This document shows, one piece after another, positions 1 through 64,000 of a stretch of 64,000 nt of DNA. Position 1 is the first letter of the stretch, and every line of letters begins with the position of its first letter. Location of the stretch: assembly GCF_013283835.1 (NCBI RefSeq), contig NZ_CP054052.1, forward strand, positions 2,480,001 to 2,544,000, written 5' to 3'. The position numbers and the translations under genes were made by a program. The notes below the pieces were generated by a model, which was not told the DNA's origin, did not search any database, and saw only the letters and a list, made by a program, of their open reading frames with translations. This DNA comes from Poseidonibacter lekithochrous. Its GTDB lineage: Bacteria > Campylobacterota > Campylobacteria > Campylobacterales > Arcobacteraceae.

Positions 1-360
1 TTTTGGATTAATACTTTTAATAAAATCAGCAATTTTAGCAGTAGAAGATAGTCTTAAAAAACATACATCATAACTATTTTTTAGGATAATATTTTTTAAT
101 TTATCTAGATTTTGTTTATCAAAATTTAAAACTGCTTGGCTTTTATACCAAGGTTGTTTTATATTTTTTATTGTAAATAATCTATTATCATTTCTATGAG
201 AATATAAAAGTTCTTTTGAATACTCTGCATTTTTAATTAAAAAAACATCAGTATTATAATCTTTCACTAAGGACTCATACAAAAATTTACTTCTATTTTT
301 ATCCCCTGAATCAAATCCAATAAAAGGAGTGTCTATATATAATAATTTTAGAGTTTTCAT
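1..360 (-). CDS. Probable glycosyltransferase, N-terminal part (runs off the left edge)
   Basis: The frame is open from an ATG at 360 to the window edge, so only about 120 N-terminal residues are visible. It begins MKTLKLLYIDTPFIGFD, a hydrophobic strand followed by a Gly/Asp-rich turn, as in the N-terminal Rossmann half of GT-B glycosyltransferases that handle exopolysaccharide. The ATG overlaps the TGA of the nucleotidyltransferase upstream (ATGA), so the two are probably translationally coupled at the end of the manC-type operon. The diagnostic C-terminal nucleotide-sugar-binding half is outside the window, so the family is an inference from fold-like pattern and context. Confidence 0.5.
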   Translation of the reverse strand, partial: MKTLKLLYIDTPFIGFDSGDKNRSKFLYESLVKDYNTDVFLIKNAEYSKELLYSHRNDNRLFTIKNIKQPWYKSQAVLNFDKQNLDKLKNIILKNSYDVCFLRLSSTAKIADFIKSINPK

Positions 361-1520
361 TTTGAACTTCTTTCCTTTAATAAACTATTAATACTAGTTT
401 CTAAAGTTGTTTCTTCTGATTTTCTACGAGTATCATCAATCAACCATGTCATATCACTTTCTTTAGTATTAGTAACTGTGCCATCTAAATCAATAATAGA
501 ATCAGAGAAAAGAATCTTTTCATTTATTCTGGCTAAGGAATTAATACTTTTATAATCATCAATAATTGATTTTCGAAGTATTACTTTTTGGCTAATTTTA
601 CAATTTGAACCAATCATTGTTGGACCAATTATTACAGCTCCATCTTCAACACAAGAAGAAGATCCAATATAAACAGGAGGAATTATTTTTACTTTTTCCA
701 AATCAATTTTTACATTAAGACCTAAATATATGCCTTTTTTAACCTCTTTTGCATTAATGTTATAACCTTTAATTTCTCCTGATAAAATCTTACAAGTTGC
801 ATCATAAAAATCATCTACATTACCAATATCTACCCATTCATACGGAATATCTACCCCATAAATATTAAGTTCTCTTTTTGCAAGTAAAGGTAATAAATCA
901 CCTCCAATATCAAACTCTTTATCTTTTGGAATATAATTAAAAACTTCTGGTTCAAAAATATAAATACCTGTATTGGCTAAAGTTGAAAGAGCTTCATTTA
1001 CATCTGGTTTTTCTTGAAAAGTAAGAATTTTATCATTCTCATCAAGCTTTACTATTCCATATTTATTAGTTTCTTCTTTTTGAACTTTTTTTAAAGCAAT
1101 TGTTGCCATTGATTTTTTTTCTTTATGAATATCTATAGCTTTTTTAATATCTAAATCAATTAGAGCATCAGCACATAAAACAACAAAAGTATCATCAAAA
1201 AAAGATGAAAATTCTTGGATTTTTTTCATACCACCTGCACTACCTAATGCTTTAGATATAAGTTTATCTTCTTGTAATTCACCTTCAAAAGAGTAAGCTA
1301 TTTGCACTCCAAAACGACTTCCATTTCCAAAATAATTCTCTATTTTAGATGATAGATAACTTGTATTAATTATGATTTCATCAATTTCACAAGTTTTTAA
1401 ATGTTCAATTATTGATTCCAATACCGGTTTTTGAAGAAGGGGTATCATTGGTTTTGGAGTATCATTAGTAATTGGACGAACTCTTGTTCCTTTTCCTGCT
1501 GCTAATATCATCGCTTTCAT
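357..1520 (-). CDS. Sugar-1-phosphate nucleotidyltransferase (GMP-pyrophosphorylase-like)
   Basis: Probably makes an NDP-sugar (GDP-mannose or similar) from a sugar 1-phosphate and NTP in the cytoplasm, for polysaccharide synthesis. The N-terminus carries the nucleotidyltransferase signature LAAGKGTRVRP (residues 6-16) and the downstream TPKPMIPL loop. The C-terminal third (about 262-335) has hexapeptide-like turns (IIGPTMIGSNCKI) of a left-handed beta helix, as in bacterial two-domain pyrophosphorylases. I chose the ATG at 1520 over an in-frame TTG at 1532 because GAGGTG lies just upstream and the conserved MKAMILAAG begins there. It lies 12 bases after the ManC-type gene and overlaps the next glycosyltransferase by 4. 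The exact sugar cannot be read from the sequence. Confidence 0.85.
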   Translation of the reverse strand: MKAMILAAGKGTRVRPITNDTPKPMIPLLQKPVLESIIEHLKTCEIDEIIINTSYLSSKIENYFGNGSRFGVQIAYSFEGELQEDKLISKALGSAGGMKKIQEFSSFFDDTFVVLCADALIDLDIKKAIDIHKEKKSMATIALKKVQKEETNKYGIVKLDENDKILTFQEKPDVNEALSTLANTGIYIFEPEVFNYIPKDKEFDIGGDLLPLLAKRELNIYGVDIPYEWVDIGNVDDFYDATCKILSGEIKGYNINAKEVKKGIYLGLNVKIDLEKVKIIPPVYIGSSSCVEDGAVIIGPTMIGSNCKISQKVILRKSIIDDYKSINSLARINEKILFSDSIIDLDGTVTNTKESDMTWLIDDTRRKSEETTLETSINSLLKERSSK

Positions 1521-1532
1521 TTTGCACCTCAA

Positions 1533-2927
1533 TTATTTTCTTTTATAATCATCTTCGTATCTAACAATGTCATCTTCTTCAAGATACTCACCTACTTGCA
1601 CTTCAATTAAAACTAAATCAATTTTTCCTTCATTTTCTAATCTATGTTTTTTACCCATTGGAATATAAACTGATTCATTAGCTCTAACTAATTTTTTATT
1701 TTTTCCTATAGTTACAGTTGCAGTTCCACTAAGCACAATCCAGTGTTCATTTCTATGGAAATGTTTTTGTAAAGATAATCTTTTTTTAGGTTTTACAAGA
1801 ATAGTTTTGAATTTATAATTTGCTTTTTCTTCCATAACATTATAAGTTCCCCAAGGTCTGTGAACCAGTGGATGATCTATTGCTAAAGTTGAACCCTCTT
1901 TTACTAATTGTGATACCACTTCTTTTACATCTTGTGTTTTCTCTTTATTAACAATAAGTAAGGCATCCGGAGTATTTACAATAGCTAGATTTTCAACTTC
2001 TACTAAAGCTACTTTTTTATGATTCGAGATAACAAGATTATCTTTTGAATTTAATAAAAGAGGTTCATCTGTAGTATATTTAACTGCATTATTGTTTTCA
2101 TCTTTTTCTAAAGCTTTATAAATTGAACAAAAACTTCCTAAGTCACTCCAGCCAATATCACTTCTTACTACTTTTAGATTAAAACATTTTTCCATTACAG
2201 CAACATCAATACTAACAGCAGGAATATCTTCCATAAGTTCTTTATTTATTCTAATTACACTTTTTGTTTTTGCACTACTATAAGCATAAATAGCTGGTTC
2301 ATAAATATCTAAAGCAAACTCTCGTACACTATTTAGTAAAACACTTGCTTTAAAACAAAACATTCCACTATTCCAAAGATATTTTTTTGAATCTACAAAT
2401 TTATGTGCAGTTTCTAAATCTGGTTTTTCATGGAAAGAATTAACCATTTCATCTTTTGCTTTTATATAACCATAACCAACTTCTGCATATGTTGGAACAA
2501 TTCCAAAGAGAGTAATATAATCATCCATTGCAAACTGTTTTGCATCTAATACACTTGCTTCATAATTCTCAATATTTAAAATTGAGTGATCACAAGGAGT
2601 TACAAAAACTGTCTCATTTGCTTGAACATGTAAAGAGGCGATTATGATTGCAGCTGCTGTATTTCTACCAACTGATTCTAGAATAAACTCCACTTTAAAG
2701 TTTGAAGGAAGAAGATTTTTAATCTCATCAATTTGATCTAAAGCCATAAAATAATGGTCTTCGTTACAAACAATCAAAAACTTATTTGTTAATTTACTAT
2801 TTCTTAATATAGTATCTTGAAATAGTGAGTATTCACTTATTAATTGTGTGAATTGTTTTGGCATGTGTGTTCTAGAAATTGGCCACAATCTTGTACCATT
2901 TCCACCACATAAAATTACATTTACCAT
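1533..2927 (-). CDS. manC: Mannose-1-phosphate guanylyltransferase / mannose-6-phosphate isomerase (bifunctional, type II)
   Basis: Supplies GDP-mannose: the N-terminal domain transfers GMP to mannose 1-phosphate, and in this family the C-terminal cupin can isomerise fructose 6-phosphate to mannose 6-phosphate. Visible signatures are ILCGGNGTRLWP (residues 5-16), FVTPCDH in the catalytic core, and the cupin block HRPWGTYNV followed by QKHFHRNEHWIVLSGTA and the C-terminal VQVGEYLEEDDIVR. The length of 464 residues is usual. The frame extends 32 codons further upstream, but the ATG at 2927 has a near-perfect GGAGGTG site and starts the conserved strand, so the longer form is rejected. It is the first gene of a minus-strand operon with the next nucleotidyltransferase. 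AlgA, XanB and CpsB are alternative names for the same family. Confidence 0.9.
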   Translation of the reverse strand: MVNVILCGGNGTRLWPISRTHMPKQFTQLISEYSLFQDTILRNSKLTNKFLIVCNEDHYFMALDQIDEIKNLLPSNFKVEFILESVGRNTAAAIIIASLHVQANETVFVTPCDHSILNIENYEASVLDAKQFAMDDYITLFGIVPTYAEVGYGYIKAKDEMVNSFHEKPDLETAHKFVDSKKYLWNSGMFCFKASVLLNSVREFALDIYEPAIYAYSSAKTKSVIRINKELMEDIPAVSIDVAVMEKCFNLKVVRSDIGWSDLGSFCSIYKALEKDENNNAVKYTTDEPLLLNSKDNLVISNHKKVALVEVENLAIVNTPDALLIVNKEKTQDVKEVVSQLVKEGSTLAIDHPLVHRPWGTYNVMEEKANYKFKTILVKPKKRLSLQKHFHRNEHWIVLSGTATVTIGKNKKLVRANESVYIPMGKKHRLENEGKIDLVLIEVQVGEYLEEDDIVRYEDDYKRK

Positions 2928-3051
2928 AATACACCTCCGTTTTATAATAGAGAGTTTCGCGTACTTGTATGCAAATAAAATGCAATTATGAAAAAAGTTC
3001 AAAAAATTATTACAATTTGCCATAAAATCTTATTGATTCTATTTTTTTTAC

Positions 3052-3057
3052 TATAAT
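3052..3057 (+). promoter_or_regulatory. -10 box for the 110-residue gene at 3104
   Basis: TATAAT follows a T-rich stretch, the usual Campylobacterota form without a clear -35, about 47 bases before the GTG start. It lies in the divergent gap shared with the manC-type gene. Confidence 0.5.
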
Positions 3058-3103
3058 TATAAGAAATACAAAGGTCAAACCTATAAATGATAAGGAAATT
3101 CAA

Positions 3104-3436
3104 GTGAATGGAAAAATAGAAATTACATATAAGTTATTATGTAAAAATGACGTAAATAAAGAGATTAGTTTATCTCAACTTTTAAAAAACGAAAAAATAG
3201 CCAAGTTAATTAAAAGTGAATTTGCAAAAGGTTTTAGAAATATTGATTTAGTATGTCCAAAAGAGATAGAAGATACTTTTAAAATTGAAACAATTAAAGA
3301 GTATTATACTTTTGAAGTTTTAAAAGATGATTTTGCTGATATTCTAGCTTTAGCAGAAGAGAATGCAGCTTCAAGAAAATTATTCAAAAAAGATTGTAAT
3401 AGAATAGAACTTGTAGATATTAAAACTCTTGATTAA
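3104..3436 (+). CDS. Conserved-looking hypothetical protein, 110 residues
   Basis: I do not recognise this family. The product is soluble, charged and predicted cytoplasmic, with no signal peptide or membrane segment. It has alternating strands and helices (LLKNEKIAKLIKSEF; NIDLVCPKEIEDTF). It starts at a GTG preceded by AAGGAA. An ATG a few codons upstream in another frame stops at once, which supports the GTG. It is a lone plus-strand gene between the manC operon (divergent) and the partner-switching module (convergent; its stop abuts the phosphatase stop at 3437). That position suggests, without proof, a link to polysaccharide control. Confidence 0.7.
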   Translation: MNGKIEITYKLLCKNDVNKEISLSQLLKNEKIAKLIKSEFAKGFRNIDLVCPKEIEDTFKIETIKEYYTFEVLKDDFADILALAEENAASRKLFKKDCNRIELVDIKTLD

Positions 3437-4690
3437 TTAAGAGAATTTTACAACTAAAGCAGTAGTATCATCTGTTTTAGGTTCATCTTCAATAAATTCA
3501 TTTAGTGAGCTTTGTATATTAACAAGTATTTCATCTACATCTAGATCTATTGAGTTATGGCTAATATCAATTAATCTATCTAAAGTATACATTTCCCCTG
3601 CTTTATTTTTGGCTTCGATTAATCCATCTGTATATAAAATCAAAGAATCATTTTTTTGCAGTTTTTTATGTACAGGTTTATATTTAGTATCAGAGAACAC
3701 ACCCAATGGAATTGCAGTTGATTTTAGTTTTTCCATTCTGTTTTTTTCTTTTGTAAAATACAGAACTTCATTATGTCCAGTACTTATGTACTCGAACCTA
3801 TTCTCTTTTTCATAATATTTTATGAAAAAGGCTGTGATAAAAAAATCACTATGTTTTGAGTCTTCGCACATAAGATTATTTATCAAAAGTATTTGTTCAT
3901 CAAAACTAATATTTAAACTAAGAATAGATCTACAAACTCCTCTAAAGGTACTCATAGTAATAGCAGGACCAACTCCGTGTCCAGAAACATCTGCAATTAT
4001 AATATTAATAGCTCCATCTTTGGAATCAAATAAATCATAATAATCTCCCCCAACATACTCAGCTGCTTCAAAAAAAGTTGAAACATTCATTTTAGCAACA
4101 GTAGGAAGTTCTTTAGGCAAGAAATTCACTTGTACTTGTTGAGCTACTTGCATCTCTTCTTTTAATCTATTACCTTTTTTTACTTCTTCTACCATTTTTT
4201 GAAGTTCGTAATTTTTAACTAGTAAATCAGCAGATCGCTCTTCTACTAGCTTTTCTAAATTTTCTTTATATTCTATATTTTCTCTTTTTAATAGAATATG
4301 TTTTATAGTTTTTTTAATTGTAAAATAAAATTTATTTACATCTAAAGGTTTAAAAACAAAACCATCAACACCTAATTCAATAGCTTTGGTTAAAAACTTT
4401 TGTTCTGTATATGCAGATAAAAATATTATACTTTGTTCAATCTCTACAGTTTTAATAATTCTTGCCATTTCTAAACCATCCATGATATTCATAATAATAT
4501 CACTAATAATCAAGTCATGTTTGGATTTCATATATAAAAACAAACCTTCTTTTCCATTTACAGCAACTTCTATATCATCAAATATTCGACTTAATAGTTT
4601 ATGTGTTTTTGCTCTAGCAATTTCATTATCTTCTACATATAAAACTTTTATATTTTTAGAGAGAAGTTTAATTTCTGTAATATCATCCAT
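3437..4690 (-). CDS. Response regulator with PP2C (SpoIIE/RsbU-type) serine phosphatase domain
   Basis: Likely dephosphorylates a phospho-STAS antagonist, acting as the input arm of a partner-switching pathway. Residues about 12-130 form a receiver domain with VLYVEDNE, the phospho-acceptor Asp in LIISDIIM, a Ser in LSAYTE and the Lys in FVFKPLD. A coiled coil (about 140-185) leads into a PP2C domain with GGDYYD, IADVSGHG, LYTDGLIEA and DDTTALVVK, so the metal-binding acidic residues are present. It is directly adjacent to the RsbW-like kinase gene (stop and start touch) and closes the long exopolysaccharide operon. The architecture is comparable to SypE or HsbR-type regulators, which govern biofilm or motility in other bacteria. 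That it controls this polysaccharide locus is inference from position. Confidence 0.9.
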   Translation of the reverse strand: MDDITEIKLLSKNIKVLYVEDNEIARAKTHKLLSRIFDDIEVAVNGKEGLFLYMKSKHDLIISDIIMNIMDGLEMARIIKTVEIEQSIIFLSAYTEQKFLTKAIELGVDGFVFKPLDVNKFYFTIKKTIKHILLKRENIEYKENLEKLVEERSADLLVKNYELQKMVEEVKKGNRLKEEMQVAQQVQVNFLPKELPTVAKMNVSTFFEAAEYVGGDYYDLFDSKDGAINIIIADVSGHGVGPAITMSTFRGVCRSILSLNISFDEQILLINNLMCEDSKHSDFFITAFFIKYYEKENRFEYISTGHNEVLYFTKEKNRMEKLKSTAIPLGVFSDTKYKPVHKKLQKNDSLILYTDGLIEAKNKAGEMYTLDRLIDISHNSIDLDVDEILVNIQSSLNEFIEDEPKTDDTTALVVKFS

Positions 4691-5098
4691 TTATAACTCC
4701 ACAATAAGTTTGATACTATTTTTTTTGAAGATTACATCTTTACAAAAATGTTTCATCAAAATAATACCTCTTCCAGAATCTTTTAGTAAATCTTCTGTTT
4801 TTATATGTTCACTATCTTTTTGTTTGTTTTCAATAGCAACACCCTCACCTTCATCTTTAACTTCAATACTAATTTGTGACTTATCAATACAATAAGATAA
4901 AGTTACATTTTTATCTTTATTTTCTTTATTTCCATGAATTATTGCATTAGCTAATGCTTCTTGAATTACTAGAGATAAAGTATTTTTTTTATCTTGATTT
5001 TTAATTAGTTTAAATAATTTTGATTCTAACCAATCAAATACCTTTGGAATATTTGATAATTCACTAGAAAAAATAAAATTTGAAGAAGATGAATTCAT
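4691..5098 (-). CDS. RsbW/SpoIIAB-like anti-sigma factor serine kinase
   Basis: A short GHKL ATPase of 135 residues, the usual size for partner-switching kinases. It shows the N-box EALANAIIHGNKEN, the G1 box VKDEGEGV and the G2 box DSGRGIILMKHF, so ATP binding looks intact. In this family the kinase phosphorylates a STAS antagonist and is itself the partner sequestered by the unphosphorylated antagonist. It lies between the STAS gene and the PP2C gene, with AAGGA before the start. No sigma factor gene is in the window, so its output partner is unknown; it need not be a sigma factor. Confidence 0.88.
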   Translation of the reverse strand: MNSSSSNFIFSSELSNIPKVFDWLESKLFKLIKNQDKKNTLSLVIQEALANAIIHGNKENKDKNVTLSYCIDKSQISIEVKDEGEGVAIENKQKDSEHIKTEDLLKDSGRGIILMKHFCKDVIFKKNSIKLIVEL

Positions 5099-5113
5099 GA
5101 AAAATCCTTAATA

Positions 5114-5440
5114 TTATCTACTTACATCTACGAATGTATTTAACTTTGTAACATCAAATATATTAAATACAATCTCATTAACATTTATGATTTTTAAACT
5201 TTTATCATGTTCTAAAAGTTTTTTGTAAAGATTAATAATCATTGTTAAACCTGAACTATCAATAAAATTTATATTATAAAAATCTAATACCTGTTCATCT
5301 TTTTTTGAACTACCACTTATTTCAGATATAACTGGAGTCAATTGTTCTTTTATTAGTTTTAAATTTGTTGTATCAATTCTATCGCAATCAATAAAAGAAA
5401 CAACAGATTTATTTTTTTCATTTTTTATATTTATAAACAT
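5114..5440 (-). CDS. STAS-domain anti-sigma factor antagonist
   Basis: A 108-residue single STAS domain. The hallmark FIDSSGL at mid-protein contains the Ser that RsbW-type kinases phosphorylate in SpoIIAA/RsbV proteins. A strong AGAAGGAG site precedes the ATG. It opens the three-gene module STAS, kinase, PP2C phosphatase, and lies 37 bases after the flippase gene on the same strand, so it is probably co-transcribed with the polysaccharide operon. Family knowledge predicts a switch between kinase-bound and free forms; the downstream target is not visible. Confidence 0.88.
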   Translation of the reverse strand: MFINIKNEKNKSVVSFIDCDRIDTTNLKLIKEQLTPVISEISGSSKKDEQVLDFYNINFIDSSGLTMIINLYKKLLEHDKSLKIINVNEIVFNIFDVTKLNTFVDVSR

Positions 5441-5477
5441 AAAATACTCCTTCTAAAATAATTATACATTAATTAAA

Positions 5478-6989
5478 TTAAATAGTTTTTATTTTATTTA
5501 TTAATAACTTTTTTATTTCCTTTTTATCTATCTCATTCATAAAAATATAATACAATATTGTAAAACAACTAACACATAATAAACCGTATATAAGTAAGTC
5601 TAAAATACTATTAATACTAGAAGAAGTAAATATATAAAATACACCGTAAACAATACAACCTAAAATTATAGTTTTAAATACCACTTCTTTTAAATAATAA
5701 AAAACTGATATTTTTGAGAACTTACAAGATACTGGTATATTATAAATAATTGCAAAGAAAATATTAGGGATCAAAGTACCTAAAGCAACACCTATTATTG
5801 AATACTTTTGAACTAAATAAATACTTAGTACTAAATTCATAATAGCCTCTAATATGGCAACTACGGTAAGCTCTTTATGTCTTTCACACATTAATAAAAC
5901 TTGAACTGAACTACTTCTAAAAAACACTAAAACATACATTGAAACTAGTAATACCATTGCAGTATAAACAACTTCAATACTTTCAATTTCTAACCAAAAA
6001 TACAATAATTTATCAATATATAAAAAAGTAGGAATAAAAAGTAATGTGGATATAAAACCTACAATTTTATTAGTATGAAGTAAGGTGTTTTGTAAAGCAT
6101 CATGTTTATTCGTAACAAATAAAGAAGCTGACAAGGGACCTAAAATATCATGTATTTGTGTTGAGAACTGTCTAAAAAGTTCAGATACTCTAGATACAAT
6201 TTGATAAACCCCAACTAAAGCTACAGTTGAGAACATAGAAATTACTAATTGATCTGTTCTAAATATAATAACATTTGAGAACATTACAATATATGCAAAT
6301 ATTGAAAAACTCATAAGTTCATAAACTCTTTTTTTCTTAAAAAAAGAGAATGATATTTTCAGACTAGGAATATTTTTGAATACATAAATAGCCATAAAAA
6401 CATTTGTTAAAAACTGAATAACAATTGCAATAGCCGCCATATAAATAAGTGAATACCCATAAGAAATACAAAGACTTAATAAAACAAAATTTAATACTAA
6501 AAATACAATATCAATATTATTTCTTAATGTGATCTTTTGTAAACCTCTTAATACTTCTTTGAAAAAACCAAAAGGGAAAAGAAGTGCAGATCCTATTCCA
6601 AAAATATAAAAGGTAGTTTTATAATATTCAATTGTGTCAGCAGATGAAAATACAAATATTTTCTCTAAATTCTGAGCTAATAAAACAGTTACAATAAGAA
6701 TTATAAAAGATAAAAAGATATATGAAAAGAAAATTGTTGATATAGTTTCATTAAAACTTTTCCAATTATTCTTTGCTTGGGATTCACTAGTTGCTTTTTG
6801 AACTGCTGTTCCAAAACCAAAATCAAGTAGTAAGGAATACCCAAAAACACTCCATAAAAGTGCCCAAAAGCCATACTCCTCATTGGAAATTCCAAGAAAC
6901 ATTATTCTAACTAACATTAAAGATAATATTATTTTTAAAATAAGTAATATATAGTTTGATATGGTACTGTTTAATATTATATTTTTCAT
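5478..6989 (-). CDS. Wzx-type polysaccharide flippase (MATE/oligosaccharide transporter superfamily)
   Basis: An integral inner-membrane protein of 503 residues with about 12-14 hydrophobic segments evenly spaced over its whole length. It is typical of flippases that move lipid-linked oligosaccharide repeat units to the periplasmic face. The first segment carries the familiar start with LLILKIILSLMLVRIMF and the EEYGFWALLWSVFGYSLLLDFGFG pattern is spread over residues 37-60. It lies one base after the glycosyltransferase stop, in the same operon as Wzy-, Wza- and Wzc-like genes, which supports a Wzx/Wzy-dependent pathway. The substrate is unknown. Confidence 0.85.
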   Translation of the reverse strand: MKNIILNSTISNYILLILKIILSLMLVRIMFLGISNEEYGFWALLWSVFGYSLLLDFGFGTAVQKATSESQAKNNWKSFNETISTIFFSYIFLSFIILIVTVLLAQNLEKIFVFSSADTIEYYKTTFYIFGIGSALLFPFGFFKEVLRGLQKITLRNNIDIVFLVLNFVLLSLCISYGYSLIYMAAIAIVIQFLTNVFMAIYVFKNIPSLKISFSFFKKKRVYELMSFSIFAYIVMFSNVIIFRTDQLVISMFSTVALVGVYQIVSRVSELFRQFSTQIHDILGPLSASLFVTNKHDALQNTLLHTNKIVGFISTLLFIPTFLYIDKLLYFWLEIESIEVVYTAMVLLVSMYVLVFFRSSSVQVLLMCERHKELTVVAILEAIMNLVLSIYLVQKYSIIGVALGTLIPNIFFAIIYNIPVSCKFSKISVFYYLKEVVFKTIILGCIVYGVFYIFTSSSINSILDLLIYGLLCVSCFTILYYIFMNEIDKKEIKKLLINKIKTI

Positions 6990-6990
6990 T

Positions 6991-8133
6991 TTATACTCTT
7001 GTGATTTTTAATAAAACATCTTCTACTTGTTTTTTTACAATGTTAATATCAAATTTATTTTTTACTTTTTGATAGGCATTTGTTCTATATTTTTCTAATA
7101 AATCCCAACTATTATGTAAAAGTAATATTTTGAATGTCAAATCCTCAACACATGAGGGAGTAAAAAGTAAACCATTTTTAGAATCATCAATAATTTCAGC
7201 AGGACCAAAATCATCAGGAGCAATACTTACAACCCCATAGTTCATTGCTTCTATTAGAACTAAACCAAAAGGCTCTCTCATTCTAGTTGGCATTAATAAA
7301 ACATGATTGTTTTTATAGACTTCTTCTAAATTATCAACTTTCCCATGGAAAATCACATGATTAGTCAAACATAAAACCTCAACCATTTTTTTACATTTAT
7401 CAATATATTCTTTATCACCATCACCATAAATATGAAATTCAAAGTCATATATTTTTCTATCACGTAAGTTTGATAAAGCTTTTAATGCCAAATCTAAACC
7501 CTTACTATAATCTAAACGACCACAAAACATATATTGCATTAGCTCTTTTGATTTCGAAGACTTTTCTTTTGTGATTTTTGTTCCATTTGGTATTTGGAAT
7601 ATATTTTGAGTTCCATAAAACTCTTTCATTTCAGGAATCATCCATTTTGAAACAGAAATTATTGGATCTATTTTTATATCAAGAGCTTTAAATCCTGGGA
7701 GAAGTTGTTTTACTTCTCTTTTGAGTTTAGACATAAAATTATTGGCTAAAAATCCTTTCATCCAAAAATCCCCAATTTCAAATACTTTTTTGATTTTTTC
7801 TTTTTCAACTGCCCAAATAGGAGACAAAGATACTAGTCTCAAAGACCAAATATAAACTAAATCTGGTTTTATTCTTTTTATTACATCTTGAGTTGTTTCA
7901 TAGTTAAACTCTTCAACTACATTTTTATCAAAATAAGAAGGATCTTTATAATCTATATATTTTAATTTTCTATATACTTTTTCAAAGGAAACGCTTTCTT
8001 CTTTATGATTTCCAGTAAGTACATAAACTTCATGCCCTGCTTTTTCTAAAAATTGAACAGTGTCATAACAAGCTAACTCATAACCACCAATATAATAAGG
8101 GGGATAATAATTACTTAAAATTAAAATTTTCAT
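6991..8133 (-). CDS. GT4-family glycosyltransferase
   Basis: A GT-B fold enzyme of 380 residues that should add a sugar from an NDP donor to a lipid-linked intermediate at the cytoplasmic face. The N-terminus has NYYPPYYIGGYE, the Gly-rich acceptor-side loop seen in GT4 enzymes. The C-terminal half has MFCGRLDYSKGLDLALKAL, then MREPFGLVLIEAM, the EX7E-type donor motif in which the catalytic glutamates sit, followed by GPAEII. It lies between the small membrane protein and the flippase. Which sugar it transfers cannot be told. Confidence 0.88.
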   Translation of the reverse strand: MKILILSNYYPPYYIGGYELACYDTVQFLEKAGHEVYVLTGNHKEESVSFEKVYRKLKYIDYKDPSYFDKNVVEEFNYETTQDVIKRIKPDLVYIWSLRLVSLSPIWAVEKEKIKKVFEIGDFWMKGFLANNFMSKLKREVKQLLPGFKALDIKIDPIISVSKWMIPEMKEFYGTQNIFQIPNGTKITKEKSSKSKELMQYMFCGRLDYSKGLDLALKALSNLRDRKIYDFEFHIYGDGDKEYIDKCKKMVEVLCLTNHVIFHGKVDNLEEVYKNNHVLLMPTRMREPFGLVLIEAMNYGVVSIAPDDFGPAEIIDDSKNGLLFTPSCVEDLTFKILLLHNSWDLLEKYRTNAYQKVKNKFDINIVKKQVEDVLLKITRV

Positions 8134-8144
8134 GACTTATCCTT

Positions 8145-8522
8145 TTATCTTAATAAATGGAATTGAAATAAATCTATTCCTATTAATGATTTTATATAGT
8201 ATAAAGCCAAAAAGATTGCAGTTAGCACTGAAGCTATTACTAAAAACACTAAAAATGTAGAAAACATAATAAATAAAATATGAGAAAGTTTTGTAAGAGT
8301 AAATTTTCGCTCCATTTTTCTTTTTTCACTACCTAAATAAATTGTGATATAAAACATTTTGAAAAACCAAAAATCAAAATTTAGGTTAACTATCTTTTTT
8401 GTTGCTTTTGGTAATGCACAAGATATTAATTTTTTTGTTTCCCTTTTTTGTTCATTTGTCATACTATCTTTAATTAAGGGATTCATTTTTTCAAAGATAA
8501 CATCTTCATTTAGATTTTTCAT
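8145..8522 (-). CDS. Small membrane protein of unknown function in the polysaccharide operon
   Basis: A 125-residue protein I do not recognise. The N-terminal 70 residues are charged and cytoplasmic in character; residues about 84-113 form one long hydrophobic segment (or a tight hairpin), with basic residues MERKF just before it. Its start overlaps the end of the Wzy-like gene by 17 bases and it ends 12 bases before the glycosyltransferase, so it is embedded in the operon and probably translationally coupled. It could be an accessory subunit of the assembly complex; that is a guess from position only. Confidence 0.65.
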   Translation of the reverse strand: MKNLNEDVIFEKMNPLIKDSMTNEQKRETKKLISCALPKATKKIVNLNFDFWFFKMFYITIYLGSEKRKMERKFTLTKLSHILFIMFSTFLVFLVIASVLTAIFLALYYIKSLIGIDLFQFHLLR

Positions 8523-9831
8523 TTTTTTTACCTTCTTTAATTAATCTTGATACAACCAAAATAACAGCAAAAATAAACATCATTTGATAGAAATTATTAG
8601 TCTGTTTTAAAACCCATTCCATTGTTGACTGTAAATACATACTTGTCAGACAGCCAATAAAAGCCATTGGAATATACTTGTACTTCTTATATTTGCCTTT
8701 TCCTAAGGCAATATAATTTCTTATATTCTTAATATAAAAGAACATAAGAAATGATATAAATACCAATAAATTAGCCCAGCCAGTCTCTGCTGCTACTAAT
8801 AAATAAACTGTCTCAACAATTCCACCTTTTTCATCATCATCTTTTCTTATAATATGCTCACCATAGTTATATGGGGGATTTATTTTTAAACCAAAGTTAT
8901 TTAAACCTACTCCAAAGACCTTGTCGTTTGCCATATTTTGGGCAGCTTCTGCTAAAACAACTCTTACATTTAATGACTCTTCGGGAGCTGTTTGAATTCT
9001 CTCCATAATTGTGTCACTTGCCTTATATAAAATTCCTGTAGCACATACAAAAAATAGAACTGTTACTCCTAGTTTTTTAGCAGTAAATTTTGTTTTATAA
9101 GAAAGTAAAAATATTAAAATAATAGAAATAGAAAATACTGCCATTCCACCTCTTGATAGAGTTGAGATAATATCAACACTAGCTGCACCAAATGCTGTAA
9201 TCCAAACATACAGTTTTGCTTTTTTTGCATTCAAGGCATAAGATAAAAAAATACTTCCATATACAATCATATACATTACTAAGGAGTTTTGATGAGGGAA
9301 AGGCCCTTTTACTTGAAACATTCCTTCTAGGTATTTTTGTTTTAAAACCATAAGTGTTATGTAAGCCACAATTATCAACATATATTTAATAAACTCTTCT
9401 ATATCTTCAAAAGATCTAATTAAATTATAAACAACGAAAAAGTAAAAATACATTCTTACCATTTTCCATAATTCAAAAAATGAATAGATATATACATCAC
9501 TATTAATTATTGAAATTAGTGAGAAAGTAAAATATGTGAAATAAATATAACTAGCTGGAGGCATTCTAATTGGGAATTTATCTTTTCTAGAATAAATCAC
9601 AAAAAATAGAATAATAGCTGTAATATCAACAAGCCCTATTTCAAAACCTCTTGATGTTCCTCTATATGTTTCCATTGAGAAAAAATTAATGTCTTCTGTA
9701 CTTGCTGTAAAAAACAGTAATAAAAACCAAAACGATTTTTCAATCCAAACGAATCTTTTGGCAAATATTACTGCTATTGGAACTCCAATAAATAGTACAA
9801 AAAAGAAAATTATATATTTTAACTCAAACAT
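8506..9831 (-). CDS. O-antigen polymerase/ligase-like membrane protein (Wzy/WaaL superfamily)
   Basis: A 441-residue integral membrane protein with about 10-12 hydrophobic segments and one larger hydrophilic periplasmic loop (about 280-330, containing VFGVGLNNFG and the nearby NPPYNYGEH). This loop pattern is the hallmark of the O-antigen ligase/polymerase superfamily, where the NxF and His-containing loop is functionally important. The STLSRGG block before a transmembrane segment also fits. In an operon with Wzx, Wza and Wzc homologues, a repeat-unit polymerase is the best reading. A ligase cannot be excluded by sequence alone. Confidence 0.8.
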   Translation of the reverse strand: MFELKYIIFFFVLFIGVPIAVIFAKRFVWIEKSFWFLLLFFTASTEDINFFSMETYRGTSRGFEIGLVDITAIILFFVIYSRKDKFPIRMPPASYIYFTYFTFSLISIINSDVYIYSFFELWKMVRMYFYFFVVYNLIRSFEDIEEFIKYMLIIVAYITLMVLKQKYLEGMFQVKGPFPHQNSLVMYMIVYGSIFLSYALNAKKAKLYVWITAFGAASVDIISTLSRGGMAVFSISIILIFLLSYKTKFTAKKLGVTVLFFVCATGILYKASDTIMERIQTAPEESLNVRVVLAEAAQNMANDKVFGVGLNNFGLKINPPYNYGEHIIRKDDDEKGGIVETVYLLVAAETGWANLLVFISFLMFFYIKNIRNYIALGKGKYKKYKYIPMAFIGCLTSMYLQSTMEWVLKQTNNFYQMMFIFAVILVVSRLIKEGKKNEKSK

Positions 9832-9846
9832 AATCTTGCCTTTACT

Positions 9847-10377
9847 TTATATTACTTCTCTGTATTTCACTACTTTTGATGGGATACCCACAACAACTGC
9901 ACATCTTGGTACATCTTTTAATACAACACTATTAGCTCCCACAATAGAATAATCATCTAAAGTGATTTTCCCTAAGATCTTTGCACCTGTGCAAATCTCT
10001 ACAAAATCTCCAATTGTTGGGTTTGTATCTTCATACTCTTCCCCTCTATCACCTAATGTAACTCCTTGATGAATAATACAATTTCTACCAATTGTCGCGA
10101 ACTCTCCAATAACTACTCCACTACTATGAGGTAAATATAAACCTCCATCAATTTTTGCTTTTCTAGCAATGTCACAACCAAATAAAACAAAGTTTAAAAA
10201 AGAAACAATTTTCCCTAATATTCCTAATCTATATTTACTTAATACACTAGAGAATCTAAATAAAATCACAGGATATAATCGAGGATTCAACACATGAACT
10301 AAATCTTTTGTAGATACTGTCTCTTTATTTTTATAAATTGCAATATCCTCTTTTATTAATTGAAGTAAAGTTTTCAT
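9847..10377 (-). CDS. Serine O-acetyltransferase-like hexapeptide-repeat transferase
   Basis: A 176-residue cytoplasmic acyltransferase. Residues about 80-170 carry hexapeptide repeats of a left-handed beta helix: GVVIGEFATIGRNCIIHQGVT, split by TLGDRGE, then AKILGKITLDDYSIVGANSVVL and VVVGIPSKVV. The HSSGVVIG and HQGVTLGD blocks match the CysE/WcaB group, with the acetyl-CoA site His. It is shorter than housekeeping CysE and lies inside the polysaccharide operon, so acetylation of a sugar or lipid-linked repeat is more likely than cysteine synthesis. That is inference from context. Confidence 0.8.
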   Translation of the reverse strand: MKTLLQLIKEDIAIYKNKETVSTKDLVHVLNPRLYPVILFRFSSVLSKYRLGILGKIVSFLNFVLFGCDIARKAKIDGGLYLPHSSGVVIGEFATIGRNCIIHQGVTLGDRGEEYEDTNPTIGDFVEICTGAKILGKITLDDYSIVGANSVVLKDVPRCAVVVGIPSKVVKYREVI

Positions 10378-10378
10378 C

Positions 10379-11488
10379 TTAATCTCCTTTTAGTAATTGA
10401 TTAGTGATGTATGCACTTTGAATAGTTTCTAAACTAGGCATAATTGTTTGAAGAATATTATTCCAATCCCCTAAAGTCGAAGTAGGAATAAAAACAATAT
10501 CAAAAGGTTTAACTCTAAAATCTTTTGATTTCCCTTCTAAAATATCTTCTAAATTTGCAATATATACAACTGGATTTGTTAAAGTTCCTCTAATAATGGC
10601 AACTTTCTGTAAATTTGCATTTACTTTAAAACCTTTTGCATAAGTTACAACTTGACTTAAAGTCATATTTTCTTTAAATCCATAATGACCAGGAAGATTA
10701 ACTTCCCCTAAAATATAAACCTCTGTATTTAAAGCAGATGGAATATAGATATAATCTTTATCTTTTAATGGAATATTATGTAAAGGATTACCTTTTCTTA
10801 CTAACTCAATAAAATTCACAGGTAATACTCTATTTCCTCTTCTAATAAAAGCGTGTTCTAAATCTGCTAACTCAATAGTATTGTCTTCAAAGATTCCAAT
10901 TGAAAGACCTTGAGCAATTGCAATTGAATCAATTGCTTTTGCATTATTTGTAATTTGATAAGTTCCAGGAAGTGAAACTTTTCCTAAAATTGTAAAACTT
11001 TTACTTCTAAATTCAACAGGAATAATAGATACAATTGGATTCACTAAATATCTTTTTAGTTTATTCGCAATTTTTCTCATTGCTTCATTAATAGTAAGAC
11101 CGGCAACTCTCACATCTCCTATTAATTGAAAAGTTAAAGTTCCATCAACTTTAACAACTGAACCTTTTACATTTAATTCAGGTTCCTCGTAAACAAAGAT
11201 ATTAAACATATCACCAGAGCCAATAACGTACTCATTTTTCTCCTTTATATGTAATTCAAGAAGTTCTTTTTTTATTTCATTGGAATGTAATCCATTATGA
11301 ATAATTTCAAAATCTTTTTCTAATACTTGTAATGCTGGATCTACATTTCTTCCTTTATATGCTTTTGGTGGACTCTTTTTTACATATAAAGTTGTATCTT
11401 CAGGTTTAGGTGAAGCTACACATCCGATTAAAAAAATCGCAAGTAATAAGATTAATAAGTAATTAGATACTTTTATTATCGATAACAT
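10379..11488 (-). CDS. Wza-like outer-membrane polysaccharide export lipoprotein (OPX family)
   Basis: Forms the outer-membrane exit channel for the polysaccharide. The N-terminus is a lipoprotein signal ending LAIFLIGCVAS, with the lipidated Cys at about residue 23. The Poly_export domain starts at YVIGSGDMFNIFVYEEPEL and is followed by two SLBB-type domains (KVSLPGTYQI; EVNLPGHYGF). The end has DWNNILQTIMPSLETIQSAY, matching the amphipathic helix that lines the outer-membrane pore in OPX proteins. Its start lies 26 bases inside the end of the copolymerase gene, so the two are translationally coupled, as expected for partners. Confidence 0.9.
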   Translation of the reverse strand: MLSIIKVSNYLLILLLAIFLIGCVASPKPEDTTLYVKKSPPKAYKGRNVDPALQVLEKDFEIIHNGLHSNEIKKELLELHIKEKNEYVIGSGDMFNIFVYEEPELNVKGSVVKVDGTLTFQLIGDVRVAGLTINEAMRKIANKLKRYLVNPIVSIIPVEFRSKSFTILGKVSLPGTYQITNNAKAIDSIAIAQGLSIGIFEDNTIELADLEHAFIRRGNRVLPVNFIELVRKGNPLHNIPLKDKDYIYIPSALNTEVYILGEVNLPGHYGFKENMTLSQVVTYAKGFKVNANLQKVAIIRGTLTNPVVYIANLEDILEGKSKDFRVKPFDIVFIPTSTLGDWNNILQTIMPSLETIQSAYITNQLLKGD

Positions 11489-13430
11489 TTAGAACTCCTT
11501 TTACATGAGATATACCTAGTGAGTTTATTTCTTCTACAATTGGATCAATTGTTTTTCTAGAAGACTCATTACATTTAAAAACTAATAACACTAAATCTGC
11601 TAAAGGAGCAAAGTTTTTAAAGAAATACGTATTTACTCCAAAAGCAAGTACTTCAAATAAAACTAAGTCATATTCGTTAGTTTTTAAGTTCTCAAATAAC
11701 TTTTCTGAAATATTTGTATTTGCTAAGTAGTAATCATTTATTTCACTATCTTGAATATATAGTTTGTGAACATACTCATTAACAACATTTACATTATCAA
11801 AGTTAAGATTTTCAATATCACTACAATTAATTATAGAATCCTCTATTTCAGGAGTTATTTCACTAACTGTTTCAATATAAAGTACTTTTTGTTTTGTAGT
11901 TGAACAAAAGTATGTTAATACTTCTGAAATATGAGTTTTTCCCGTATTTGCAACATCACTACCTAGTAATACAATTTTTTTATTTTTCATTGTTTTCATA
12001 AAAGAAGTAATAAAGTCCATTGTATTTTCTTTGATAATATTGTTATCTTTTGTATTAAAAAACTCTCCAATAAGTTTGATATTAAATCTTCTTTCAATAT
12101 CAAAAGCTCCTTTTATTCTAAAATCAAAGAATAATTTCAGAATAAAAAAGCCTGTAAAAACTAAAGCTGATAAGAAACCTGTTCCTAAAATCATTGCTTT
12201 TTTGAAATTTGATTCTGGATATTTTGGTGGTTTAGCTCTTTCTAAAAATTTGAAATCTTCTTGAGAAGACTCTAATGCGATTTTTAATTCATTTTGTCTT
12301 TTTGTAACTAAGTCTAATAATGAATTTTTTTCATCTATTTTTTTTGCAATAACTGAATATTTTTTTTCTAAAATATTTAACTCTTTAATTTCATTTTCTA
12401 TATTGTTTTGTTGTTCAAATAACTCTTTGATTCTGTTAGTTGATGAAATCACACCTATTTTACTTTGAGATAATTCAATGATTAAAGCTGTAAATAAAGG
12501 ATTATTTCCATAAGTAATCTCATCTGGAATACTTTTTTTATTCTTTCTATTTGCATATTGAGATTTCATTTTTGATATCTCTTTTTTTAAGGTTTTAATT
12601 TTTGGATTATGTTTTGTATATTTTTGATTCATTGCATCAAGTTCTTTTTCTTTATTTGCAATTGCTTTTAAATCAGCTGATCTAACTGAATATTCAAGTT
12701 GAACTTCTTTTGGAATTTGTTTTAATTTAATATTGATTTGTTTGATTTTTGTTTGATACTCATTTTTTAAAACTTTTGTATCAATAAGGTTTAAAGCAAC
12801 TTCATTTAGTTGTTCATACTTATAATCTTTTTGAACTTTGATTGATAAGATTTTATTCTCTTTATTGAATTTTTCTTTTGTAGATAATAAAACTTCAATC
12901 TCTTTAATTAGTGCTTCTTTTTGTTTACCATAATAAACTAGAACCTCTCTTGTTGCAGCATTTTGCACTTTATAAAAGTTTTTTAAAAAAATCTCTGCAA
13001 GTACGTTTGCGCCTTTTACTGATAATTCTCTATTAGCATTAGTAAAAAGAATCTCAATAATATCTGATCTTTTTCTTCTTTTAATTTCATACGATGAATA
13101 TATTTTTTCAACTGTTGTATCAAGTTTTAATACTTTAATAGCTTCATTTAGATTTTCTCTTGTTCTAATAGTTTGTAAAGCAGTGTCATAGTTAAAGTTT
13201 TGGAATTTATAAGGTACATCTTTTGGCATAGATATTTTTTTGTCATATCTAATTATTTTTGCAACTGATTTATAAGAAACAGTTGTAAACTTATTTGCAA
13301 AAAATGTAGCAACTAAGATTCCAATAATTGCAGCAATAAGAATTGATGGTGCTTTATATAATAATTCTTTTAAGAAATATAAAGGATTAACAATAAAAAG
13401 ATCATCAGTTTTAAAAGCTTTATTTTTCAT
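11463..13430 (-). CDS. Wzc/GumC-like polysaccharide copolymerase with degenerate kinase domain
   Basis: Controls chain length and links polymerisation to export. The order is: a cytoplasmic N-terminus, a first transmembrane segment (about 29-48, ILIAAIIGILVATFFA), a long periplasmic part rich in coiled coil (about 130-390), a second transmembrane segment (about 408-430) and a C-terminal P-loop domain. The Walker A-like loop is GSDVANTGKT (about 486-495). The second Asp-rich motif expected of bacterial tyrosine kinases is replaced by VLYIETVSE, and the Walker B-like strand is LVLFEVLAFG. The last residues lack the usual tyrosine cluster. So the kinase is probably inactive or regulatory. It overlaps its neighbours on both sides by 11 and 26 bases. 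Confidence 0.87.
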   Translation of the reverse strand: MKNKAFKTDDLFIVNPLYFLKELLYKAPSILIAAIIGILVATFFANKFTTVSYKSVAKIIRYDKKISMPKDVPYKFQNFNYDTALQTIRTRENLNEAIKVLKLDTTVEKIYSSYEIKRRKRSDIIEILFTNANRELSVKGANVLAEIFLKNFYKVQNAATREVLVYYGKQKEALIKEIEVLLSTKEKFNKENKILSIKVQKDYKYEQLNEVALNLIDTKVLKNEYQTKIKQINIKLKQIPKEVQLEYSVRSADLKAIANKEKELDAMNQKYTKHNPKIKTLKKEISKMKSQYANRKNKKSIPDEITYGNNPLFTALIIELSQSKIGVISSTNRIKELFEQQNNIENEIKELNILEKKYSVIAKKIDEKNSLLDLVTKRQNELKIALESSQEDFKFLERAKPPKYPESNFKKAMILGTGFLSALVFTGFFILKLFFDFRIKGAFDIERRFNIKLIGEFFNTKDNNIIKENTMDFITSFMKTMKNKKIVLLGSDVANTGKTHISEVLTYFCSTTKQKVLYIETVSEITPEIEDSIINCSDIENLNFDNVNVVNEYVHKLYIQDSEINDYYLANTNISEKLFENLKTNEYDLVLFEVLAFGVNTYFFKNFAPLADLVLLVFKCNESSRKTIDPIVEEINSLGISHVKGVLNVIDNKSI

Positions 13431-14565
13431 CTCTTATCTCTTTTTCCATAACTTTTCTAATATCTGTAATTGAATTAATATTTTCATCTATACTTGTACT
13501 TGAAAACATAAGCGAATGTGAGTCTTTATGATCTGGGTGAAAACCATGCATTCCAGGAATAGCTTGTAATCCAAAATAACTTGGGTTAATTAAAATTCCA
13601 GGATTAGTTAAAAAGAACAATTCACCAAATCTTCTATCTTCAAAGAAAACTCTCATTTCTTTTAACTCATCATCATCTACAATTTTTCCACTAGTTTGGA
13701 ATGATAAAAGATCTTCAATTGTCTCTCTAGCTTCATCATTCATAAACCAAAATCTTGCCATTGTTGAATCATACATAGCAACATAATCTTTTCCATAAAC
13801 TAAGCCTGTATTCTCAATAACTTTGATTAAATCTACACTTCCTTTAGTATCACACATTCCATGGTCACTAAAGATATGTAAAGAAACTTCATCATATTTA
13901 TCATTTGCATAATCATAAACATTTGAGATTTGATCTTCTAACCATTTGATTTTTTCAACTGTTTTTTCATGTTCAGTTCCATATGTATGCATAACCCCAT
14001 CAAGTGTTGGTAAGTAAAGATATGAAAACTCAATATCACCTTCATCAATCTTTTCTTTTAAAGCATTGATATTGTAAGTTTCACTTTTTCTCCAATTTGA
14101 GCAGTGGTAAGGAATATCATTTTGTACACACCAATCAAAGATAGTATCAGTTTTTAAAATCCCATTTGGAACAAAATAATCATGTTTTTCTAAGTAATCA
14201 AAATAAGGAAGATGTGCAAATGGCACAGAATAAATCTCAAAATAACCTGTATAACCATTGATAAATTTCATAGCTCTACTTAAATAGTGTCTAGGTCTAA
14301 ATCTATCAAATATTCTTTTTGGTAAAAAAGACAGATACTTACAAAATTTAAAAGGTGAGTTTTTAGGATCATAATAAAAACTAGACCAGTGTGTATGTTC
14401 ATCAGGATATCTTCCAGTTAAAATAGAAGGATCAGCACCTGAAGAAAAACCGAATGTAGTTTTTAATTTTTTTCTTGTATCAATAGCTTTATTATTAAAA
14501 CCATGCTTTTTATAAACTTCCCATCCAAACCCATCAATGAAGACAAATAGTGATAACTTTTTCAT
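13420..14565 (-). CDS. Alkaline-phosphatase-superfamily phosphodiesterase/nucleotide pyrophosphatase-like
   Basis: A two-metal hydrolase of 381 residues, first gene of the polysaccharide operon. Metal-site signatures are visible in order: FVFIDGFGWE, the nucleophile region FSSGADPSILTGRYP, LPTLDGVMHTYG, IFSDHGMCD and the late GMHGFHPDH. No signal peptide is seen, so it seems cytoplasmic. The frame extends 43 codons upstream, but the ATG at 14565 has AAGGAAC at the right spacing and begins the conserved strand. The natural substrate is unknown; a sugar-phosphate, nucleotide or lipid pyrophosphate linked to the pathway is plausible by context. Confidence 0.8.
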   Translation of the reverse strand: MKKLSLFVFIDGFGWEVYKKHGFNNKAIDTRKKLKTTFGFSSGADPSILTGRYPDEHTHWSSFYYDPKNSPFKFCKYLSFLPKRIFDRFRPRHYLSRAMKFINGYTGYFEIYSVPFAHLPYFDYLEKHDYFVPNGILKTDTIFDWCVQNDIPYHCSNWRKSETYNINALKEKIDEGDIEFSYLYLPTLDGVMHTYGTEHEKTVEKIKWLEDQISNVYDYANDKYDEVSLHIFSDHGMCDTKGSVDLIKVIENTGLVYGKDYVAMYDSTMARFWFMNDEARETIEDLLSFQTSGKIVDDDELKEMRVFFEDRRFGELFFLTNPGILINPSYFGLQAIPGMHGFHPDHKDSHSLMFSSTSIDENINSITDIRKVMEKEIRDEK

Positions 14566-14681
14566 AACCAGTTCCTTAATCATTTTTAGAAGATTAACAA
14601 CTCTATATGCAAAAAGATTGCAAGATATTACAATATGCAATATTTTGAATATAATTTTTTTAATTTGGTTAATATTGCAAA

Positions 14682-14993
14682 ATGAAAAAGTCAATAGATA
14701 TCTTAGAGAAAGTTAGTGATGAACTAAATAGACATACTGTATTTTATAAATTCAATAAAAATATTGAAGCATCAGATAAATACAAAAAAGGCAGAATTGA
14801 TGCCTCTACATGGTTAAACGAGTTAGTTTATTATTATATAAAAAAAGAAAAAAACTTCATTATTGAATTTAAAGAAGAGATAAATAAACAGAAAAATAAA
14901 ATAAATAGTGTTAAAAATGGGGATTATAAAATGGGTTTAATTGACGAATTAAAAACTATAGAGGATTCAATAGATGATAGAAATAATAAGTAG
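14682..14993 (+). CDS. Hypothetical coiled-coil protein, 103 residues
   Basis: Not recognised. It is small, highly charged and helical, without signal peptide or membrane segment; the second half (KKEKNFIIEFKEEINKQKNKI) looks like a coiled coil. It is divergent from the polysaccharide operon and overlaps a 37-codon frame at its end. No clear Shine-Dalgarno site precedes the ATG; a -10-like TAATAT ends 6 bases before it, so a leaderless transcript is possible. An upstream TATAAT at 14650-14655 would instead give a short leader. Confidence 0.6.
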   Translation: MKKSIDILEKVSDELNRHTVFYKFNKNIEASDKYKKGRIDASTWLNELVYYYIKKEKNFIIEFKEEINKQKNKINSVKNGDYKMGLIDELKTIEDSIDDRNNK

Positions 14994-15087
14994 TTTAGCA
15001 ATAGCCAGTGGTATTTATTCCGTATATAAATATGAGAAATCTTTAGAAAAAGGAAAAATACCTTTCTCTAAAAGAATAAAGAAATAG
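14974..15087 (+). CDS. Possible 37-residue small membrane protein
   Basis: A short frame starting MIEIISSLAIASGIYSVYKY, a hydrophobic segment of about 16 residues, then a basic tail ending SKRIKK. GAGGA lies 8 bases before the ATG, and the frame overlaps the end of the 103-residue gene by 20 bases, which suggests coupled translation. The stop lies just before the convergent NYN-domain gene. The hydrophobic-then-basic design fits a single-span small protein, but there is no family evidence. Confidence 0.5.
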   Translation: MIEIISSLAIASGIYSVYKYEKSLEKGKIPFSKRIKK

Positions 15088-15088
15088 T

Positions 15089-15826
15089 TTAGTTTCTATT
15101 ATCTTTAATAAACATTACTTGATTATTATCACCTTCAATTTCAATATGGAATAATCCAGTTGCTTTAATAAGATGGCTTAGTTTTTGATAGCCATAGTTA
15201 ATTGGTGAAAATGAAGAGTTTTGTGAAATATACAAACCAACAGCTGCAATATTAGACCAACCATTATGATCTGATGTTTGCTCAACTGCCATTCTTAAAG
15301 TATGTACTAATTTTGTATCTTTTCTTAAATCTTTTTGATTTACCTTACTACTTCTCTCTTCTGAACAATCTTCATTAGAAGACTCATAAAGTTTTTCTGT
15401 ATAAATAAATTGAGAGCAAGCATTAACCAAGGAACCAGGTGTTTTTGACTCTCCATAACCATAAACAGTCAAGCCATCTGAAAGAATACGAGAAACAACA
15501 GGTGAGAAATCACTATCACTTGTAACTAAAGCAATTGCACTTAAGTCTTTCGTATAAAGTAAATCCATGATATCAATAACCATTGCAATATCACTAGCAT
15601 TTTTACCTTTTGTATAATCAAACTGTTGTATTGGTTTGATTGCATATTCAAGTAATGACTCTTCCCAGCCTTTTAGTTTTGGATTTTTCCAGTTACCATA
15701 GGCTTTTCTAATATTAACAACACCATATTTAGATAAATCATTTACAATACTATCTATATATTTCGAACTTACATTATCGCAGTCAATAAGCATAGCTATA
15801 TTGTCTTGTTTCTTATTATGTTTCAT
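15089..15826 (-). CDS. NYN/PIN-fold (LabA-like, DUF88) protein with C-terminal OST-HTH/LOTUS domain
   Basis: A putative RNA-directed nuclease. Residues about 9-140 form the NYN domain: AMLIDCDNVS, NASDIAMVIDIMDLL and LVTSDSDFSPVVSRI supply the acidic residues that coordinate metal in PIN-like nucleases. The C-terminal 80 residues (SDHNGWSNIAAVG, GYQKLSHLIKATGLFHIE) match the OST-HTH/LOTUS RNA-binding fold. The length of 245 is typical of this bacterial two-domain family. It stands alone on the minus strand, convergent with the small genes before it and divergent from the ABC-F gene. Its RNA target is unknown. Confidence 0.85.
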   Translation of the reverse strand: MKHNKKQDNIAMLIDCDNVSSKYIDSIVNDLSKYGVVNIRKAYGNWKNPKLKGWEESLLEYAIKPIQQFDYTKGKNASDIAMVIDIMDLLYTKDLSAIALVTSDSDFSPVVSRILSDGLTVYGYGESKTPGSLVNACSQFIYTEKLYESSNEDCSEERSSKVNQKDLRKDTKLVHTLRMAVEQTSDHNGWSNIAAVGLYISQNSSFSPINYGYQKLSHLIKATGLFHIEIEGDNNQVMFIKDNRN

Positions 15827-16025
15827 TATTATTCTTTAATTTTTATTTTTTGAATTTAAATATTTGTTAGGCACTCATATAATAACTAAAGTATTAACAA
15901 AAGACAAGTAAAGCAAAAAATTAACAAAGCAGTCTATAACAAGATTTTAGATAATATATCTTATTAAATAACAAATATATTAGTATGTGTAGAATACTTA
16001 TTTTACGGGAGTTTCAAGAAATAAT

Positions 16026-17975
16026 ATGGCATTAGTAGATTTACAAAACATATCAAAACAATACGATATAAAAACAATTTTAAAAGATGCAAACTTTACT
16101 CTAAATAGAGGACAAAGAATTGCAGTAATTGGTCAAAATGGACAAGGGAAATCAACATTATTCAAAATTATTACTAGAGATGTTGAGCCAGATTCGGGTG
16201 AAATTTCAATTGATAGATCATTAAAAATTGAGATGTTAGACCAACAACCAAAGTTTAAAGCAGGTCTTAATGTTCGAGATGCAATTGAAGGACAATTAAA
16301 AGAAATAAAAGAAGCTAGAACTGAATACGAAGAAATTACTCTAAAAATTACAACAGATTATGAAAATGAAGAGTTAATTAAAAGACAAAGCCAATTAGCT
16401 ACGTTTATTGATTTTCATAATGCATGGGATTTAGATAATACAATTGAGAGAGTTTTAAAAGAGTTCAAATTAAAACAATATGAATTTAAAGATGTAAACT
16501 TACTAAGTGGTGGAGAGCAAAGAAGAGTTAGTCTTGCAGGATTACTACTTAAAAAACCTGATGTATTACTTTTAGATGAGCCTACGAATCACCTTGATGT
16601 TTATATGGTTGAATTTTTAGAGAGTTTACTTTTAAAGAATAATTTCACTTTATTATTCATCTCGCATGATAGATATTTTATTGATAATATTGCTACTTCT
16701 GTTGTTGAAGTTGAAGGTGGAACGCTAAAGAAATTCCATGGTGGTTATTCTTCTTATTTAGAACAAAAACAACAGTTATTAGAGAACATGCAAAAAGATC
16801 ATCATAACTTACTTCGATTAGTAAAAAGAGAAGCTCACTGGATGCAAAGGGGAGTTACAGCTAGAAGAAAAAGAAATGAAAGAAGAAAATCTGAATATCT
16901 AGATCTTAAACAAAAAGCAAAATCAAACCCAGCTGCTATTAGAAAAATGAGCATTGAATTAGAAAGAGAACAAAAAGCCTTTAATACAGAAGACAAACAA
17001 AGAAATAAAAAGAAAATGCTTTATGAATTAGATGATGTTTGTAAAAGCTTAGGGGATAAAGAACTAATAAGAGACTTTACTTCTAGAATTCTTCAAAAAG
17101 ATACTATTGCAATTGTAGGACCAAATGGTAGTGGAAAATCTACACTTCTTAAAATCTTTATGGAAAAATTTGAAGTAGATAGTGGAAAGTTCAAAAAAGG
17201 TGACTTTAATATTGGATATTTTGATCAGCAAAGAGATATGCTTGATGACAATAAAAATATTATGGATATCTTTTGTCCAGATGGTGGAGATAGAGTTACA
17301 CTTCCAGATGGAAGAGATCAGCATGTTTACGGATACTTAAAAAACTTTTTATTCCCAAGAGAATACTTAGATAAAAAAGTAGGTGTTTTAAGTGGTGGTG
17401 AAAAGAATAGAGTTGCTTTAGCTTTATTATTTACTAAAAAAGTTGATTGTCTAATCCTAGATGAGCCTACAAATGATTTAGATATTCCTACTATTAATAT
17501 TTTAGAAGAGTATTTACAGAGCTTCCAAGGGGCATTAATATTTGTATCTCATGATAGATATTTTGTAGATAAAATTGCAAAAAAACTATTTGTTTTCAAA
17601 GGTAAAGATGGTTTAGTGGAAGAGAGTTTCCAACCATATTCTGAATATCTAGAAATTGAAAAAGAAATTATTGATTTAGAAAGTTTAGAGCTTGAAACAA
17701 AAAAACAAGCACAAGAAAAACCAAAACAAACAGTAAAAAAACAAACAAAACTATCGTATAAAGATCAAAGAGATCATGACTCACTACCAGAAGAAATAGA
17801 AAAATTAGAAGAAAAAATAGAAGAAATAAATGAGTGTCTTATGAACCCTGCTTGTTATGAGCAAAAAGGTATAGTTGCTGTATCAAAAGAGTTAGAAGAT
17901 ACAGAAATTATTTATGAGCAGAAAGTAGAGAGATTTTTAGAACTAGAAGAATTAATAGAGAGCTTTAATTCGTAA
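16026..17975 (+). CDS. uup: ABC-F ATPase, Uup-like
   Basis: A soluble tandem ATPase of 649 residues with no membrane segments. ABC-F proteins act at the ribosome or on DNA. Two nucleotide-binding domains are complete: Walker A GQNGQGKST and GPNGSGKST, signatures LSGGEQRR and LSGGEKNR, and Walker B LLLDEPTNHLD and LILDEPTNDLD. The inter-domain linker is basic and helical (MQRGVTARRKRNERRK). A C-terminal coiled coil (about 560-649, EIEKLEEKIEEINECL) is the feature that separates Uup from EttA. GGGAG lies 12 bases before the ATG. A second ABC-F gene lies at 51008. Confidence 0.88.
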   Translation: MALVDLQNISKQYDIKTILKDANFTLNRGQRIAVIGQNGQGKSTLFKIITRDVEPDSGEISIDRSLKIEMLDQQPKFKAGLNVRDAIEGQLKEIKEARTEYEEITLKITTDYENEELIKRQSQLATFIDFHNAWDLDNTIERVLKEFKLKQYEFKDVNLLSGGEQRRVSLAGLLLKKPDVLLLDEPTNHLDVYMVEFLESLLLKNNFTLLFISHDRYFIDNIATSVVEVEGGTLKKFHGGYSSYLEQKQQLLENMQKDHHNLLRLVKREAHWMQRGVTARRKRNERRKSEYLDLKQKAKSNPAAIRKMSIELEREQKAFNTEDKQRNKKKMLYELDDVCKSLGDKELIRDFTSRILQKDTIAIVGPNGSGKSTLLKIFMEKFEVDSGKFKKGDFNIGYFDQQRDMLDDNKNIMDIFCPDGGDRVTLPDGRDQHVYGYLKNFLFPREYLDKKVGVLSGGEKNRVALALLFTKKVDCLILDEPTNDLDIPTINILEEYLQSFQGALIFVSHDRYFVDKIAKKLFVFKGKDGLVEESFQPYSEYLEIEKEIIDLESLELETKKQAQEKPKQTVKKQTKLSYKDQRDHDSLPEEIEKLEEKIEEINECLMNPACYEQKGIVAVSKELEDTEIIYEQKVERFLELEELIESFNS

Positions 17976-17980
17976 GTTGC

Positions 17981-17986
17981 TATAAT
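17981..17986 (+). promoter_or_regulatory. Probable -10 box for the yqeY gene
   Basis: TATAAT immediately after the ABC-F stop, 41 bases before the yqeY start, which itself has AAGGA. It would allow separate transcription from the ABC-F gene. Confidence 0.4.
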
Positions 17987-18027
17987 AATGATAAATTTTA
18001 TAAAATAATTTTTTAACAAGGATATGC

Positions 18028-18471
18028 ATGAGTTTAAAACAACAACTTAAAGATGATGTAAAAGTTGCAATGAGAGAAAAAAACGTAGTAAAAAGAGACT
18101 CAATTAGAGCTATTAATACTATGATTAAACAAATCGAAGTTGATGAAAGAATTGAATTAACAGACGAAGATATTATTAAACTTATTCAAAAAGGTATTAA
18201 ACAAAGAGAAGAAGCAGTTACTCAATATAAAGCCGCTTCTAGAGATGATTTAGTAGCAAAAGAACAAGAACAAATTGATGTATTTAGTATTTATTTACCT
18301 GCTCAGTTAAGTGATGAAGAACTTGAAGCTGGGATGAAAGAAATTGTTGAAGCAGTAGGCGCTACATCAATGAAAGACATGGGTAAAGTAATGGGTCAAG
18401 CTACAAAGAAATTTGCAGGTGTTGCAGATGGAAAAAGAATCAACGAAGTTACAAAAAAATTATTATCATAA
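18028..18471 (+). CDS. yqeY: GatB/YqeY-domain protein
   Basis: A small all-helical cytoplasmic protein of 147 residues, the normal length for stand-alone YqeY. Key blocks are MREKNVVKRDSIRAIN, the IKQREEAVTQYKAASRDDL helix pair and the C-terminal MGKVMGQATKKFAGVADGKRINEVTKKLL, which corresponds to the tRNA-binding tail of GatB. Its cellular role is not settled. The same domain recurs fused to GlnRS at 56054-58312. It is followed after 30 bases by the GGDEF gene on the same strand. Confidence 0.92.
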   Translation: MSLKQQLKDDVKVAMREKNVVKRDSIRAINTMIKQIEVDERIELTDEDIIKLIQKGIKQREEAVTQYKAASRDDLVAKEQEQIDVFSIYLPAQLSDEELEAGMKEIVEAVGATSMKDMGKVMGQATKKFAGVADGKRINEVTKKLLS

Positions 18472-18501
18472 ATTAAATAATTTCAAATAAGTAGGTAAAA
18501 A

Positions 18502-19626
18502 ATGGAAGTAAAAGATATTATAGAAAACTTATCACCAAGAGAGAGAAGTGAAGTTAATAGTAATAATATAGATTCAATACAAAAATTAATTCCTCTATTA
18601 CTAAAAAGAGTTACTCCTGAAAATGTAGAACCTCTAGCTTCACTACTTAGGAAATCAGTTTTACCATCAATATGTTTAGATGTTGATGATAAGATAGAAC
18701 ATTTATTTATAAAGATTGAGGCAAATCCTCAACTGCTTTTTAAAGAAGAAGTTCAAGGGAAAATTGAAGACTTTATTCTAAAAAGATTTGAAGCAGATAA
18801 AAAGTTAGTTATTGAACAAACTTCTGATATTTCAAAATTTGTAACATTAATGGGACAATACCTAAATGATGCAATTTCAAGTAGTGGAAATGGTTCTAAA
18901 AATGTTTTAAGTATTAAAGAGAAGATTCAATCAATTGATCTTAATGCTAATGGCTTAAAAGAATTAGAACAACTACAAACAGAATTAGTTTCAGCAGCTG
19001 GTTCTATTGAAGATGAAATGGATACTGTAAGTGATAAACTAAAAAGTGGAAAATCTAAAGTTCAAGAGCTTGAAGAAAAAGTAAAAACACTTGAAGAAGA
19101 ATTAACTAAGTCAAAAAGTGAAAGTATGAAAGATCACCTTACTGGATTACTTACAAGACGAGCTTATGATGAAGAAGTAAAAAGAATTGAAAGTCACTAT
19201 AAAAGAAGTAATACACAATATGCTGTTGTATTCTTTGATTTAGACTACTTCAAAAAAATTAATGATACTTACGGTCATGACTGTGGGGACGTGATTTTAT
19301 CTACTTTTGCAAAGATACTAGATAAGAATACACGCGATGAAGATATTGTAGGACGATATGGTGGAGAAGAATTTGTAGCTATTGTACATTTTAATCTTAC
19401 AAGAGAACTACTACAATATTTAAAAAGAATCAAAACAATTGTAACTTCAAATAGTTTCTTATATAAAGGAAACAAAATCAAAGTTACATTCTCAGCAGGT
19501 GTATCTATTAGACCTAATCATGACTCTTATGAGAATACTATTCAAAAAGCTGATATGTTATTATATGAAGCAAAAGAGAATGGTAGAGACCAAATCAAGC
19601 TTGAAGATGGTCGTACTATAAAATAG
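18502..19626 (+). CDS. GGDEF-domain diguanylate cyclase
   Basis: Predicted to make cyclic di-GMP in the cytoplasm. The C-terminal domain (about 210-370) starts with DHLTGLLTRRAYDEE and has FFDLDYFKKINDTYGHDCGD and the active-site motif GGEEF. RDED lies exactly five residues before GGEEF, so an inhibitory I-site is present. The N-terminal 200 residues are helical with a coiled coil (VQELEEKVKTLEEEL) and no membrane segment or recognised sensor. It probably shares an operon with yqeY. A hairpin with a T-run follows the stop. Confidence 0.9.
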   Translation: MEVKDIIENLSPRERSEVNSNNIDSIQKLIPLLLKRVTPENVEPLASLLRKSVLPSICLDVDDKIEHLFIKIEANPQLLFKEEVQGKIEDFILKRFEADKKLVIEQTSDISKFVTLMGQYLNDAISSSGNGSKNVLSIKEKIQSIDLNANGLKELEQLQTELVSAAGSIEDEMDTVSDKLKSGKSKVQELEEKVKTLEEELTKSKSESMKDHLTGLLTRRAYDEEVKRIESHYKRSNTQYAVVFFDLDYFKKINDTYGHDCGDVILSTFAKILDKNTRDEDIVGRYGGEEFVAIVHFNLTRELLQYLKRIKTIVTSNSFLYKGNKIKVTFSAGVSIRPNHDSYENTIQKADMLLYEAKENGRDQIKLEDGRTIK

Positions 19627-19627
19627 C

Positions 19628-19657
19628 TAAGTAATTAAGTTTACTTACCTATTTTTA
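19628..19657 (+). terminator. Probable terminator of the GGDEF gene
   Basis: TAAGTAA and TTACTTA form a 7-bp stem with a 6-base loop, followed shortly by CCTATTTTTA. The stem is AT-rich, so strength is uncertain. Confidence 0.5.
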
Positions 19658-20019
19658 TGAACAAAACTTTTATTTATTACATAATCTCCATACTAAATCA
19701 TATATTTAAGACATCTTTTTCCTACTAAAAACATTATATTATCCAAGTTTATTTATTATTATATCATTCTAAATTCTAATTTTTTTTCGAAATTCTTTTA
19801 AAAACTGTATTATTTTGATATAAAAAAGCATGATTTTTTATTTTTTTGTAATTGAAGTATAGCAATTTTGATTGTTTTTGCATGGGATATAAAGTAGATG
19901 AGTTAGACATAACATAATATATCTAACTCATATTTCAGGTAATAATAATTTTCTGTATGGAATTTTTTTGAAAGAAAAATCCCCCTACTATCTATAAATA
20001 AGAACTATCTATAAAAAGA
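19658..20019. other. Gene-poor AT-rich region with repeats
   Basis: No convincing gene is visible. It holds a TATAGCA element at 19858-19864 that recurs beyond the winged-helix gene, a perfect 10-bp inverted repeat ATGAGTTAGA/TCTAACTCAT at 19898-19931 (14-base loop, no T-run), and a 12-bp direct repeat ACTATCTATAAA at 19987-19998 and 20004-20015, just past the end of the winged-helix gene. Confidence 0.6.
19898..19931. repeat. Perfect 10-bp inverted repeat
   Basis: ATGAGTTAGA pairs with TCTAACTCAT across 14 bases. It could be an operator or an RNA hairpin. It is not a standard terminator, because no T-run follows on either strand close by. Confidence 0.5.
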
Positions 20020-20430
20020 TTAGTTCATTGAGTAACCAATATTAGAATGGTTCTTAATTAGGTCATAATATGTTTTATCTCTTAAAGTTTTCACTTTATT
20101 TCTTAGAGTAAATCTAGTCATATTTTTACCTTTCCAAGCAACACTATGAATTGTTTCAATAGGAACAATCTCACCTTTATTCTCTAATAATAAAGAGAAT
20201 AGAGCTTCTTCAATTCTTGTTAACTTAACCTGCTCATCGTAGCTGTTGAATAGTTTTGAAGTTGCTTTGTTGTAATAGAAACCATTGTCTAATTGAACAA
20301 TACTATTAATGTCTTTTTCAATTAGTTTACCGATGTACTCATCAAGTGTAATATTCAGTTTATTGATTTTTTCATTTAACTTAATATTGTCACTATCGTT
20401 TATAGAAATATTTAATTTTAAATCTTCCAT
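20020..20430 (-). CDS. Orphan winged-helix DNA-binding protein (OmpR/PhoB C-terminal type, no receiver)
   Basis: A 136-residue regulator. The C-terminal part (about 50-135) has the OmpR-family effector layout: an N-terminal strand block (DNGFYYNKATSKLF), VKLTRIEEALFSLLLENKGEIVPIETI, a recognition-helix region with FTLRNKVKTLRDKT, and the wing SNIGYSM. The first 45 residues replace a receiver domain and have no phospho-acceptor site, so phosphorelay control is unlikely. AAAGGAC precedes the ATG. It stands alone between two long non-coding stretches that carry shared TATAGCA repeats, which suggests autoregulation. Confidence 0.82.
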   Translation of the reverse strand: MEDLKLNISINDSDNIKLNEKINKLNITLDEYIGKLIEKDINSIVQLDNGFYYNKATSKLFNSYDEQVKLTRIEEALFSLLLENKGEIVPIETIHSVAWKGKNMTRFTLRNKVKTLRDKTYYDLIKNHSNIGYSMN

Positions 20431-20581
20431 GATCCTGTCCTTTTTGTTTTTATTTATTTATTTATTTGTAATAATAACATTTTCATGTGTACTTCTTGTG
20501 TAAGTAAATTATATATAAATAAAAAAATAAATATATGATATTTTTTTAATTATAGCAAAAAACACTATATTTTTATTAAAG

Positions 20582-20599
20582 TATAGCATTTTTGCTATA
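20582..20599. promoter_or_regulatory. Palindromic TATAGCA operator candidate
   Basis: TATAGCA, four T residues, TGCTATA: a perfect 7-bp inverted repeat. A half-site copy lies 31 bp upstream at 20551 and another beyond the winged-helix gene at 19858. Confidence 0.5.
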
Positions 20600-20653
20600 A
20601 AAGTCCAAGAGTTTTTACTAAAAGTAATTTAATAATGTAAATAATATGTATTA

Positions 20654-20710
20654 TTTTCGCATTTTTACGAAAAAATAAATTTCTAAAGTTTTTTCACATT
20701 TTTACGAAAA
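20654..20710. repeat. Repeated CATTTTTACGAAAA element
   Basis: Two exact 14-base copies (20660-20673 and 20697-20710), 37 bp apart. The first is part of a TTTTCG/CGAAAA inverted repeat with an 8-base spacer. Confidence 0.6.
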
Positions 20711-20841
20711 TTCCCATTTTATTCATTTTTTTTCATTTTTTAGTAATTATTTTTTTATTTATTCATAAAACAAGAAGAAAAAAACAAAGAATTAAACACT
20801 AAAAGTATAAAATTCTAGAAACTCGCCACAAAAGGATTTTT

Positions 20842-21969
20842 ATGAATGATGATTTTTATTCTAAATTAAAAGCAATCAATAGTATTAAAGAAATTGCAAA
20901 AAACAATATATATTCAAAACTACCAAAGGATTGGTATATTCTAGCTACGGATATAAAAGATTCTACGATTGCAATTAAGGAAGGTAAATATAAAGAAGTT
21001 AATATGGTTGGAGCATTAACAATCATCTCAATTTTAAATATAAATAAAAACATCGACTTGCCTTATGTATTTGGCGGAGATGGAGCATTTGTAATAATTC
21101 CACAAAGTATTTACCATGAAGCTAAACAATCCCTATTAGCTATTCAAAAGATTTCTAAAGATGCTTATAGTTTAGACTTAAGGATTGCATCCATATGTAT
21201 TGATGAAGTGTGTAAAAACAATAAAGAAGTATTAATATCTAAATTAAAAGTTTCAAAGGATTATTACCAAGCTATTATCAATGGTGGAGGATTAGAACTT
21301 TGTGATGACTTATTAAAAAACTCAAACAATTTCTTGATCAATGATAAAATAGATGAAAACTTTCAAGTTGATATAAGTGGACTAGAATGTAGATGGGAAG
21401 CAATTCCCTCTCCAAAAGATGATACTTTATCAATACTAATAAAAAGCAAAAATGAATCTTATTATGAAAATATACTATCTAATATAGAATCAATAATTGG
21501 TGATAATAAAAAAAGACACCCTATTTTGGAAAATGCTTTAAAATTAAGTTTTAAAGATAAAGACTTGAATTATGAATCATCTATTTATTCTCAAAATTTT
21601 TTTATGAAAAGACTAATAAATCTAAAACTAAAAATGATAAATGTAATTGGTTATATACTAATGAAACTCAATTTAAAAGATTGGTCTACATATAAACAAA
21701 GAGTTTTATCCACTACAGATACAGAAAAGTTTGATGATATTCTAAGAATGGTAGTATCAACAAGCAAAGAAGAAACACAAATTCTAGAAGAGTATTTAGA
21801 AAAAGAGTTTCAAAAAAATACATTAATATATGGTATTCACAAATCAGACTCAGCACTAATGACATGTTTAATATTTGAAAGACATGGAAGACATATACAT
21901 TTTGTTGATGGATCAAATGGTGGATATGCCCTTGCAGCAAAAGATTTTAAGAATAGAGTTGCAATATAA
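20842..21969 (+). CDS. DUF3095 protein with nucleotide-cyclase-like N-terminal domain
   Basis: A 375-residue soluble protein. The N-terminal half matches the DUF3095 family, which resembles class III nucleotidyl cyclases. TDIKDST (Asp37) sits where cyclases have their first metal Asp, and VFGGDGAF (Asp80) where the second lies. The middle (about 105-250) follows the rest of this fold (LRIASICIDEV). The C-terminal part holds a Phe/His-rich segment (CLIFERHGRHIHFVDG) of unknown role. AAAAGGA precedes the ATG. It is followed by an HD-GYP gene. The family has no established function that I can name; cyclase activity is inference from the two Asp motifs. Confidence 0.78.
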   Translation: MNDDFYSKLKAINSIKEIAKNNIYSKLPKDWYILATDIKDSTIAIKEGKYKEVNMVGALTIISILNINKNIDLPYVFGGDGAFVIIPQSIYHEAKQSLLAIQKISKDAYSLDLRIASICIDEVCKNNKEVLISKLKVSKDYYQAIINGGGLELCDDLLKNSNNFLINDKIDENFQVDISGLECRWEAIPSPKDDTLSILIKSKNESYYENILSNIESIIGDNKKRHPILENALKLSFKDKDLNYESSIYSQNFFMKRLINLKLKMINVIGYILMKLNLKDWSTYKQRVLSTTDTEKFDDILRMVVSTSKEETQILEEYLEKEFQKNTLIYGIHKSDSALMTCLIFERHGRHIHFVDGSNGGYALAAKDFKNRVAI

Positions 21970-22004
21970 GTATAAATTGTAACTATTATAATAACTTATT
22001 TGCT

Positions 22005-22045
22005 ACTTTTATATTATTAGTTTAAAACTTTTATATTATTTAGTT
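22005..22045. repeat. Short tandem direct repeat before the HD-GYP gene
   Basis: ACTTTTATATTATTAGTT at 22005-22022 recurs with one inserted T at 22027-22045. It lies just upstream of the -10 box at 22053. Confidence 0.5.
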
Positions 22046-22052
22046 ATTTTGG

Positions 22053-22058
22053 TATAAT
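22053..22058 (+). promoter_or_regulatory. -10 box for the HD-GYP gene
   Basis: GGTATAATAT, 29 bases before the ATG at 22087, which has AAAGG in front. Confidence 0.5.
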
Positions 22059-22086
22059 ATTTTTAACTTTTTATAAAAGGCTTAGC

Positions 22087-24471
22087 ATGGGAAAAGTTGA
22101 TATTTGTATGAAAATTAGACCAACTGTATTAACATTATTTATATTACTAACTGGAATTATTATTACTATTAGTTTATCTCTTCAATACTATTTTTTAAAA
22201 GAACTGGCATTTAATGCAACTGATGAGAATATGACACATATCTCAGAGAAGATTGAACAGAAAATAAAAAACCTTGATGAAAAAAACAATAATATAATTT
22301 CAAATCTTGAATTATATAAATCAATACATGGTATTCCCAAAAAAGATGAAAGGCACCCTCTTTTACCTCTTATAGCTAATACTTTAAATAATAACAAATT
22401 TATCTATGCTATATATGTGGGAACAGTAAAAGGCAGTTTCTATGAAGTAATTAATCTAGATATCGATAAAAAATTAAGAGATAAATACAATGCTTCTAAA
22501 GAGATGAAATGGCTTGTAATCAAGATTTATACTGAAAATGAAAAAAGAGTTCAATATGAAGAGTTCTTAGATTCAAGTCTAAAACAAATAAGAAGTAATA
22601 AATCCCTAGCCACATATGACCCAAGTATAAGACCATGGTTTAAAGAAGCCAGAAAAACTCACAAAATAATCAAAACTGATCCATATATGTATACAAATTT
22701 AGAAGCAAAAGGTACCACTTATGCAAAGGAAGTTCCTAATAGTAATTGTGTATTAGGAGTTGATGTATCTTTAACAAGTATGTCTAACTTCTTAAAAACT
22801 CAACTTGTTTTTGATGATAGTGAAATTTATCTTTTCAGAGATGAAAATAAAGTAACAGCAAGTGCAAATCAAGGTAAAAATTATAAAAATTTAGACTTTG
22901 AGGAATTAAGAAAGAATCTAAAAACAAGTAATAAAAATTCTAGTTCTAAAATCATAGAAATAAATGAAAAGAAATACTTCACATACTTTTCTACACTTGA
23001 TTCAAGTTATGATAAAAAAGAGTATCTAACAGTATTATTACCTCTAAAAAGAATAATGGAACCATATAACAAAGATATTCTGATTTCATCATTTACAACT
23101 CTTTTAATATTACTACTTTCTACTCCATTAGTTTGGTTAGCTACAAAACTACTAGCTGTTCCAATTCAAAACTTAGCTAATGAAAATAGAAAAATTATAA
23201 ACAGAAAATTTAAAGATGTAGTTTTTGTAAAAACAAATATCAAAGAGTTAGATGACCTATCTAGATCATTAGTAAAACTTTCTATTTCTATGCAAAAGTA
23301 TGAAAAAGACCAAAAAGAACTAATGGACTCATTTATAAAAATTATTGCAAGTGCTATTGATGCTAAATCAAAATATACAGGTGGACATTGTGAAAGAGTA
23401 CCAGAACTTAGTATGATGATTGCACAAGCCGCAAGTGATGATAAAGAAGTTTTCAAAGACTTTATTATAAAAAATGAAGATGAAAAAAGAGAATTAAACA
23501 TTGCAGCTTGGTTACATGATTGCGGAAAGGTAACAACACCTGAATACGTAGTAGATAAAGCTACAAAACTAGAGACAATATACAATAGAATACATGAGAT
23601 TAGAACTAGATTTGAAGTAATACATAGAGATATGACTATTCAAACACTTACTAATATCACTAATGGAGCAGATGAAAAAGAAGAAAAACAAAAGCTTCAA
23701 GATTCACATAAAAAACTACATGAAGAATACAACTGTATTGCAAGTGCAAATATTGGTGGAGAATTCATGGACAAAGAAGATATTGAAAAAATCAAAGAGA
23801 TATCAAAAAGAACATGGACAAGGAATTTTGATAATAGTATTGGTTTATCAAGAGATGAAAGAGAAAGACTACAAACAAATAAAAATAATACAACTCCACA
23901 AGTAGAAAAAATACTTGATGATAAGATTGAACATATAGTTGAAAGAGAACTACATATGGAAAAAGAGTATGAGAAATATGGAATGAATCTTGACACTCCT
24001 GAACATATGTATAACTTTGGAGAAGTGTATAATCTTTCAATAAAAAGAGGAACACTAACAAACGAAGAGCGATATAAAATTAACGAACATATTATGATGT
24101 CAATAGTAATGTTAGAGCAATTACCATTTTTAGAAAATCTAAAAAGAGTACCAGAATATGCAGTAGCCCATCACGAAACATTAATAGGTACAGGATACCC
24201 TAGAAAACTAACTAAAGACCAAATGAGTGTACCAGCTAGGATATTAGCAGTTGCGGATGTATTTGAGGCTTTAACATCATCAGATCGACCATATAAAGAA
24301 GCTAAGACATTATCCGAGTCTATAAAAATCTTAAGTTTTATGGTTAAAGACCAACATCTAGATAAAGACATTTTTGAAATGTTCTTAAAAACAGGTATTT
24401 ACAAAGATTATGCAGATAAATTCTTATTAAAAGAACAAATAGATGAAGTAGATATATCTAAATATATCTAA
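22087..24471 (+). CDS. Membrane HD-GYP phosphodiesterase with Cache sensor and long insertion
   Basis: A 794-residue inner-membrane signalling protein likely to hydrolyse cyclic di-GMP. The order is: first transmembrane segment (about 11-33), a periplasmic Cache-like domain (about 35-325, with SIRPWFKEARK and GVDVSLTSMSNFL), second transmembrane segment (about 337-360), HAMP, then an HD domain with WLHDCGK (His477, Asp478). About 200 residues separate the HD dyad from the second signature HHETLIGTGYP (695-705); the consensus Asp of HHExxDGxGYP is Ile here. The insertion is helical and charged. An opposite role to the GGDEF protein at 18502 is plausible. The periplasmic ligand is unknown. Confidence 0.87.
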   Translation: MGKVDICMKIRPTVLTLFILLTGIIITISLSLQYYFLKELAFNATDENMTHISEKIEQKIKNLDEKNNNIISNLELYKSIHGIPKKDERHPLLPLIANTLNNNKFIYAIYVGTVKGSFYEVINLDIDKKLRDKYNASKEMKWLVIKIYTENEKRVQYEEFLDSSLKQIRSNKSLATYDPSIRPWFKEARKTHKIIKTDPYMYTNLEAKGTTYAKEVPNSNCVLGVDVSLTSMSNFLKTQLVFDDSEIYLFRDENKVTASANQGKNYKNLDFEELRKNLKTSNKNSSSKIIEINEKKYFTYFSTLDSSYDKKEYLTVLLPLKRIMEPYNKDILISSFTTLLILLLSTPLVWLATKLLAVPIQNLANENRKIINRKFKDVVFVKTNIKELDDLSRSLVKLSISMQKYEKDQKELMDSFIKIIASAIDAKSKYTGGHCERVPELSMMIAQAASDDKEVFKDFIIKNEDEKRELNIAAWLHDCGKVTTPEYVVDKATKLETIYNRIHEIRTRFEVIHRDMTIQTLTNITNGADEKEEKQKLQDSHKKLHEEYNCIASANIGGEFMDKEDIEKIKEISKRTWTRNFDNSIGLSRDERERLQTNKNNTTPQVEKILDDKIEHIVERELHMEKEYEKYGMNLDTPEHMYNFGEVYNLSIKRGTLTNEERYKINEHIMMSIVMLEQLPFLENLKRVPEYAVAHHETLIGTGYPRKLTKDQMSVPARILAVADVFEALTSSDRPYKEAKTLSESIKILSFMVKDQHLDKDIFEMFLKTGIYKDYADKFLLKEQIDEVDISKYI

Positions 24472-24530
24472 TCATCTAAAATGTATCACATATACAAAAA
24501 ATTTCGCTATACTTCCGCCAAAGGATTATT

Positions 24531-24866
24531 ATGAAAAAAACTTTCAGATTACAAGTAGCAAACAAACATCCTGACAGACAAGTAGAAGCTATTAAAAACG
24601 AAATTAGAAAATACATCAAAAGAGAAAAGAAAAAACCTCTTTCAGATGGTTTTGATCATTGGAACTTCAATTGTAAGTTTGGTAAAAATGACGAAACACC
24701 AGCAGTAATTAACTTCCCAGATATTACAAAATGTATCGATGAAGCGGCAAGTGAAAACTGTGAAACATTCTATATGGAAATTATTGCACAAGAAGCAGTA
24801 AGACCTCCAAAAGAAGAAAAAACAGTAGAAGTAATTGAAGAGATTACAGATGAGCAAGCAGAATAA
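24531..24866 (+). CDS. Small conserved protein, DUF6172-like
   Basis: A 111-residue cytoplasmic protein starting MKKTFRLQVANKHPDRQVEA, with KYIKREKKKPLSDGFDHWNF and DITKCIDEAASENCETFYMEI further on. This pattern fits DUF6172, a small proteobacterial family without known function; the assignment is from memory of the motif. A strong AAAGGA precedes the ATG. The stop codon is the 3-base loop of a perfect hairpin, and the next gene converges. Confidence 0.7.
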   Translation: MKKTFRLQVANKHPDRQVEAIKNEIRKYIKREKKKPLSDGFDHWNFNCKFGKNDETPAVINFPDITKCIDEAASENCETFYMEIIAQEAVRPPKEEKTVEVIEEITDEQAE

Positions 24867-24875
24867 TTCTGCTTG
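24855..24875. terminator. Hairpin with the stop codon as its loop
   Basis: CAAGCAGAA and TTCTGCTTG form a perfect 9-bp stem around TAA, the stop codon of the gene at 24531. It lies between convergent genes, so it could end transcripts from both sides, although no T-run follows. Confidence 0.55.
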
Positions 24876-24880
24876 TGAAA

Positions 24881-25684
24881 CTATCTAGTATCAGTACTTT
24901 CAAAAATCTTATTGGCTGAAGATTCTACAAAGCCAGTATAAATCTCCCCTTTTTTATCAAAATAACGTAATGCAAATTCATAAAAACAACTAGGAAGCTC
25001 TTTTTCCCAATCATTAAATTTAACAGGATACTTATCAGCAATTGTAGATGATTGTTCCAATAAAAGTTCTTTTGAACCTTTTATCTCACCACCAGATGAA
25101 TTCAAAATAAAACCCGCATCTTTTAGTTTTTTGTTTACTTCTTCTATAGAATTAAATTTTTCTAAATGATTAATACTAACAGTAAAATGATTAGCTCTAT
25201 ATCCCCATGCTGCTAACCACGCTGCATATTCACTCTCTTCTAAAAGTATTTTATAAATCCTATAATCAATATTCCAATGTCTACCTGAATATAAAAAATC
25301 ATCATTTAAAATCATATCTTCATCAACTTGTGATACTAAAAAATGTATTACCTCTTGAATTGCAGGAGAAAACTTCTGCACTTGTAATTCGGAAATAAAA
25401 ACTTTGGGATTATTAGTATCAGGATGTTCATAGTGTTTTGCATGTATTTTTTTATCTTCAAAATTATACTCTTCACACTCTTTATAACCAAGAGATGTAA
25501 AATGTTTCGCTAGTTTTTCTAAAGATACTTTTTCCAAATCAAAAGTACGTAAAGCTATATGGTCATTGATTATGTCATTGTTTTGAGTTGAACCTAAAAG
25601 TTTATGAATTTTTGTAGCAGTAGGCGTAACACGCAGATAGTTTTGCCATAGGTACTCAAAAAGGGTATTGATATTATTATGCAT
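24881..25684 (-). CDS. DUF1338 family iron-dependent dioxygenase/decarboxylase-like protein
   Basis: A 267-residue soluble protein of the DUF1338 family, whose characterised member HglS converts 2-oxoadipate to 2-hydroxyglutarate in lysine breakdown. The three metal-ligand regions expected of the fold are visible: NDHIALRTF (His near 42), RANHFTVSIN and the C-terminal SCFYEFALRYF with its Glu. The length is shorter than HglS (about 460) and like the shorter bacterial branch. It stands alone, convergent with the DUF6172-like gene. Substrate identity is not established by sequence. Confidence 0.82.
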   Translation of the reverse strand: MHNNINTLFEYLWQNYLRVTPTATKIHKLLGSTQNNDIINDHIALRTFDLEKVSLEKLAKHFTSLGYKECEEYNFEDKKIHAKHYEHPDTNNPKVFISELQVQKFSPAIQEVIHFLVSQVDEDMILNDDFLYSGRHWNIDYRIYKILLEESEYAAWLAAWGYRANHFTVSINHLEKFNSIEEVNKKLKDAGFILNSSGGEIKGSKELLLEQSSTIADKYPVKFNDWEKELPSCFYEFALRYFDKKGEIYTGFVESSANKIFESTDTR

Positions 25685-25785
25685 TTTTTATCCTTGATAT
25701 TAAAATATCAAGTTTTTCATTTTGTATATTCTCTTACATATACTAATATTTTATCATAGTATGGTATGTGATTTCAATAGGAGTT

Positions 25786-26352
25786 TTATTTTAGTTTATT
25801 TGTAGCTTGTATTTGAAACTTTTCTAAGATAGTTTTATTTTCAATATTTCTCATATCTAATAAGTCTTTTCTTTTTGTAGATAATTGTAGTTTTTTATTT
25901 ACATTGTCTAGGATAATTGGTACAAAATTTGGTTTATGAGAATAACTAAGAACTATATGAGCTTGATTATTTTTGGCTAGTTTTGTATAAATCAGCCCTA
26001 ATTGTTCTTCTTTTATTCCTAACTTCATAAGAGTAAAAAACTTTGCAATTGCAAAATCTTCACAATCCCCTGCTCCTGATGATAAAAACTCAACAGGTGT
26101 AGCCCAATAATCACTCTTATTCCAATTATTTAAATCTGATTTATATGATAGTTTATTAAAGTAATCATTTACAATTTTTAGTTTTTTTAGTGTTTTTTTG
26201 TTTTCTGCTTTTTTTACCATGGCTTCCCATGATTTAATCTTACTTAGAGTGAATTCATTCACTGAAATATTAGATTTAAAATCTAGATTTATAGATGCAT
26301 TTAAAGTAAGTGTAAAAGATAAAATTATTAGAAGTTTTAAAATTATATTCAT
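25786..26352 (-). CDS. Periplasmic transglutaminase-like cysteine peptidase (BTLCP/LapG family)
   Basis: A 188-residue exported protein: a hydrophobic signal (LKLLIILSFTLTLNAS) and a catalytic core with the triad Cys97 (GAGDCEDFA), His132 (QAHIVLSY) and Asp149 (IILDN). LapG-type members cut large adhesins from the cell surface and are held inactive by a c-di-GMP-binding LapD protein. Neither LapD nor a giant adhesin is encoded in this window. It lies 177 bases from the divergent small periplasmic gene. Adhesin processing is inferred from the family. Confidence 0.85.
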   Translation of the reverse strand: MNIILKLLIILSFTLTLNASINLDFKSNISVNEFTLSKIKSWEAMVKKAENKKTLKKLKIVNDYFNKLSYKSDLNNWNKSDYWATPVEFLSSGAGDCEDFAIAKFFTLMKLGIKEEQLGLIYTKLAKNNQAHIVLSYSHKPNFVPIILDNVNKKLQLSTKRKDLLDMRNIENKTILEKFQIQATNKLK

Positions 26353-26529
26353 TAGTTTTTTATAGCCTATTTTTTAATTTCGACATTCTACTAAAAAATG
26401 TTTTAAAGTATGTATATTTTAAACCCAATATTTAATTAGTATCTTAAATTAATAAAATTTCATTTTAGATTCACTTGTGATTCATTTGTAAAAACTAAAC
26501 TTACTTTATAAAAACACAAAGGACAAAAA

Positions 26530-26886
26530 ATGAAAATATTAACAAATATATTATTAGTATCAGTATTAGGACTAGGATTTGCACAAGCAAAAGACAAAGA
26601 TTATAGTGCAAGTATAGAAGGTGAGCAGGCTTTAAAAGTTGGAGTAAATCAAATAAATGTATCAATTAAAAGTAAAACTATTCCAGTATATAACGCAGAT
26701 GTAAAACTAAAAGTATTCCAAGAAAACAATAAAATCATAACTTATAAAACAAAAAAAATAAACAAAAAAGGAAAATATGTGTTTAATGTAAATCTAGAAC
26801 AAAAAGGAATATATAACTATCTTTTATCTTATAATCGAATGGGTGGAGTAATACATAGAGTTAGAGGGGATTGGGAAATTAAATAA
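26530..26886 (+). CDS. Small periplasmic Ig-like/FixH-like protein
   Basis: A 118-residue secreted protein with a clear signal peptide ending LGLGFAQAKD (cleavage near residue 20). The mature part is all-beta: ALKVGVNQINVSIKSK, IPVYNADVKLKVFQ, GKYVFNVNLEQKGIYNY. This recalls the FixH/YtkA-like beta sandwich, but no metal-binding motif stands out, so no function is assigned. AAAGGAC precedes the start, and a strong terminator follows, so it is a single-gene unit. Confidence 0.7.
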   Translation: MKILTNILLVSVLGLGFAQAKDKDYSASIEGEQALKVGVNQINVSIKSKTIPVYNADVKLKVFQENNKIITYKTKKINKKGKYVFNVNLEQKGIYNYLLSYNRMGGVIHRVRGDWEIK

Positions 26887-26910
26887 AAAAGAGAATAACT
26901 CTCTTTTTTA
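26885..26910 (+). terminator. Strong intrinsic terminator
   Basis: AAAAAAGAGA and TCTCTTTTTT form a 10-bp stem around a 5-base loop, ending in the T-run. It directly follows the stop of the small periplasmic gene. Confidence 0.85.
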
Positions 26911-27056
26911 TCTTTTTTTCTTATTTCAATTCAATCTCAATTATAAAAACCAAAAAAAAATCTAAATTTTAAATTTTCTAAAAAATCTATTAGAACTCCT
27001 AAATACTCACATTTAAGCATTACAATAGCCTTTAATTTCATTACTATACTTTAGGT

Positions 27057-27091
27057 AAGTAACATTACTTTAAGTTTGTAGCCATTATAAT
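27057..27091 (+). promoter_or_regulatory. Palindromic operator and -10 box of the doxX-oxidoreductase operon
   Basis: AAGTAACATTACTT (27057-27070) is a 6-bp inverted repeat with a 2-base spacer, and TATAAT lies at 27086-27091. CATTACT also occurs 24 bases upstream. Position over the -35 region suggests repression. Operators of this size suit a small dimeric regulator such as HxlR or MarR, but none is encoded next to it. Confidence 0.55.
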
Positions 27092-27123
27092 TTTCAGTAA
27101 CAAAGAAAAAAAAGGACAATTAA

Positions 27124-27567
27124 ATGAATACATCAGATTCAAAACAAAAGACTATTGAATTAGCATATTTAATCTTGAGGCTTACCATGGGTGCAAACAT
27201 GTTTGTACATGGAATAGTTAGAATTCCAAAACTTGATAGTTTTAATATATGGATGGTTGAATATTTCCAAGATACATTTCTACCAGATTTCCTAGTGAGT
27301 TTATTAGCTTATTCAATTCCATTTGTTGAACTTGCAGTAGGTATTTTCTTAATTGTAGGTTTATTTACAAGACAAGCTTTACTTATTGGTGCTTTATTAA
27401 TGGCTATATTAGTATTTGGCTCTTGCCTAAAAGAGAATTGGGAATGGGCAGCTTTCCAAATGATATACGCACTATTTTTCTTTACCCTTTCATACTTAAT
27501 TGAATTAAATAAATTTTCTATAGATTCAATAAGATGCAAAAGTTCGGCAAATAAGGATGAGAAATGA
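27124..27567 (+). CDS. DoxX-family membrane protein
   Basis: A 147-residue inner-membrane protein with four hydrophobic segments (about 14-32, 58-82, 86-104, 112-126). It has the family start YLILRLTMGANMFVHGIVR and FVELAVGIFLIVGLFTR. DoxX proteins commonly accompany redox enzymes and are linked to quinone or thiol oxidative stress, though the biochemical role of most is unsettled. AAAGGAC precedes the ATG. Its stop overlaps the next start (ATGA), so the two are coupled. A second DoxX-family gene lies at 44284. Confidence 0.85.
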   Translation: MNTSDSKQKTIELAYLILRLTMGANMFVHGIVRIPKLDSFNIWMVEYFQDTFLPDFLVSLLAYSIPFVELAVGIFLIVGLFTRQALLIGALLMAILVFGSCLKENWEWAAFQMIYALFFFTLSYLIELNKFSIDSIRCKSSANKDEK

Positions 27568-28586
27568 AAGTAATAGGTTTTAAAACTTCACTTGATATAG
27601 AAAAAGAAGAAAGTCTGATTAGTTTTGAAAAACAAAAACCAACAGCAGAAAACTTTGATGTTTTAGTTGAAGTAAATGCAGTATCAGTAAACCCAGCAGA
27701 TGCAAAAATCAGAATTAGAAGTGCAAAAGACATCACTTTAGATAATGCCAAAATACTTGGTTACGACGCAGTTGGAGTTATAAAAGAGATTGGAAAAGAT
27801 GTTAGTGATTTCAAAATTGGTGACAGGATTTTTTATGCTGGTGATGTTTCAAGAGATGGTTCAAATGCTCAATATCAATTAGTTGATTCAAGAATTATTG
27901 CAAAAGCTCCCTCAAGTCTAAATGATATTGAAGCCTCAGTTCTTCCCTTAACTTCACTTACAGGATGGGAGGCACTTTTTGATAGATTAAAAGTCTCAGC
28001 ATTTGAAAAAAAGACATTATTAATAATTGGTGGAGCAGGAGGAGTTGGATCAATAACTACTCAAATAGCTAAAGAGTTAACAAACCTAACAGTTATTACA
28101 ACGGCTTCAAGAGAAGAAACTATAGCTTGGTCTAAATCTATGGGTGCAGATTATGTAGCAAACCACAAAGACTTAATAAATTCAGTTAAAAGCTTAGGTT
28201 TTGAAAATGTTGATTATATTTTTAATACAGCAGACACGATAGGACATTGGGATGCAATGGCTGAATTAATTGCTCCACAAGGGATGATAGCTTCTATTGT
28301 TGAATTCGATGGAAATGTGAACCTTAGTAAACTTCAAGGAAAATCAGCAGGTTTTGTATGGGAACTTATGTTTACTCGTAGTTTATTTAAAACAGAGGAT
28401 ATGAAAAAACAACATCAAATACTATCTCAAATTTCTAGCTTAGTTGATTGTGGAAGAATAAAAACAACATTAACTCAATCAATAAATGGATTTACAGTAG
28501 AGAGTATAAAAGAAGCCCATAGTCAAATAGAAACAGGTAAAACTATTGGGAAAATAGCAATAAATTATAAAGAAGAAGGTAAATAA
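27564..28586 (+). CDS. Medium-chain dehydrogenase/reductase, zinc-type alcohol dehydrogenase-like (quinone oxidoreductase group)
   Basis: A 340-residue NAD(P)H-dependent oxidoreductase. The GroES-like N-terminus contains VNAVSVNPADAKIR and GYDAVGVIKEIGKDV; the Rossmann domain has LIIGGAGGVGSITTQIAK. The Cys-rich structural zinc site of true alcohol dehydrogenases is absent, which points to the quinone oxidoreductase/ZADH branch acting on quinones or enals. It is coupled to doxX upstream and shares one base with the next start (TAATG). Co-occurrence with Old Yellow Enzyme suggests detoxification of reactive electrophiles. Confidence 0.87.
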   Translation: MKVIGFKTSLDIEKEESLISFEKQKPTAENFDVLVEVNAVSVNPADAKIRIRSAKDITLDNAKILGYDAVGVIKEIGKDVSDFKIGDRIFYAGDVSRDGSNAQYQLVDSRIIAKAPSSLNDIEASVLPLTSLTGWEALFDRLKVSAFEKKTLLIIGGAGGVGSITTQIAKELTNLTVITTASREETIAWSKSMGADYVANHKDLINSVKSLGFENVDYIFNTADTIGHWDAMAELIAPQGMIASIVEFDGNVNLSKLQGKSAGFVWELMFTRSLFKTEDMKKQHQILSQISSLVDCGRIKTTLTQSINGFTVESIKEAHSQIETGKTIGKIAINYKEEGK

Positions 28587-29587
28587 TGAAAAATATAAAA
28601 AGAACTATAGTAACGACAGCTTTATTATTAGCATCATATGCTAATGCAAACAAAGTAGAGACAGTACAAACAGTAGCTACATTTACAGAAAGACCTGGAA
28701 ACTTAACAATCAATAATGAAGGAAGAGTTTTTGTTTCTATTCATCCACTTATAAACCCAGATATTAAACTAGTGGAATTAAGTGCAATTGGAAGTAAAAA
28801 CAATTATCCAAATGATAAATATTCAAAAGGAAAAGATTCTCTAATCAAAGCAACTATTGCAGTAAAAAGTGATGCAAAAGGCAATTTATGGATTCTTGAT
28901 TTAGCAAATAAACAATTTGTTGTGTGGGATACTAAAAAAAATAAATTAGAAAAAACTATAAAGATTTCAGAAGAAGCAATGGTTAAAGCTAGCTTCTTAC
29001 AAGATTTTGTTCTTGATGAAAAAAGAAATAGAGCAATTATTGCAGATATGTCACAAGGAGATTTAAAAAGCGCTCCTACTCCTGCATTTATTGTTGTAAA
29101 TACAAAAACAGGCGAATCAAAAAGAGTTGCTCAAAGTCATAAGTCAATGATGCCAGAAATCAAAGATGGATTTGCTTTAAATCCAATTGCAATAGACCCT
29201 ACATTTACATGGGTTTATTTTGGTTCAATTCATGGGAAAAAAGTATACAGAGTTCCATCAGATAGTTTTGATAATGAAAAAGATGTAATAAAAAATATCA
29301 AAGTGTTTGGGCAAAAGTCATATAGTGATGGAATTGCCGTTGATTCAAATGAAAATGTTTATATTACAGATATTGAAAATCAAGCAATTGGAGTAACAAA
29401 TAAAGATGGATATAAAATCATAGCAACTTTACCAAAAGGGCAAACATGGCCAGATGGATTAGCAATTGCAAATGATGGATATATTTATGCAACAGTAAAT
29501 CAATTAAATAGAACAGCTGTTTTAAATAATGGTAAAGAAGAAGGTATCTCTCCTTATTTAATTGTAAAAACTAAACTTTTAAAATAA
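28586..29587 (+). CDS. Periplasmic beta-propeller protein, major royal jelly protein/SMP-30-like
   Basis: A 333-residue exported protein. The first 22 residues form a signal peptide (TALLLASYANANK). The mature part has regularly spaced strands of a six-bladed propeller: GNLWILDLANKQFVVWD, VLDEKRNRAIIADMS, VYFGSIHGKKVYRVPSD, IAVDSNENVYITDIENQAIG and GLAIANDGYIYATVNQLNR. These match the royal-jelly/gluconolactonase-related families. It shares a base with the preceding oxidoreductase stop. A lactonase-like or binding role is possible; the substrate is unknown. Confidence 0.8.
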   Translation: MKNIKRTIVTTALLLASYANANKVETVQTVATFTERPGNLTINNEGRVFVSIHPLINPDIKLVELSAIGSKNNYPNDKYSKGKDSLIKATIAVKSDAKGNLWILDLANKQFVVWDTKKNKLEKTIKISEEAMVKASFLQDFVLDEKRNRAIIADMSQGDLKSAPTPAFIVVNTKTGESKRVAQSHKSMMPEIKDGFALNPIAIDPTFTWVYFGSIHGKKVYRVPSDSFDNEKDVIKNIKVFGQKSYSDGIAVDSNENVYITDIENQAIGVTNKDGYKIIATLPKGQTWPDGLAIANDGYIYATVNQLNRTAVLNNGKEEGISPYLIVKTKLLK

Positions 29588-29616
29588 AAAAATAAACTAA
29601 CTAAAAAGGCAAAAAA

Positions 29617-30717
29617 ATGAAAAATGTATTTAACTCATATGATATGAAAGATTTAAAATTAAAAAATAGAATTTCAATGGCGCCAATGACAAGATCAAGA
29701 ACAATCAAAGGCGAAGTACCAACAGAAATGAATGCTCAATATTATGCACAAAGAGCAAGTGCAGGCGTTATTATTAGTGAAGCAACACAAATTTCACTAC
29801 AAGGGCAAGGTTATGCAGATACACCAGGAATTTATACACAAGAACAAATAGATGGTTGGAAAAAAGTAACAAGTGCAGTACATGAAGAAGGAGGGAAAAT
29901 CATCTTACAACTTTGGCATGTAGGAAGAGTTTCTAGTTCAAAAGTAAATGGATTACAACCTATTGGCCCTTCACCACTTATTGCAAAAGATACACAAGTT
30001 TATATTTTTGATACAGCACAAAGTAAAGATGCAACGATGATTCCAGTAGAAGAGCCTAAAGAGATGAGTAACGATGATATTACACAAGTAATTGAAGAGT
30101 TTAGAATAGCTGCTAAGAATGCAATTGAAGCAGGATTTGATGGAGTTGAAATTCATGGGGCAAATGGATATTTACTTGATCAATTCTTAAGAAGTAATTC
30201 AAATAGAAGAAGTGATAGATATGGTGGAAATAAAGAAAATAGAATCAAACTTTTATTAGAAATCACAAAAGAAGTAATTGATGAAATTGGAGAAGATAAA
30301 ACAGGTGTTAGATTATCACCATTTATTAAATTTAAAGATATGGATGATCCAGAAATTCTTGATACATTTATGTTAGCTGCAAAAGAATTAAATGAATTAG
30401 ATATTTTATATATTCATTTATGTGAAGCAGACTGGGATGATGCACCTCAGATTCCAGAATCATTTAGAAAAGAATTAAGAGCAGCTTTTAAAAATACAAT
30501 TATTGCTACAGGAGGATATAGCCTTGATAAAGCCAATGATGTAGTAAAAAAAGATTTAGTTGATATTGTTGGATTTGGAAGATACTTTATCCCTAACCCA
30601 GATTTAGTTAATAGACTAAAAAACAACTACCCTTTAGCCCAAATAAAAGATTCTCATACCCTATTTGGTGGAAGAGATGAAGTAGGATATAGCGATTATT
30701 TAAATTATAAGGCGTAG
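29617..30717 (+). CDS. Old Yellow Enzyme family alkene reductase
   Basis: An FMN-dependent ene-reductase of 366 residues that reduces activated C=C bonds with NAD(P)H. Diagnostic blocks are KNRISMAPMTRSR, GGKIILQLWHVGRVS, the active site EIHGANGYLLDQFLR (His and Asn pair plus Tyr), NRRSDRYGG and the late IIATGGYS/GFGRYFIPNPDL phosphate-binding region. It belongs to the NemA/OYE classical branch. It is the fourth gene of the doxX operon, 29 bases after the propeller gene with its own AAAGG-like site; a hairpin follows. Confidence 0.92.
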   Translation: MKNVFNSYDMKDLKLKNRISMAPMTRSRTIKGEVPTEMNAQYYAQRASAGVIISEATQISLQGQGYADTPGIYTQEQIDGWKKVTSAVHEEGGKIILQLWHVGRVSSSKVNGLQPIGPSPLIAKDTQVYIFDTAQSKDATMIPVEEPKEMSNDDITQVIEEFRIAAKNAIEAGFDGVEIHGANGYLLDQFLRSNSNRRSDRYGGNKENRIKLLLEITKEVIDEIGEDKTGVRLSPFIKFKDMDDPEILDTFMLAAKELNELDILYIHLCEADWDDAPQIPESFRKELRAAFKNTIIATGGYSLDKANDVVKKDLVDIVGFGRYFIPNPDLVNRLKNNYPLAQIKDSHTLFGGRDEVGYSDYLNYKA

Positions 30718-30734
30718 TTTACTATGAACCAATA

Positions 30735-30760
30735 TTTATCCAAGTTTCTACTTGGATAAA
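30735..30760. terminator. Perfect hairpin after the Old Yellow Enzyme gene
   Basis: TTTATCCAAG and CTTGGATAAA form a 10-bp stem with a 6-base loop. It lies 15 bases before the DUF1097 start; no T-run follows, so it may attenuate rather than end transcription or protect an mRNA end. Confidence 0.5.
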
Positions 30761-30775
30761 ATAAAGGATTTAATC

Positions 30776-31336
30776 ATGAAAAGAATATATTTTAAACTTA
30801 TTAGCATATTTCCAATTGCTATTTCAGTAGGAGTAATGACGTTTATTACTGCATGGTTTTGTAACTTTATGGGATGGACAGTTTGGCTATCTTTTTTAAG
30901 TTGGGCATTATATTTCTTACATGGAGGGACTGCACAAAAAGGGCTTAGTGCTTTTATCTCTTTTATCTACGGTATAGCTTTAGCTCAACTTGCAATATGG
31001 TATATAAACTATCTCTTCGAAATTTCTCCCCAAGAAGCTTGGTGGTCTACATATATCGTACCTTCTTCTGTATTTATTGTTGCCTCTATTATTACTTTAA
31101 CAATGAGAATTTATGATTCATGGGCTTCTTTTATTCCTGCTGTTTATATCGGAACTGTTTTTAGATTTGCTTTTATTGATTTATCACTTGCAAATAAAAA
31201 TATTACTGAAATTGTTCCTGATTTAGTTTTTCCAATTTTATTTGGACTTATTATTGGTTGGTGTACAGTTACATTATTAGTTTTTCTTGATAAAGTTGGA
31301 TTCGCCCAGTGGCACAGAAGATGGGAAGTGGAGTAG
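30776..31336 (+). CDS. DUF1097 membrane protein
   Basis: A 186-residue inner-membrane protein with five or six hydrophobic segments. The sequence around MGWTVWLSFLSWALYFLHGG, together with IYDSWASFIPAVYIGT, is characteristic of DUF1097, an uncharacterised family of small putative transporters. An in-frame TTG lies 8 codons upstream inside the hairpin, but the ATG at 30776 has AAAGGA at the right distance. It probably reads through from the preceding operon or has its own unit with rraA. Confidence 0.8.
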   Translation: MKRIYFKLISIFPIAISVGVMTFITAWFCNFMGWTVWLSFLSWALYFLHGGTAQKGLSAFISFIYGIALAQLAIWYINYLFEISPQEAWWSTYIVPSSVFIVASIITLTMRIYDSWASFIPAVYIGTVFRFAFIDLSLANKNITEIVPDLVFPILFGLIIGWCTVTLLVFLDKVGFAQWHRRWEVE

Positions 31337-31399
31337 TAAGAACTACACACTTCTAACACATTGTCTTTTTATATAATTCCAAAAAACAAAAGGACAAAT

Positions 31400-31882
31400 A
31401 TGAAGTTTGAGACAGCTGATATATGTGATGAAAATCAAGATAAAAAGATTCAAGTACTATCATCAGATTATAAAAACTACGGTGGAAGGAAAAAATGTCA
31501 AGGCAAAATTATAACAATAAAACTTGACAAAAGTAACTGGAGATTATTAGAACTTTTAAGAGATGAAAAAGGAGAAGGAAGAGTTATTGTAGTTGATAAT
31601 TCTAAAGCCTTCTATGGAGTAGTTGGCGATAAGCTTATGGCTTTTGCCAAAGAAAATAATTGGGCAGGAATAATTCTAAATGGTTTTGTAAGAGATATAG
31701 AGTACACAAAAGATATAGATGTATCACTTTTTGCAATAGGTACTTGCCCTTTAAGAAACTTTGAAAAAACAAATTCATCAAGAGGTATTGAATTAAATTT
31801 TGATGGAGTAACATTCAATGATGGAGATTATCTTTATGCAGATAATGATGGCGTAATTATCTCTAATGAAAAACTTATTTAA
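31400..31882 (+). CDS. rraA: RraA-family protein
   Basis: A 160-residue protein, the length of E. coli RraA, aligning from the N-terminus (TADICDENQ) through NYGGRKKCQGKIITIK, GRVIVVDN, WAGIILNGFVRDIEY, IGTCPLRN, and ELNFDGVTFNDGDYLYADNDG. E. coli RraA binds RNase E and lowers its activity. Many relatives are aldolases (HMG/OAA type), and Campylobacterota may lack a standard RNase E, so the role here is open. The ATG at 31400 has AAAGGAC; a longer in-frame start 13 codons upstream is less likely. Confidence 0.87.
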   Translation: MKFETADICDENQDKKIQVLSSDYKNYGGRKKCQGKIITIKLDKSNWRLLELLRDEKGEGRVIVVDNSKAFYGVVGDKLMAFAKENNWAGIILNGFVRDIEYTKDIDVSLFAIGTCPLRNFEKTNSSRGIELNFDGVTFNDGDYLYADNDGVIISNEKLI

Positions 31883-31896
31883 ATAAACTAACTAAG

Positions 31897-31943
31897 AAAT
31901 GAAGGATAAAGACTATAAAACTTTAAGTTTATATCCTTCATTT
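31897..31943. terminator. Long-range inverted repeat between convergent rraA and the response-regulator gene
   Basis: AAATGAAGGATA pairs with TATCCTTCATTT over 12 bp with a 23-base loop. The right arm lies inside the last codons of the regulator gene. It may end transcription from either side. Confidence 0.45.
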
Positions 31944-32593
31944 ATAATGTTTTCAATTACATTTAGAGGAAGTTTTTTTCTAAGTTCTTTAATGAAAACT
32001 TTTAAAGCATTTTGTGTCATAAACTTCTCTCCCCAAATATATTCTTGAATCATTTCATAATTAACAATTATATTTTTATTCTCATGTAAAAGCTTCAAAA
32101 AATGTTTTTCTTTTTTTCTAATTTCTATTGTTTCATCATTATAAAATAAATGATTGTTTTCTAAATCTAAATATAAATTTTCTATTAAATGTATTTTTTC
32201 ATTTGTTTCTTTGAAAAGTACAGTTGAGATGGCTTTCATAAGTTTTTCATTTGTTGCTGGTTTTAAAATATAGTGATTAATATTATCATTAATTAGTTCT
32301 AATAAATACTCTTCAGTTGAGTATGCACTTAGAATAATAATAGGAGCAGAAAAACTTATTTTTCTGATCTTTTTTACAAGTTCTATTCCATTACCATTAT
32401 TCATTTCAATATCTAAAATACATAAATCAGGTTTACTCTCCACAAAAAGATCATAACCATCATAACCACAGTTGGCTTCATATACATTTTTAAAATAAAA
32501 CTTCAAAGTATTTGATAATCTTTTCCTAATTTCATCATCATCTTCTACTACTAATATATTTAAATCTTTTACTTTATTCGCTAATTGTTTCAT
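31913..32593 (-). CDS. OmpR-type response regulator of the TRAP region
   Basis: A 226-residue regulator: receiver (about 10-125) with ILVVEDDDEI, phospho-acceptor in LCILDIEM, ILSAYST and YILKPAT; then a winged-helix domain (about 140-226) with IEIRKKEKHFLKLLHENKNIIV, EYIWGEKF, ALKVFIKELRKKLP and IINEGYKL. It follows the sensor kinase by 10 bases. Three promoters nearby (34513, 35245, 39216) share tandem AACACA half-sites 11 bp apart, the geometry bound by this family, so it is the best candidate to control ridA, the TRAP genes and the VOC operon. That link is inference. Confidence 0.9.
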   Translation of the reverse strand: MKQLANKVKDLNILVVEDDDEIRKRLSNTLKFYFKNVYEANCGYDGYDLFVESKPDLCILDIEMNNGNGIELVKKIRKISFSAPIIILSAYSTEEYLLELINDNINHYILKPATNEKLMKAISTVLFKETNEKIHLIENLYLDLENNHLFYNDETIEIRKKEKHFLKLLHENKNIIVNYEMIQEYIWGEKFMTQNALKVFIKELRKKLPLNVIENIINEGYKLKVL

Positions 32594-32603
32594 TTATAAT
32601 CCT

Positions 32604-34433
32604 TTATACTTCTATTTTAAATATGGCACCATTTTTATCATTATTTACACTTAAAGAGCCTTCCATATGTTTTTCAATAATCATCTTACTCATATACAAA
32701 CCTAGCCCTGTACCTTGAGTTTTTTTTGTAGAAAAATATGGTTCAAAAATCATTTCAATATTATCAATTTTTATTCCACCTGCATTATCTTTTACAAAAA
32801 CTACGGATTTATCTTTTTTTACATCGATAATAAATTCAATTTTTTTATCTTTAATTTCTTTTGATATAAGTTCATCTTTTGCATTAATTAATAAATTCAA
32901 AATAACTTGAGAGTATTCTCTCTTATATCCTTTGATTTTTTTGTCTTTAATAACATGAGTATTTAGTTTTATATTTTCATTAGTAAAGGTATCTTTTATT
33001 AGAGCTTTAGCATCTTCACAAGCCTTTGATATTAGAAATTCTTCTTTCTTTTTTTCAGGTCTAAAAAAGTTCTTAAAATCCTCAATCGTAAAAGACATAT
33101 GTTCAATAATAGAAGTGGCATCACTTAAGGAAGTAAGTATATATTTTTTCTTTGCTTTTTTAAACTCTATACTAGTTTCTAGTTCCATAATTATTCCAGA
33201 TAATTGACTCAAAGGTTGTCGCCATTGATGGGAAATCATATTTATCAAAGTTCCCATACGGGCGAGTCTTGATTGATGTAACATTGCTCGATCTTTTGCT
33301 TTTGCTTCTTTTATTGCAAATTCAACTTTATTATTTAGATTTTTATTTAAGTCTTTTAGTTTTTCTTCTCTATTTTTAACTTTTTCTTGGTAACTACTTA
33401 TTGTTTGATTTATTTTTCTAGATATTTCAACTGCAATATAGGACATAAGCATTATTAAAAATAAAGAGATAATTGTCGTGATTTTTATATATTCAAAAAT
33501 TGTATTTTTTAAATCTGTTTTTCTTTCAGATATAACTTTTTGAAGATCATCAAAATATACCCCTGCTCCAATAACCCAATTCCATTCTTTGTACAACTTT
33601 ACATATGTTAATTTTTTTATCTTTTTTATTTGTTCTGGCTTATTCCAATAATACTCAACAAAAGCACCATCTTTATTTTTTATAGCCTCTTTAACAAATC
33701 TTTGTACAAAATAATCACCCTTTCCATCTAGTAATAAAGTATCATCTTTTCCAATATTATCTTTTCTATATGGATGAGATAAAAGAATATTTGTATTTTT
33801 ATAAATCCAAAAATAGTTATTATCACCAAATCTTAAATATTCACTCCATCTTGCAATAGTCTCTTTCAAATTATCTATATCATCGTAAATATCACGTTTT
33901 ATAGCAATGATAAGATTTTCTTTTTCATAAAATTTATAATAAAAAAGATTAGTTTCTTCTCTAATAATATAAAGCACCTTTTTCTTTTTAATCTCTTCTT
34001 TTAGAGATTCAATATCTTCTTTATAAAAAAATACATCTTCATTTTTTATAAAGAAGTTTTCCTTCTCTTTATAGATTATAAAATCACTATTTTTATTTGA
34101 ATATTGATTTATAATTTCTAAGTACTCTTTTGAGTTTGGAGTTTTTTCTTCTACTGTTTTATAAAAAGTCTCCATTTGTGTATTTAGATTCTTTTTTATA
34201 TTATCAAGAGTGATTTTTTTGTGGTACTGAATATAGTCATATATATACCCGATCTCTTTTTCTAAAATTACTTTTTGGTTTTTAATATAGTTTTTTTCAA
34301 CTTTTTTTACTTCTTCGTCTAAATAATCTTTTTGTATTGTAATAAGAGAATATAAAATCATACTAGATAGTGCTATGATCGTTAGTATTGGTGCAAATAT
34401 TATAAGTTTTGGTATATTTTTCTCACTAAACAT
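32604..34433 (-). CDS. Membrane sensor histidine kinase with Cache domain
   Basis: A 609-residue kinase. The first transmembrane segment (about 8-28) and second (about 316-336) flank a periplasmic Cache-type ligand domain with the FGDNNYFWIYKN and WNWVIGAGVYFDDL blocks typical of small-molecule sensors. A coiled coil follows, then the H-box NMISHQWRQPLSQLSG (about residues 398-413), N-box, and ATPase motifs DNAGGI and GTGLGLYMSKMI. It is paired with the regulator at 31913 and lies next to the TRAP genes, so the ligand may be the transported compound. Its start region is partly duplicated before the first dctP. Confidence 0.9.
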   Translation of the reverse strand: MFSEKNIPKLIIFAPILTIIALSSMILYSLITIQKDYLDEEVKKVEKNYIKNQKVILEKEIGYIYDYIQYHKKITLDNIKKNLNTQMETFYKTVEEKTPNSKEYLEIINQYSNKNSDFIIYKEKENFFIKNEDVFFYKEDIESLKEEIKKKKVLYIIREETNLFYYKFYEKENLIIAIKRDIYDDIDNLKETIARWSEYLRFGDNNYFWIYKNTNILLSHPYRKDNIGKDDTLLLDGKGDYFVQRFVKEAIKNKDGAFVEYYWNKPEQIKKIKKLTYVKLYKEWNWVIGAGVYFDDLQKVISERKTDLKNTIFEYIKITTIISLFLIMLMSYIAVEISRKINQTISSYQEKVKNREEKLKDLNKNLNNKVEFAIKEAKAKDRAMLHQSRLARMGTLINMISHQWRQPLSQLSGIIMELETSIEFKKAKKKYILTSLSDATSIIEHMSFTIEDFKNFFRPEKKKEEFLISKACEDAKALIKDTFTNENIKLNTHVIKDKKIKGYKREYSQVILNLLINAKDELISKEIKDKKIEFIIDVKKDKSVVFVKDNAGGIKIDNIEMIFEPYFSTKKTQGTGLGLYMSKMIIEKHMEGSLSVNNDKNGAIFKIEV

Positions 34434-34550
34434 TACTATATTCCTATTACTTTACTTTACTACCCTATCAAATATACTAACATATCTAAGCTTATTTATA
34501 ATCAATAAATTAAACACACTTTGAACACATATAAGGAAGTTAAACTTACC
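34428..34550. repeat. Upstream copy of a duplicated promoter region
   Basis: This stretch, from the kinase start codon to beyond the ridA -10 box, resembles 35158-35280 over about 120 bases. Shared blocks are TAAACATTACTAT, CTATTACTTTA, ATATACT, CAATCAAT or its one-base variant, AACACACT and GAACACATATAAG. Confidence 0.65.
34513..34546 (+). promoter_or_regulatory. Set A promoter of ridA: tandem AACACA half-sites and -10
   Basis: AACACA at 34513-34518 and again at 34524-34529 (11 bp apart), then 11 bases, then TAAACT at 34541-34546. The same geometry occurs at 35245 and 39216. Confidence 0.7.
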
Positions 34551-34583
34551 AATAACAAATAAAATTATAGAAAAAGGTAAATT

Positions 34584-35054
34584 ATGAATAAAATAGAAAA
34601 AAGACTAAAAGACCTTAATATAGTGCTTCCAAAAGCAAAAGAAGGTGTTGGAGCATATAAATCTTGGGCAATTTTTTCAGATAATATAGTTTGTACATCA
34701 GGACAACTTCCTTGGGAAAATGATGTTTTAGCATACACAGGTAAACTAGGAAAAGATGTAGATGTAGAAACAGGATATGATTGTGCAAGACTATGTACTA
34801 TTCATGCCATAGCTCAATTAAAAGAAGCTACAGGTGGTGATTTAAGTAAAGTAAAACAAATCATTAGAGTTGAGGGAAATATACAAACTACAGCAAACTT
34901 TTATAATCATGCAGAAGTCCTAAATGGTGCAAGTGAACTATTAAATGACGTATTTGGAGATATTGGCATTCATACAAGAACAGCACAAGGAATGAGTTCG
35001 TCACCTCTTAATTCACCAACTTTGATTTATCTTTTTGCAGAAATTGAAAAGTAA
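34584..35054 (+). CDS. RidA/YjgF-family protein
   Basis: A 156-residue protein of the longer RidA-like branch (YabJ/DUF1969-type, with an N-terminal helix before the core). Core features are GAYKSWAIFSDNIVCTSGQLP, LGKDVDVETGYDCARLCTIHAI and VIRVEGNIQT. RidA proteins hydrolyse reactive enamine/imine intermediates, but the longer branch is less well characterised and the catalytic Arg is not clear at its usual place. It has its own Set A promoter and terminator-like hairpin, and probably shares regulation with the TRAP genes. Confidence 0.87.
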   Translation: MNKIEKRLKDLNIVLPKAKEGVGAYKSWAIFSDNIVCTSGQLPWENDVLAYTGKLGKDVDVETGYDCARLCTIHAIAQLKEATGGDLSKVKQIIRVEGNIQTTANFYNHAEVLNGASELLNDVFGDIGIHTRTAQGMSSSPLNSPTLIYLFAEIEK

Positions 35055-35093
35055 TTCTATAAAAATTACATATATACACTAATAATAAATTAC

Positions 35094-35122
35094 AGTGTTT
35101 CTATTTTATTAATAGAAACACT
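35094..35122. terminator. Hairpin downstream of ridA
   Basis: AGTGTTTCTAT and ATAGAAACACT form an 11-bp stem with a 7-base loop. No strong T-run follows. Confidence 0.55.
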
Positions 35123-35157
35123 TCATCTAAAATAAGTACTCACTATAAAAATACTCT

Positions 35158-35280
35158 TCTAAACATTACTATTATTCTATTACTTTATTTTATTTCAGTA
35201 TTGGATATACTGTTATTATAAGCATATTTACAATCAATTAATAAAACACACTCTGAACACATATAAGAAAGTTAAACTTT
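35158..35280. repeat. Downstream copy of the duplicated promoter region
   Basis: It resembles 34428-34550, including a remnant that matches the kinase start region (TAAACATTACTAT) although no kinase gene starts here. Confidence 0.65.
35245..35278 (+). promoter_or_regulatory. Set A promoter of the TRAP operon
   Basis: AACACA at 35245-35250 and 35256-35261, 11 bp apart, then 11 bases, then TAAACT at 35273-35278. The ATG follows 27 bases after the -10 box with AAAAGGAG between. Confidence 0.72.
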
Positions 35281-35305
35281 GACAGAACAAAAAAAGGAGT
35301 AGAAA

Positions 35306-36343
35306 ATGAAAAAAATAGTATTACCAATACTTGCAGGATTAGTACTTGCATCAAGTGCTATTGCAGCACCAGAGAAACTAAGAGTAGTAGGTTCATGGGG
35401 ACATCTAACTATGTTTAGTGAGTTTGAAAAGCCTTATTGGAAAAAAGAATTTAAAAAAAGTTTTCCAAACACATCAACAAGAGTTACTTCTCTTGGGCAA
35501 GTAAAACTAAAAGGTTCAGCAGTTTATAGACAACTTGCAAAAGGTAGTTTTGATGTAGTATCTACAGTTGGAGGATATGTTGTATCAGATTCTCAAACAC
35601 TTGCAGGTCTTGATTTACCAGCAATTGCACCAGATATTCAAACAGCCAAGAAGATTGTAAACGCATACAAACCAACACTAGCAAAAGCATTAGCAAAAGA
35701 CTTTAATGCAATTCTTTTAGGAGTAACACCTTATCCCGCTCAAATTTTATTTTGTAATGAAAAAATTGATTCATTATCTGATTTAAAAGGGAAAAAAGTA
35801 AGAGCAGGAAGTTGGACAACAGCTGAATATCTTGATGGATTAGGAGCAACAGGAGTTACTCCACCTTTTAGTGAAATTGCATCTGCCTTACAAAGAGGTG
35901 TATTAGATTGTGCAATTGGTGGTGGATTATCAGGATATTCATCAGGATGGGGAAATATTTCTAAATACTTATATCCTATACCTGTTGGTGGTTGGGCATA
36001 TGTTTTAACAGCAATGAATATGGAAACTTGGAATAAGTTCTCAAAAGAAGAACAAGAAAAACTAATTAGTTCTTACAATACAAATGTAATTGAACCAGTT
36101 TGGGCTAAATCAGATTTCGAGTCAATTGAAGGTGTTAAATGTTTAACAGGACAAGATTGTTCTTACGGAAAGTCATACAACATGAACTTAGTCCAATTTA
36201 AAGAAAAAGATATTGCTATTTCTAAAAAAATACTAGAAGAAAGAGTTCTTCCAAAATGGTCTCAAAAAGTATCTTCTGAGGTTGTAAATGAGTGGAATAA
36301 CTCAGTTGGAAAAGTAGTTAATTTAAAAGCCGAAAAGGAATAG
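35306..36343 (+). CDS. dctP: TRAP transporter solute-binding protein (DctP family), copy 1
   Basis: A periplasmic binding protein of 345 residues with signal peptide LAGLVLASSAIAAPEK. The DctP fold signature FCNEKIDSLSDLKGKKVRAG includes the Arg that in this family grips the carboxylate of the ligand. Two Cys pairs (CLTGQDC) near residue 275 may form a disulfide. A strong AAAGGAG precedes the start. It is nearly identical in layout to the next gene, 3 bases on, so a tandem duplication. The ligand is not known; the name DctP is a family label only. Confidence 0.9.
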   Translation: MKKIVLPILAGLVLASSAIAAPEKLRVVGSWGHLTMFSEFEKPYWKKEFKKSFPNTSTRVTSLGQVKLKGSAVYRQLAKGSFDVVSTVGGYVVSDSQTLAGLDLPAIAPDIQTAKKIVNAYKPTLAKALAKDFNAILLGVTPYPAQILFCNEKIDSLSDLKGKKVRAGSWTTAEYLDGLGATGVTPPFSEIASALQRGVLDCAIGGGLSGYSSGWGNISKYLYPIPVGGWAYVLTAMNMETWNKFSKEEQEKLISSYNTNVIEPVWAKSDFESIEGVKCLTGQDCSYGKSYNMNLVQFKEKDIAISKKILEERVLPKWSQKVSSEVVNEWNNSVGKVVNLKAEKE

Positions 36344-36346
36344 GAA

Positions 36347-37381
36347 ATGAAAAGAATCACTTTAATAATTATTGCGGCGCTACTTTGTACTTCAAGTATA
36401 ATTGCGGCTCCTTCAAAAATGAGAGTTGTAGGACAATTCAGTAGTTTAGTTATGTACACTGAATTTGAAAAACCCTATTGGAAAAAAACTTTTGTAAAAG
36501 ATTTTCCTAATACAAAGGTAAGACTTTCTTCTGTTAGTCAAATGAAATTAAAAGGAGCAGCACCATATAGACAATTATCAAAAGGTGGATTTGATGTTGT
36601 TTCTATTATAGGTGGATATGTAGTATCTGATTCTCAAACAGTTGCAGGTTTAGATTTACCTGCAATAGCACCAGATATTCAAACTGCAAAAAAGATTGTT
36701 GATGCATATAAACCAACTTTAGAAAAAGCTATTAAAAAAGATTTTAATGCAAAACTTTTAGGAGTTATGCCTTATCCTGCACAAATATTATTTTGTAATG
36801 AAAAAATAGATTCATTAGCAGATTTAAAAGGGAAAAAAGTAAGAGCAGGAAGTTGGACTACGGCGGAGTTCTTAGATGGATTAGGAGCTACTGGTGTTAC
36901 AATGCAATATGGTGAGATATCTCAATCTTTACAAAGAGGTATTTTAGATTGTGCAATTGCAGGTGGGATTCCTGGATATACAGCCGCTTGGGGTGATATT
37001 TCAAAATACTTATATCCAATTCCAGTTGGTGGATGGGCATATGTTATAAGTGCTATGAATATGGAAACTTGGAATAAATTCTCAAAAGAAGAACAAAATA
37101 AGTTAATGAAATCATATAATCAAAATGTTATAGAACCAGTATGGAAGAAATCTGATTTTGAATCAATTGAAGCCGTTAATTGTTTAACAGGAAAAGGTTG
37201 TTCATATGGAAGACTTTATGATATGAATCTTGTAAAAGTTAAAGAAAAAGATTTAATTCTTTCTAAAAAAATATTAGAAGAAAGAGTTCTTCCAAAATGG
37301 GCAGAAAAAGTATCTGCTGAAGTTGTAACTGAGTGGAATAACTCAGTAGGAAAAGTAGTAAATCTAGAAGCAAAGGAATAA
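36347..37381 (+). CDS. dctP: TRAP transporter solute-binding protein (DctP family), copy 2
   Basis: A full-length paralogue (344 residues) of the gene before it, with its own signal peptide (LLCTSSIIAAPSK). Most of the sequence is shared, including DLKGKKVRAGSWTTAE and the CLTGKGC pair. Differences cluster around the binding cleft: TPPFSEIASALQRG becomes TMQYGEISQSLQRG, and GGGLSGYSSGWG becomes AGGIPGYTAAWG. So the two copies may bind different ligands. It lies 2 bases before the small permease gene. It is not a broken copy. Confidence 0.9.
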   Translation: MKRITLIIIAALLCTSSIIAAPSKMRVVGQFSSLVMYTEFEKPYWKKTFVKDFPNTKVRLSSVSQMKLKGAAPYRQLSKGGFDVVSIIGGYVVSDSQTVAGLDLPAIAPDIQTAKKIVDAYKPTLEKAIKKDFNAKLLGVMPYPAQILFCNEKIDSLADLKGKKVRAGSWTTAEFLDGLGATGVTMQYGEISQSLQRGILDCAIAGGIPGYTAAWGDISKYLYPIPVGGWAYVISAMNMETWNKFSKEEQNKLMKSYNQNVIEPVWKKSDFESIEAVNCLTGKGCSYGRLYDMNLVKVKEKDLILSKKILEERVLPKWAEKVSAEVVTEWNNSVGKVVNLEAKE

Positions 37382-37383
37382 AC

Positions 37384-37908
37384 ATGACAAAGAGTTTAAA
37401 ACACAGCTCTAAGTATATTGTTTATGCCTCTGGAGTTTTATTGTTTTTTTGTGCATTTTTAACAGCCATTGAAGTAATTTTACGAAAGTTCTTCCTCTTC
37501 TCTCTTGGAGGAGTGGATGAAATTTCTTCATATGTTTTAGCAATAACTGTTTCATGGTCAATTGCATATGTACTTTTTGAAAAAATGCATATTAGGATAG
37601 ATATTTTCTATCACATGATATCAAAAAAGTTTCAAAATTATTTGGATCTTTTATCAATGTTAATGAACTTTATATTTATTGCAATAATCACATATTATGC
37701 TTTTGATGTATTTTTAAGTTCATGGGAGAAAAACTCTCTTGCAAATACACCATTGGGAACACCCTTATGGATTCCTCAATTGTTGTGGTTTGCAGGGTTT
37801 ACTTTCTTTTTAATAGTTATTTTTGTTTTACTATATAAAAGTATTCAAAATATCTACTCAAAAGAAAAAAATGATTATTCAGATATAAAAAAGGAGATTG
37901 AATGTTAG
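37384..37908 (+). CDS. dctQ: TRAP transporter small permease (DctQ family)
   Basis: A 174-residue inner-membrane protein with four hydrophobic segments (about 11-31, 46-63, 87-105, 134-154). It has the family block FLFSLGGVDEISSYVLAITVSWSIAYV split over segments 1-2 and the late WIPQLLWFAGFTFF. It pairs with the large permease, whose start overlaps its end by 7 bases. Confidence 0.9.
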   Translation: MTKSLKHSSKYIVYASGVLLFFCAFLTAIEVILRKFFLFSLGGVDEISSYVLAITVSWSIAYVLFEKMHIRIDIFYHMISKKFQNYLDLLSMLMNFIFIAIITYYAFDVFLSSWEKNSLANTPLGTPLWIPQLLWFAGFTFFLIVIFVLLYKSIQNIYSKEKNDYSDIKKEIEC

Positions 37909-39188
37909 CAGTTATATTATCATTTCTAATACTATTATCTTTTTTAATTTTGTCTGTACCTGTTGCATCATCAATTGCAGGTGTAGCTATTATAATAGGT
38001 ACATTTTTCTCAGATTATCCAATATTTAGTTCAATTGGAGAATTAACATGGAGTACAAGTACTGAATATATACTTTTATCTATTCCATTTTTTGTTCTTC
38101 TAGGAGAATTATTATTACATTCAGGAATGGCTAGAAAAATATATTTTGCAATTAATGTATGGTTATCATGGCTTCCTGGCGGATTGATGCATTCAAATGT
38201 TGCCGCATCAACGTTTTTTTCTTCAATATCAGGATCTTCCGTTGCAACAGCAGCAACAATAACAACTGTTGCCATGCCTCAAGGGAAAAAATATGGTTAT
38301 GAAGAAGGCTTATTTGCTGGATCAATTGCCGCAGGGGGAACACTAGGAATACTAATTCCACCTTCTTTAAACTTGATTATTTATGGTTTTTTAACAAACA
38401 CCTCAATTCCTGCTTTATTTATGGCAGGTTTACTTCCGGGAATTGTTTTAGCCTTATTATTTATGTTTTATATTTTTATTCATGATAAATATAGAAATAG
38501 TGCAAAAAAAGAAGTAGAGAAATATACATGGAAACAAAAATTTAGTGAACTAAAAAACTTTGTACCAACATTATCTTTATTTGCATTAGTAATGGGAACT
38601 ATTTATACAGGATTAGCAACACCTACAGAAAGTGCTGCAATTGGAGTTCTGGGAGCATTAGCAATTATTTATTTCTCAAAACTTCTAACAAAAGAAGTAC
38701 TTATTAAATCAATTGAAGGAACAATGAAAACAACAGGAATGATAATGTTAATTATACTTGCTGCTAATTTTCTGAATTATGTTTTAATCTCAATAGGATT
38801 AATAGATGAAATTGAATATTTTCTTGAAGATTTAAATATCTCAAAATATATGCTTCTATTTGTAATTACTATAATTTTTATTGTTTTAGGATTATTTATT
38901 GAAACTTTATCTCTTATGGTAATTACTATTCCAATAGTTGCTCCAATAGCTATAAGTATGGGCTTTGATGGAGTATGGTTAGGTATATATCTAATTATAT
39001 TAATTGAAATGGCTTTAATTACTCCACCTGTTGGACTTAATTTATATGTAGTTCAAAGTATAAGAAAAAGTGGCTCTGTTGTAGAAGTAATGAAAGGATG
39101 TATTCCTTTTGTTTTAATAATGTGTCTAATGGCATTTTTATTAGTATTATTTCCTCAGATTGCACTTTATCTAGTTCAGTTTGTATAA
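37902..39188 (+). CDS. dctM: TRAP transporter large permease (DctM family)
   Basis: A 428-residue sodium-coupled transport subunit with about 12 hydrophobic segments. Family blocks are SIPFFVLLGELLLHSGMA, FFSSISGSSVATAATI, AAGGTLGILIPPSLNLIIYG, TGLATPTESAAIGVLGAL and EMALITPPVGLNLYV. It overlaps dctQ and closes the operon with a hairpin at 39191. Together with the binding proteins it imports an unidentified, probably carboxylate, solute. Confidence 0.93.
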   Translation: MLAVILSFLILLSFLILSVPVASSIAGVAIIIGTFFSDYPIFSSIGELTWSTSTEYILLSIPFFVLLGELLLHSGMARKIYFAINVWLSWLPGGLMHSNVAASTFFSSISGSSVATAATITTVAMPQGKKYGYEEGLFAGSIAAGGTLGILIPPSLNLIIYGFLTNTSIPALFMAGLLPGIVLALLFMFYIFIHDKYRNSAKKEVEKYTWKQKFSELKNFVPTLSLFALVMGTIYTGLATPTESAAIGVLGALAIIYFSKLLTKEVLIKSIEGTMKTTGMIMLIILAANFLNYVLISIGLIDEIEYFLEDLNISKYMLLFVITIIFIVLGLFIETLSLMVITIPIVAPIAISMGFDGVWLGIYLIILIEMALITPPVGLNLYVVQSIRKSGSVVEVMKGCIPFVLIMCLMAFLLVLFPQIALYLVQFV

Positions 39189-39190
39189 AA

Positions 39191-39212
39191 ATGAGGTTTA
39201 AAAACCTCATTT
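39191..39212 (+). terminator. Hairpin after the TRAP operon
   Basis: ATGAGGTTT pairs with AAACCTCAT, followed by TTTAG. It lies 2 bases after the stop and just before the Set A promoter of the VOC operon. Confidence 0.6.
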
Positions 39213-39215
39213 AGA

Positions 39216-39249
39216 AAGACATCTCGAACACATTTGGGAAAGTTATACT
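39216..39249 (+). promoter_or_regulatory. Set A promoter of the VOC operon
   Basis: AAGACA at 39216-39221 and AACACA at 39227-39232, 11 bp apart, then 11 bases, then TATACT at 39244-39249. It matches the ridA and TRAP promoters in geometry with four changes across the downstream half. Confidence 0.68.
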
Positions 39250-39277
39250 TTCTTGTAATTAAAATAAAGGATACAAA

Positions 39278-39703
39278 ATGAAAATCACATTTGATCATGT
39301 GTCACTAAGAGCAAAAAATTTAGAATCTATGAAAGATTTCCTAGTGGAACTATTAGGATTAGAAATAGGTGCTAGACCTAATTTTCCATTTCCTGGATAT
39401 TGGTTATATACAGAAGGTACTGAAAATGCACTTATTCATATTTATGATGAAGATGCATCTTTTTATAAAAAAGATTTAATAAAAGAAGATTTCAAAGAAG
39501 AGTCATCAGGAAAAAACATAGTAAATCATATATGTTTTTCAAGTGATAATTACGAAGAAATCATGGAAAGAATTGCAAAATTAAATACAGACTATTCAAT
39601 AAATCTAGTGCCAAACTCACCTATTGAACAAATATTTATTAAAGCACCAGAAAATTTAATTATAGAAATTCAAGCTATACCAAAAGATAAAAAGAAGCAA
39701 TAA
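39278..39703 (+). CDS. VOC-superfamily (glyoxalase/dioxygenase fold) protein
   Basis: A 141-residue protein with a single pair of beta-alpha-beta-beta-beta units. It starts ITFDHVSLRAKNLESMKDFL with the first metal-site His, has ALIHIYDED mid-protein and NHICFSSDNYEEIMERI opening the second half, and the final Glu in NLIIEIQAI. So the usual His/Glu metal ligands appear present. The substrate is unknown; it shares regulation with the TRAP genes and is coupled by one base to the next gene (TAATG). Confidence 0.83.
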   Translation: MKITFDHVSLRAKNLESMKDFLVELLGLEIGARPNFPFPGYWLYTEGTENALIHIYDEDASFYKKDLIKEDFKEESSGKNIVNHICFSSDNYEEIMERIAKLNTDYSINLVPNSPIEQIFIKAPENLIIEIQAIPKDKKKQ

Positions 39704-40548
39704 TGAAAATACCAAATTTAATTGAAAATAAACTTGAGTTTATTAAACTTGCACAAAGTTTAAAGAATAAAAACAAAACTATTAATCTAGGAGTAACTAA
39801 CCTATCTTTTCATAGAGTTACAGCAGCTTTAGTAACTTATATCTTAAAAGAAATGGGATTTGAAGTAAATAGAACTTTTGCACTTCATGAAGAGAACTTT
39901 GAAAGATTAAAAAACAAAAAGATTGATATGATAAGTTCAGCTTGGATTCCTTCAAGTCATGGTGTTTATAAGAAAAATGTAGAAGAAGCTTTTCCTTTGA
40001 TTGAATTAGGTCTTCATTATGAACCATATGCTTTATGGGGTGTACCTTCATATGTTCCCAAAGAAGAGGTATCTGAAATTTCTGATTTATTAAAAATTAA
40101 TGTAATAGATAAAATGAACAATAAAATACAAGGTATTGGATTAGGTGCTGGGATTACTAGATTTTCTATAAAAATGATGGATGAATATTCTTTAAAAAGT
40201 GCTGGTTATGAGTTTTTTACAGGAACACAGGATGAATGTATAAAAGCTTTTGAAGAAGCAGTTAAAAAGAAGGAATGGGTAATTGTTCCTCTTTGGCAAC
40301 CTCAATATCTACATCATACTTATAAAATTAGAGAATTATCTGATCCAAAAGGATTATTAGGAATAATTGATAGAGCAGTTTTACTTTGTAATAAAAGCCA
40401 TACAGAATCTTTATTTGATGAAAATCAAATAAGAATATTAGATAAGATCATATTAAATAATGAAATTATATCTGAACTTGACTATTACCATAGTGTAGAA
40501 GGATTAAGTGAAGATGAATCAATTCAAAAATGGATTGAAAAAATATAA
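39703..40548 (+). CDS. OpuAC/ProX-like betaine-binding-fold protein lacking a signal peptide
   Basis: A 281-residue protein of the glycine-betaine substrate-binding family (PF04069-like). It has KTINLGVTNLSFHRVTAAL, the SAWIPSSHGVYKK motif, YEPYALWGVPSYVP, GLGAGITRFS and WVIVPLWQPQYLHH, which supply Trp/Tyr residues of the kind that cage quaternary amines. The start is fixed by the TAATG overlap with the VOC gene, and the first 30 residues are hydrophilic, so it has no visible export signal. No ABC permease or ATPase partner is nearby. A cytoplasmic sensor, carrier or enzyme is possible. Confidence 0.82.
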   Translation: MKIPNLIENKLEFIKLAQSLKNKNKTINLGVTNLSFHRVTAALVTYILKEMGFEVNRTFALHEENFERLKNKKIDMISSAWIPSSHGVYKKNVEEAFPLIELGLHYEPYALWGVPSYVPKEEVSEISDLLKINVIDKMNNKIQGIGLGAGITRFSIKMMDEYSLKSAGYEFFTGTQDECIKAFEEAVKKKEWVIVPLWQPQYLHHTYKIRELSDPKGLLGIIDRAVLLCNKSHTESLFDENQIRILDKIILNNEIISELDYYHSVEGLSEDESIQKWIEKI

Positions 40549-40550
40549 AC

Positions 40551-40586
40551 TTTAAAACCTCAAAATTTAATATTTGAGGTTTTAAA
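40551..40586. terminator. Perfect 14-bp hairpin after the VOC operon
   Basis: TTTAAAACCTCAAA pairs with TTTGAGGTTTTAAA with an 8-base loop. Confidence 0.75.
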
Positions 40587-40717
40587 AACTTACTAAAACT
40601 TTATAACAATATTATCTATATTTCTTTTACTATCAATTTTCTTCATAAATATAATTTTGTATTATTAATAAATAATACAAAAAACTGTAAAATACATACA
40701 ATTTTCAAGGAGATAAA

Positions 40718-41188
40718 ATGGATTTAGACAATAATCACTTAGATGAGTTATTAGAATCACACTTACAAAAAGAACAAAAGGTAGCAGTTTATAAGTCAAG
40801 AGTTGAGGCAAATTTAGTAAATGGACACCCTACTTTCAAGGCTACTTGGTCATGGTGGGCATTTTTTGGAACTTGGGCATTTTTCTTATATAGAAAAATG
40901 TATTTAGTTGCAGTCTTATTTTTCTTTGCTACTGTATTAACTGCATTTATTCCTTTTAGTACTATTATCATTATGATTATTAGTGGTATGTCTGCATTTT
41001 ATTTTTATACAAAAAAACTAAATTCTGATTTAGATATTGCAGGTGTTAAAGATAAACCATTACATGAAGTAAAAGATAATCTTTCTAAACTTGGAGGATA
41101 TAATAGTTGGGTAGTTTGGGTTGCAGTAGTTTTTTATACAATAGTCATGTTATCAGTAATTATTGGCTTTCTAGGACTTGCTCTTTAA
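40718..41188 (+). CDS. DUF2628-like small membrane protein
   Basis: A 156-residue protein. The soluble N-terminus (about 45 residues) is followed by WSWWAFFGTWAFFLYRKMYL, which is the recognisable DUF2628 block, and two membrane segments (about 67-95), a charged loop and a last one (about 130-154). The family has no assigned function. AAGGAG precedes the ATG; it appears to be a single-gene unit. Confidence 0.75.
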   Translation: MDLDNNHLDELLESHLQKEQKVAVYKSRVEANLVNGHPTFKATWSWWAFFGTWAFFLYRKMYLVAVLFFFATVLTAFIPFSTIIIMIISGMSAFYFYTKKLNSDLDIAGVKDKPLHEVKDNLSKLGGYNSWVVWVAVVFYTIVMLSVIIGFLGLAL

Positions 41189-41256
41189 ATCTATCTAGAA
41201 CAAATAAGTCAATAATTAGTTTTAAATCTAATTATTGACTATTTATAAATAATTGT

Positions 41257-41358
41257 TTATCTTGAAGCTTTTTTTGCTTTCTTTTCAGCTCTTTTTTCTT
41301 TTAATGATTTTGTAGATGCAGTTTTAACTGACTTTTGAACGTCTTTACCTTTTGCCAT
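41257..41358 (-). CDS. Very small basic protein, 33 residues
   Basis: A short frame starting MAKGKDVQKSVKTASTKSLK and continuing in Lys/Arg/Ala-rich residues to KKASR. AAAGGA lies 8 bases before the ATG. The MAKGxDxxK...SLKEKRAEKKAKK pattern matches a small basic protein that recurs, usually unnamed, in many bacteria (recognised from memory). It probably binds nucleic acid, judging by charge alone. It fills most of the gap between the DUF2628-like gene and the kinase gene. Confidence 0.75.
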   Translation of the reverse strand: MAKGKDVQKSVKTASTKSLKEKRAEKKAKKASR

Positions 41359-41467
41359 ATTCTATTCCTTTATTTGTAGTTATGAACTAGTATAGCTTAA
41401 AATAAAAGAAGTATTCTTAATCGCTCTAAAACACACTAAAACTTAATAGCAATTCTTCTTATAATTT

Positions 41468-43171
41468 TTATAAAGAACTCTTTAAAATTAAATCAAAAGA
41501 AGCCCCTACATAACTCTTCTTTTCATATATATACTCTTTATTTTCTACTATTATTCTAGAATTTAAATGTTTAGTGATTATTTGATTTGTCATATATAAT
41601 CCTATTCCCGTACCATGACTTTTATGCTTAGTAGTAAAATAAGGTTCAAATATTTTATCTTTAATTTTTAAAGGAATTCCCATTCCATTATCTTTAATTT
41701 CTATAGAAATAAAATCATTTTCTTTTGTTACATCAATAAAAACATATTTATTAAAATCTTTATCATCAATAAGATTTAATGCATCTTTTGCATTATTTAG
41801 TATATTTATCAAGGCTTGAATTAAAAGATTTTCATTACAATATAACAAGTCATCAGGATTTTTATTATTTAGAATAATTTCTACATTTGATACTTTGAAA
41901 GAATCTTTTATTAGTGAAACTGCTTTTTTAATAATAGTATTTGTATCAATTTTAATTTGAGAAGAACTATCTGACAAAAAGAAATTTCTAAAATCATCAA
42001 TTGTTTTTGATAGATATTGTGTTTTCTCATTAATACTATCCATATTCTCAAAAAACTCATTCTCTTTTAATATTCCAAGTTCTTTTTTTAATTTTGTTCC
42101 TGTTGCAGTTGTAGAGATAAGAGAAAGAGGTTGTCTCCATTGATGAGCAATATTTCCTAACATTTCACCTAATGATGCTACTTTTGATTGATGAAACATA
42201 ATTTCTTGATTTTTTATTTGATTTTTAACTTCCGTAATATCTTCAATTATTGCCCAAACAACTTTTTTTCCATCTGGATTTATAATTGAAAATCCACTTA
42301 TTTTTATAGGGTAAGAACTTCCATCTTTTTTAATATACTCTTTTTCATTTGGACCAAAAGTCCCAGTATTATTAAGTTCATCAATTTGGTGAAGCCCCTG
42401 CTCTTCATACTCACTAGGAGTAATATTCATATATGACAAGGAATAAAGTTCTTCATTTGTATATTGTATTGATTCTTGAAATGACTTATTTACTTCTAGA
42501 AAATTACCACTCTCATAATCAATCATTGCCATACCAATAGGAGAGTTCTCAAATAAAATCTTGAATTTGATTTCAGAACGCTCTAACTCTAAACTTTCAT
42601 TTAATGAAAATATTTTTTGATTTGCAAAATTAAGTTCTTTTGTTCTTTTTTCAACTTCAAACTTTAATCTTTCTTCATTATGAATTTTTTCAATTTCAGC
42701 ACTTGCTCTTAATGCAAGAAATTCAGTTACTATAGAAAAGAACTCTCTATCTTTCATTGGTTTATCATCAAGTAATACTAAAATACTTGAAATACCTGAT
42801 TTATTTTTTGAAATAACAGGAGCTCCAATATAAGAGTCAATATTCATATCTTGAAGTAATTGATCATCTGGAAAATCTACACAAACATTAGAATCGTGAA
42901 TACAAACCCTCTCCCCAGTTAATACTATCTCACAAGGAGTACCTTTAAGATCATAAATAAAATTATCAATAAATTTATCATCAGCCCAAACAACATCAGT
43001 ATGTATTTTATTTGAATCTTCACCAATTGGATGTCCAATCAAGGCATATTTTACATTCAAATTTTGGGCTATATTTTTAATAAATTCTTTTAAGTAAAGC
43101 TGTCCATCTATACTTTGATCAATATCTAGGATATTAGAAATAAGATTCATTGATTTTTGTAAAGAGTTCAT
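41468..43171 (-). CDS. Soluble GAF-PAS sensor histidine kinase (orphan)
   Basis: A 567-residue cytoplasmic kinase without membrane segments. The N-terminal GAF-like domain (about 20-165) includes a Cys-containing loop (CIHDSNVCVDFPDD) and IGAPVISKNKSGISSILVL. A PAS domain (about 205-320) has FENSPIGMAMIDYESGNFLEVN and IKISGFSIINPDG. The H-box is NIAHQWRQPLSLISTTATG, with DNGMGI and GTGIGLYMTNQI in the ATPase domain. No response regulator is adjacent, so its target is elsewhere. GGAA precedes the ATG. Redox or ligand sensing by GAF/PAS is inference. Confidence 0.88.
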   Translation of the reverse strand: MNSLQKSMNLISNILDIDQSIDGQLYLKEFIKNIAQNLNVKYALIGHPIGEDSNKIHTDVVWADDKFIDNFIYDLKGTPCEIVLTGERVCIHDSNVCVDFPDDQLLQDMNIDSYIGAPVISKNKSGISSILVLLDDKPMKDREFFSIVTEFLALRASAEIEKIHNEERLKFEVEKRTKELNFANQKIFSLNESLELERSEIKFKILFENSPIGMAMIDYESGNFLEVNKSFQESIQYTNEELYSLSYMNITPSEYEEQGLHQIDELNNTGTFGPNEKEYIKKDGSSYPIKISGFSIINPDGKKVVWAIIEDITEVKNQIKNQEIMFHQSKVASLGEMLGNIAHQWRQPLSLISTTATGTKLKKELGILKENEFFENMDSINEKTQYLSKTIDDFRNFFLSDSSSQIKIDTNTIIKKAVSLIKDSFKVSNVEIILNNKNPDDLLYCNENLLIQALINILNNAKDALNLIDDKDFNKYVFIDVTKENDFISIEIKDNGMGIPLKIKDKIFEPYFTTKHKSHGTGIGLYMTNQIITKHLNSRIIVENKEYIYEKKSYVGASFDLILKSSL

Positions 43172-43334
43172 TGATAATTCCTAAGCTAACTTTTACTGTT
43201 ATATTAGCAAAAAAAATATCCACTTTTGGTTAAGTCAAAATAAGAATTTTGTGTTCAATATTTCAGATAGTAGACCTTATTATAAGGTATATTAATATTT
43301 AAACAATTACTATTTTATTATAAAAATAATATTA

Positions 43335-44219
43335 TCATGAGTCATTTAAAAGATAAGTTGCTTTTTTGAACTCAGAAGGAGTTACTTTTTCAAACTTTTT
43401 AAAAAACTTAATCAAATTTGTAATTTCATCAAAATCTACCTTATTTACAATCTCTTGCAAAGTAAGCCCCTCATCTAATAAATACCTTTTTATTTTAATA
43501 AGTAAGAACTCATCTAAATAAGCTTTTGTAGTTCTATTTGTATACTTACTTAGTATTCTAGTAAGCGTTTTACTAGATATATCCAACTCTCTAGCATAAT
43601 CTTCTACCCTAAGAGTATATTTGTGAGTATTTCGAACTAAGTATAAAAACCTATTATATATCTTCTCATCTTTTGTTTTTATGGGTGTTACACCCTTTAC
43701 TCTTTGCCTTTTTAATTGAATAAGCAAAGACTGGAAAAGTGATTGAATTATAGATTTTTTATACTCATCACTTGGTAATTCTAATTGTTTTGTAAGAAGT
43801 TTAATATTAATAAAAATGGCATCTAAAGTTTCTTCACTTAATTGCAAAGTAGCAGGATAACGCATATAATCAAACATATCACTAATACTCTCTTCTACAA
43901 CTCCACAAAGAAAACCTTCTGTAAACTCTAAAACATATGAGTTCATATTGGGATTTAATTTAAAAGAAGTTACTTGATTTTTAGCTACAAATAAAACTGT
44001 TCCTTTCTTATAAGTATATGTTTTAAAATCAATTGTATGTTCACCCTCACCTTCAATAACAATAGCTATTGAATTGAATTTTAGTCTATGGGGAGTCTCT
44101 AAGTTTTCATAAAAGTTAGTATTATTTAGAAGTTTTTTCATATCTAAGATTTGAAATTCAATATCTTCATCACTTATTTTTTGAAAAGGTATTTCTAAAA
44201 GTTCATTTTTCTTTTTCAT
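43335..44219 (-). CDS. AraC-family transcriptional regulator
   Basis: A 294-residue regulator: an N-terminal cupin-like sensing domain (FNSIAIVIEGEGEHTIDF, KGTVLFVAKNQVTSFKL) and a C-terminal pair of helix-turn-helix motifs (about 195-290: VEDYARELDISSKTLTRIL and LTLQEIVNKVDFDEITNLIKFFKKF ending in TPSEFKK). The ATG at 44219 is preferred over a GTG two codons upstream. It follows the doxX gene on the same strand by about 60 bases and likely regulates it or itself. Confidence 0.88.
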   Translation of the reverse strand: MKKKNELLEIPFQKISDEDIEFQILDMKKLLNNTNFYENLETPHRLKFNSIAIVIEGEGEHTIDFKTYTYKKGTVLFVAKNQVTSFKLNPNMNSYVLEFTEGFLCGVVEESISDMFDYMRYPATLQLSEETLDAIFINIKLLTKQLELPSDEYKKSIIQSLFQSLLIQLKRQRVKGVTPIKTKDEKIYNRFLYLVRNTHKYTLRVEDYARELDISSKTLTRILSKYTNRTTKAYLDEFLLIKIKRYLLDEGLTLQEIVNKVDFDEITNLIKFFKKFEKVTPSEFKKATYLLNDS

Positions 44220-44283
44220 TTTCACTCTTTCATCTAATAAATAAACTAGGATATAAAATATTATATCCTAGTATTTTTAACAA

Positions 44284-44661
44284 TTAAGCTTTTAATACAC
44301 TCACATAAGCTTCTTTATTTTTAAACATAACTGCAATAATTAAAAGTAAAATTACGCCAGAAGCTGCAACTCCAGATGGGTCTAAAAATGCATGTGCTAA
44401 CATAGCATTTAACATAACTGGCACAATAATAATAGCCATAATAGCCACATATTTATTTAAAATAAATGCTAATCCAGCTAATAATTGAATAGCTCCTACA
44501 AGAGGGAAAATAAATCCAGTTTTTGCTAAAGCACCCATATACATTCCCATTTCTTGAGATACTGGTGGATTAGCCATAAAGTGTAAGAATTTATTTAAAC
44601 CAAATATTACTAATAATAAACCTACTATAATTTGAACTGCTAATAAAAATTTTGTTTTCAT
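44284..44661 (-). CDS. DoxX-family membrane protein, short form
   Basis: A 125-residue protein with four hydrophobic segments (about 7-25, 45-67, 71-92, 97-112). FGLNKFLHFMANPP after the first segment and GAIQLLAGLAFIL are typical of this group. AAAAGG precedes the ATG. It is the first gene of a minus-strand pair with the AraC regulator and diverges from the ArsP-like gene. Its function in the cell is not established. Confidence 0.82.
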   Translation of the reverse strand: MKTKFLLAVQIIVGLLLVIFGLNKFLHFMANPPVSQEMGMYMGALAKTGFIFPLVGAIQLLAGLAFILNKYVAIMAIIIVPVMLNAMLAHAFLDPSGVAASGVILLLIIAVMFKNKEAYVSVLKA

Positions 44662-44779
44662 TTTTAACCTTTTCTATTTTTGTTTTGTTGAAGTAATTCT
44701 AACAATTTGTCTGTTTTTTATAAAGGTAAAAAATAGACTATTTATAGTAAAAATTGGTAAATTAAATATTATTACAATT

Positions 44780-44803
44780 ATATTTCTATATATCTAGAAA
44801 TAT
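44780..44803. promoter_or_regulatory. Operator 1 of the ArsP-like gene
   Basis: ATATTTCTA and TAGAAATAT form a perfect 9-bp inverted repeat with a 6-base spacer. Confidence 0.72.
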
Positions 44804-44822
44804 AAAGCCAAGTTTAAGTTAA

Positions 44823-44846
44823 ATATTTCTATAATTCTAGAAATAT
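44823..44846. promoter_or_regulatory. Operator 2 of the ArsP-like gene
   Basis: A second copy with identical 9-bp arms and a different 6-base spacer. Its start is 43 bp from that of operator 1, about four helical turns, so both face the same side of the DNA. It ends 22 bases before the ATG. Confidence 0.75.
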
Positions 44847-44868
44847 AATTATTATAAGGAATTAAAAA

Positions 44869-45939
44869 ATGAATTCAGAATTATTAAAACATTTAGAAGA
44901 AGCAGGATATTTTTTCGTATTTAACTTTATTGAACTTGCTGTCTTATTTTTAGGAGTGAGTTTTCTTGTGGAGATTATAAACTTATTTATTAATCCACAG
45001 AAAGTTCAAAAAGTATTATCATCAAATAAAGGTGGATATTTAATTGCATCCGCACTTGGTTCAATTACACCTTTTTGTTCTTGCTCTACAATCCCACTAA
45101 CATTGGGCTTATTAAAAGCTAGAGCTGCATTTGGTCCAATCATGACTTTTCTTTTCACATCACCATTATTAAACCCAATTATCATTGCCGTATTTTGGAG
45201 TGCCTTTGGTTATGAAGTAACAATTATCTATGCACTTATCGCATTTTTTGTATCAATACTTGCAGGTTTTACACTGGAAAAACTAGGCTTTGAGAAGTTT
45301 ATTAAAAAAGAAATCTTTGCAGCAGATAAACAAGAAGAAGCTTCATGTTGTGACTCAAAAGAGAAAAAAGAAGTAAAAGTTGAAACATCATGTTGTTCAA
45401 CAAAAACAGAAAAACCACTTAGTAAACCTATGTTTACAAATATAAAACCAAATAATATCTCACAAAGTTCATGTTGTGATTCTGTACCACCAAAACAAGA
45501 AGTGAAAAAAGAGAATAAATGGAAAAAGATTAGTGATAAAGCACTAATGAAAAAAACATGGAAACAGTTCCTAAGTTTTGCTCCATATATTGCAATTGGT
45601 ATTGCTATTGGTGCATTTGTACATGGTTTTGTTCCACAAGAATGGTTAACAAAATATGCAAGTGCTGATAATCCTTTAGCAGTTCCAATTTCTGCAATTA
45701 TTGGGGTTCCTTTATATATTAGAGCAGAATCAATGGTAGGACTTGCACCTGCTTTATTAGACAAGGGTGTTAGTATGGGTTCTATTTTAGCATTAACAGT
45801 TGCTGGTGCGGGTGCTAGTTTACCAGAGATGATAATGTTAAAGAAAATCTTTAAATTACCAATTATGATTTTCTTTGTTCTATCAGTATTTACAATGGCA
45901 ATTGGTTGTGGGTTCTTAGTAAATCTATACTTTGCATAA
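44869..45939 (+). CDS. ArsP-like permease with three Cys-pair motifs in its central loop
   Basis: A 356-residue inner-membrane permease of the DUF318/PF03773 family, whose member ArsP exports trivalent organoarsenicals. Eight or more hydrophobic segments flank a long hydrophilic loop (about 142-230). The conserved TPFCSCSTIP (Cys70 and Cys72) lies in the first half. The loop has three Cys pairs at 160-161, 175-176 and 202-203, each within an SCC motif. The second half has GVPLYIRAESMVGLAP and AGAGASLPEMIML. Paired operators precede it and no partner gene is co-directional. Export of a thiophilic metal or metalloid is inferred; zinc or copper is an alternative. Confidence 0.85.
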   Translation: MNSELLKHLEEAGYFFVFNFIELAVLFLGVSFLVEIINLFINPQKVQKVLSSNKGGYLIASALGSITPFCSCSTIPLTLGLLKARAAFGPIMTFLFTSPLLNPIIIAVFWSAFGYEVTIIYALIAFFVSILAGFTLEKLGFEKFIKKEIFAADKQEEASCCDSKEKKEVKVETSCCSTKTEKPLSKPMFTNIKPNNISQSSCCDSVPPKQEVKKENKWKKISDKALMKKTWKQFLSFAPYIAIGIAIGAFVHGFVPQEWLTKYASADNPLAVPISAIIGVPLYIRAESMVGLAPALLDKGVSMGSILALTVAGAGASLPEMIMLKKIFKLPIMIFFVLSVFTMAIGCGFLVNLYFA

Positions 45940-45981
45940 ATAAATAAAATTAATACAGCAACATCTATATACTTGTATCTA

Positions 45982-46014
45982 TTCACATTTTAGTCACACT
46001 AAACCTGCTAGCAT
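45982..46014 (+). promoter_or_regulatory. Set B promoter of the SDR gene
   Basis: TTCACA at 45982-45987 and GTCACA at 45993-45998, 11 bp apart, then 10 bases, then TAGCAT at 46009-46014. Three more promoters in the window share this design. Confidence 0.75.
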
Positions 46015-46034
46015 TAAATAAAAAGTAGGTTTAT

Positions 46035-46988
46035 ATGAAAGCAAATAAAATTCCAGAAAGTAAATTTAAAAGAATATTATGCTGGACTTGGAGACAAAAA
46101 TCAAGAACTAATATATGCCCAGATTCTCCATCTTTAGAAGGCAAAATAGTAGCCATTACAGGTGGTACTAGAGGTATAGGATTAGAGACAGTAAAAGGAC
46201 TATTAAAAAGAGGTGCGGAAGTAATAGTCCTATCTAGAAACAAGAAAAAAGACAAAAATATAATTAGAGAATTAAGAGGCAAAGTCTATTTTGTATCATT
46301 AGATTTAGGGAATATTAAATCTATTAGAAACTCCATAGAGAAATTAGAAGATGTATTAATGGGCAGAGAAATTGATGTATTAATCAATAATGCAGGTATG
46401 GCAGTAAAAGGTGAAACACAAGTATCTCCTCAAGGATATGAGTTAAGCTATGCTGTAAATGTATTAGGTCATCATATTTTATTTCAAGAGTGCCATAGGA
46501 AATCTTTGTTATCTGAAAATGCTCATATTATTGCGGTAACTGGTGATATTTATTTTTTAGAAGATGATTGCACCGCTAATTTTGTATATATAGGAAACAA
46601 AGGAGTTAATGCCTATTCAAGAAGTAAATTGGGAGTAATGTGGTGGGCACGAAAAATATACAATTTATATCCCCAATATAAAATTAATATAGTTCATCCA
46701 GGCGTAATACCAATGGGGCTAGGAGCGAATCAAAAATCAATCTTTAGTCGTTTATTAAGTAAGGCACTTTTGACTCCTAAAGAAGGTGCCCAAACTACAC
46801 TAATATGTGTAACTCAAGCAGATATTGAAAATGGAGCATATTATCATAATGCCCTAGGTAAAGCTACTCTACCAGAAAGCGATCCAGTATTTAATCTTGA
46901 AAAAGCAGATAAATTTTGGAATGAACTAGAAGATATATATACAAATAGTTATAAAAATGATTTTAGTCTTGATAGAGCTTTAGCATAA
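46035..46988 (+). CDS. Short-chain dehydrogenase/reductase
   Basis: A 317-residue NAD(P)-dependent oxidoreductase of the extended WW-oxidoreductase/retinol dehydrogenase-like type. The cofactor loop is TGGTRGIG (about 39-46), then NNAG at the end of strand 4, and the active-site YSRSK. The catalytic Ser position reads AVTGD rather than the usual SS, so a Thr may serve. The first 33 residues are basic and precede the Rossmann fold (RILCWTWRQKSR). No membrane segment is clear. It carries a Set B promoter shared with the two-component system at 48313. The substrate is unknown. Confidence 0.85.
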   Translation: MKANKIPESKFKRILCWTWRQKSRTNICPDSPSLEGKIVAITGGTRGIGLETVKGLLKRGAEVIVLSRNKKKDKNIIRELRGKVYFVSLDLGNIKSIRNSIEKLEDVLMGREIDVLINNAGMAVKGETQVSPQGYELSYAVNVLGHHILFQECHRKSLLSENAHIIAVTGDIYFLEDDCTANFVYIGNKGVNAYSRSKLGVMWWARKIYNLYPQYKINIVHPGVIPMGLGANQKSIFSRLLSKALLTPKEGAQTTLICVTQADIENGAYYHNALGKATLPESDPVFNLEKADKFWNELEDIYTNSYKNDFSLDRALA

Positions 46989-46995
46989 TACAATA

Positions 46996-47020
46996 GAAGA
47001 AATAGGAAATCTATTTCTTC
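46996..47020. terminator. Perfect 10-bp hairpin between convergent genes
   Basis: GAAGAAATAG and CTATTTCTTC with a 5-base loop. The right arm contains the stop codon of the MBL-fold gene on the other strand. Confidence 0.6.
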
Positions 47021-48111
47021 CACCATTCTTCAAGCTTTATAGGAGGGGATAATATATCTATTACTTCTCCCATCTTAGGAATTAGAACATTTGTTTTTTC
47101 TTTTTTAGCTAATGTAGAAATTCTCTCCATGGGTTCATTCCACGGATGAAAAGATATTTTAAATGTACCATTATGAATAGGAACTAATAGTTTTCCTTTT
47201 AGATCTTTGTGTGCTTGGATTGTTTGTTCTGGAAACATATGAATATACTCAAATCTTTCATTATATTGTCCATTTTCCATAAATGTTATATCAAAGGGTC
47301 CATATTTTTCACCAATTCTTTTAAAGCCATCAAAATACCCAGAGTCACCACTAAAGAAAAGTGACTTACCATTTGCTCTTACAACCCAAGAACTCCATAA
47401 AGTTGATGCTCTATCAAAAAGCGTTCTTCCTGAGAAATGTTGTGAAGGTGTTGAAATAAGTTCAACATCGCCAATCTTTGTTGATTCCCACCAATCTAAA
47501 GATCTTATTTTTTCTTTAGGAACTCCCCATTCTACAAGTCTTTTACCTACACCTAGTGGAACAATAAAATAGTTGACCTTATCTTTTAATCTTATAATAG
47601 CTTCTTCTTCTAGGTGATCATAATGATCATGGGAAATTATAATTCCCTCAATTTGACCTACACTATCTAAATCAAGTGGTACTGGATGAAATCTCTTCCA
47701 GCCAATCCATTCATAAGGTGTAATAAAGTCCTCAAATACTGGATCAGTTAACCATACCTTACCTTCAAGTTGAAACATGATACTTGAGTGTCCCAATCGT
47801 GTATAATGAAAAGCCTCTTTATTATCTATATAGAAATTATCATAAGTAACTTTTTTAATAGGTAAAAGCTCTTTGGGAATACTTCCTGGTTGTTCAGTAA
47901 AATATATACCTTTAAGACCTTGATACATCTCGCTAATACTAAATTCAAAATCTGGCATTTCTTTTTTATTTACAAATTTGCCCTCTTTATATTGAGGCGA
48001 TGATTCAATTCTCTCTTTTATAGCAAGATTATCTTTAGCTAAACAACCACTTATTCCACCTGCAATAAGTACTATTTTTAATATAAGTTTCATATTCTTA
48101 AATCCATACAT
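47011..48111 (-). CDS. MBL-fold metallo-hydrolase lipoprotein (NAPE-PLD/UlaG-like)
   Basis: A 366-residue zinc hydrolase predicted to be exported and lipidated: the signal ends IAGGISGCLA with the Cys near residue 23. The metal motif is IISHDHYDHL, then QHFSGR, FSGDSGYFDGF and the late PIHNGTF, the layout of the NAPE-phospholipase D and RomA group. AAAGAG lies 7 bases before the ATG. Its -10 box (48140-48145) puts the transcript start about 22 bases upstream, which supports this start over a later ATG at 48093. A Set B promoter links it to the adjacent two-component system. A phospholipid or lactone substrate is possible. Confidence 0.85.
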   Translation of the reverse strand: MYGFKNMKLILKIVLIAGGISGCLAKDNLAIKERIESSPQYKEGKFVNKKEMPDFEFSISEMYQGLKGIYFTEQPGSIPKELLPIKKVTYDNFYIDNKEAFHYTRLGHSSIMFQLEGKVWLTDPVFEDFITPYEWIGWKRFHPVPLDLDSVGQIEGIIISHDHYDHLEEEAIIRLKDKVNYFIVPLGVGKRLVEWGVPKEKIRSLDWWESTKIGDVELISTPSQHFSGRTLFDRASTLWSSWVVRANGKSLFFSGDSGYFDGFKRIGEKYGPFDITFMENGQYNERFEYIHMFPEQTIQAHKDLKGKLLVPIHNGTFKISFHPWNEPMERISTLAKKEKTNVLIPKMGEVIDILSPPIKLEEWWKK

Positions 48112-48139
48112 TTTTATACTCTTTATTTTTAATTATCTT

Positions 48140-48172
48140 ATTTTAATAAAAGAGATGTGACCGTAGTGTGAA
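48140..48172 (-). promoter_or_regulatory. Set B promoter of the MBL-fold gene
   Basis: On the minus strand, TTCACA and GTCACA lie 11 bp apart (48156-48172), then 10 bases, then TAAAAT (48140-48145). Confidence 0.75.
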
Positions 48173-48189
48173 CATCCATAAAAAATAAG

Positions 48190-48222
48190 TTCACGTTTTA
48201 GTCACAAGGAAATTGATAGAAT
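48190..48222 (+). promoter_or_regulatory. Set B promoter of the two-component operon
   Basis: TTCACG at 48190-48195 and GTCACA at 48201-48206, 11 bp apart, then 10 bases, then TAGAAT at 48217-48222. It lies back to back with the MBL promoter, so one regulator could serve both and autoregulate. Confidence 0.75.
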
Positions 48223-48312
48223 TAAATAGGAAATAAAACAAGTCCATTTACAATTAATTATCTAAAGATTTTACAAATGTTAGTTATTATTAAAAATATG
48301 AAGGTTCAAAAA

Positions 48313-48978
48313 ATGAGAGTATTAATAGTAGAAGATAATCTAGATTTAGCTGAGAGCATATCAGATTATTTGAGTATTCATGGATGCGACTGTGACTTTG
48401 CATACAATGGCGTTGCAGGTCTAGAGTTTGCTTTAAAAAATGAATATGATATATTTATTTTTGATATTGCAATGCCTAAAATGGATGGCTTAGAGCTTTG
48501 TAAAATACTTAGAGAGAAACACAACAACCAAATACCAATTTTATTTTTAACGGCAAGGGATACTTTAGATGATAAAGTTGCTGGATTTGATGCAGGAGCA
48601 GATGATTATTTAGTTAAACCTTTTGAGTTAAAAGAGCTACTTATTCGAATAAAAGCACTGTATAAAAGAGTTATTAACAAAGAAAGTATATTAAATATTG
48701 ATGACTTAAGTATTAATTTAAATACTCAAGAAGTAAAACGAGATAATCAAAGTATATTTTTATCACCAAATAACTATAAGATTTTAGTTTTATTAATGCA
48801 ACGATCTCCAAACTTAGTCACAAGAGAAGAGTTAGAGCATTTTATTTGGATGGATGAAACTCCATCTAGTGATTCTCTTAGGAGTCATATATATAAACTT
48901 AGAAAACAAATAGATAAACCTTTTAAAAAAGAGTTGATTCAAACTATAAAAGGTAGAGGTTTTAGGATAGTATCATGA
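48313..48978 (+). CDS. OmpR-type response regulator (Set B candidate regulator)
   Basis: A 221-residue regulator. The receiver (about 1-115) has VLIVEDNLDLAES, the phospho-acceptor Asp in IFIFDIAMPKMDG, FLTARDT and YLVKPFE. The winged-helix domain (about 125-221) has QSIFLSPNNYKILVLLMQR, HFIWMDE, SLRSHIYKLRKQI and TIKGRGFRI. The ATG at 48313 begins the conserved strand and has AAGG upstream; two earlier in-frame starts (48277, 48298) lack it. It overlaps the kinase start by 4 bases. Four nearby promoters carry the same tandem half-sites, including its own. Confidence 0.92.
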   Translation: MRVLIVEDNLDLAESISDYLSIHGCDCDFAYNGVAGLEFALKNEYDIFIFDIAMPKMDGLELCKILREKHNNQIPILFLTARDTLDDKVAGFDAGADDYLVKPFELKELLIRIKALYKRVINKESILNIDDLSINLNTQEVKRDNQSIFLSPNNYKILVLLMQRSPNLVTREELEHFIWMDETPSSDSLRSHIYKLRKQIDKPFKKELIQTIKGRGFRIVS

Positions 48979-50276
48979 AGTTCACAAGAAGTATTCGATT
49001 TAGAATTATAATTGCTTGTATTGTTTTTGCACTAATTGTAAGTATTATTTTTGGATTTATTTTAAAAAAAAGTATAAAAATAAATGCTGATGAGCAGTTT
49101 AATTGGCATACACAAAAAGAGATGGTTCATTTTTTAGAAGAGTATAAAAAAGACCAAAATACAAAATTTAATTTACCAAGAGGAAAAATACTCATTGGAA
49201 AAGAAAAAGATGCCATTAAATACCTAAAAAATATGATTGACAAAAAAAATTCTACTTTTACTGAACAAAAATTAGAAGACATTCCTTTAAAAAGATTTCA
49301 GAATACTACTGAGAAAGGATATACTTTTTATTATTATGATTTTGAAAAAACAGTCATATATCTAATAAAAGCCCCTATTTTAGATGATAAAAGCTTAAAT
49401 ATGTACTACTTTATTAATCTTACTGGATTTAATACAACAGATAATATGGGAGCAAATATTGCACTAAACTTCTTTTTTGTTGTAATAATTCTAATATTAA
49501 TTTTAGCTATTTTAATTGGTTTTTATATTGCAAAAAGAGTTCTTTTGCCACTTACAAACCTCTCTTCAAATGTCGACAAAATAGAAATAGGAGAATACGA
49601 AAGCAATGTAAAAGATTATTACAATGATGAGATTGGTTTTTTAGCAAAAACTATTGATACCTTTGTTGTAAGAACTTCTAAATTTATCCAAAGAGAAAAA
49701 GCCTTTACACGAGATGCTAGTCATGAACTTAGAACACCAGTTGCAAGCTCACAAGCTGCACTTGATGTGGCATTTGCATTACCGCAAGGACAAGACCCAA
49801 AAATGCAAAAGGTTTTAAATAGAATACAAAGAGCAAATAAAAATATGACTCACTTAATAGAAAGCTTTTTAATTCTAGGAAGAGAAAAACAAAAAAATTC
49901 AAATAAACTATCTTTTAATTTAAAAGAATTAGTAGATAACTCAATCATTAAAAACAGCTATTTATTAAAATCAAGTGATATAAAATACAAAAATCACATT
50001 AAGGAAGAACTAACAATCACCCTAAATAAGGATTACTTATCAATTGTAATTGATAATATAATCCGAAATGCTTTTGTACATATGGAAGAAGGTACTTTAG
50101 ATATAAACTTTACAAACAATTCTTTCATAGTTCAAGATAGTGGGGAATGGTTTGATGAAAAAAAAGAGTTAGGTATTGGATTGAATATCGTAAAAAGAAT
50201 CTGTAAAGAAGAAAAATGGAAACTGTCAATTTCCACAAAAAAAGATATAGGTACAATAATAGAGATTAGCTTTTAG
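48975..50276 (+). CDS. Membrane sensor histidine kinase (HisKA, HAMP)
   Basis: A 433-residue kinase. Transmembrane segments at about 9-29 and 158-182 enclose a periplasmic sensor of about 125 residues with no recognised fold. HAMP follows (YIAKRVLLPLTNLSSNVDKI). The H-box is TRDASHELRTPVASSQAAL, unlike the HQWRQPL kinases elsewhere in the window. The ATPase part is short and divergent: NIIRNAFVHM for the N-box, QDSGEWF for G1 and GIGLNIVKRI for G2. It is translationally coupled to the regulator before it. The signal it senses is unknown. Confidence 0.9.
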   Translation: MKFTRSIRFRIIIACIVFALIVSIIFGFILKKSIKINADEQFNWHTQKEMVHFLEEYKKDQNTKFNLPRGKILIGKEKDAIKYLKNMIDKKNSTFTEQKLEDIPLKRFQNTTEKGYTFYYYDFEKTVIYLIKAPILDDKSLNMYYFINLTGFNTTDNMGANIALNFFFVVIILILILAILIGFYIAKRVLLPLTNLSSNVDKIEIGEYESNVKDYYNDEIGFLAKTIDTFVVRTSKFIQREKAFTRDASHELRTPVASSQAALDVAFALPQGQDPKMQKVLNRIQRANKNMTHLIESFLILGREKQKNSNKLSFNLKELVDNSIIKNSYLLKSSDIKYKNHIKEELTITLNKDYLSIVIDNIIRNAFVHMEEGTLDINFTNNSFIVQDSGEWFDEKKELGIGLNIVKRICKEEKWKLSISTKKDIGTIIEISF

Positions 50277-50281
50277 ACTTA

Positions 50282-50308
50282 TTCCCAAAAGTAAAATACT
50301 TTTGGGAA
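50282..50308. terminator. Perfect 12-bp hairpin between convergent genes
   Basis: TTCCCAAAAGTA and TACTTTTGGGAA around a 3-base loop, between the kinase and the beta-trefoil gene. Confidence 0.75.
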
Positions 50309-50318
50309 GATGATAAAA

Positions 50319-50861
50319 CTATGGTCTATTAAAATACCAAGTTGATCTTTTAACATCAGTTTGTGAGCACTCTTTCATATATAAAGTTCTCCAAGTATGT
50401 GCTGGAGAATATGTAACTGAAGACTCATTTCCCATTTCTAAACATTTATTTGAGTTTTTATGTTTTAGTTTCTTGTCTTTTGTATATTCAAATTTCTGCA
50501 TAAATTTAGCACTTTGAAATGGCGTATCAACATTACATTTTTGAAGAGTTAAACTTGTATAGTCTAAAACATATTTATTAACACCTGAAATAGTCGCACA
50601 TAAATCGTAAGCTGGAAAATATATTGTTCCATCTTTTTTAAACTCAAAAGCTTCATCTGCATATAGTCCTGGCTTACAATTATGACCTATTAAAGGTAAA
50701 TCAGCTCGTATATATTCTCCAGAGCCTGCAACATCGAGACAATAGCCATCTTGTGGTCTATCAAGTGGGTCAATCAATTTAATATGATATGCATTACTTT
50801 GAGCAAATAAGCTAGATATCATCATACTTAATAAAAAATTCATTAGTAGAAATTTTTTCAT
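50319..50861 (-). CDS. Secreted beta-trefoil (ricin B-lectin-like) protein
   Basis: A 180-residue exported protein. The signal peptide runs to about residue 21 (LLSMMISSLFAQS). The mature part shows the trefoil repeats: GYCLDVAGSGEY, AYDLCATISG with LTLQKCN, and NKCLEMGNESS with LYMKECSQ, ending TWYFNRP. Cys pairs at repeat ends suit disulfides, as in R-type lectins. This is a single-domain protein with no attached catalytic module. AAAGGA precedes the start, and a Set B promoter controls it. Carbohydrate binding is inferred from the fold pattern. Confidence 0.75.
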   Translation of the reverse strand: MKKFLLMNFLLSMMISSLFAQSNAYHIKLIDPLDRPQDGYCLDVAGSGEYIRADLPLIGHNCKPGLYADEAFEFKKDGTIYFPAYDLCATISGVNKYVLDYTSLTLQKCNVDTPFQSAKFMQKFEYTKDKKLKHKNSNKCLEMGNESSVTYSPAHTWRTLYMKECSQTDVKRSTWYFNRP

Positions 50862-50887
50862 TTTTTATCCTTTGTGATTTTGTATTA

Positions 50888-50920
50888 ATTATAGATAAGA
50901 CTATGTGAACGTTATGTGAA
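50888..50920 (-). promoter_or_regulatory. Set B promoter of the beta-trefoil gene
   Basis: On the minus strand, TTCACA and TTCACA lie 11 bp apart (50904-50920), then 10 bases, then a consensus TATAAT (50888-50893), 27 bases before the ATG. Confidence 0.8.
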
Positions 50921-51007
50921 CACAAAATATTAAAATCAATTTATGTACATATAATTCATCATATCATATAATCCCAAACTCAAAAAAAAACTGCAAAAAA
51001 GAGAATC

Positions 51008-52732
51008 ATGATTGAATTAATTAATATATCGAAAAGTTATCCAACAGGTGAACTTTATAGTGACCTAAACCTTAGACTAAATTCAGGAGACAAAGTAGGC
51101 CTAGTAGGACGAAATGGTACTGGAAAATCAACACTATTTAAACTTATTTTAGGAGAAGAGCACCAAGACCACGGTGAAATTAAATTTCCTAAAGCCTATA
51201 AAATTGGAGCTTTAAAACAATATTTTGATTTTAGTGAAAAAAAACTAATTGACGAAACAGCATCAGCATTAAGCGAAGAAGATAAATATGATATTTATAA
51301 AGCTGAAAAAATGTTATTTGGTCTTGGTTTTTCTGAAGAAGATTTAGAAAAAGATCCTAAGTCATTCTCTGGTGGTTTTCAAATTAGAATTAATCTTGCA
51401 AAACTACTTTTAAGTGAACCAAATATGCTTTTACTTGATGAGCCTACAAACTACTTAGATATTCTTTCTATTAGATGGTTAAAAGCCTTTTTAAAAACTT
51501 TCCAAGGGGAAGTTATTTTAATTACTCACGATAGAGAGTTTATGGACAGTGTTTGTACTCATACTCTTGGTATTATTAGAAAAAATGCATTTATAATTCC
51601 TGGTGGTACTAGAAAATTCTTCGAGCAAATTAAAGCAAATGAAGAACATCATGAAAAACAAAAAATTGCACAAGACAAAAAAATCAAAGATTTAGAAGAG
51701 TTTATTGCAAAAAATAAAGCAAGAGCAGCTACTTCAACTCTAGCCCAATCAAAAGTAAAAATCTTAGAAAAGATGGAAATCTTGGAAGATATTAATTATG
51801 ATGCAAATCTAAAATTTGATTTTAATTACAAAGATACATCTGCTAAATTCTTAGTAGAAGTAAAAGATTTAACTTTTGGATATACAAAAGAAAATATTTT
51901 ATTCAAAAACATTTCTTTTGCACTTAGCCGTGGTGAAACTATTGGAATCATTGGAAAAAATGGTAAAGGTAAATCAACTCTATTAAATACTATTGCAGGA
52001 GAACTAGAAGCTCTAAGCGGAAACTCTGACTTCCATCCTTCTTGTGTATTTGGACACTTTGGTCAAACAAATATCTCACACTTGAATCCTAAAAATACAA
52101 TTATGGATGAAATCTATAGTGTAAACCATAAACTTCCAGAAGCAGTTATTAGAAGTATTTGTGGAATTATGATGTTTAGTGGAGATAATGCTAAGAAAAA
52201 AATCTCACTTCTTTCTGGTGGTGAAAAATCAAGAGTAATGCTTGGTAAAATCATAGCACAAGATGTAAACCTTCTTTTCCTAGATGAGCCTACAAACCAC
52301 TTAGATATTGACTCTATTGATGCACTTACAACTGCTATTAAAGCCTTTGAGGGTTCTTGTATGATTGTAACTCACTCAGAAGAATTATTAAGAGCTGTAT
52401 GTGATAGACTTATCGTATTTACAAACGATGGGGCTGATTATTTCAATGGAACTTATGATGAGTTCTTAGAAAAAATTGGTTGGGAAGATGATGCAGGTGA
52501 GCAAAAGAAAAAAGTTGTAAAACCTAAAAGAAATAAAAAAGAGATTAGAAAACTAAGATCTATTATCGTAGCTGAAAAATCAAAAGTTACTAAACCACTT
52601 AAAACAGAGATTGAAGAAATCGAAGCTTTAGATGGAACACAAAAACAAGCTAAACAAAAAAGATTGGAAGAACTTCAAGCTGAACTTGAAAAATTAAATG
52701 CCCAATTTGAAAAAAGAATGGATGAAGTTTAA
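51008..52732 (+). CDS. ABC-F ATPase (second copy type, YheS/YbiT-like)
   Basis: A 574-residue soluble tandem ATPase. Walker A motifs are GRNGTGKST and GKNGKGKST; signatures are FSGGFQIR and LSGGEKSR; Walker B motifs are LLLDEPTNYLD and LFLDEPTNHLD. The inter-domain linker has IAKNKARAATSTLAQSK, the P-site-tRNA-interaction-motif region typical of translational ABC-F proteins. The C-terminus has a charged coiled coil (KQKRLEELQAELEKLNAQFEKR). The first signature SGGF is the form seen in the YheS group. A ribosome-associated role is inferred. Confidence 0.88.
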   Translation: MIELINISKSYPTGELYSDLNLRLNSGDKVGLVGRNGTGKSTLFKLILGEEHQDHGEIKFPKAYKIGALKQYFDFSEKKLIDETASALSEEDKYDIYKAEKMLFGLGFSEEDLEKDPKSFSGGFQIRINLAKLLLSEPNMLLLDEPTNYLDILSIRWLKAFLKTFQGEVILITHDREFMDSVCTHTLGIIRKNAFIIPGGTRKFFEQIKANEEHHEKQKIAQDKKIKDLEEFIAKNKARAATSTLAQSKVKILEKMEILEDINYDANLKFDFNYKDTSAKFLVEVKDLTFGYTKENILFKNISFALSRGETIGIIGKNGKGKSTLLNTIAGELEALSGNSDFHPSCVFGHFGQTNISHLNPKNTIMDEIYSVNHKLPEAVIRSICGIMMFSGDNAKKKISLLSGGEKSRVMLGKIIAQDVNLLFLDEPTNHLDIDSIDALTTAIKAFEGSCMIVTHSEELLRAVCDRLIVFTNDGADYFNGTYDEFLEKIGWEDDAGEQKKKVVKPKRNKKEIRKLRSIIVAEKSKVTKPLKTEIEEIEALDGTQKQAKQKRLEELQAELEKLNAQFEKRMDEV

Positions 52733-52742
52733 TTAAAATAAA

Positions 52743-52772
52743 AACTAGAAAGTTACATCATACTTTCTAGTT
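52743..52772. terminator. 11-bp hairpin between convergent genes
   Basis: AACTAGAAAGT and ACTTTCTAGTT with an 8-base loop. The loop and right arm encode the last residues of the MarR gene. Confidence 0.65.
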
Positions 52773-53208
52773 CTTCTTCAAGAGCTTTTTTATACATTTT
52801 TTTTATAACAGACACGGCAATATCATGCTCTTCTTCTGTTACATCTTCTAAAAAATAATCTAAACTATTTACCCCTACTTCTTTTAAATCTTTTTCAATA
52901 TCCATTGCTTTTTGAGTTGGATAAATCAATGTTGTTCTTTTATCTTTTGGATGTTTTGCTTTTAGAATATAATCATTTTGCTCCATTCTTTTCAAAGTCA
53001 CTGTAATATTTGAGGACTCGGATAAAGTCTCTTTACAAATTTCACTTTGTGTCATAGATTTAAAACCATATAAAAGTAGAAGTATTTGTCTTTGCTCTAC
53101 TGTCAAATTATACTGCTTTAGTTTTTGACTCATAGAAGTTCTTAACTTCGAATGGGCTTTACTTATCCAGTTTGCTATACAATCTTTATTTTCAATACTA
53201 TTTTTCAT
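52753..53208 (-). CDS. MarR-family transcriptional regulator
   Basis: A 151-residue winged-helix regulator. The HTH region reads LTVEQRQILLLLYGFKSMTQ then ETLSESSNITVTLKRMEQNDYI, with the wing AKHPKDKRTTLIYPT. Helical ends form the dimer interface. I chose the ATG at 53208. A -10 hexamer TATAAT ends exactly 6 bases before it and no Shine-Dalgarno is seen, so the transcript is probably leaderless. An in-frame TTG start at 53265 would put the -10 inside the gene. It diverges from the EamA-type exporter, its likely target. Confidence 0.87.
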   Translation of the reverse strand: MKNSIENKDCIANWISKAHSKLRTSMSQKLKQYNLTVEQRQILLLLYGFKSMTQSEICKETLSESSNITVTLKRMEQNDYILKAKHPKDKRTTLIYPTQKAMDIEKDLKEVGVNSLDYFLEDVTEEEHDIAVSVIKKMYKKALEEELESMM

Positions 53209-53214
53209 AAGTGA

Positions 53215-53220
53215 ATTATA
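53215..53220 (-). promoter_or_regulatory. -10 box giving a leaderless marR transcript
   Basis: TATAAT on the minus strand, 6 bases before the ATG at 53208. Confidence 0.6.
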
Positions 53221-53351
53221 TAATATTTTCTTTGACAAGCTACTTTTATTTAAATACCTATGCAAATAGCTATTTAAATATATTTTAAGTTTTATTCAGA
53301 TAAATTTCCATTATGTACTTATTACAACTTTAAATTTTCAAAGGATTAAAT

Positions 53352-54227
53352 ATGAAAAATAACACTTATATATTTGCACTATTAATTACAATGCTTGGTG
53401 TTGTTTTAATGAGTGTGGAAACACTACTTATTAAAATGACCAATATCTCAGGACTTACTTATTCTTTTTATATAGGCATCTTGATGTTTATATCACTAAA
53501 TGCAGTTTTATTAAAAGATGGAATTAAAAACACTATCAATATATACAAAGACAATCTAAGAATTATTCTAATTTCAGGTCTGCTTATGGGACTTGCAAAT
53601 ATGTTTTTTATTAACTCTGTTAAACATACAAGTATTGCAAATGCAGTTATTATTATAAGTTCAGCACCTTTATTTGCGACACTATTTGCATATCTTTTTT
53701 ACAAAGAAAAACCTCAAAAAAATATATTTATAGCTTCAATTTTTATATTTATAGGACTTATTATTATCTTTTCAAAACAGATATCAAGTGGAAACCTATT
53801 TGGGGATTTTCTTGCCCTACTTTGTGCTATGAGTTTTTCTCTAAATTTTGTGGTTATGTCAAAACACACAAGTGTAAATAGATTTGCAGTTCTTGCCTTT
53901 GCAGGAGTTTGTATAACACTTATGTCCTTACTATTTATTCAAAGCTATACAGTTGATACAACTTCAATGTATATTCTTTTAATTGCTGGATTATTAATCT
54001 CTCCGTTTTCTAGAATATTTGTACTTATTGGTACAAAAACACTTCCAGCAAGTGAAATATCACTACTTACAATTTTAGAGACTATATTAGCTCCTATTTG
54101 GGCTTGGATTTTCATAAGTGAAATACCAGTAAGTACTACAATATTTGGTGGATTAGTTATTCTAGCAACACTAATAATTAATAGTTTATATCTAATAAAA
54201 ATATCTAAAAAGAAGGCACTAATATGA
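53352..54227 (+). CDS. EamA/DMT-family transporter
   Basis: A 291-residue inner-membrane protein with ten hydrophobic segments in two repeats of five, the EamA fold. Blocks are FINSVKHTSIANAVIIISSAPLFATLF (split over segments 3-4) and the second-repeat partner GTKTLPASEISLLTILETILAPIWAW. The family exports metabolites, amino acids or drugs. AAAGGA precedes the ATG. Its stop overlaps the methyltransferase start by 4 bases, so the two are coupled, and the divergent MarR gene probably regulates them. Confidence 0.9.
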   Translation: MKNNTYIFALLITMLGVVLMSVETLLIKMTNISGLTYSFYIGILMFISLNAVLLKDGIKNTINIYKDNLRIILISGLLMGLANMFFINSVKHTSIANAVIIISSAPLFATLFAYLFYKEKPQKNIFIASIFIFIGLIIIFSKQISSGNLFGDFLALLCAMSFSLNFVVMSKHTSVNRFAVLAFAGVCITLMSLLFIQSYTVDTTSMYILLIAGLLISPFSRIFVLIGTKTLPASEISLLTILETILAPIWAWIFISEIPVSTTIFGGLVILATLIINSLYLIKISKKKALI

Positions 54228-54976
54228 ATCAAAAAGAGTATTGGAATAAAAAAGCATTAGATTTTCCAAGGTATGATAAAAATAAAGATGGTTTTCAACA
54301 AAAAATCATCAAACTTTTAAAAGATGAAAATATTATAAATGACAAAACAAGTGTTTTAGATATTGGTTGTGGAACAGGGGTTTATACTATTCCCTTAGCA
54401 AAAGAATGTGGGAATATCACAGCTTTGGATATATCATCTAAAATGTTAGAACTTCTAGAAGAAGACTCATGGAACTATAATGTAAATACTAAAATACAAA
54501 CAAGATGTTCAAACTGGAAAGAGTTTAAAAGCACTGAAAAGTACGATTTAGTTCTTGCTACTTTATCCGCTGCATTTAGTGATGAACAAGACTTTGAAAA
54601 GATTTTACAGTATTCTAAAAAGCATGTGTGTTTTATTGATTTTGTAGATACAAAGGGTTCGAATTTTGAAGAACTTCTTTATAATACCTATGGAATTGAA
54701 AAAGCAATTTTTAAAGACTTAGAGAATAAGAAAAAGTGGTTAGAACATAAAAATATAGAGTTTAAAACTACACCATTGACAAATACATATTCCAAACTAA
54801 TAGAAATAGATGAAGCAATATATAAAATAAAAGAGATATTAAAGTCATCCCAAGAGAATATAATTCTTAGTGAAGAAGAGATAAGAATAGTTTTAAACCC
54901 ACTTAAAATAGGTAATAAAATAAACTATGTAATAAATATGAAACTTGAACTTTTACATTGGAGAACTACTAGTTAA
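54224..54976 (+). CDS. Class I SAM-dependent methyltransferase
   Basis: A 250-residue cytoplasmic enzyme. It starts MNQKEYWNKKALDFPRY, the usual N-terminal lid. Motif I is VLDIGCGTGVYTIPLAK, the acidic end of strand 2 is ITALDISSKMLELL, and motif IV is YDLVLATLSAAF. The C-terminal part (about 160-250) is helical. Coupling to the EamA transporter suggests modification of the exported compound, but the substrate is unknown. The stop codon is in the loop of a terminator hairpin. Confidence 0.88.
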   Translation: MNQKEYWNKKALDFPRYDKNKDGFQQKIIKLLKDENIINDKTSVLDIGCGTGVYTIPLAKECGNITALDISSKMLELLEEDSWNYNVNTKIQTRCSNWKEFKSTEKYDLVLATLSAAFSDEQDFEKILQYSKKHVCFIDFVDTKGSNFEELLYNTYGIEKAIFKDLENKKKWLEHKNIEFKTTPLTNTYSKLIEIDEAIYKIKEILKSSQENIILSEEEIRIVLNPLKIGNKINYVINMKLELLHWRTTS

Positions 54977-54994
54977 ATAGTAGTTCTTATTTTT
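54962..54994. terminator. Terminator hairpin over the methyltransferase stop
   Basis: AGAACTACTA and TAGTAGTTCT with a 6-base loop containing the stop, then TATTTTTA. It lies between convergent genes. Confidence 0.75.
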
Positions 54995-55985
54995 ACTCAT
55001 GTAAAACACTAACTCTTTGCATTAAGTTTTGTATTTTTTCATTTTCACTTAGACTTCCAGAATAAAGGTCCTTTCTAGAATCTTGTAAGAAACCTAACCA
55101 TTTATTTTCTTTTGTATCAACTGTAGTTGTAGATGTGGCTATAGATTTATTTAATTTAAAAAGTTCTTCATATCCACCACTAGAAGATGAAACTGAATTA
55201 AAAAAGCCATTTCTAATAGAATTAATATTTGAAAGACTTGATTCTATTGAACTTTTTGCTGTTTCTCTTACTTCTTCACTTTTATATTTTTCATCTTCAT
55301 TATCAAGTTTTGATAAAGATTCTAAAGAAGATGATATTTTTATATTTAATTCTTGAAGATCAGAAGCATAAGAATCACTATTTTTATCTAATTGACTTAT
55401 TTCATATTCTGATTTTACTATATCAATTTTCTTATTTATTTTATCCGCTTCAATTAACTCATAAGCATCTGGATTTTTAAGACCTTGTAGAGTTCTAAGT
55501 TCTTTAGTTAGGTTTTCTTTTTTAGTATTATCAGATTCTGATAAAGTTGAGTCTTTATATTTTCTACCAATAGTTTCTAACTCTTTAGTTAGATTAAACA
55601 TTTGTTTATCATCTTGAAAACTATGATAATCTTTTTCTAATATTTTTTGTATTTTTACACTTATTTCTTTTATTGTCTCTTTATCATTATGAGAATAAGG
55701 TAGTTCACTATTAGCATCTAGTTTTTTTATTTCAGCTTTTAATTCACTTTCTCTTTCTTTCTCATTAGGACTTAAAGCTTTTTTTGTTCCAAAAATATCT
55801 TCTAATTGTTTATTTAAATCATCAATTTTCATTAGAGCATTTGACTCATTAGAAATAACAACTTTTACTTCATCTTTAGATGATGATTTATCTACATTAG
55901 AATCTTTATTTGTATTTTGACTTTGTGAGTTTGATTTTTGAATTCCACCATTTTGCATATATGCATTTATACTAGTATTTATCAT
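54993..55985 (-). CDS. Coiled-coil protein of unknown function, 330 residues
   Basis: Not recognised. The product is rich in Ser, Lys, Glu and Asn, with heptad-like helices over most of its length (KQLEDIFGTKK, SELKAEIKKLD, LTKELETIGRKY) and a disordered N-terminus (NSQSQNTNKDSNVDKSSSKDE). It has no signal peptide, membrane segment or Cys residue, and begins MINTSINAYMQNGG. The N-terminal look and coiled coil recall flagellar or secreted structural proteins. AAAGGA precedes the start. It stands alone between the methyltransferase and GlnRS genes. Confidence 0.65.
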   Translation of the reverse strand: MINTSINAYMQNGGIQKSNSQSQNTNKDSNVDKSSSKDEVKVVISNESNALMKIDDLNKQLEDIFGTKKALSPNEKERESELKAEIKKLDANSELPYSHNDKETIKEISVKIQKILEKDYHSFQDDKQMFNLTKELETIGRKYKDSTLSESDNTKKENLTKELRTLQGLKNPDAYELIEADKINKKIDIVKSEYEISQLDKNSDSYASDLQELNIKISSSLESLSKLDNEDEKYKSEEVRETAKSSIESSLSNINSIRNGFFNSVSSSSGGYEELFKLNKSIATSTTTVDTKENKWLGFLQDSRKDLYSGSLSENEKIQNLMQRVSVLHE

Positions 55986-56013
55986 TCAAAATCCTTTTGA
56001 AATATTAAAATGT

Positions 56014-56045
56014 AAAAAGGAGTTGTTTAATCAACTCCTTTTTTG
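56014..56045. terminator. Strong bidirectional terminator
   Basis: AAAAAGGAGTTG and CAACTCCTTTTT form a 12-bp stem with a 6-base loop and T-runs on both strands. On the minus strand it ends the glnS transcript. Confidence 0.85.
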
Positions 56046-56053
56046 TTAGTGTA

Positions 56054-58312
56054 TTATTTTAGAGCTTGTGCAACTAGTTTATTAACTACTTGTGGATTTG
56101 CTTTTCCACCTGTAGCTTTTAGTACTTGTCCTACAAAGAAACCTAATAGTTTATTGTTTCCTGCTTTGAATTTCTCTACATTGTCTGGGTTCTTTTCAAT
56201 TACCTCAGCAATTATAGGTGAAATTACGCTTGGGTCACTAATTTGTACTAGACCTTTTGCTTCTACGATTTTATCTGGATTATCTCCTGATTTTACCATT
56301 TCTTCAAATACTTGTTTTGCTATTTTAGAAGAGATAGTTTTATCATCTACCATTTTTACAAGTTGTGATACTTGCTTAGCTGTAAAGTTAAGCTCATTTG
56401 CTTCTTTTTCTTTTAACTCTCTTGCTACTTCTGTTACTACTATATTTGCAATTCCTACTGGGCTATTTAACTCAGCTAAAGCATCTGCATAAAATGATGA
56501 TAGTTTTTCATCTCTTGCAATAATATTTGATACTTCTGCATTTAGTTTTAACTCAGATGTATACTTATCAAATAAAGCTTGTTGCTCATCACTCATAGCT
56601 ACTTCAGTTCCAACTACTTGCTCATTTTTAGCTTGTTTTTTTGACTCTGTCTTTGATTCTTGCTTTGGAGCTGTTTTCTTACCCCAAGAGTCTTTTAATC
56701 CTACTATTTTGTTAAATACTGGTTTTTCATCTGTGTAATCAATAGGATCAGCATAGAAGTAACCTTGTCGCTCGAATTGGAATCTCTCATCTATTTTCTC
56801 AGTAACAATTGCAGGTTCTATTAAAGCATCTTTTATAACTGTTAAAGAGCTAGAATTTAAGTCTTCTAAGCTTTCAGGAGCTTCGTTTGCATATAATCTA
56901 TCATATACTCTAACTTCTGCTTTAATAGCTTCTTTTGCACTTACCCATTGAATTGCACTTTTTACTTTGATACCACTAGTATCAGAACCACTTTTTGAAT
57001 CAGCATGGTATTCAACTTTTAATTCAACTACTTTTCCTGTTTCATCTTTGATAACTTCTTTACAAGATATGATAAATCCATGTCTTAATCTTACAGGTTG
57101 TTCAGGAGTTAGTCTAAAGTATCCTTTTGGAGGATTCTCATTGAAGTCATCTCTTTCTATATAAATTTCATTTGAGAAAGGAATATCTCTACTACCCTCT
57201 TTTGGAACATCATGAGGATAATATGGTGCATCAATTACTTCACTACCTTCATAGTTTACAATTGTAACTTTTAGAGGGTCAAGCACAGTAAGAACTCTAG
57301 GAACCTTAGTATTTAAATCATCTCTGATACAAAACTCTAATTGTGCTACATCTACCATAGAGTTCGCTTTTGCAATACCTATTTGATCACAGAAGTTTAG
57401 AATAGACTCTTTTGTATATCCTCTTCTTTTGTATCCTGCAATTGTAGGCATTCTTGGGTCATCCCAACCACTTACTTTTCCTTCTTCAACTAACTCTAGT
57501 AATTTTCTTTTACTCATTACTGTGTAGTTAATACCAAGTCTTGCAAATTCATGTTGGTATGGTCTAGGCAATTCTAAACCTAAAGTATCTAATACCCAGT
57601 TGTAAATATCTCTATTGTTTTCAAACTCTAAAGTACAAATAGAATGAGTTACACCCTCTATATAATCAGATAAACAATGAGCAAAATCATACATAGGATA
57701 AATAGACCACTCATCACCAGTTCTGTGGTGATTTACATGTCTGATTCTATATAATAATGGATCTCTTAATTTCATATTAGCAGCACCCATATCAATCTTC
57801 GCTCTTAATACGTGTTCACCATCTTTGAATTCACCATTTTTCATTTTTTCAAAAAGTTCAAGGTTTTCTTCAACTGTTCTATTTGCGTACTCACTTCTTT
57901 TTCCAGCTTCTGTTACAGTACCTCTGTACTCTCTCATTTGCTCTTCATCTACACTATCTACATATGCCTTACCCATTTTGATAAGTTCAACAGCATAGTT
58001 GTAAATTTTTTGGAAATAATCAGAAGTATAATATACATTTTTACCCCAATCAAATCCAAGCCACTGCACAGCATCTTTTAGTGCTTCTACATATTTTGTT
58101 TCTTCTTTTGTTGGGTTAGTATCATCCATTCTAAGATTACAGTGACCATTGTAGTCTGATGCAATACCAAAATTTATACAGATAGATTTAGCGTGTCCAA
58201 TATGTGGGAAGCCATTTGGTTCTGGAGGGAATCTAGTAATAACCTCTTTATATTTTCCTGACTTTAAATCCTCTTCTACTATTGACCGTAAAAAATCTTT
58301 GCTCTCACTCAT
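56054..58312 (-). CDS. glnS: Glutaminyl-tRNA synthetase fused to a YqeY domain
   Basis: Charges tRNA-Gln with glutamine directly. The N-terminal catalytic part has TRFPPEPNGFPHIGHAKS (HIGH at 37-40) and the MSKRK variant of KMSKS near residue 270, with the GlnRS blocks LRMDDTNPTKEE and YDFAHCLSDYIEGVTHSICTLEF (split by the loop). The anticodon-binding beta barrels follow to about 550. A Lys-rich linker (about 560-585) leads to a YqeY/GatB-tail domain ending GGKANPQVVNKLVAQ. The length of 752 residues fits this fusion type. It is a single-gene unit. The YqeY part may add tRNA affinity. Confidence 0.93.
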   Translation of the reverse strand: MSESKDFLRSIVEEDLKSGKYKEVITRFPPEPNGFPHIGHAKSICINFGIASDYNGHCNLRMDDTNPTKEETKYVEALKDAVQWLGFDWGKNVYYTSDYFQKIYNYAVELIKMGKAYVDSVDEEQMREYRGTVTEAGKRSEYANRTVEENLELFEKMKNGEFKDGEHVLRAKIDMGAANMKLRDPLLYRIRHVNHHRTGDEWSIYPMYDFAHCLSDYIEGVTHSICTLEFENNRDIYNWVLDTLGLELPRPYQHEFARLGINYTVMSKRKLLELVEEGKVSGWDDPRMPTIAGYKRRGYTKESILNFCDQIGIAKANSMVDVAQLEFCIRDDLNTKVPRVLTVLDPLKVTIVNYEGSEVIDAPYYPHDVPKEGSRDIPFSNEIYIERDDFNENPPKGYFRLTPEQPVRLRHGFIISCKEVIKDETGKVVELKVEYHADSKSGSDTSGIKVKSAIQWVSAKEAIKAEVRVYDRLYANEAPESLEDLNSSSLTVIKDALIEPAIVTEKIDERFQFERQGYFYADPIDYTDEKPVFNKIVGLKDSWGKKTAPKQESKTESKKQAKNEQVVGTEVAMSDEQQALFDKYTSELKLNAEVSNIIARDEKLSSFYADALAELNSPVGIANIVVTEVARELKEKEANELNFTAKQVSQLVKMVDDKTISSKIAKQVFEEMVKSGDNPDKIVEAKGLVQISDPSVISPIIAEVIEKNPDNVEKFKAGNNKLLGFFVGQVLKATGGKANPQVVNKLVAQALK

Positions 58313-58491
58313 TATTATTAAACCTTTTTGATTTTAAAACTTATTTTTAGTGCGTATTTTATCAAATTTGTGCTTACAGCACCTTAGATTATTTTTCAAT
58401 AAAAATAACACTTTTAAATAATTTTATATTTATTACTATATAAAATTATTTTTGTTATAATTTAATAGATAATATTTAAAGTTGCACACAT

Positions 58492-59415
58492 ATGTATAAA
58501 ATTTTTTTACTCTTATTTCTCACGATAACATTCGCTATTTCAAATAGTATAATTACTCCTCTTCCTATGAATCCAAAATATAATTATAAAAAAGCATTAT
58601 TAGGTAAAAAACTATTTTTTGACACTAGATTAAGTCATGATAATACTATCTCATGTGCTAGTTGTCATCTTCTAAAAGAAGGCGGTGATGATAATATTCC
58701 TGTATCTATTGGAATAGCTGGGAAAAAAGGTACACGTAATGCGCCTACTGTATTAAATGCAAGATACAATAAATTACAATTTTGGGATGGTAATGCTAAA
58801 ACACTAGAAGAGCAAGTAAAAGGCCCTATTCATAATCAAATAGAAATGGCATCAAATTTCAAAGAAATTATTTCTAAATTAAAAAAAGATGAAAAATATC
58901 ATAAAGAATTCACAGACTTATACTCTAATGGTATTACAAGTTTTAGTATTACAAATGCTATTAGTGAATTTGAAAAAGCACTAACTACTCCTGACTCAAA
59001 GTTTGACAATTATTTAAGAGGAGATAAAACAGCTCTAAATACTAATGAGCTAAATGGCTATCAACTTTTTAAAGATTATGGTTGTATTTCTTGTCATAAT
59101 GGAATCAATATAGGAGGTAATCTTCTACAAAAGATTGGAACAATTGAAGAGTATGACACTAGTGATTTTGGACTATATAACATAACAAAGAATAATGAAG
59201 ACAAGTTTTATTTTAAAGCATCTAGCCTAAGAAATGTAGAACTTACTGCACCATATTTTCATGATGGAAGTATAGAAACACTTGAAGCTGCTGTTAATAT
59301 AATGATTAAACATCAAGTGGGATTTTTAATAGATGAAAAAGAGAGAGCTGACATTATAAAGTTCTTAAAAACACTAACCGGAAAAACTCCTGAATTTTTA
59401 AGAGAGAATAAATGA
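58492..59415 (+). CDS. Di-heme cytochrome c peroxidase (MauG/CCP family)
   Basis: A periplasmic enzyme of 307 residues that reduces hydrogen peroxide with electrons from cytochrome c. The signal peptide is LLLFLTITFAISNS. Two heme c sites are visible: CASCH (about 55-59), followed by the family block GTRNAPTVLNARYN, and CISCH (about 200-204). FDTRLSHDNTISC precedes heme 1, and SLRNVELTAPYFHDGS with its Met/His region follows heme 2. The stop overlaps the start of a sensor kinase by 4 bases, an unusual pairing that suggests coupled synthesis. Confidence 0.93.
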   Translation: MYKIFLLLFLTITFAISNSIITPLPMNPKYNYKKALLGKKLFFDTRLSHDNTISCASCHLLKEGGDDNIPVSIGIAGKKGTRNAPTVLNARYNKLQFWDGNAKTLEEQVKGPIHNQIEMASNFKEIISKLKKDEKYHKEFTDLYSNGITSFSITNAISEFEKALTTPDSKFDNYLRGDKTALNTNELNGYQLFKDYGCISCHNGINIGGNLLQKIGTIEEYDTSDFGLYNITKNNEDKFYFKASSLRNVELTAPYFHDGSIETLEAAVNIMIKHQVGFLIDEKERADIIKFLKTLTGKTPEFLRENK

Positions 59416-61265
59416 AAAGAGCCCTAATAGCATCTAGTATGTTAGTAAGTATAATGATTTTATTAGCATATACTATCTTTAATGCAAAAACACAAAACTC
59501 AAATTTAAACCTATTAAATACAAATATTGAAAAAATAAGACTTATAAATAAAGATTTTGACTTGTATTTACAATATACATTGGAATATAACAATTTTGAT
59601 ATCATTGAAGACAAGATTAATTCCTTCTCAAAAAATCTGAATGAAATACTAAAGAATAAAATTCTAAATGAAGAGTTTAGTAATAGTCTTATAGATTTAA
59701 AACAAGTTACTCAAATAAAAATAAATAAAATATCAAAAGTAAAATCACATAGAGCTGTTTTAAATAACTCTTTTAGAATAATACAAAAGCTCAAAAAGAA
59801 AATAGATACAAATAACTTTGATGATGTATATGTAAGTATTTTGACTTTGGATAAAAATCCAGAAATAGATATTCAATTATTACATCAAAATATAGAAAAA
59901 CTTCAATATAAAAATAAATATGAAAAATATTTTATTAAACATATAAAAACTATTTTGAGCTATCAGACAAAACTGCAAGATTTACAAGTAGAAATAAATC
60001 AACTAAATTTAAATAAGAAATTAAATAAATTACATTACTTATATGAAACACATACAACAGAAGCAAGTGAAAAAGCGATTATATCAATTGGAATTTTATT
60101 TACTCTACTTATTTTATTAATCATTACATATTTGATTTATACGTTTAAACTTATTAGCTCAAATAGTCAATTATTAAGATTTAGAAAGACGGTTGAAAGT
60201 AGTGATAATATAGTTGTTGTTACAGATAAAAATGAAGTTATCAAATACGTAAATGAAGCATTTACAAAAACAACAGGATATACATCTGACGAAGTTATTG
60301 GGAAAAAACCTAGTATTCTAAAATCAGGTCAACAAACTAAAGAGTTTTATAAAGATCTTCATAAAACAATTCATAGTGGTCATAAGTGGAGTGGAGAGTT
60401 TATCAATATTGATAAGTTCGGAGATTTATCTTATGAAAAAGCATCAATAACACCTGTATTAGATAATGGTCAAATAAAAGAATTTATTGCTATAAAACTA
60501 AATATTACAAAAGAAACTGTAAGAGGTCAGCAACTAAAAGAGAAAGAAAATCTACTAGTACAACAATCAAAAATGGCATCTATGGGTGAAATGCTTGAGA
60601 ATATCGCTCATCAATGGAGACAACCTCTATCTATAATCTCAACAGTTGCTACGGGTATTGTTGTAGAAAAAGAGTATGGAATATCAAATAAAAAAACTGA
60701 AGTGAGTAAACTACGTGAAATAAATAATTCTGTACAGTATTTATCAGAAACAATTAATGACTTTAGAGATTTTTTCAAAACTGACAAAGAAAAAAATATT
60801 TTTAATCTATCAAAAGCATATACAAAAACATTAAATATAATTAATTCAAAATTCAAAACTAGAAATATCAAAGTTATTGAGAACTTAACAGATATACAAA
60901 TGAATGGAATAGAAAATGAAGTAATTCAAGTAATAATAAATATTTTGAATAATGCAAGAGATGTATTAGAAACTAAAAAGAATCAAGAAAAACTAATTTT
61001 TGTATCAATATATACAAAAGATAATCATGCAATCTTAGAAATAAAAGATAATGGTGGAGGAATACCACAGAATATAATCAATAAAATATTTGAACCATAC
61101 TTCACAACAAAACATCAATCTCAAGGAACTGGAATAGGATTGTATATGAGTTATGAAATGGTTGTAAAACATATGGAAGGAACAATAAAAGCTAGTAATG
61201 TTACCTATGATTATGAAGATACTACTTATAAGGGTGCTTGTTTTACATTAGCCTTACCCTTATAA
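59412..61265 (+). CDS. Membrane sensor histidine kinase with helical periplasmic domain and PAS
   Basis: A 617-residue kinase. Transmembrane segments at about 5-21 and 220-241 enclose a roughly 200-residue all-helical, Asn/Leu/Lys-rich periplasmic domain like the DAHL type. A PAS domain (about 258-370) has SSDNIVVVTDKNEVIKYVNEAF. The H-box is NIAHQWRQPLSIISTVATG, followed by the NILNNARDVLE N-box, DNGGGIP and GTGIGLYMSYEM. No response regulator is adjacent. It overlaps the cytochrome c peroxidase gene, so peroxide or redox state may be its signal; that is inference. Confidence 0.9.
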   Translation: MKRALIASSMLVSIMILLAYTIFNAKTQNSNLNLLNTNIEKIRLINKDFDLYLQYTLEYNNFDIIEDKINSFSKNLNEILKNKILNEEFSNSLIDLKQVTQIKINKISKVKSHRAVLNNSFRIIQKLKKKIDTNNFDDVYVSILTLDKNPEIDIQLLHQNIEKLQYKNKYEKYFIKHIKTILSYQTKLQDLQVEINQLNLNKKLNKLHYLYETHTTEASEKAIISIGILFTLLILLIITYLIYTFKLISSNSQLLRFRKTVESSDNIVVVTDKNEVIKYVNEAFTKTTGYTSDEVIGKKPSILKSGQQTKEFYKDLHKTIHSGHKWSGEFINIDKFGDLSYEKASITPVLDNGQIKEFIAIKLNITKETVRGQQLKEKENLLVQQSKMASMGEMLENIAHQWRQPLSIISTVATGIVVEKEYGISNKKTEVSKLREINNSVQYLSETINDFRDFFKTDKEKNIFNLSKAYTKTLNIINSKFKTRNIKVIENLTDIQMNGIENEVIQVIINILNNARDVLETKKNQEKLIFVSIYTKDNHAILEIKDNGGGIPQNIINKIFEPYFTTKHQSQGTGIGLYMSYEMVVKHMEGTIKASNVTYDYEDTTYKGACFTLALPL

Positions 61266-61292
61266 GTCATAGTTCATATCATTTTTCTTCTA

Positions 61293-62123
61293 TTATTTAA
61301 TAACTCTACTTGTTCCAGATACTTTTACTGAACTATTATCAACATCACTAAAACTAACAAATAATTGAGAAGGCTGATTCATATCAAATCCTTGTAATAT
61401 CTCAATTTCACCAGATTTTTTCAATCCTGTATTTCTTAAATACTCAGCTAATGCAATTGCTGCTGAACCAGTTGCAGGGTCTTCTACAACTCCACCATAA
61501 GCAAAAGCATTTCTTGAATGATATAGATTTTCGTTTTCTTTCCATAAAATACTAATTGTTACTATATTTTCTTTTTCCATTAAGCTTTTAACTTTTGGAA
61601 AATCGTATTTCATTTGGGAAAATTTTTGTTTGTCTTTTAGGAAAATAATTAAATGGTTATTTCCTGAAAATGCAATTTTTATAGGATAATCTTGATTTAA
61701 ATCGTTTTTATTAAAAGAAAAAGAATCAATTAAATTAGTAATATATTCTTCATCTATTTCTTTTGAGTGAGTTTGTACTGAACTAATACTTGTAAAACTT
61801 TCACCATTTTTTTCACCCACATCAATTTTAATACTTCCTTCATTTAGAAATAATGTATATTTACCTAAACCAAATTTTTGACCAATTGAATAGCCACTAG
61901 CAATTGTTGCATGACCACAAAAAGGGATTTCTGTTTCAGGTGAGAAATATCTTATTCTAAAATCATCACCTTGTTTAAGTAAAAATGCTGTTTCTGAATA
62001 ATTTACTTCTTTTGCAATTTTTAGCATTTCATTATCACTTAACATCTTGTCCATAAAAAGAACACCTGCTGGATTACCACCATCATTTTTATATGAGAAT
62101 GCTGATATTTTTTCAACTTTCAT
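61293..62123 (-). CDS. PhzF-family isomerase/epimerase
   Basis: A 276-residue two-domain protein of the diaminopimelate-epimerase fold. Signatures are NPAGVLFMD, EVNYSETAFLL with the catalytic Glu, FCGHATIASGY and VEDPATGSAAIALAEYL. PhzF itself acts in phenazine synthesis, but there is no phenazine cluster here, and most relatives have unknown substrates. AAGGAAT precedes the ATG. It converges on the sensor kinase gene and diverges from the AraC-GyrI regulator, which may control it. Confidence 0.9.
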   Translation of the reverse strand: MKVEKISAFSYKNDGGNPAGVLFMDKMLSDNEMLKIAKEVNYSETAFLLKQGDDFRIRYFSPETEIPFCGHATIASGYSIGQKFGLGKYTLFLNEGSIKIDVGEKNGESFTSISSVQTHSKEIDEEYITNLIDSFSFNKNDLNQDYPIKIAFSGNNHLIIFLKDKQKFSQMKYDFPKVKSLMEKENIVTISILWKENENLYHSRNAFAYGGVVEDPATGSAAIALAEYLRNTGLKKSGEIEILQGFDMNQPSQLFVSFSDVDNSSVKVSGTSRVIK

Positions 62124-62241
62124 TTTTATTCCTTATTTTTTATAGGTAAATTATAGAGTATTTTTGATCTTATGTCTTCTTCCTTTTATTCATTTAATAT
62201 GCTCTATATTGCTATTTTTTATATTTTTAATAGTTATTTGA

Positions 62242-62247
62242 TATAAT
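62242..62247 (+). promoter_or_regulatory. -10 box giving a leaderless araC-gyrI transcript
   Basis: TATAAT ends 6 bases before the ATG at 62254, with no Shine-Dalgarno between, the same layout as the marR gene. Confidence 0.6.
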
Positions 62248-62253
62248 TTAAAC

Positions 62254-63120
62254 ATGAAAAGAGATACTAAACACACTAGAGCTGAAATAGTTAATAAATC
62301 ACTAGCTTATATTTATAAATACATCGATACTAATATTACATTAGATGAAATAGCAAAAATAAATAGTGTTAGTAAATACCATTTTCATAGAATATTCAAA
62401 GAGGAAACCGGAGAAAACTTATTTGAAAGAATTAGTGATATTCGTTTGCAAAAAGCTGCTAATTTACTTATTAGTAATTCCTACTCAACAATTAGTGAAA
62501 TTAGAGAACAAAGTGGTTATAGCTCACACTCCTCTTTTGTAAAAGCATTCAAAAATAGATTTGGTTTTACTCCAAGTCAATGGAAAAATGGTGGATATAC
62601 TGAATACTCAGAAAAAAACATCTCATATAATGTCAGTTTTAATGATAAGCTTTTAAATATTACTCCAAATATAAAAGTAGTACCAAAAAAAGTCTGTGCC
62701 TATATACGCCATAAAGGTTATGATTTATCAGTTAGTAAAACTTGGGAAAGATTAATGGCTTATGCCTATGAAAAAAAGCTCAATAATTCACAACAATTTG
62801 GGATTTTTTATGATAACCCTGTTATTACTCCATATGAAAAATGTCATTATATAGCTGGTATAGAAATTGATGAATCTGTTGTATTAAGTAATTCTATTAG
62901 TAAATTAGAAATTGAAGAATCACTATGTGCTATCTTTCACTACGAAGGAGTATATGGAGATGTGACTACATTGATGGTCTATATATATAACTTTTGGTTA
63001 CCCAATAGTGAGTATGAAGCTAAAACACTGCCTCCTTATGCAATTTATCATAAGAATCATTTATTAGAAGAGAATGATAATTTTGTTTTAGACTTTTATG
63101 TTCCTATACAGATTGTTTAG
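62254..63120 (+). CDS. AraC-family regulator with C-terminal GyrI-like ligand domain
   Basis: A 288-residue regulator like Rob/MarA-type effector-binding activators. Two helix-turn-helix motifs lie in residues 10-110 (LDEIAKINSVSKYHFHRIFKE; SSFVKAFKNRFGFTPSQWK). A GyrI-like/effector-binding domain (about 140-288) has KKVCAYIRHKGYD, CHYIAGIEID and the final DFYVPIQ. The domain order is HTH first, opposite to classic AraC. No Shine-Dalgarno is seen before the ATG; a TATAAT 6 bases upstream suggests leaderless translation. It probably responds to small hydrophobic cations or drugs. Confidence 0.88.
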   Translation: MKRDTKHTRAEIVNKSLAYIYKYIDTNITLDEIAKINSVSKYHFHRIFKEETGENLFERISDIRLQKAANLLISNSYSTISEIREQSGYSSHSSFVKAFKNRFGFTPSQWKNGGYTEYSEKNISYNVSFNDKLLNITPNIKVVPKKVCAYIRHKGYDLSVSKTWERLMAYAYEKKLNNSQQFGIFYDNPVITPYEKCHYIAGIEIDESVVLSNSISKLEIEESLCAIFHYEGVYGDVTTLMVYIYNFWLPNSEYEAKTLPPYAIYHKNHLLEENDNFVLDFYVPIQIV

Positions 63121-63132
63121 AATAGTAGATTC

Positions 63133-63162
63133 AAGCCCTGAGGTATTTTCAAAGGGCTTTTA
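63133..63162. terminator. Terminator hairpin after the AraC-GyrI gene
   Basis: AAGCCCT and AGGGCTT form a 7-bp stem with a 13-base loop, then TTTTAAG. It touches the stop of the convergent kinase gene. Confidence 0.6.
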
Positions 63163-64000
63163 AGAAATAGGAAGTGTTATCGTAAACTGGGCACCAGTAT
63201 ATTCAGTTTGCTCATACTTATAACTTGTATTATTAGATTCAATAGTTCCATTCATACCATCTACTATTAAATTATAAGTCATATAAAGTCCCAACCCTGT
63301 ACCTTGAGATTGTTGTTTAGTTGTAAAATATGGCTCGAATATTCTAGGTAATACATTTTCAGGTATTCCACCTGCATTGTCTTTGATTTTTATAACAGCT
63401 TTATCATTTTCTAAATATGAAGAAATAAATATAAGTTTATCATCAACATTTTTTTCATTTAAACTATCTTTTGCATTATTAAAAATATTGATAAAACATT
63501 GGATTAATTCATTTGCATATCCATTTATTTTAATATTATCATCTAACTCTAAAACTATAGAAATGTCATTACTTTTAATTGTACCATCTACTAATAGTAA
63601 AAAACTATTAATATCATTTGTTAAAGTAAAGATTTTTTTATTTTTTTCCCCTTTAATAAAGTCTCTAAAATCATCAATAGTTTTTGATAAGTATTGAGCA
63701 TTATTACCTATTGCATCACATGTACTATTAAACATATCATCACTTAATGCACCATATTCTTTTTGTAGTTTCATGCCTGTAACACCTGTAGATATTACAG
63801 AGAGAGGTTGTCTCCATTGATGAGCTATATTTCCTATCATTTCACCCATTGATGCTAGCTTTTCTGATTGAAATAGTTTTTCTTCTATCTTTCTACTTTT
63901 TTCAACTTCTAAAACTATCCTATCTTCAAGACTTCTATTAATTTCACTTATCTCTTTTGTTTTCTCTTTAACTAAATATTCTAAATTGTTATTAGCTTTT
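63160..64000 (-). CDS. Sensor histidine kinase, C-terminal part (runs off the right edge)
   Basis: The frame is open to position 64000, so the gene starts outside the window and only about 280 C-terminal residues are seen. The coiled coil (EINRSLEDRIVLEVEKS) leads into the H-box GNIAHQWRQPLSVISTGVTG, the N-box, DNAGGIPENV and GTGLGLYMTYNL. An internal Met at 63849 is not the start, since it lies inside the coiled-coil to H-box junction. It closely resembles the kinases at 41468 and 59412. Sensor domains and partner are not visible. Confidence 0.9.
   Translation of the reverse strand, partial: KANNNLEYLVKEKTKEISEINRSLEDRIVLEVEKSRKIEEKLFQSEKLASMGEMIGNIAHQWRQPLSVISTGVTGMKLQKEYGALSDDMFNSTCDAIGNNAQYLSKTIDDFRDFIKGEKNKKIFTLTNDINSFLLLVDGTIKSNDISIVLELDDNIKINGYANELIQCFINIFNNAKDSLNEKNVDDKLIFISSYLENDKAVIKIKDNAGGIPENVLPRIFEPYFTTKQQSQGTGLGLYMTYNLIVDGMNGTIESNNTSYKYEQTEYTGAQFTITLPIS

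Follow-up and report, generated by a model that had tools for sequence, protein, structure and literature searches.

The question raised by this locus is whether the genes for a RidA-type protein, a TRAP importer and a VOC-superfamily protein, each preceded by paired AACACA-like half-sites and lying next to a sensor kinase and a response regulator, belong to one regulon, and if so what reads it. We analyzed a window, meaning here the whole stretch of 64,000 nucleotides (bases 2480001-2544000) from the 3.57-Mb single-contig genome of an Arcobacter-type marine bacterium, and its features are collected in Table 1. We consider it highly probable that the locus encodes a local two-component regulon, in which the Cache kinase and an OmpR/PhoB-type regulator would activate four units serving one carboxylate class.

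Table 1. Genes, predicted operators and repeated segments of the locus (window coordinates)
Feature	Position	Strand	Evidence
Predicted operator/promoter of RraA-like gene, TACACA-CTTCT-AACACA-N11-TATAAT (TACACACTTCTAACACA-N11-TATAAT)	31344..31377	+	27.2 bits, relatives-only matrix
RraA-like aldolase family protein, 160 aa	31400..31882	+	Pfam PF03737, E 5e-35
OmpR/PhoB-family response regulator, receiver and winged helix	31913..32593	-	Pfam PF00072, E 7e-24; PF00486, E 1e-11
Membrane sensor kinase, periplasmic dCache_2/sCache_2 and HATPase	32604..34433	-	Pfam PF08269, E 9e-28; PF17200; PF02518
Copy 1 of duplicated segment, kinase start to ridA start	34426..34596		Local alignment
Predicted operator/promoter of ridA, AACACA-CTTTG-AACACA-N11-TAAACT	34513..34546	+	26.1 bits, relatives-only matrix
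RidA-superfamily protein, YjgF_endoribonc type (ridA)	34584..35054	+	Pfam PF14588
Copy 2 of duplicated segment, with relic of kinase gene start	35159..35318		Local alignment
Predicted operator/promoter of TRAP operon, AACACA-CTCTG-AACACA-N11-TAAACT	35245..35278	+	32.7 bits, relatives-only matrix
TRAP solute-binding protein 1, DctP family	35306..36343	+	Pfam PF03480, E 2e-16
TRAP solute-binding protein 2	36347..37381	+	Pfam PF03480
TRAP small permease DctQ	37384..37908	+	Pfam PF04290
TRAP large permease DctM	37902..39188	+	Pfam PF06808, NCBIfam TIGR00786
Terminator-like hairpin AAAATGAGGTTTAAAAACCTCATTT between DctM and VOC operator	39190..39214		Sequence read by eye
Predicted operator/promoter of VOC unit, AAGACA-TCTCG-AACACA-N11-TATACT	39216..39249	+	31.5 bits, relatives-only matrix
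VOC-superfamily (glyoxalase-like) protein	39278..39703	+	Pfam PF00903, E 4e-4
OpuAC-fold (betaine/choline-binding-like) protein	39703..40548	+	Pfam PF04069, E 7e-48

The regulator encoded at 31913 carries the domain set of the OmpR/PhoB family, with PF00072 and PF00486 (Trans_reg_C) both exceeding the cut-off, and is not PhoB proper, scoring 88 bits against the PhoB equivalog TIGR02154, under its cut-off of 296. The adjacent kinase combines Cache and HATPase matches in Pfam and was classed as a Cache-domain sensor kinase. The DctP-type TRAP transporter set is complete in one operon (PF03480 twice, PF04290 and PF06808), the second binding protein being 76% identical to the first. On the far side of the regulator gene from the ridA, TRAP and VOC genes lies the RraA-like gene, an 82% identical orthologue of which adjoins the same regulator in G006, a genome listed in the same genus. 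A TTG at 31361, which falls past the second half-site and ahead of the -10 box, is an unlikely start for the RraA-like protein, and the ATG at 31400 is preferred. The initial annotation had also counted a betaine-binding-like protein in the VOC unit; the protein has an OpuAC fold (PF04069) and is probably cytoplasmic, because no hydrophobic leader or signal peptide was seen by eye in it or in its G006 orthologue, and the gene is rare, with matches in only 2 of the 298 genomes sampled from the class, plus G006. Different hairpins occupy the place of the terminator-like hairpin in G011, G107 and G006, so that DctM and the VOC-unit operator are parted by hairpins in all four genomes having the VOC unit (by eye).

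We further examined how far the half-sites are confined to this locus. The three sites previously described before ridA, the TRAP operon and the VOC operon have exactly the sequences reported, although the list was incomplete: a fourth site at 31344, before the RraA-like gene, had been overlooked. The pattern AANACA-N5-AACACA-N11-TAWACT has exactly three matches across the whole 3.57 Mb, all of them sites noted before, and none with one mismatch; it was composed after the sites had been seen, so that this count is not independent of them. Allowing up to two mismatches gave 16 genome matches, against 10 for a reversed control pattern. Within the window, the two-half-site pattern with at most one mismatch occurred 10 times, compared with 3.5 expected (0 of 100 shuffles reached 10), and its exact matches were the three noted sites only. 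Because the mismatch-tolerant genome-wide pattern by itself was not discriminating and had been drawn from the sites, it was set aside in favor of models built on relatives only.

A position matrix was seeded from the window sites and then refitted on the promoters of relatives only. Across the 64-kb window it picked out 35242 (32.7 bits), 39213 (31.5), 31341 (27.2) and 34510 (26.1), the next match scoring 6.2. Besides, an Infernal model built from sequence alone on 17 sites from relatives placed the four window sites at ranks 1 to 4 in the whole 3.57 Mb (VOC unit, E 1.3e-4; RraA-like gene, 2.5e-4; TRAP operon, 1.4e-3; ridA, 5.3e-3), ahead of a next match at E 0.11, these values being modest and resting on a short calibration. 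In G023 and G122, the places picked automatically ahead of the kinase gene were doubtful; these, together with the near-identical TRAP site of G122, were excluded from the Infernal model and are still in the matrix. Three weaker matches at 695 kb did not precede long open reading frames and were set aside; no Rfam family attained the gathering threshold in that region. What comparative sequence analysis establishes is where the predicted sites lie, that relatives conserve them, and that within this genome they are confined to the one locus.

A close orthologue of TRAP binding protein 1 (at least 64% identity) was found in 12 genomes including the host, the proteins of the 11 relatives being 64-82% identical to it, and the orthologues of the 31913 regulator that adjoin the TRAP genes in relatives are 54-75% identical. 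Half-site conservation in relatives that keep the genes had been set beforehand as a test of the regulon, and the result was in its favor: an operator of the same geometry precedes the TRAP binding-protein gene in 11 of 11 relatives with TRAP orthologues and the VOC-carrying unit in three of three (G011, G107 and G006). An operator also precedes the kinase gene in G105, G025, G022 and G030. The 11-bp period and the fixed 11 bp to the -10 box are shared by the 17 relatives' sites and the four window sites. Pairwise identity over 20 promoters was 0.76-0.79 in the half-sites and 0.76 in the -10 box, compared with 0.48 in the linker, 0.45 in the spacer and 0.36 in the flanks; this contrast is partly built in, the sites having been picked by score, whereas the genome-wide ranking is free of that bias. 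A scan of genome contigs for the binding protein returned two useful loci only, one of them from Poseidonibacter ostreae.

Gene order varies among the relatives while the sites persist. In the host, ridA stands alone behind its own operator; in G006 and G107, where the RidA orthologues are 83-89% identical, it is part of the VOC unit, which is itself led by an operator; neither RraA nor RidA was seen at the G011 locus. Regulon membership is retained while operon layout shifts, which is good evidence for co-regulation. Several observations speak against the regulon reading: the modest genome-wide E-values, the G011 locus in which RraA and RidA were not seen, the rarity of the OpuAC-fold gene, and the position of RraA in G006, behind a separate MFS gene that has its own operator and with a weaker site (16 bits in the relatives-only matrix). 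Sites of this sort might also be bound by further members of the regulator family encoded in the genome. Overall, the half-site conservation supports the earlier proposal of a single regulon encoded at the locus, whose most likely reader is the adjacent pair of Cache kinase and regulator, with binding and induction as its presumptive steps.

We infer a mechanism in which the 31913 regulator binds these sites, is phosphorylated, and activates rather than represses in response to a ligand. The Cache-domain kinase would sense a small, probably acidic, periplasmic solute and phosphorylate the OmpR/PhoB-type regulator, two molecules of which would then sit head to tail on the tandem half-sites nnNACA-N5-nnNACA (11-bp period). 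These half-sites occupy the place of the -35 element, given their fixed 11-bp distance to the -10 box (GTTAtAcTtT-like), which begins 11 bp past the second half-site. The bound regulator would stand in for a weak -35 element and recruit RNA polymerase. The responding units would be four, encoding the RraA-like aldolase, the RidA-type protein, the TRAP importer with its two binding proteins, and the VOC and OpuAC-fold proteins, and together they would import and process one carboxylate class.

The initial annotation had seen in a second set of sites in the window, of TTCAC type, an identical architecture implying two insulated paralogous circuits. That implication is not supported, since tandem repeats of 11-bp period are standard in the OmpR/PhoB family and the shared geometry means little; in addition, the 48277 regulator of the TTCAC circuit shares only 24% identity with the one at 31913, and its kinase at 48975 matched HAMP and HisKA domains with no Cache domain found. 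By sequence comparison, the true and presumably insulated paralogue is instead a circuit at 1.27 Mb with the same architecture, comprising a Cache kinase, a regulator 48-49% identical to the 31913 regulator, TRAP genes and, after them, the 5-oxoprolinase genes pxpABC. Its sites are ACTCAC-N5-ACTCAC, the half-site being ACTCA as against ACACA in the window, a difference of one central base. With a -10-like sequence, this pattern has three exact copies in the genome (before the kinase gene, before the TRAP genes and at 2.374 Mb), compared with 0 for a control pattern.

Sites could be seen for about 25 of 27 regulators, from four clades; among these, regulators with MT-x-[N/D/H] before the recognition helix have sites of ACACA type, and those with MS-x-[S/A/N] have sites of ACTCA type. 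In G112, the full-length regulator closest to an ACACA-type site belongs to the paralogous type, but this apparent exception was discarded when the matching regulator was found, truncated at a contig end. Because the order of the clades is unsettled, the match between residue and site is taken as a hypothesis, and perhaps just one or two independent changes may lie beneath it. It is conceivable, although we regard it as rather doubtful, that the Arcobacteraceae hold several paralogous circuits, each of a Cache kinase and an OmpR-type regulator, most of them next to importers and all of common operator geometry, that are insulated by one half-site base (ACACA or ACTCA) and one residue just ahead of the recognition helix.

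Could the repeats have arisen simply from duplication within the locus and from the usual composition of promoters, with no regulator involved? The regions upstream of ridA and of the TRAP operon can be aligned over about 160-170 bp, including the kinase gene start, with a score of 181 against a shuffle maximum of 80, and on this alignment the two promoters derive from a single segment that was duplicated. As one upstream region was copied from the other, their sites are not independent evidence, and the window therefore holds three independent sites. The organism is also AT-rich, and -10-like sequences are common in it. Nevertheless, the sites before the VOC unit and the RraA-like gene have flanks unrelated to these, relatives keep the half-sites and not the flanks or linker, and the genome-wide ranking singles out just these four sites; an origin by duplication and composition is largely refuted by these comparisons and must be considered very improbable.

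Granted that the sites are operators, another OmpR-family regulator, a paralogue encoded elsewhere, might read them, alone or with cross-talk. The genome holds dozens of regulator matches, several of them 46-50% identical with similar recognition helices (paralogues lie at 1.19, 1.28 and 2.28 Mb), and the paralogue sites differ from those of the window by a single central base, but the site type tracks the clade of the adjacent regulator wherever both were seen, G112 included, and in the genome-wide model the best sites cluster around the 31913 regulator only, which makes such a reader quite improbable. Alternatively, the local regulator may act as a repressor that blocks the -35 region until a signal frees the promoter. 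The sites do overlap the -35 contact zone of RNA polymerase, an overlap that by itself is no proof of activation; yet inspection by eye of the expected position revealed no convincing -35 hexamer, as is also the case in PhoB-type activated promoters, so that repression seems unlikely. We thus retain activation by the local kinase and regulator as the preferred reading.

The TRAP substrate is presumably a carboxylate. An equivalent of SiaP Arg-147 is present in 96.8% of DctP proteins, and this conserved arginine selects carboxylates (PMC4646407). The window binding protein has an arginine in the matching stretch GKKVRAGS. In comparison with known structures, 2pfz came fourth for this protein (E 3.7e-12), after 4n4u and 5i5p/5iga, whereas the paralogous binding protein at 1.27 Mb matched 2pfz and 2pfy strongly (E 8e-44 and 2e-36). 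These two entries presumably represent pyroglutamate-binding DctP proteins of Bordetella. Proteins of this kind have been described (PMC12344293, PMC5812351). In relatives, the TRAP operons of the window type carry a D-glutamate cyclase, and in G025 the matrix also matched before genes resembling pxpABC in size and order. Because of this cyclase and of the 5-oxoprolinase genes in the paralogous circuit, a 5-oxoproline/D-glutamate-like substrate is a possible, if tentative, guess. The substrate may have changed in the host relative to the relatives, since its locus has the VOC, RidA and OpuAC-fold proteins instead.

The PhoB half-site is TGTCA, and the window circuit differs from PhoB in its nnNACA half-site, its Cache kinase sensor and its TRAP importer target. 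The two are alike in having tandem 11-nt repeats, head to tail, and a winged-helix response regulator, the PHO box consisting of two 11-nt direct repeats (PMC4415409). Within the same phylum, PceP of Sulfurospirillum binds direct repeats at -35, and PceS/PceP shares with the window an OmpR-family regulator, repeats overlapping -35 and several units near the kinase and regulator genes, whereas its repeat is CTATW with a 17-bp gap and it controls tetrachloroethene respiration (PMC7755780). In Bordetella, the kinase/regulator pair BctDE lies beside, and activates, the binding-protein-dependent carboxylate importer BctCBA, as we propose for the window; unlike the window, this is a tripartite tricarboxylate transporter (for citrate) rather than a TRAP importer (PMC5812351). 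Other transporter-adjacent two-component systems are of the same sort as BctDE-BctCBA. The open-access papers searched contained no account of a circuit like this one in Arcobacter. As a switch, the kinase, regulator and operator are of an ordinary kind, and what is notable is a close copy in the same genome differing by a single landmark letter.

The two-component systems of Arcobacter butzleri are numerous and mostly lack a functional prediction (PMC2147049). In a group with so many unassigned systems, the present analysis would provide a defined regulon of four units with a candidate reader and its predicted sites. It would also place the RidA, VOC, RraA-like and OpuAC-fold proteins in a common program of solute utilization. 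Together with its close paralogue, the window circuit may offer a natural setting in which to test how regulators, once duplicated, come to tell near-identical operators apart.

A further tandem site in the window, TTACACAAGAAGTACACA, followed by a -10-like TTATTA, lies upstream of the gene at 20020-20430. Its half-site differs from the ACACA type, and it was absent from the hits in the window of the position matrix fitted on relatives' promoters. The OpuAC-fold protein, encoded by the second gene of the VOC unit, has no evident signal peptide, and no ABC transporter genes directly adjoin its gene; the protein is also present in the relative G006, and the match in G309 is partial. The interval separating the MFS gene from the RraA-like gene in G006 contains a long inverted repeat (CCCAAAAGGTTTGAGTATGAAC ... 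GTTCATACTCAAACCTTTTGGG).

Locations of the features described here (plain numbers are window positions)
Feature	Location	Strand	Locus
Tandem site	20485-20520	minus	
OpuAC-fold protein gene	39703-40548		
Inverted repeat (G006)	L048:1900-2040		L048
Third ACTCAC-type operator (putative), outside window	G000:C1:2374299-2374331	minus	L144
Promoter-like array, outside window	G000:C1:694960-695760	minus	L142

The putative third ACTCAC-type operator is far from its presumed regulator, which sits at 1.27 Mb, and precedes a gene for a flavin amine-oxidase-family protein of 632 aa. In two relatives, G022 (L105) and G105 (L102), the two TRAP paralogues are found next to each other, together with pxpABC and D-glutamate cyclase genes. 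There, a site of mixed type (AAAACTCAC...ACACACT in G105) belongs to the gene divergent from the kinase, and both paralogous regulators may recognise it.

The array at 695 kb spans approximately 800 bp without long open reading frames. By eye, about four promoter-like units, each consisting of tandem ACA repeats with an 11-bp period and a -10 element, follow in succession; each leads into a short segment that contains TTAGC and CTCCT-like motifs, with terminator-like repeats in some. An Rfam search of the array gave nothing at gathering score, no tRNA was found, and DNA comparison with 25 relatives gave a long match in none. One possible reading of the array is a cluster of sibling small RNAs in tandem, which would carry anti-Shine-Dalgarno seeds and be controlled by an OmpR-type regulator.

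Follow-up and report, generated by a model that had tools for sequence, protein, structure and literature searches.

Genes of the islet

The window, that is, the whole stretch of 64,000 nucleotides of Poseidonibacter lekithochrous DNA analyzed here, contains a 5-kb islet of five genes and four copies of a tandem TTCAC box (Table 1). Two of the genes are predicted from their sequences to form one operon for an OmpR/PhoB-family two-component system, consisting of a response regulator (RR) and its cognate histidine kinase (HK), with the HK gene overlapping the RR gene by 4 nt. The acceptor residue of the RR is Asp51, located in FDIAMPKMDG, and its recognition helix is SDSLRSHIYKLRK; in the HK, the HAMP and HATPase Pfam matches are significant though below the cut-off, and the structure model has a mean pLDDT of 69, with a weak sensor region. 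Elsewhere in the window, the C-terminal half of a stand-alone protein (20020-20430, minus strand) resembles an OmpR-type winged helix, with no obvious receiver domain. Among the remaining products of the islet, the metallo-beta-lactamase-fold (MBL) lipoprotein carries, as read from its sequence, the lipobox ISGC after the Met at 48093 and the metal motif SHDHYDH; it matches the NAPE-PLD structure PDB 4qn9 over residues 31-333 (E 1.7e-47) and is a predicted NAPE-PLD-like hydrolase. A second NAPE-PLD-like MBL protein, 49% identical to that of the islet, is encoded in the same genome (G000:C1:25414-26280) without a box.

Table 1. Genes and tandem boxes of the islet, in window coordinates
Feature	Coordinates	Strand	Characteristics
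Islet with the whole regulon, five genes and four boxes	45953-50937		Delimited by breaks in DNA homology to relatives
Box 1, SDR promoter	45982-46014	+	TTCAC(45982-45986)-N6-GTCAC(45993-45997)-N11-TAGCAT(46009-46014)
SDR-family oxidoreductase, 317 aa	46035-46988	+	Pfam adh_short, E 1.7e-25; TGGTRGIG and YSRSK motifs
NAPE-PLD-like MBL-fold lipoprotein, 366 aa	47011-48111	-	Pfam Lactamase_B_2
Box 2, MBL lipoprotein promoter	48140-48172	-	TTCAC-N6-GTCAC-N11-TAAAAT
Box 3, RR/HK operon promoter	48190-48222	+	TTCAC-N6-GTCAC-N11-TAGAAT
OmpR/PhoB-family response regulator (RR), 221 aa	48313-48978	+	Pfam Response_reg (PF00072) and Trans_reg_C (PF00486), above cut-off
Membrane histidine kinase (HK), 433 aa	48975-50276	+	Pfam HisKA, above cut-off; SHELRTP H-box
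Secreted ricin-B-type beta-trefoil protein (lectin), 180 aa	50319-50861	-	Pfam Ricin_B_lectin, E 3.8e-9
Box 4, beta-trefoil promoter	50888-50920	-	TTCAC-N6-TTCAC-N11-TATAAT

Number and position of the tandem boxes

The RR/HK operon and the three transcription units around it each have one box in front, and the tandem layout that the first-pass annotation had described as common to four promoters was confirmed by re-reading and by exact search. The full pattern, TTCAC-N6-KTCAC-N11-TANNAT, is found four times in the complete genome of 3,568,672 bases, always within the same 4.9 kb, while the reversed-pattern control gave no match across the whole 3.57 Mb and the dinucleotide-shuffled window gave no full-pattern match; the pattern is thus far from being equally common at random sites, the outcome named beforehand as one that would speak against it. 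Even the bare repeat TTCAC-N6-KTCAC, without the -10 box, occurs in the 64-kb window only at the same four positions, against an expectation of 0.15. When up to two mismatches were allowed, 52 genome sites were obtained versus 73 in the controls, which is the background level, so that no wider regulon is hidden in the P. lekithochrous genome at that level of relaxation. The first-pass annotation had also named further matches before envelope genes as a result that would support it, and none was found outside the islet; its description of an envelope-directed set applies to two or three products, and fails for the SDR, in which no signal peptide or other export signal was found, and for the genome at large, where no box lies outside the islet.

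From the transcription start points predicted on the basis of the -10 boxes, leaders of about 14-28 nt would precede the start codons of the SDR, MBL and lectin genes, a length that fits the boxes being parts of real promoters; the leader of the RR gene would measure about 84 nt. Boxes 2 and 3 stand back to back, with 17 bp between them, and the sequence of the RR box is TTCACGTTTTAGTCAC. Shortly before the gene of a small exported protein (26530-26886), at 26459-26502 of the window, lies the triple repeat TTCAT-N6-TTCAC-N6-TTCAT, a degenerate relative of the box that is possibly a weak site or one belonging to another regulator.

Limits and origin of the islet

DNA homology to the nearest relative (G095) breaks off at 45952, directly behind arsP, and homology to another relative (G094) restarts at 50938, just before an ABC-F gene. 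The edges thus lie nearly at the outer boxes, box 1 being 29 bp from the first edge and box 4 17 bp from the second, and the stretch that varies is the one occupied by the boxed genes. Each junction was defined with a different relative, no single relative having been found in which both flanks are joined as a clean empty site; neither repeats nor a tRNA were found flanking the islet, and its base composition is ordinary, with no deviant GC content.

The HK is absent from the 398 other genomes of the order at E<=1e-30, and within the family none of the 103 other genomes has the SDR (E<=1e-40) or the lectin (E<=1e-6). The RR likewise has no close relative in those family genomes that were searched, and for the MBL protein only relatives of 42-49% identity occur, in 14 of the 103 genomes. 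Searches of a plasmid collection for the islet and of viruses for the RR gave no match, and the closest lectin relative in the plasmid collection, from Aromatoleum (42%), lies in unrelated surroundings. Six plasmid-borne MBL homologues were examined, three of them in records without a gene table; in the three with gene tables no RR/HK pair lies directly beside the MBL gene, which discards the idea of an MBL-two-component pairing kept elsewhere, and in two of these three a TetR regulator adjoins it. Judged from these sequence comparisons, the islet is apparently foreign, horizontally acquired and self-contained, and not a genome-wide envelope regulon; as its ancestral source we infer marine gammaproteobacteria.

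Proteobacterial relatives of the regulator

In a scan of GTDB genomes, the closest relatives of the RR were those of Litorilituus lipolyticus (L130, 62% identity) and of a gammaproteobacterial MAG (L131, 61%), followed at 46-52% by proteins of Arenicella, Oceanospirillum, a Desulfobacterales bacterium and Oxalobacteraceae. Both L130 and L131 have tandem TTCAC boxes, arranged back to back as are boxes 2 and 3 of the islet, between the RR gene and a divergent gene for an RND-pump adaptor; the RR box of L131, TTCACGTTCTAGTCAC, differs by one base from that of the window, and the kinases of L130 and L131 are 41% and 38% identical to the islet HK over the full length. The presence of an equivalent tandem box in the same place beside homologous RRs ties the box to the islet RR and not to chance, and the retention of boxes and kinases in both loci indicates that regulator and operator remain associated in different phyla, with a change of the divergent target. 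The earlier proposal that the RR at 48313 governs a local regulon including its own operon is accordingly well supported as a prediction from sequence. Among RRs with less than about 52% identity the box loses regularity or was not seen, and no clear box was seen upstream of several more distant RR relatives (45-51%). In the Desulfobacterales genome (L134), a run of four alternating TTCAC/TTGAC half-sites with an 11-bp pitch, about 117-170 bases ahead of the RR gene, faces away from it, toward a divergent PepSY-like gene that is followed by an outer-membrane efflux-like gene; this PepSY-like neighbor recalls the PepSY-like target in Campylobacter described below.

The box in Campylobacterales and its relation to DccR

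Within the family, exact matches to the pattern were found in 10 of 104 genomes, P. lekithochrous included. At least five of these matches sit inside the alanine racemase (alr) coding sequence (L031, L034, L037, L038 and L039), a coincidence within coding sequence by which a simple motif scan would be misled, and the regulon was not found to be kept in sister species. Across the order, the pattern occurs in 69 of 399 Campylobacterales genomes, with about 75 sites outside P. lekithochrous versus about 13 for reversed controls. Most of the inspected sites precede genes whose products are short exported proteins or parts of transport systems, and in 9 of 35 inspected regions an RR gene, usually with a kinase gene, lies just upstream of the box. 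In several of these nine regions (L101, L104, L105, L108, L110, L112, L114, L120 and L127) the box precedes genes for cytochrome c-like proteins, lipoproteins or other exported products. In Campylobacter-like genomes it stands before a MacA-like adaptor (Cj0606-like), a PepSY-like protein, which we tentatively take to be Cj0200c-like, and a conserved exported protein of 120 aa. Cj0200c and MacABC have been assigned to the DccRS regulon, which comprises dccR and six further genes, whose products are periplasmic or membrane proteins, and DccR has been reported to enhance transcription of its targets; its site is reportedly WTTCAC-N6-TTCACW over the -35 region. DccR orthologues were recognized by the presence of a second RR about 3.2 kb away, as in Cj1223c/Cj1227c (in Campylobacter, DccR has CprR as its neighbor), and one of them has a box with one mismatch before dccR. 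A DccR-like regulon family thus appears widespread in Campylobacterales, and the operator type is not new, since the box runs across the order.

The islet RR is not itself a DccR orthologue. In the phylogenetic tree it falls inside a gamma/betaproteobacterial clade (100/99), beside L130 and L131 (99/88) and apart from the DccR-like RRs; a joint clade with DccR was rejected (p-AU 2e-77), as was one uniting the RR, DccR and the motif-linked RRs (p-AU 3e-6). The recognition helices nevertheless agree between the lineages, being SDSLRSHIYKLRK in the window, SDSLRSHIYKLRS in L130, SELSLRAYIKNLRK in DccR and SDSSLRTYIKKLRK in L120, with the common pattern SxxSLR[AST][YH][IV] (core LR[STA][HY][IV]); the helix NVITAHISYIRKK belongs to RRs of the order that lack the box and have a closer overall score to the window RR. 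The common helix may go back to a deep common ancestor, or the two lineages may have arrived at the code separately. A broader reading, offered tentatively and with some doubt, combines two propositions, namely that two separate RR lineages, the proteobacterial one of the islet and the DccR-like one of Campylobacterales, read one TTCAC-N6-TTCAC operator through the common helix pattern, and that the islet is a complete regulon, with the regulator and all and only its targets, which was moved whole, its targets being swapped and its operator and regulator kept.

Proposed mechanism and alternatives

The islet probably represents an acquired, self-contained regulon, in which the RR activates the four boxed units and nothing else in the genome. 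The kinase would sense an envelope signal and phosphorylate the RR, two monomers of which would bind head to tail on TTCAC-N6-(T/G)TCAC with an 11-bp pitch; the bound site, about 11 bp before the -10 box, would cover the -35 region, and sigma-70 RNA polymerase would be recruited in the manner of PhoB. The units switched on would be the RR/HK operon itself, the phospholipase-type NAPE-PLD-like lipoprotein, the SDR oxidoreductase and the secreted beta-trefoil lectin. Both the phosphorylation of the RR and its binding are what we infer from this arrangement. Envelope or lipophilic stress as the signal is a guess, prompted by the relatives that control efflux pumps and by the lipid-hydrolase-like target found here.

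Activation appears likelier than repression by analogy with DccR, given its reported enhancing effect. The RR might instead bind the boxes and repress, from a site over the -35/-10 spacer, until released on signal; the box does overlap the polymerase-binding region, and autorepression of two-component operons exists, which counts in favor of such a role. In PhoB, head-to-tail half-sites of 11 bp that replace the -35 element about 10 bp from the -10 box constitute the activator layout, and it is this layout that the tandems of the islet display; a like box, moreover, precedes reported members of the DccRS regulon, for which DccR has been described as an activator, and repression is on these grounds unlikely. 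Sigma-70 promoters of Campylobacterota often have no -35 hexamer anyway, so its absence is no proof of activation. That the boxes are operators of another resident DccR-like RR, the islet RR not being the binder, finds some basis in the nearly identical boxes of unrelated DccR-lineage RRs of the order, and is improbable considering that the box is mostly missing from other genomes of the family, is restricted in P. lekithochrous to the surroundings of the islet RR and accompanies the gammaproteobacterial homologues of this regulator. Finally, a chance cluster, conceivable for a short TTCAC motif in an AT-rich genome, or a set of duplicated promoter copies without regulatory meaning can practically be dismissed in view of the empty shuffles and genome-wide controls, the differing flanks outside the boxes of the four promoters and the conservation of the box at homologous loci.

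As a natural example of a self-contained regulon the locus is unusually clean, with one regulator, four boxes, five genes and no further sites in 3.57 Mb, and it seems that a whole regulatory circuit was built or moved as one unit. The gammaproteobacterial comparison distinguishes what was kept (RR, HK and operator) from what was exchanged (targets), and the combination of TTCAC-N6-TTCAC with the helix pattern provides a testable operator for predicting uncharacterized DccR-like regulons in Campylobacterales.

Comparison with known systems

The islet resembles the Pho box of PhoB in having 11-bp tandem half-sites over the -35 region, with TTCAC as its own half-site, although its RR is not PhoB, scoring 156.2 bits against the NCBIfam PhoB equivalog versus a cut-off of 296.2. 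In Campylobacterota, the PCE regulon of Sulfurospirillum, governed by RR2 of TCS2, consists of locally clustered transcription units that include the two-component system, with direct repeats over the -35 region (PMC7755780). It is thus, like the islet, a local and self-including regulon, whereas its half-site arrangement is CTATW-N17-CTATW and its genes serve organohalide respiration. The systems of L130 and L131 share with the islet orthologous-looking RR and HK and the back-to-back boxes, and differ in that the divergent target is an RND pump instead of the MBL lipoprotein and that no SDR or lectin gene adjoins. The DccRS system of Campylobacter jejuni (Cj1223c-Cj1222c) is alike in the tandem TTCAC box, its spacing and the recognition-helix pattern, but its RR is not orthologous, its regulon is scattered instead of gathered in one islet, and its targets are wholly different, those of the MacABC and Cj0200c types being absent from the islet set (SDR, MBL lipoprotein and trefoil protein), with no other box in the genome. 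The gene set appears undescribed, as the first-pass annotation had supposed in knowing of no regulon with such membership; what is new is this membership together with the unusually self-contained, apparently acquired form, while the operator and the regulator are of a known kind.
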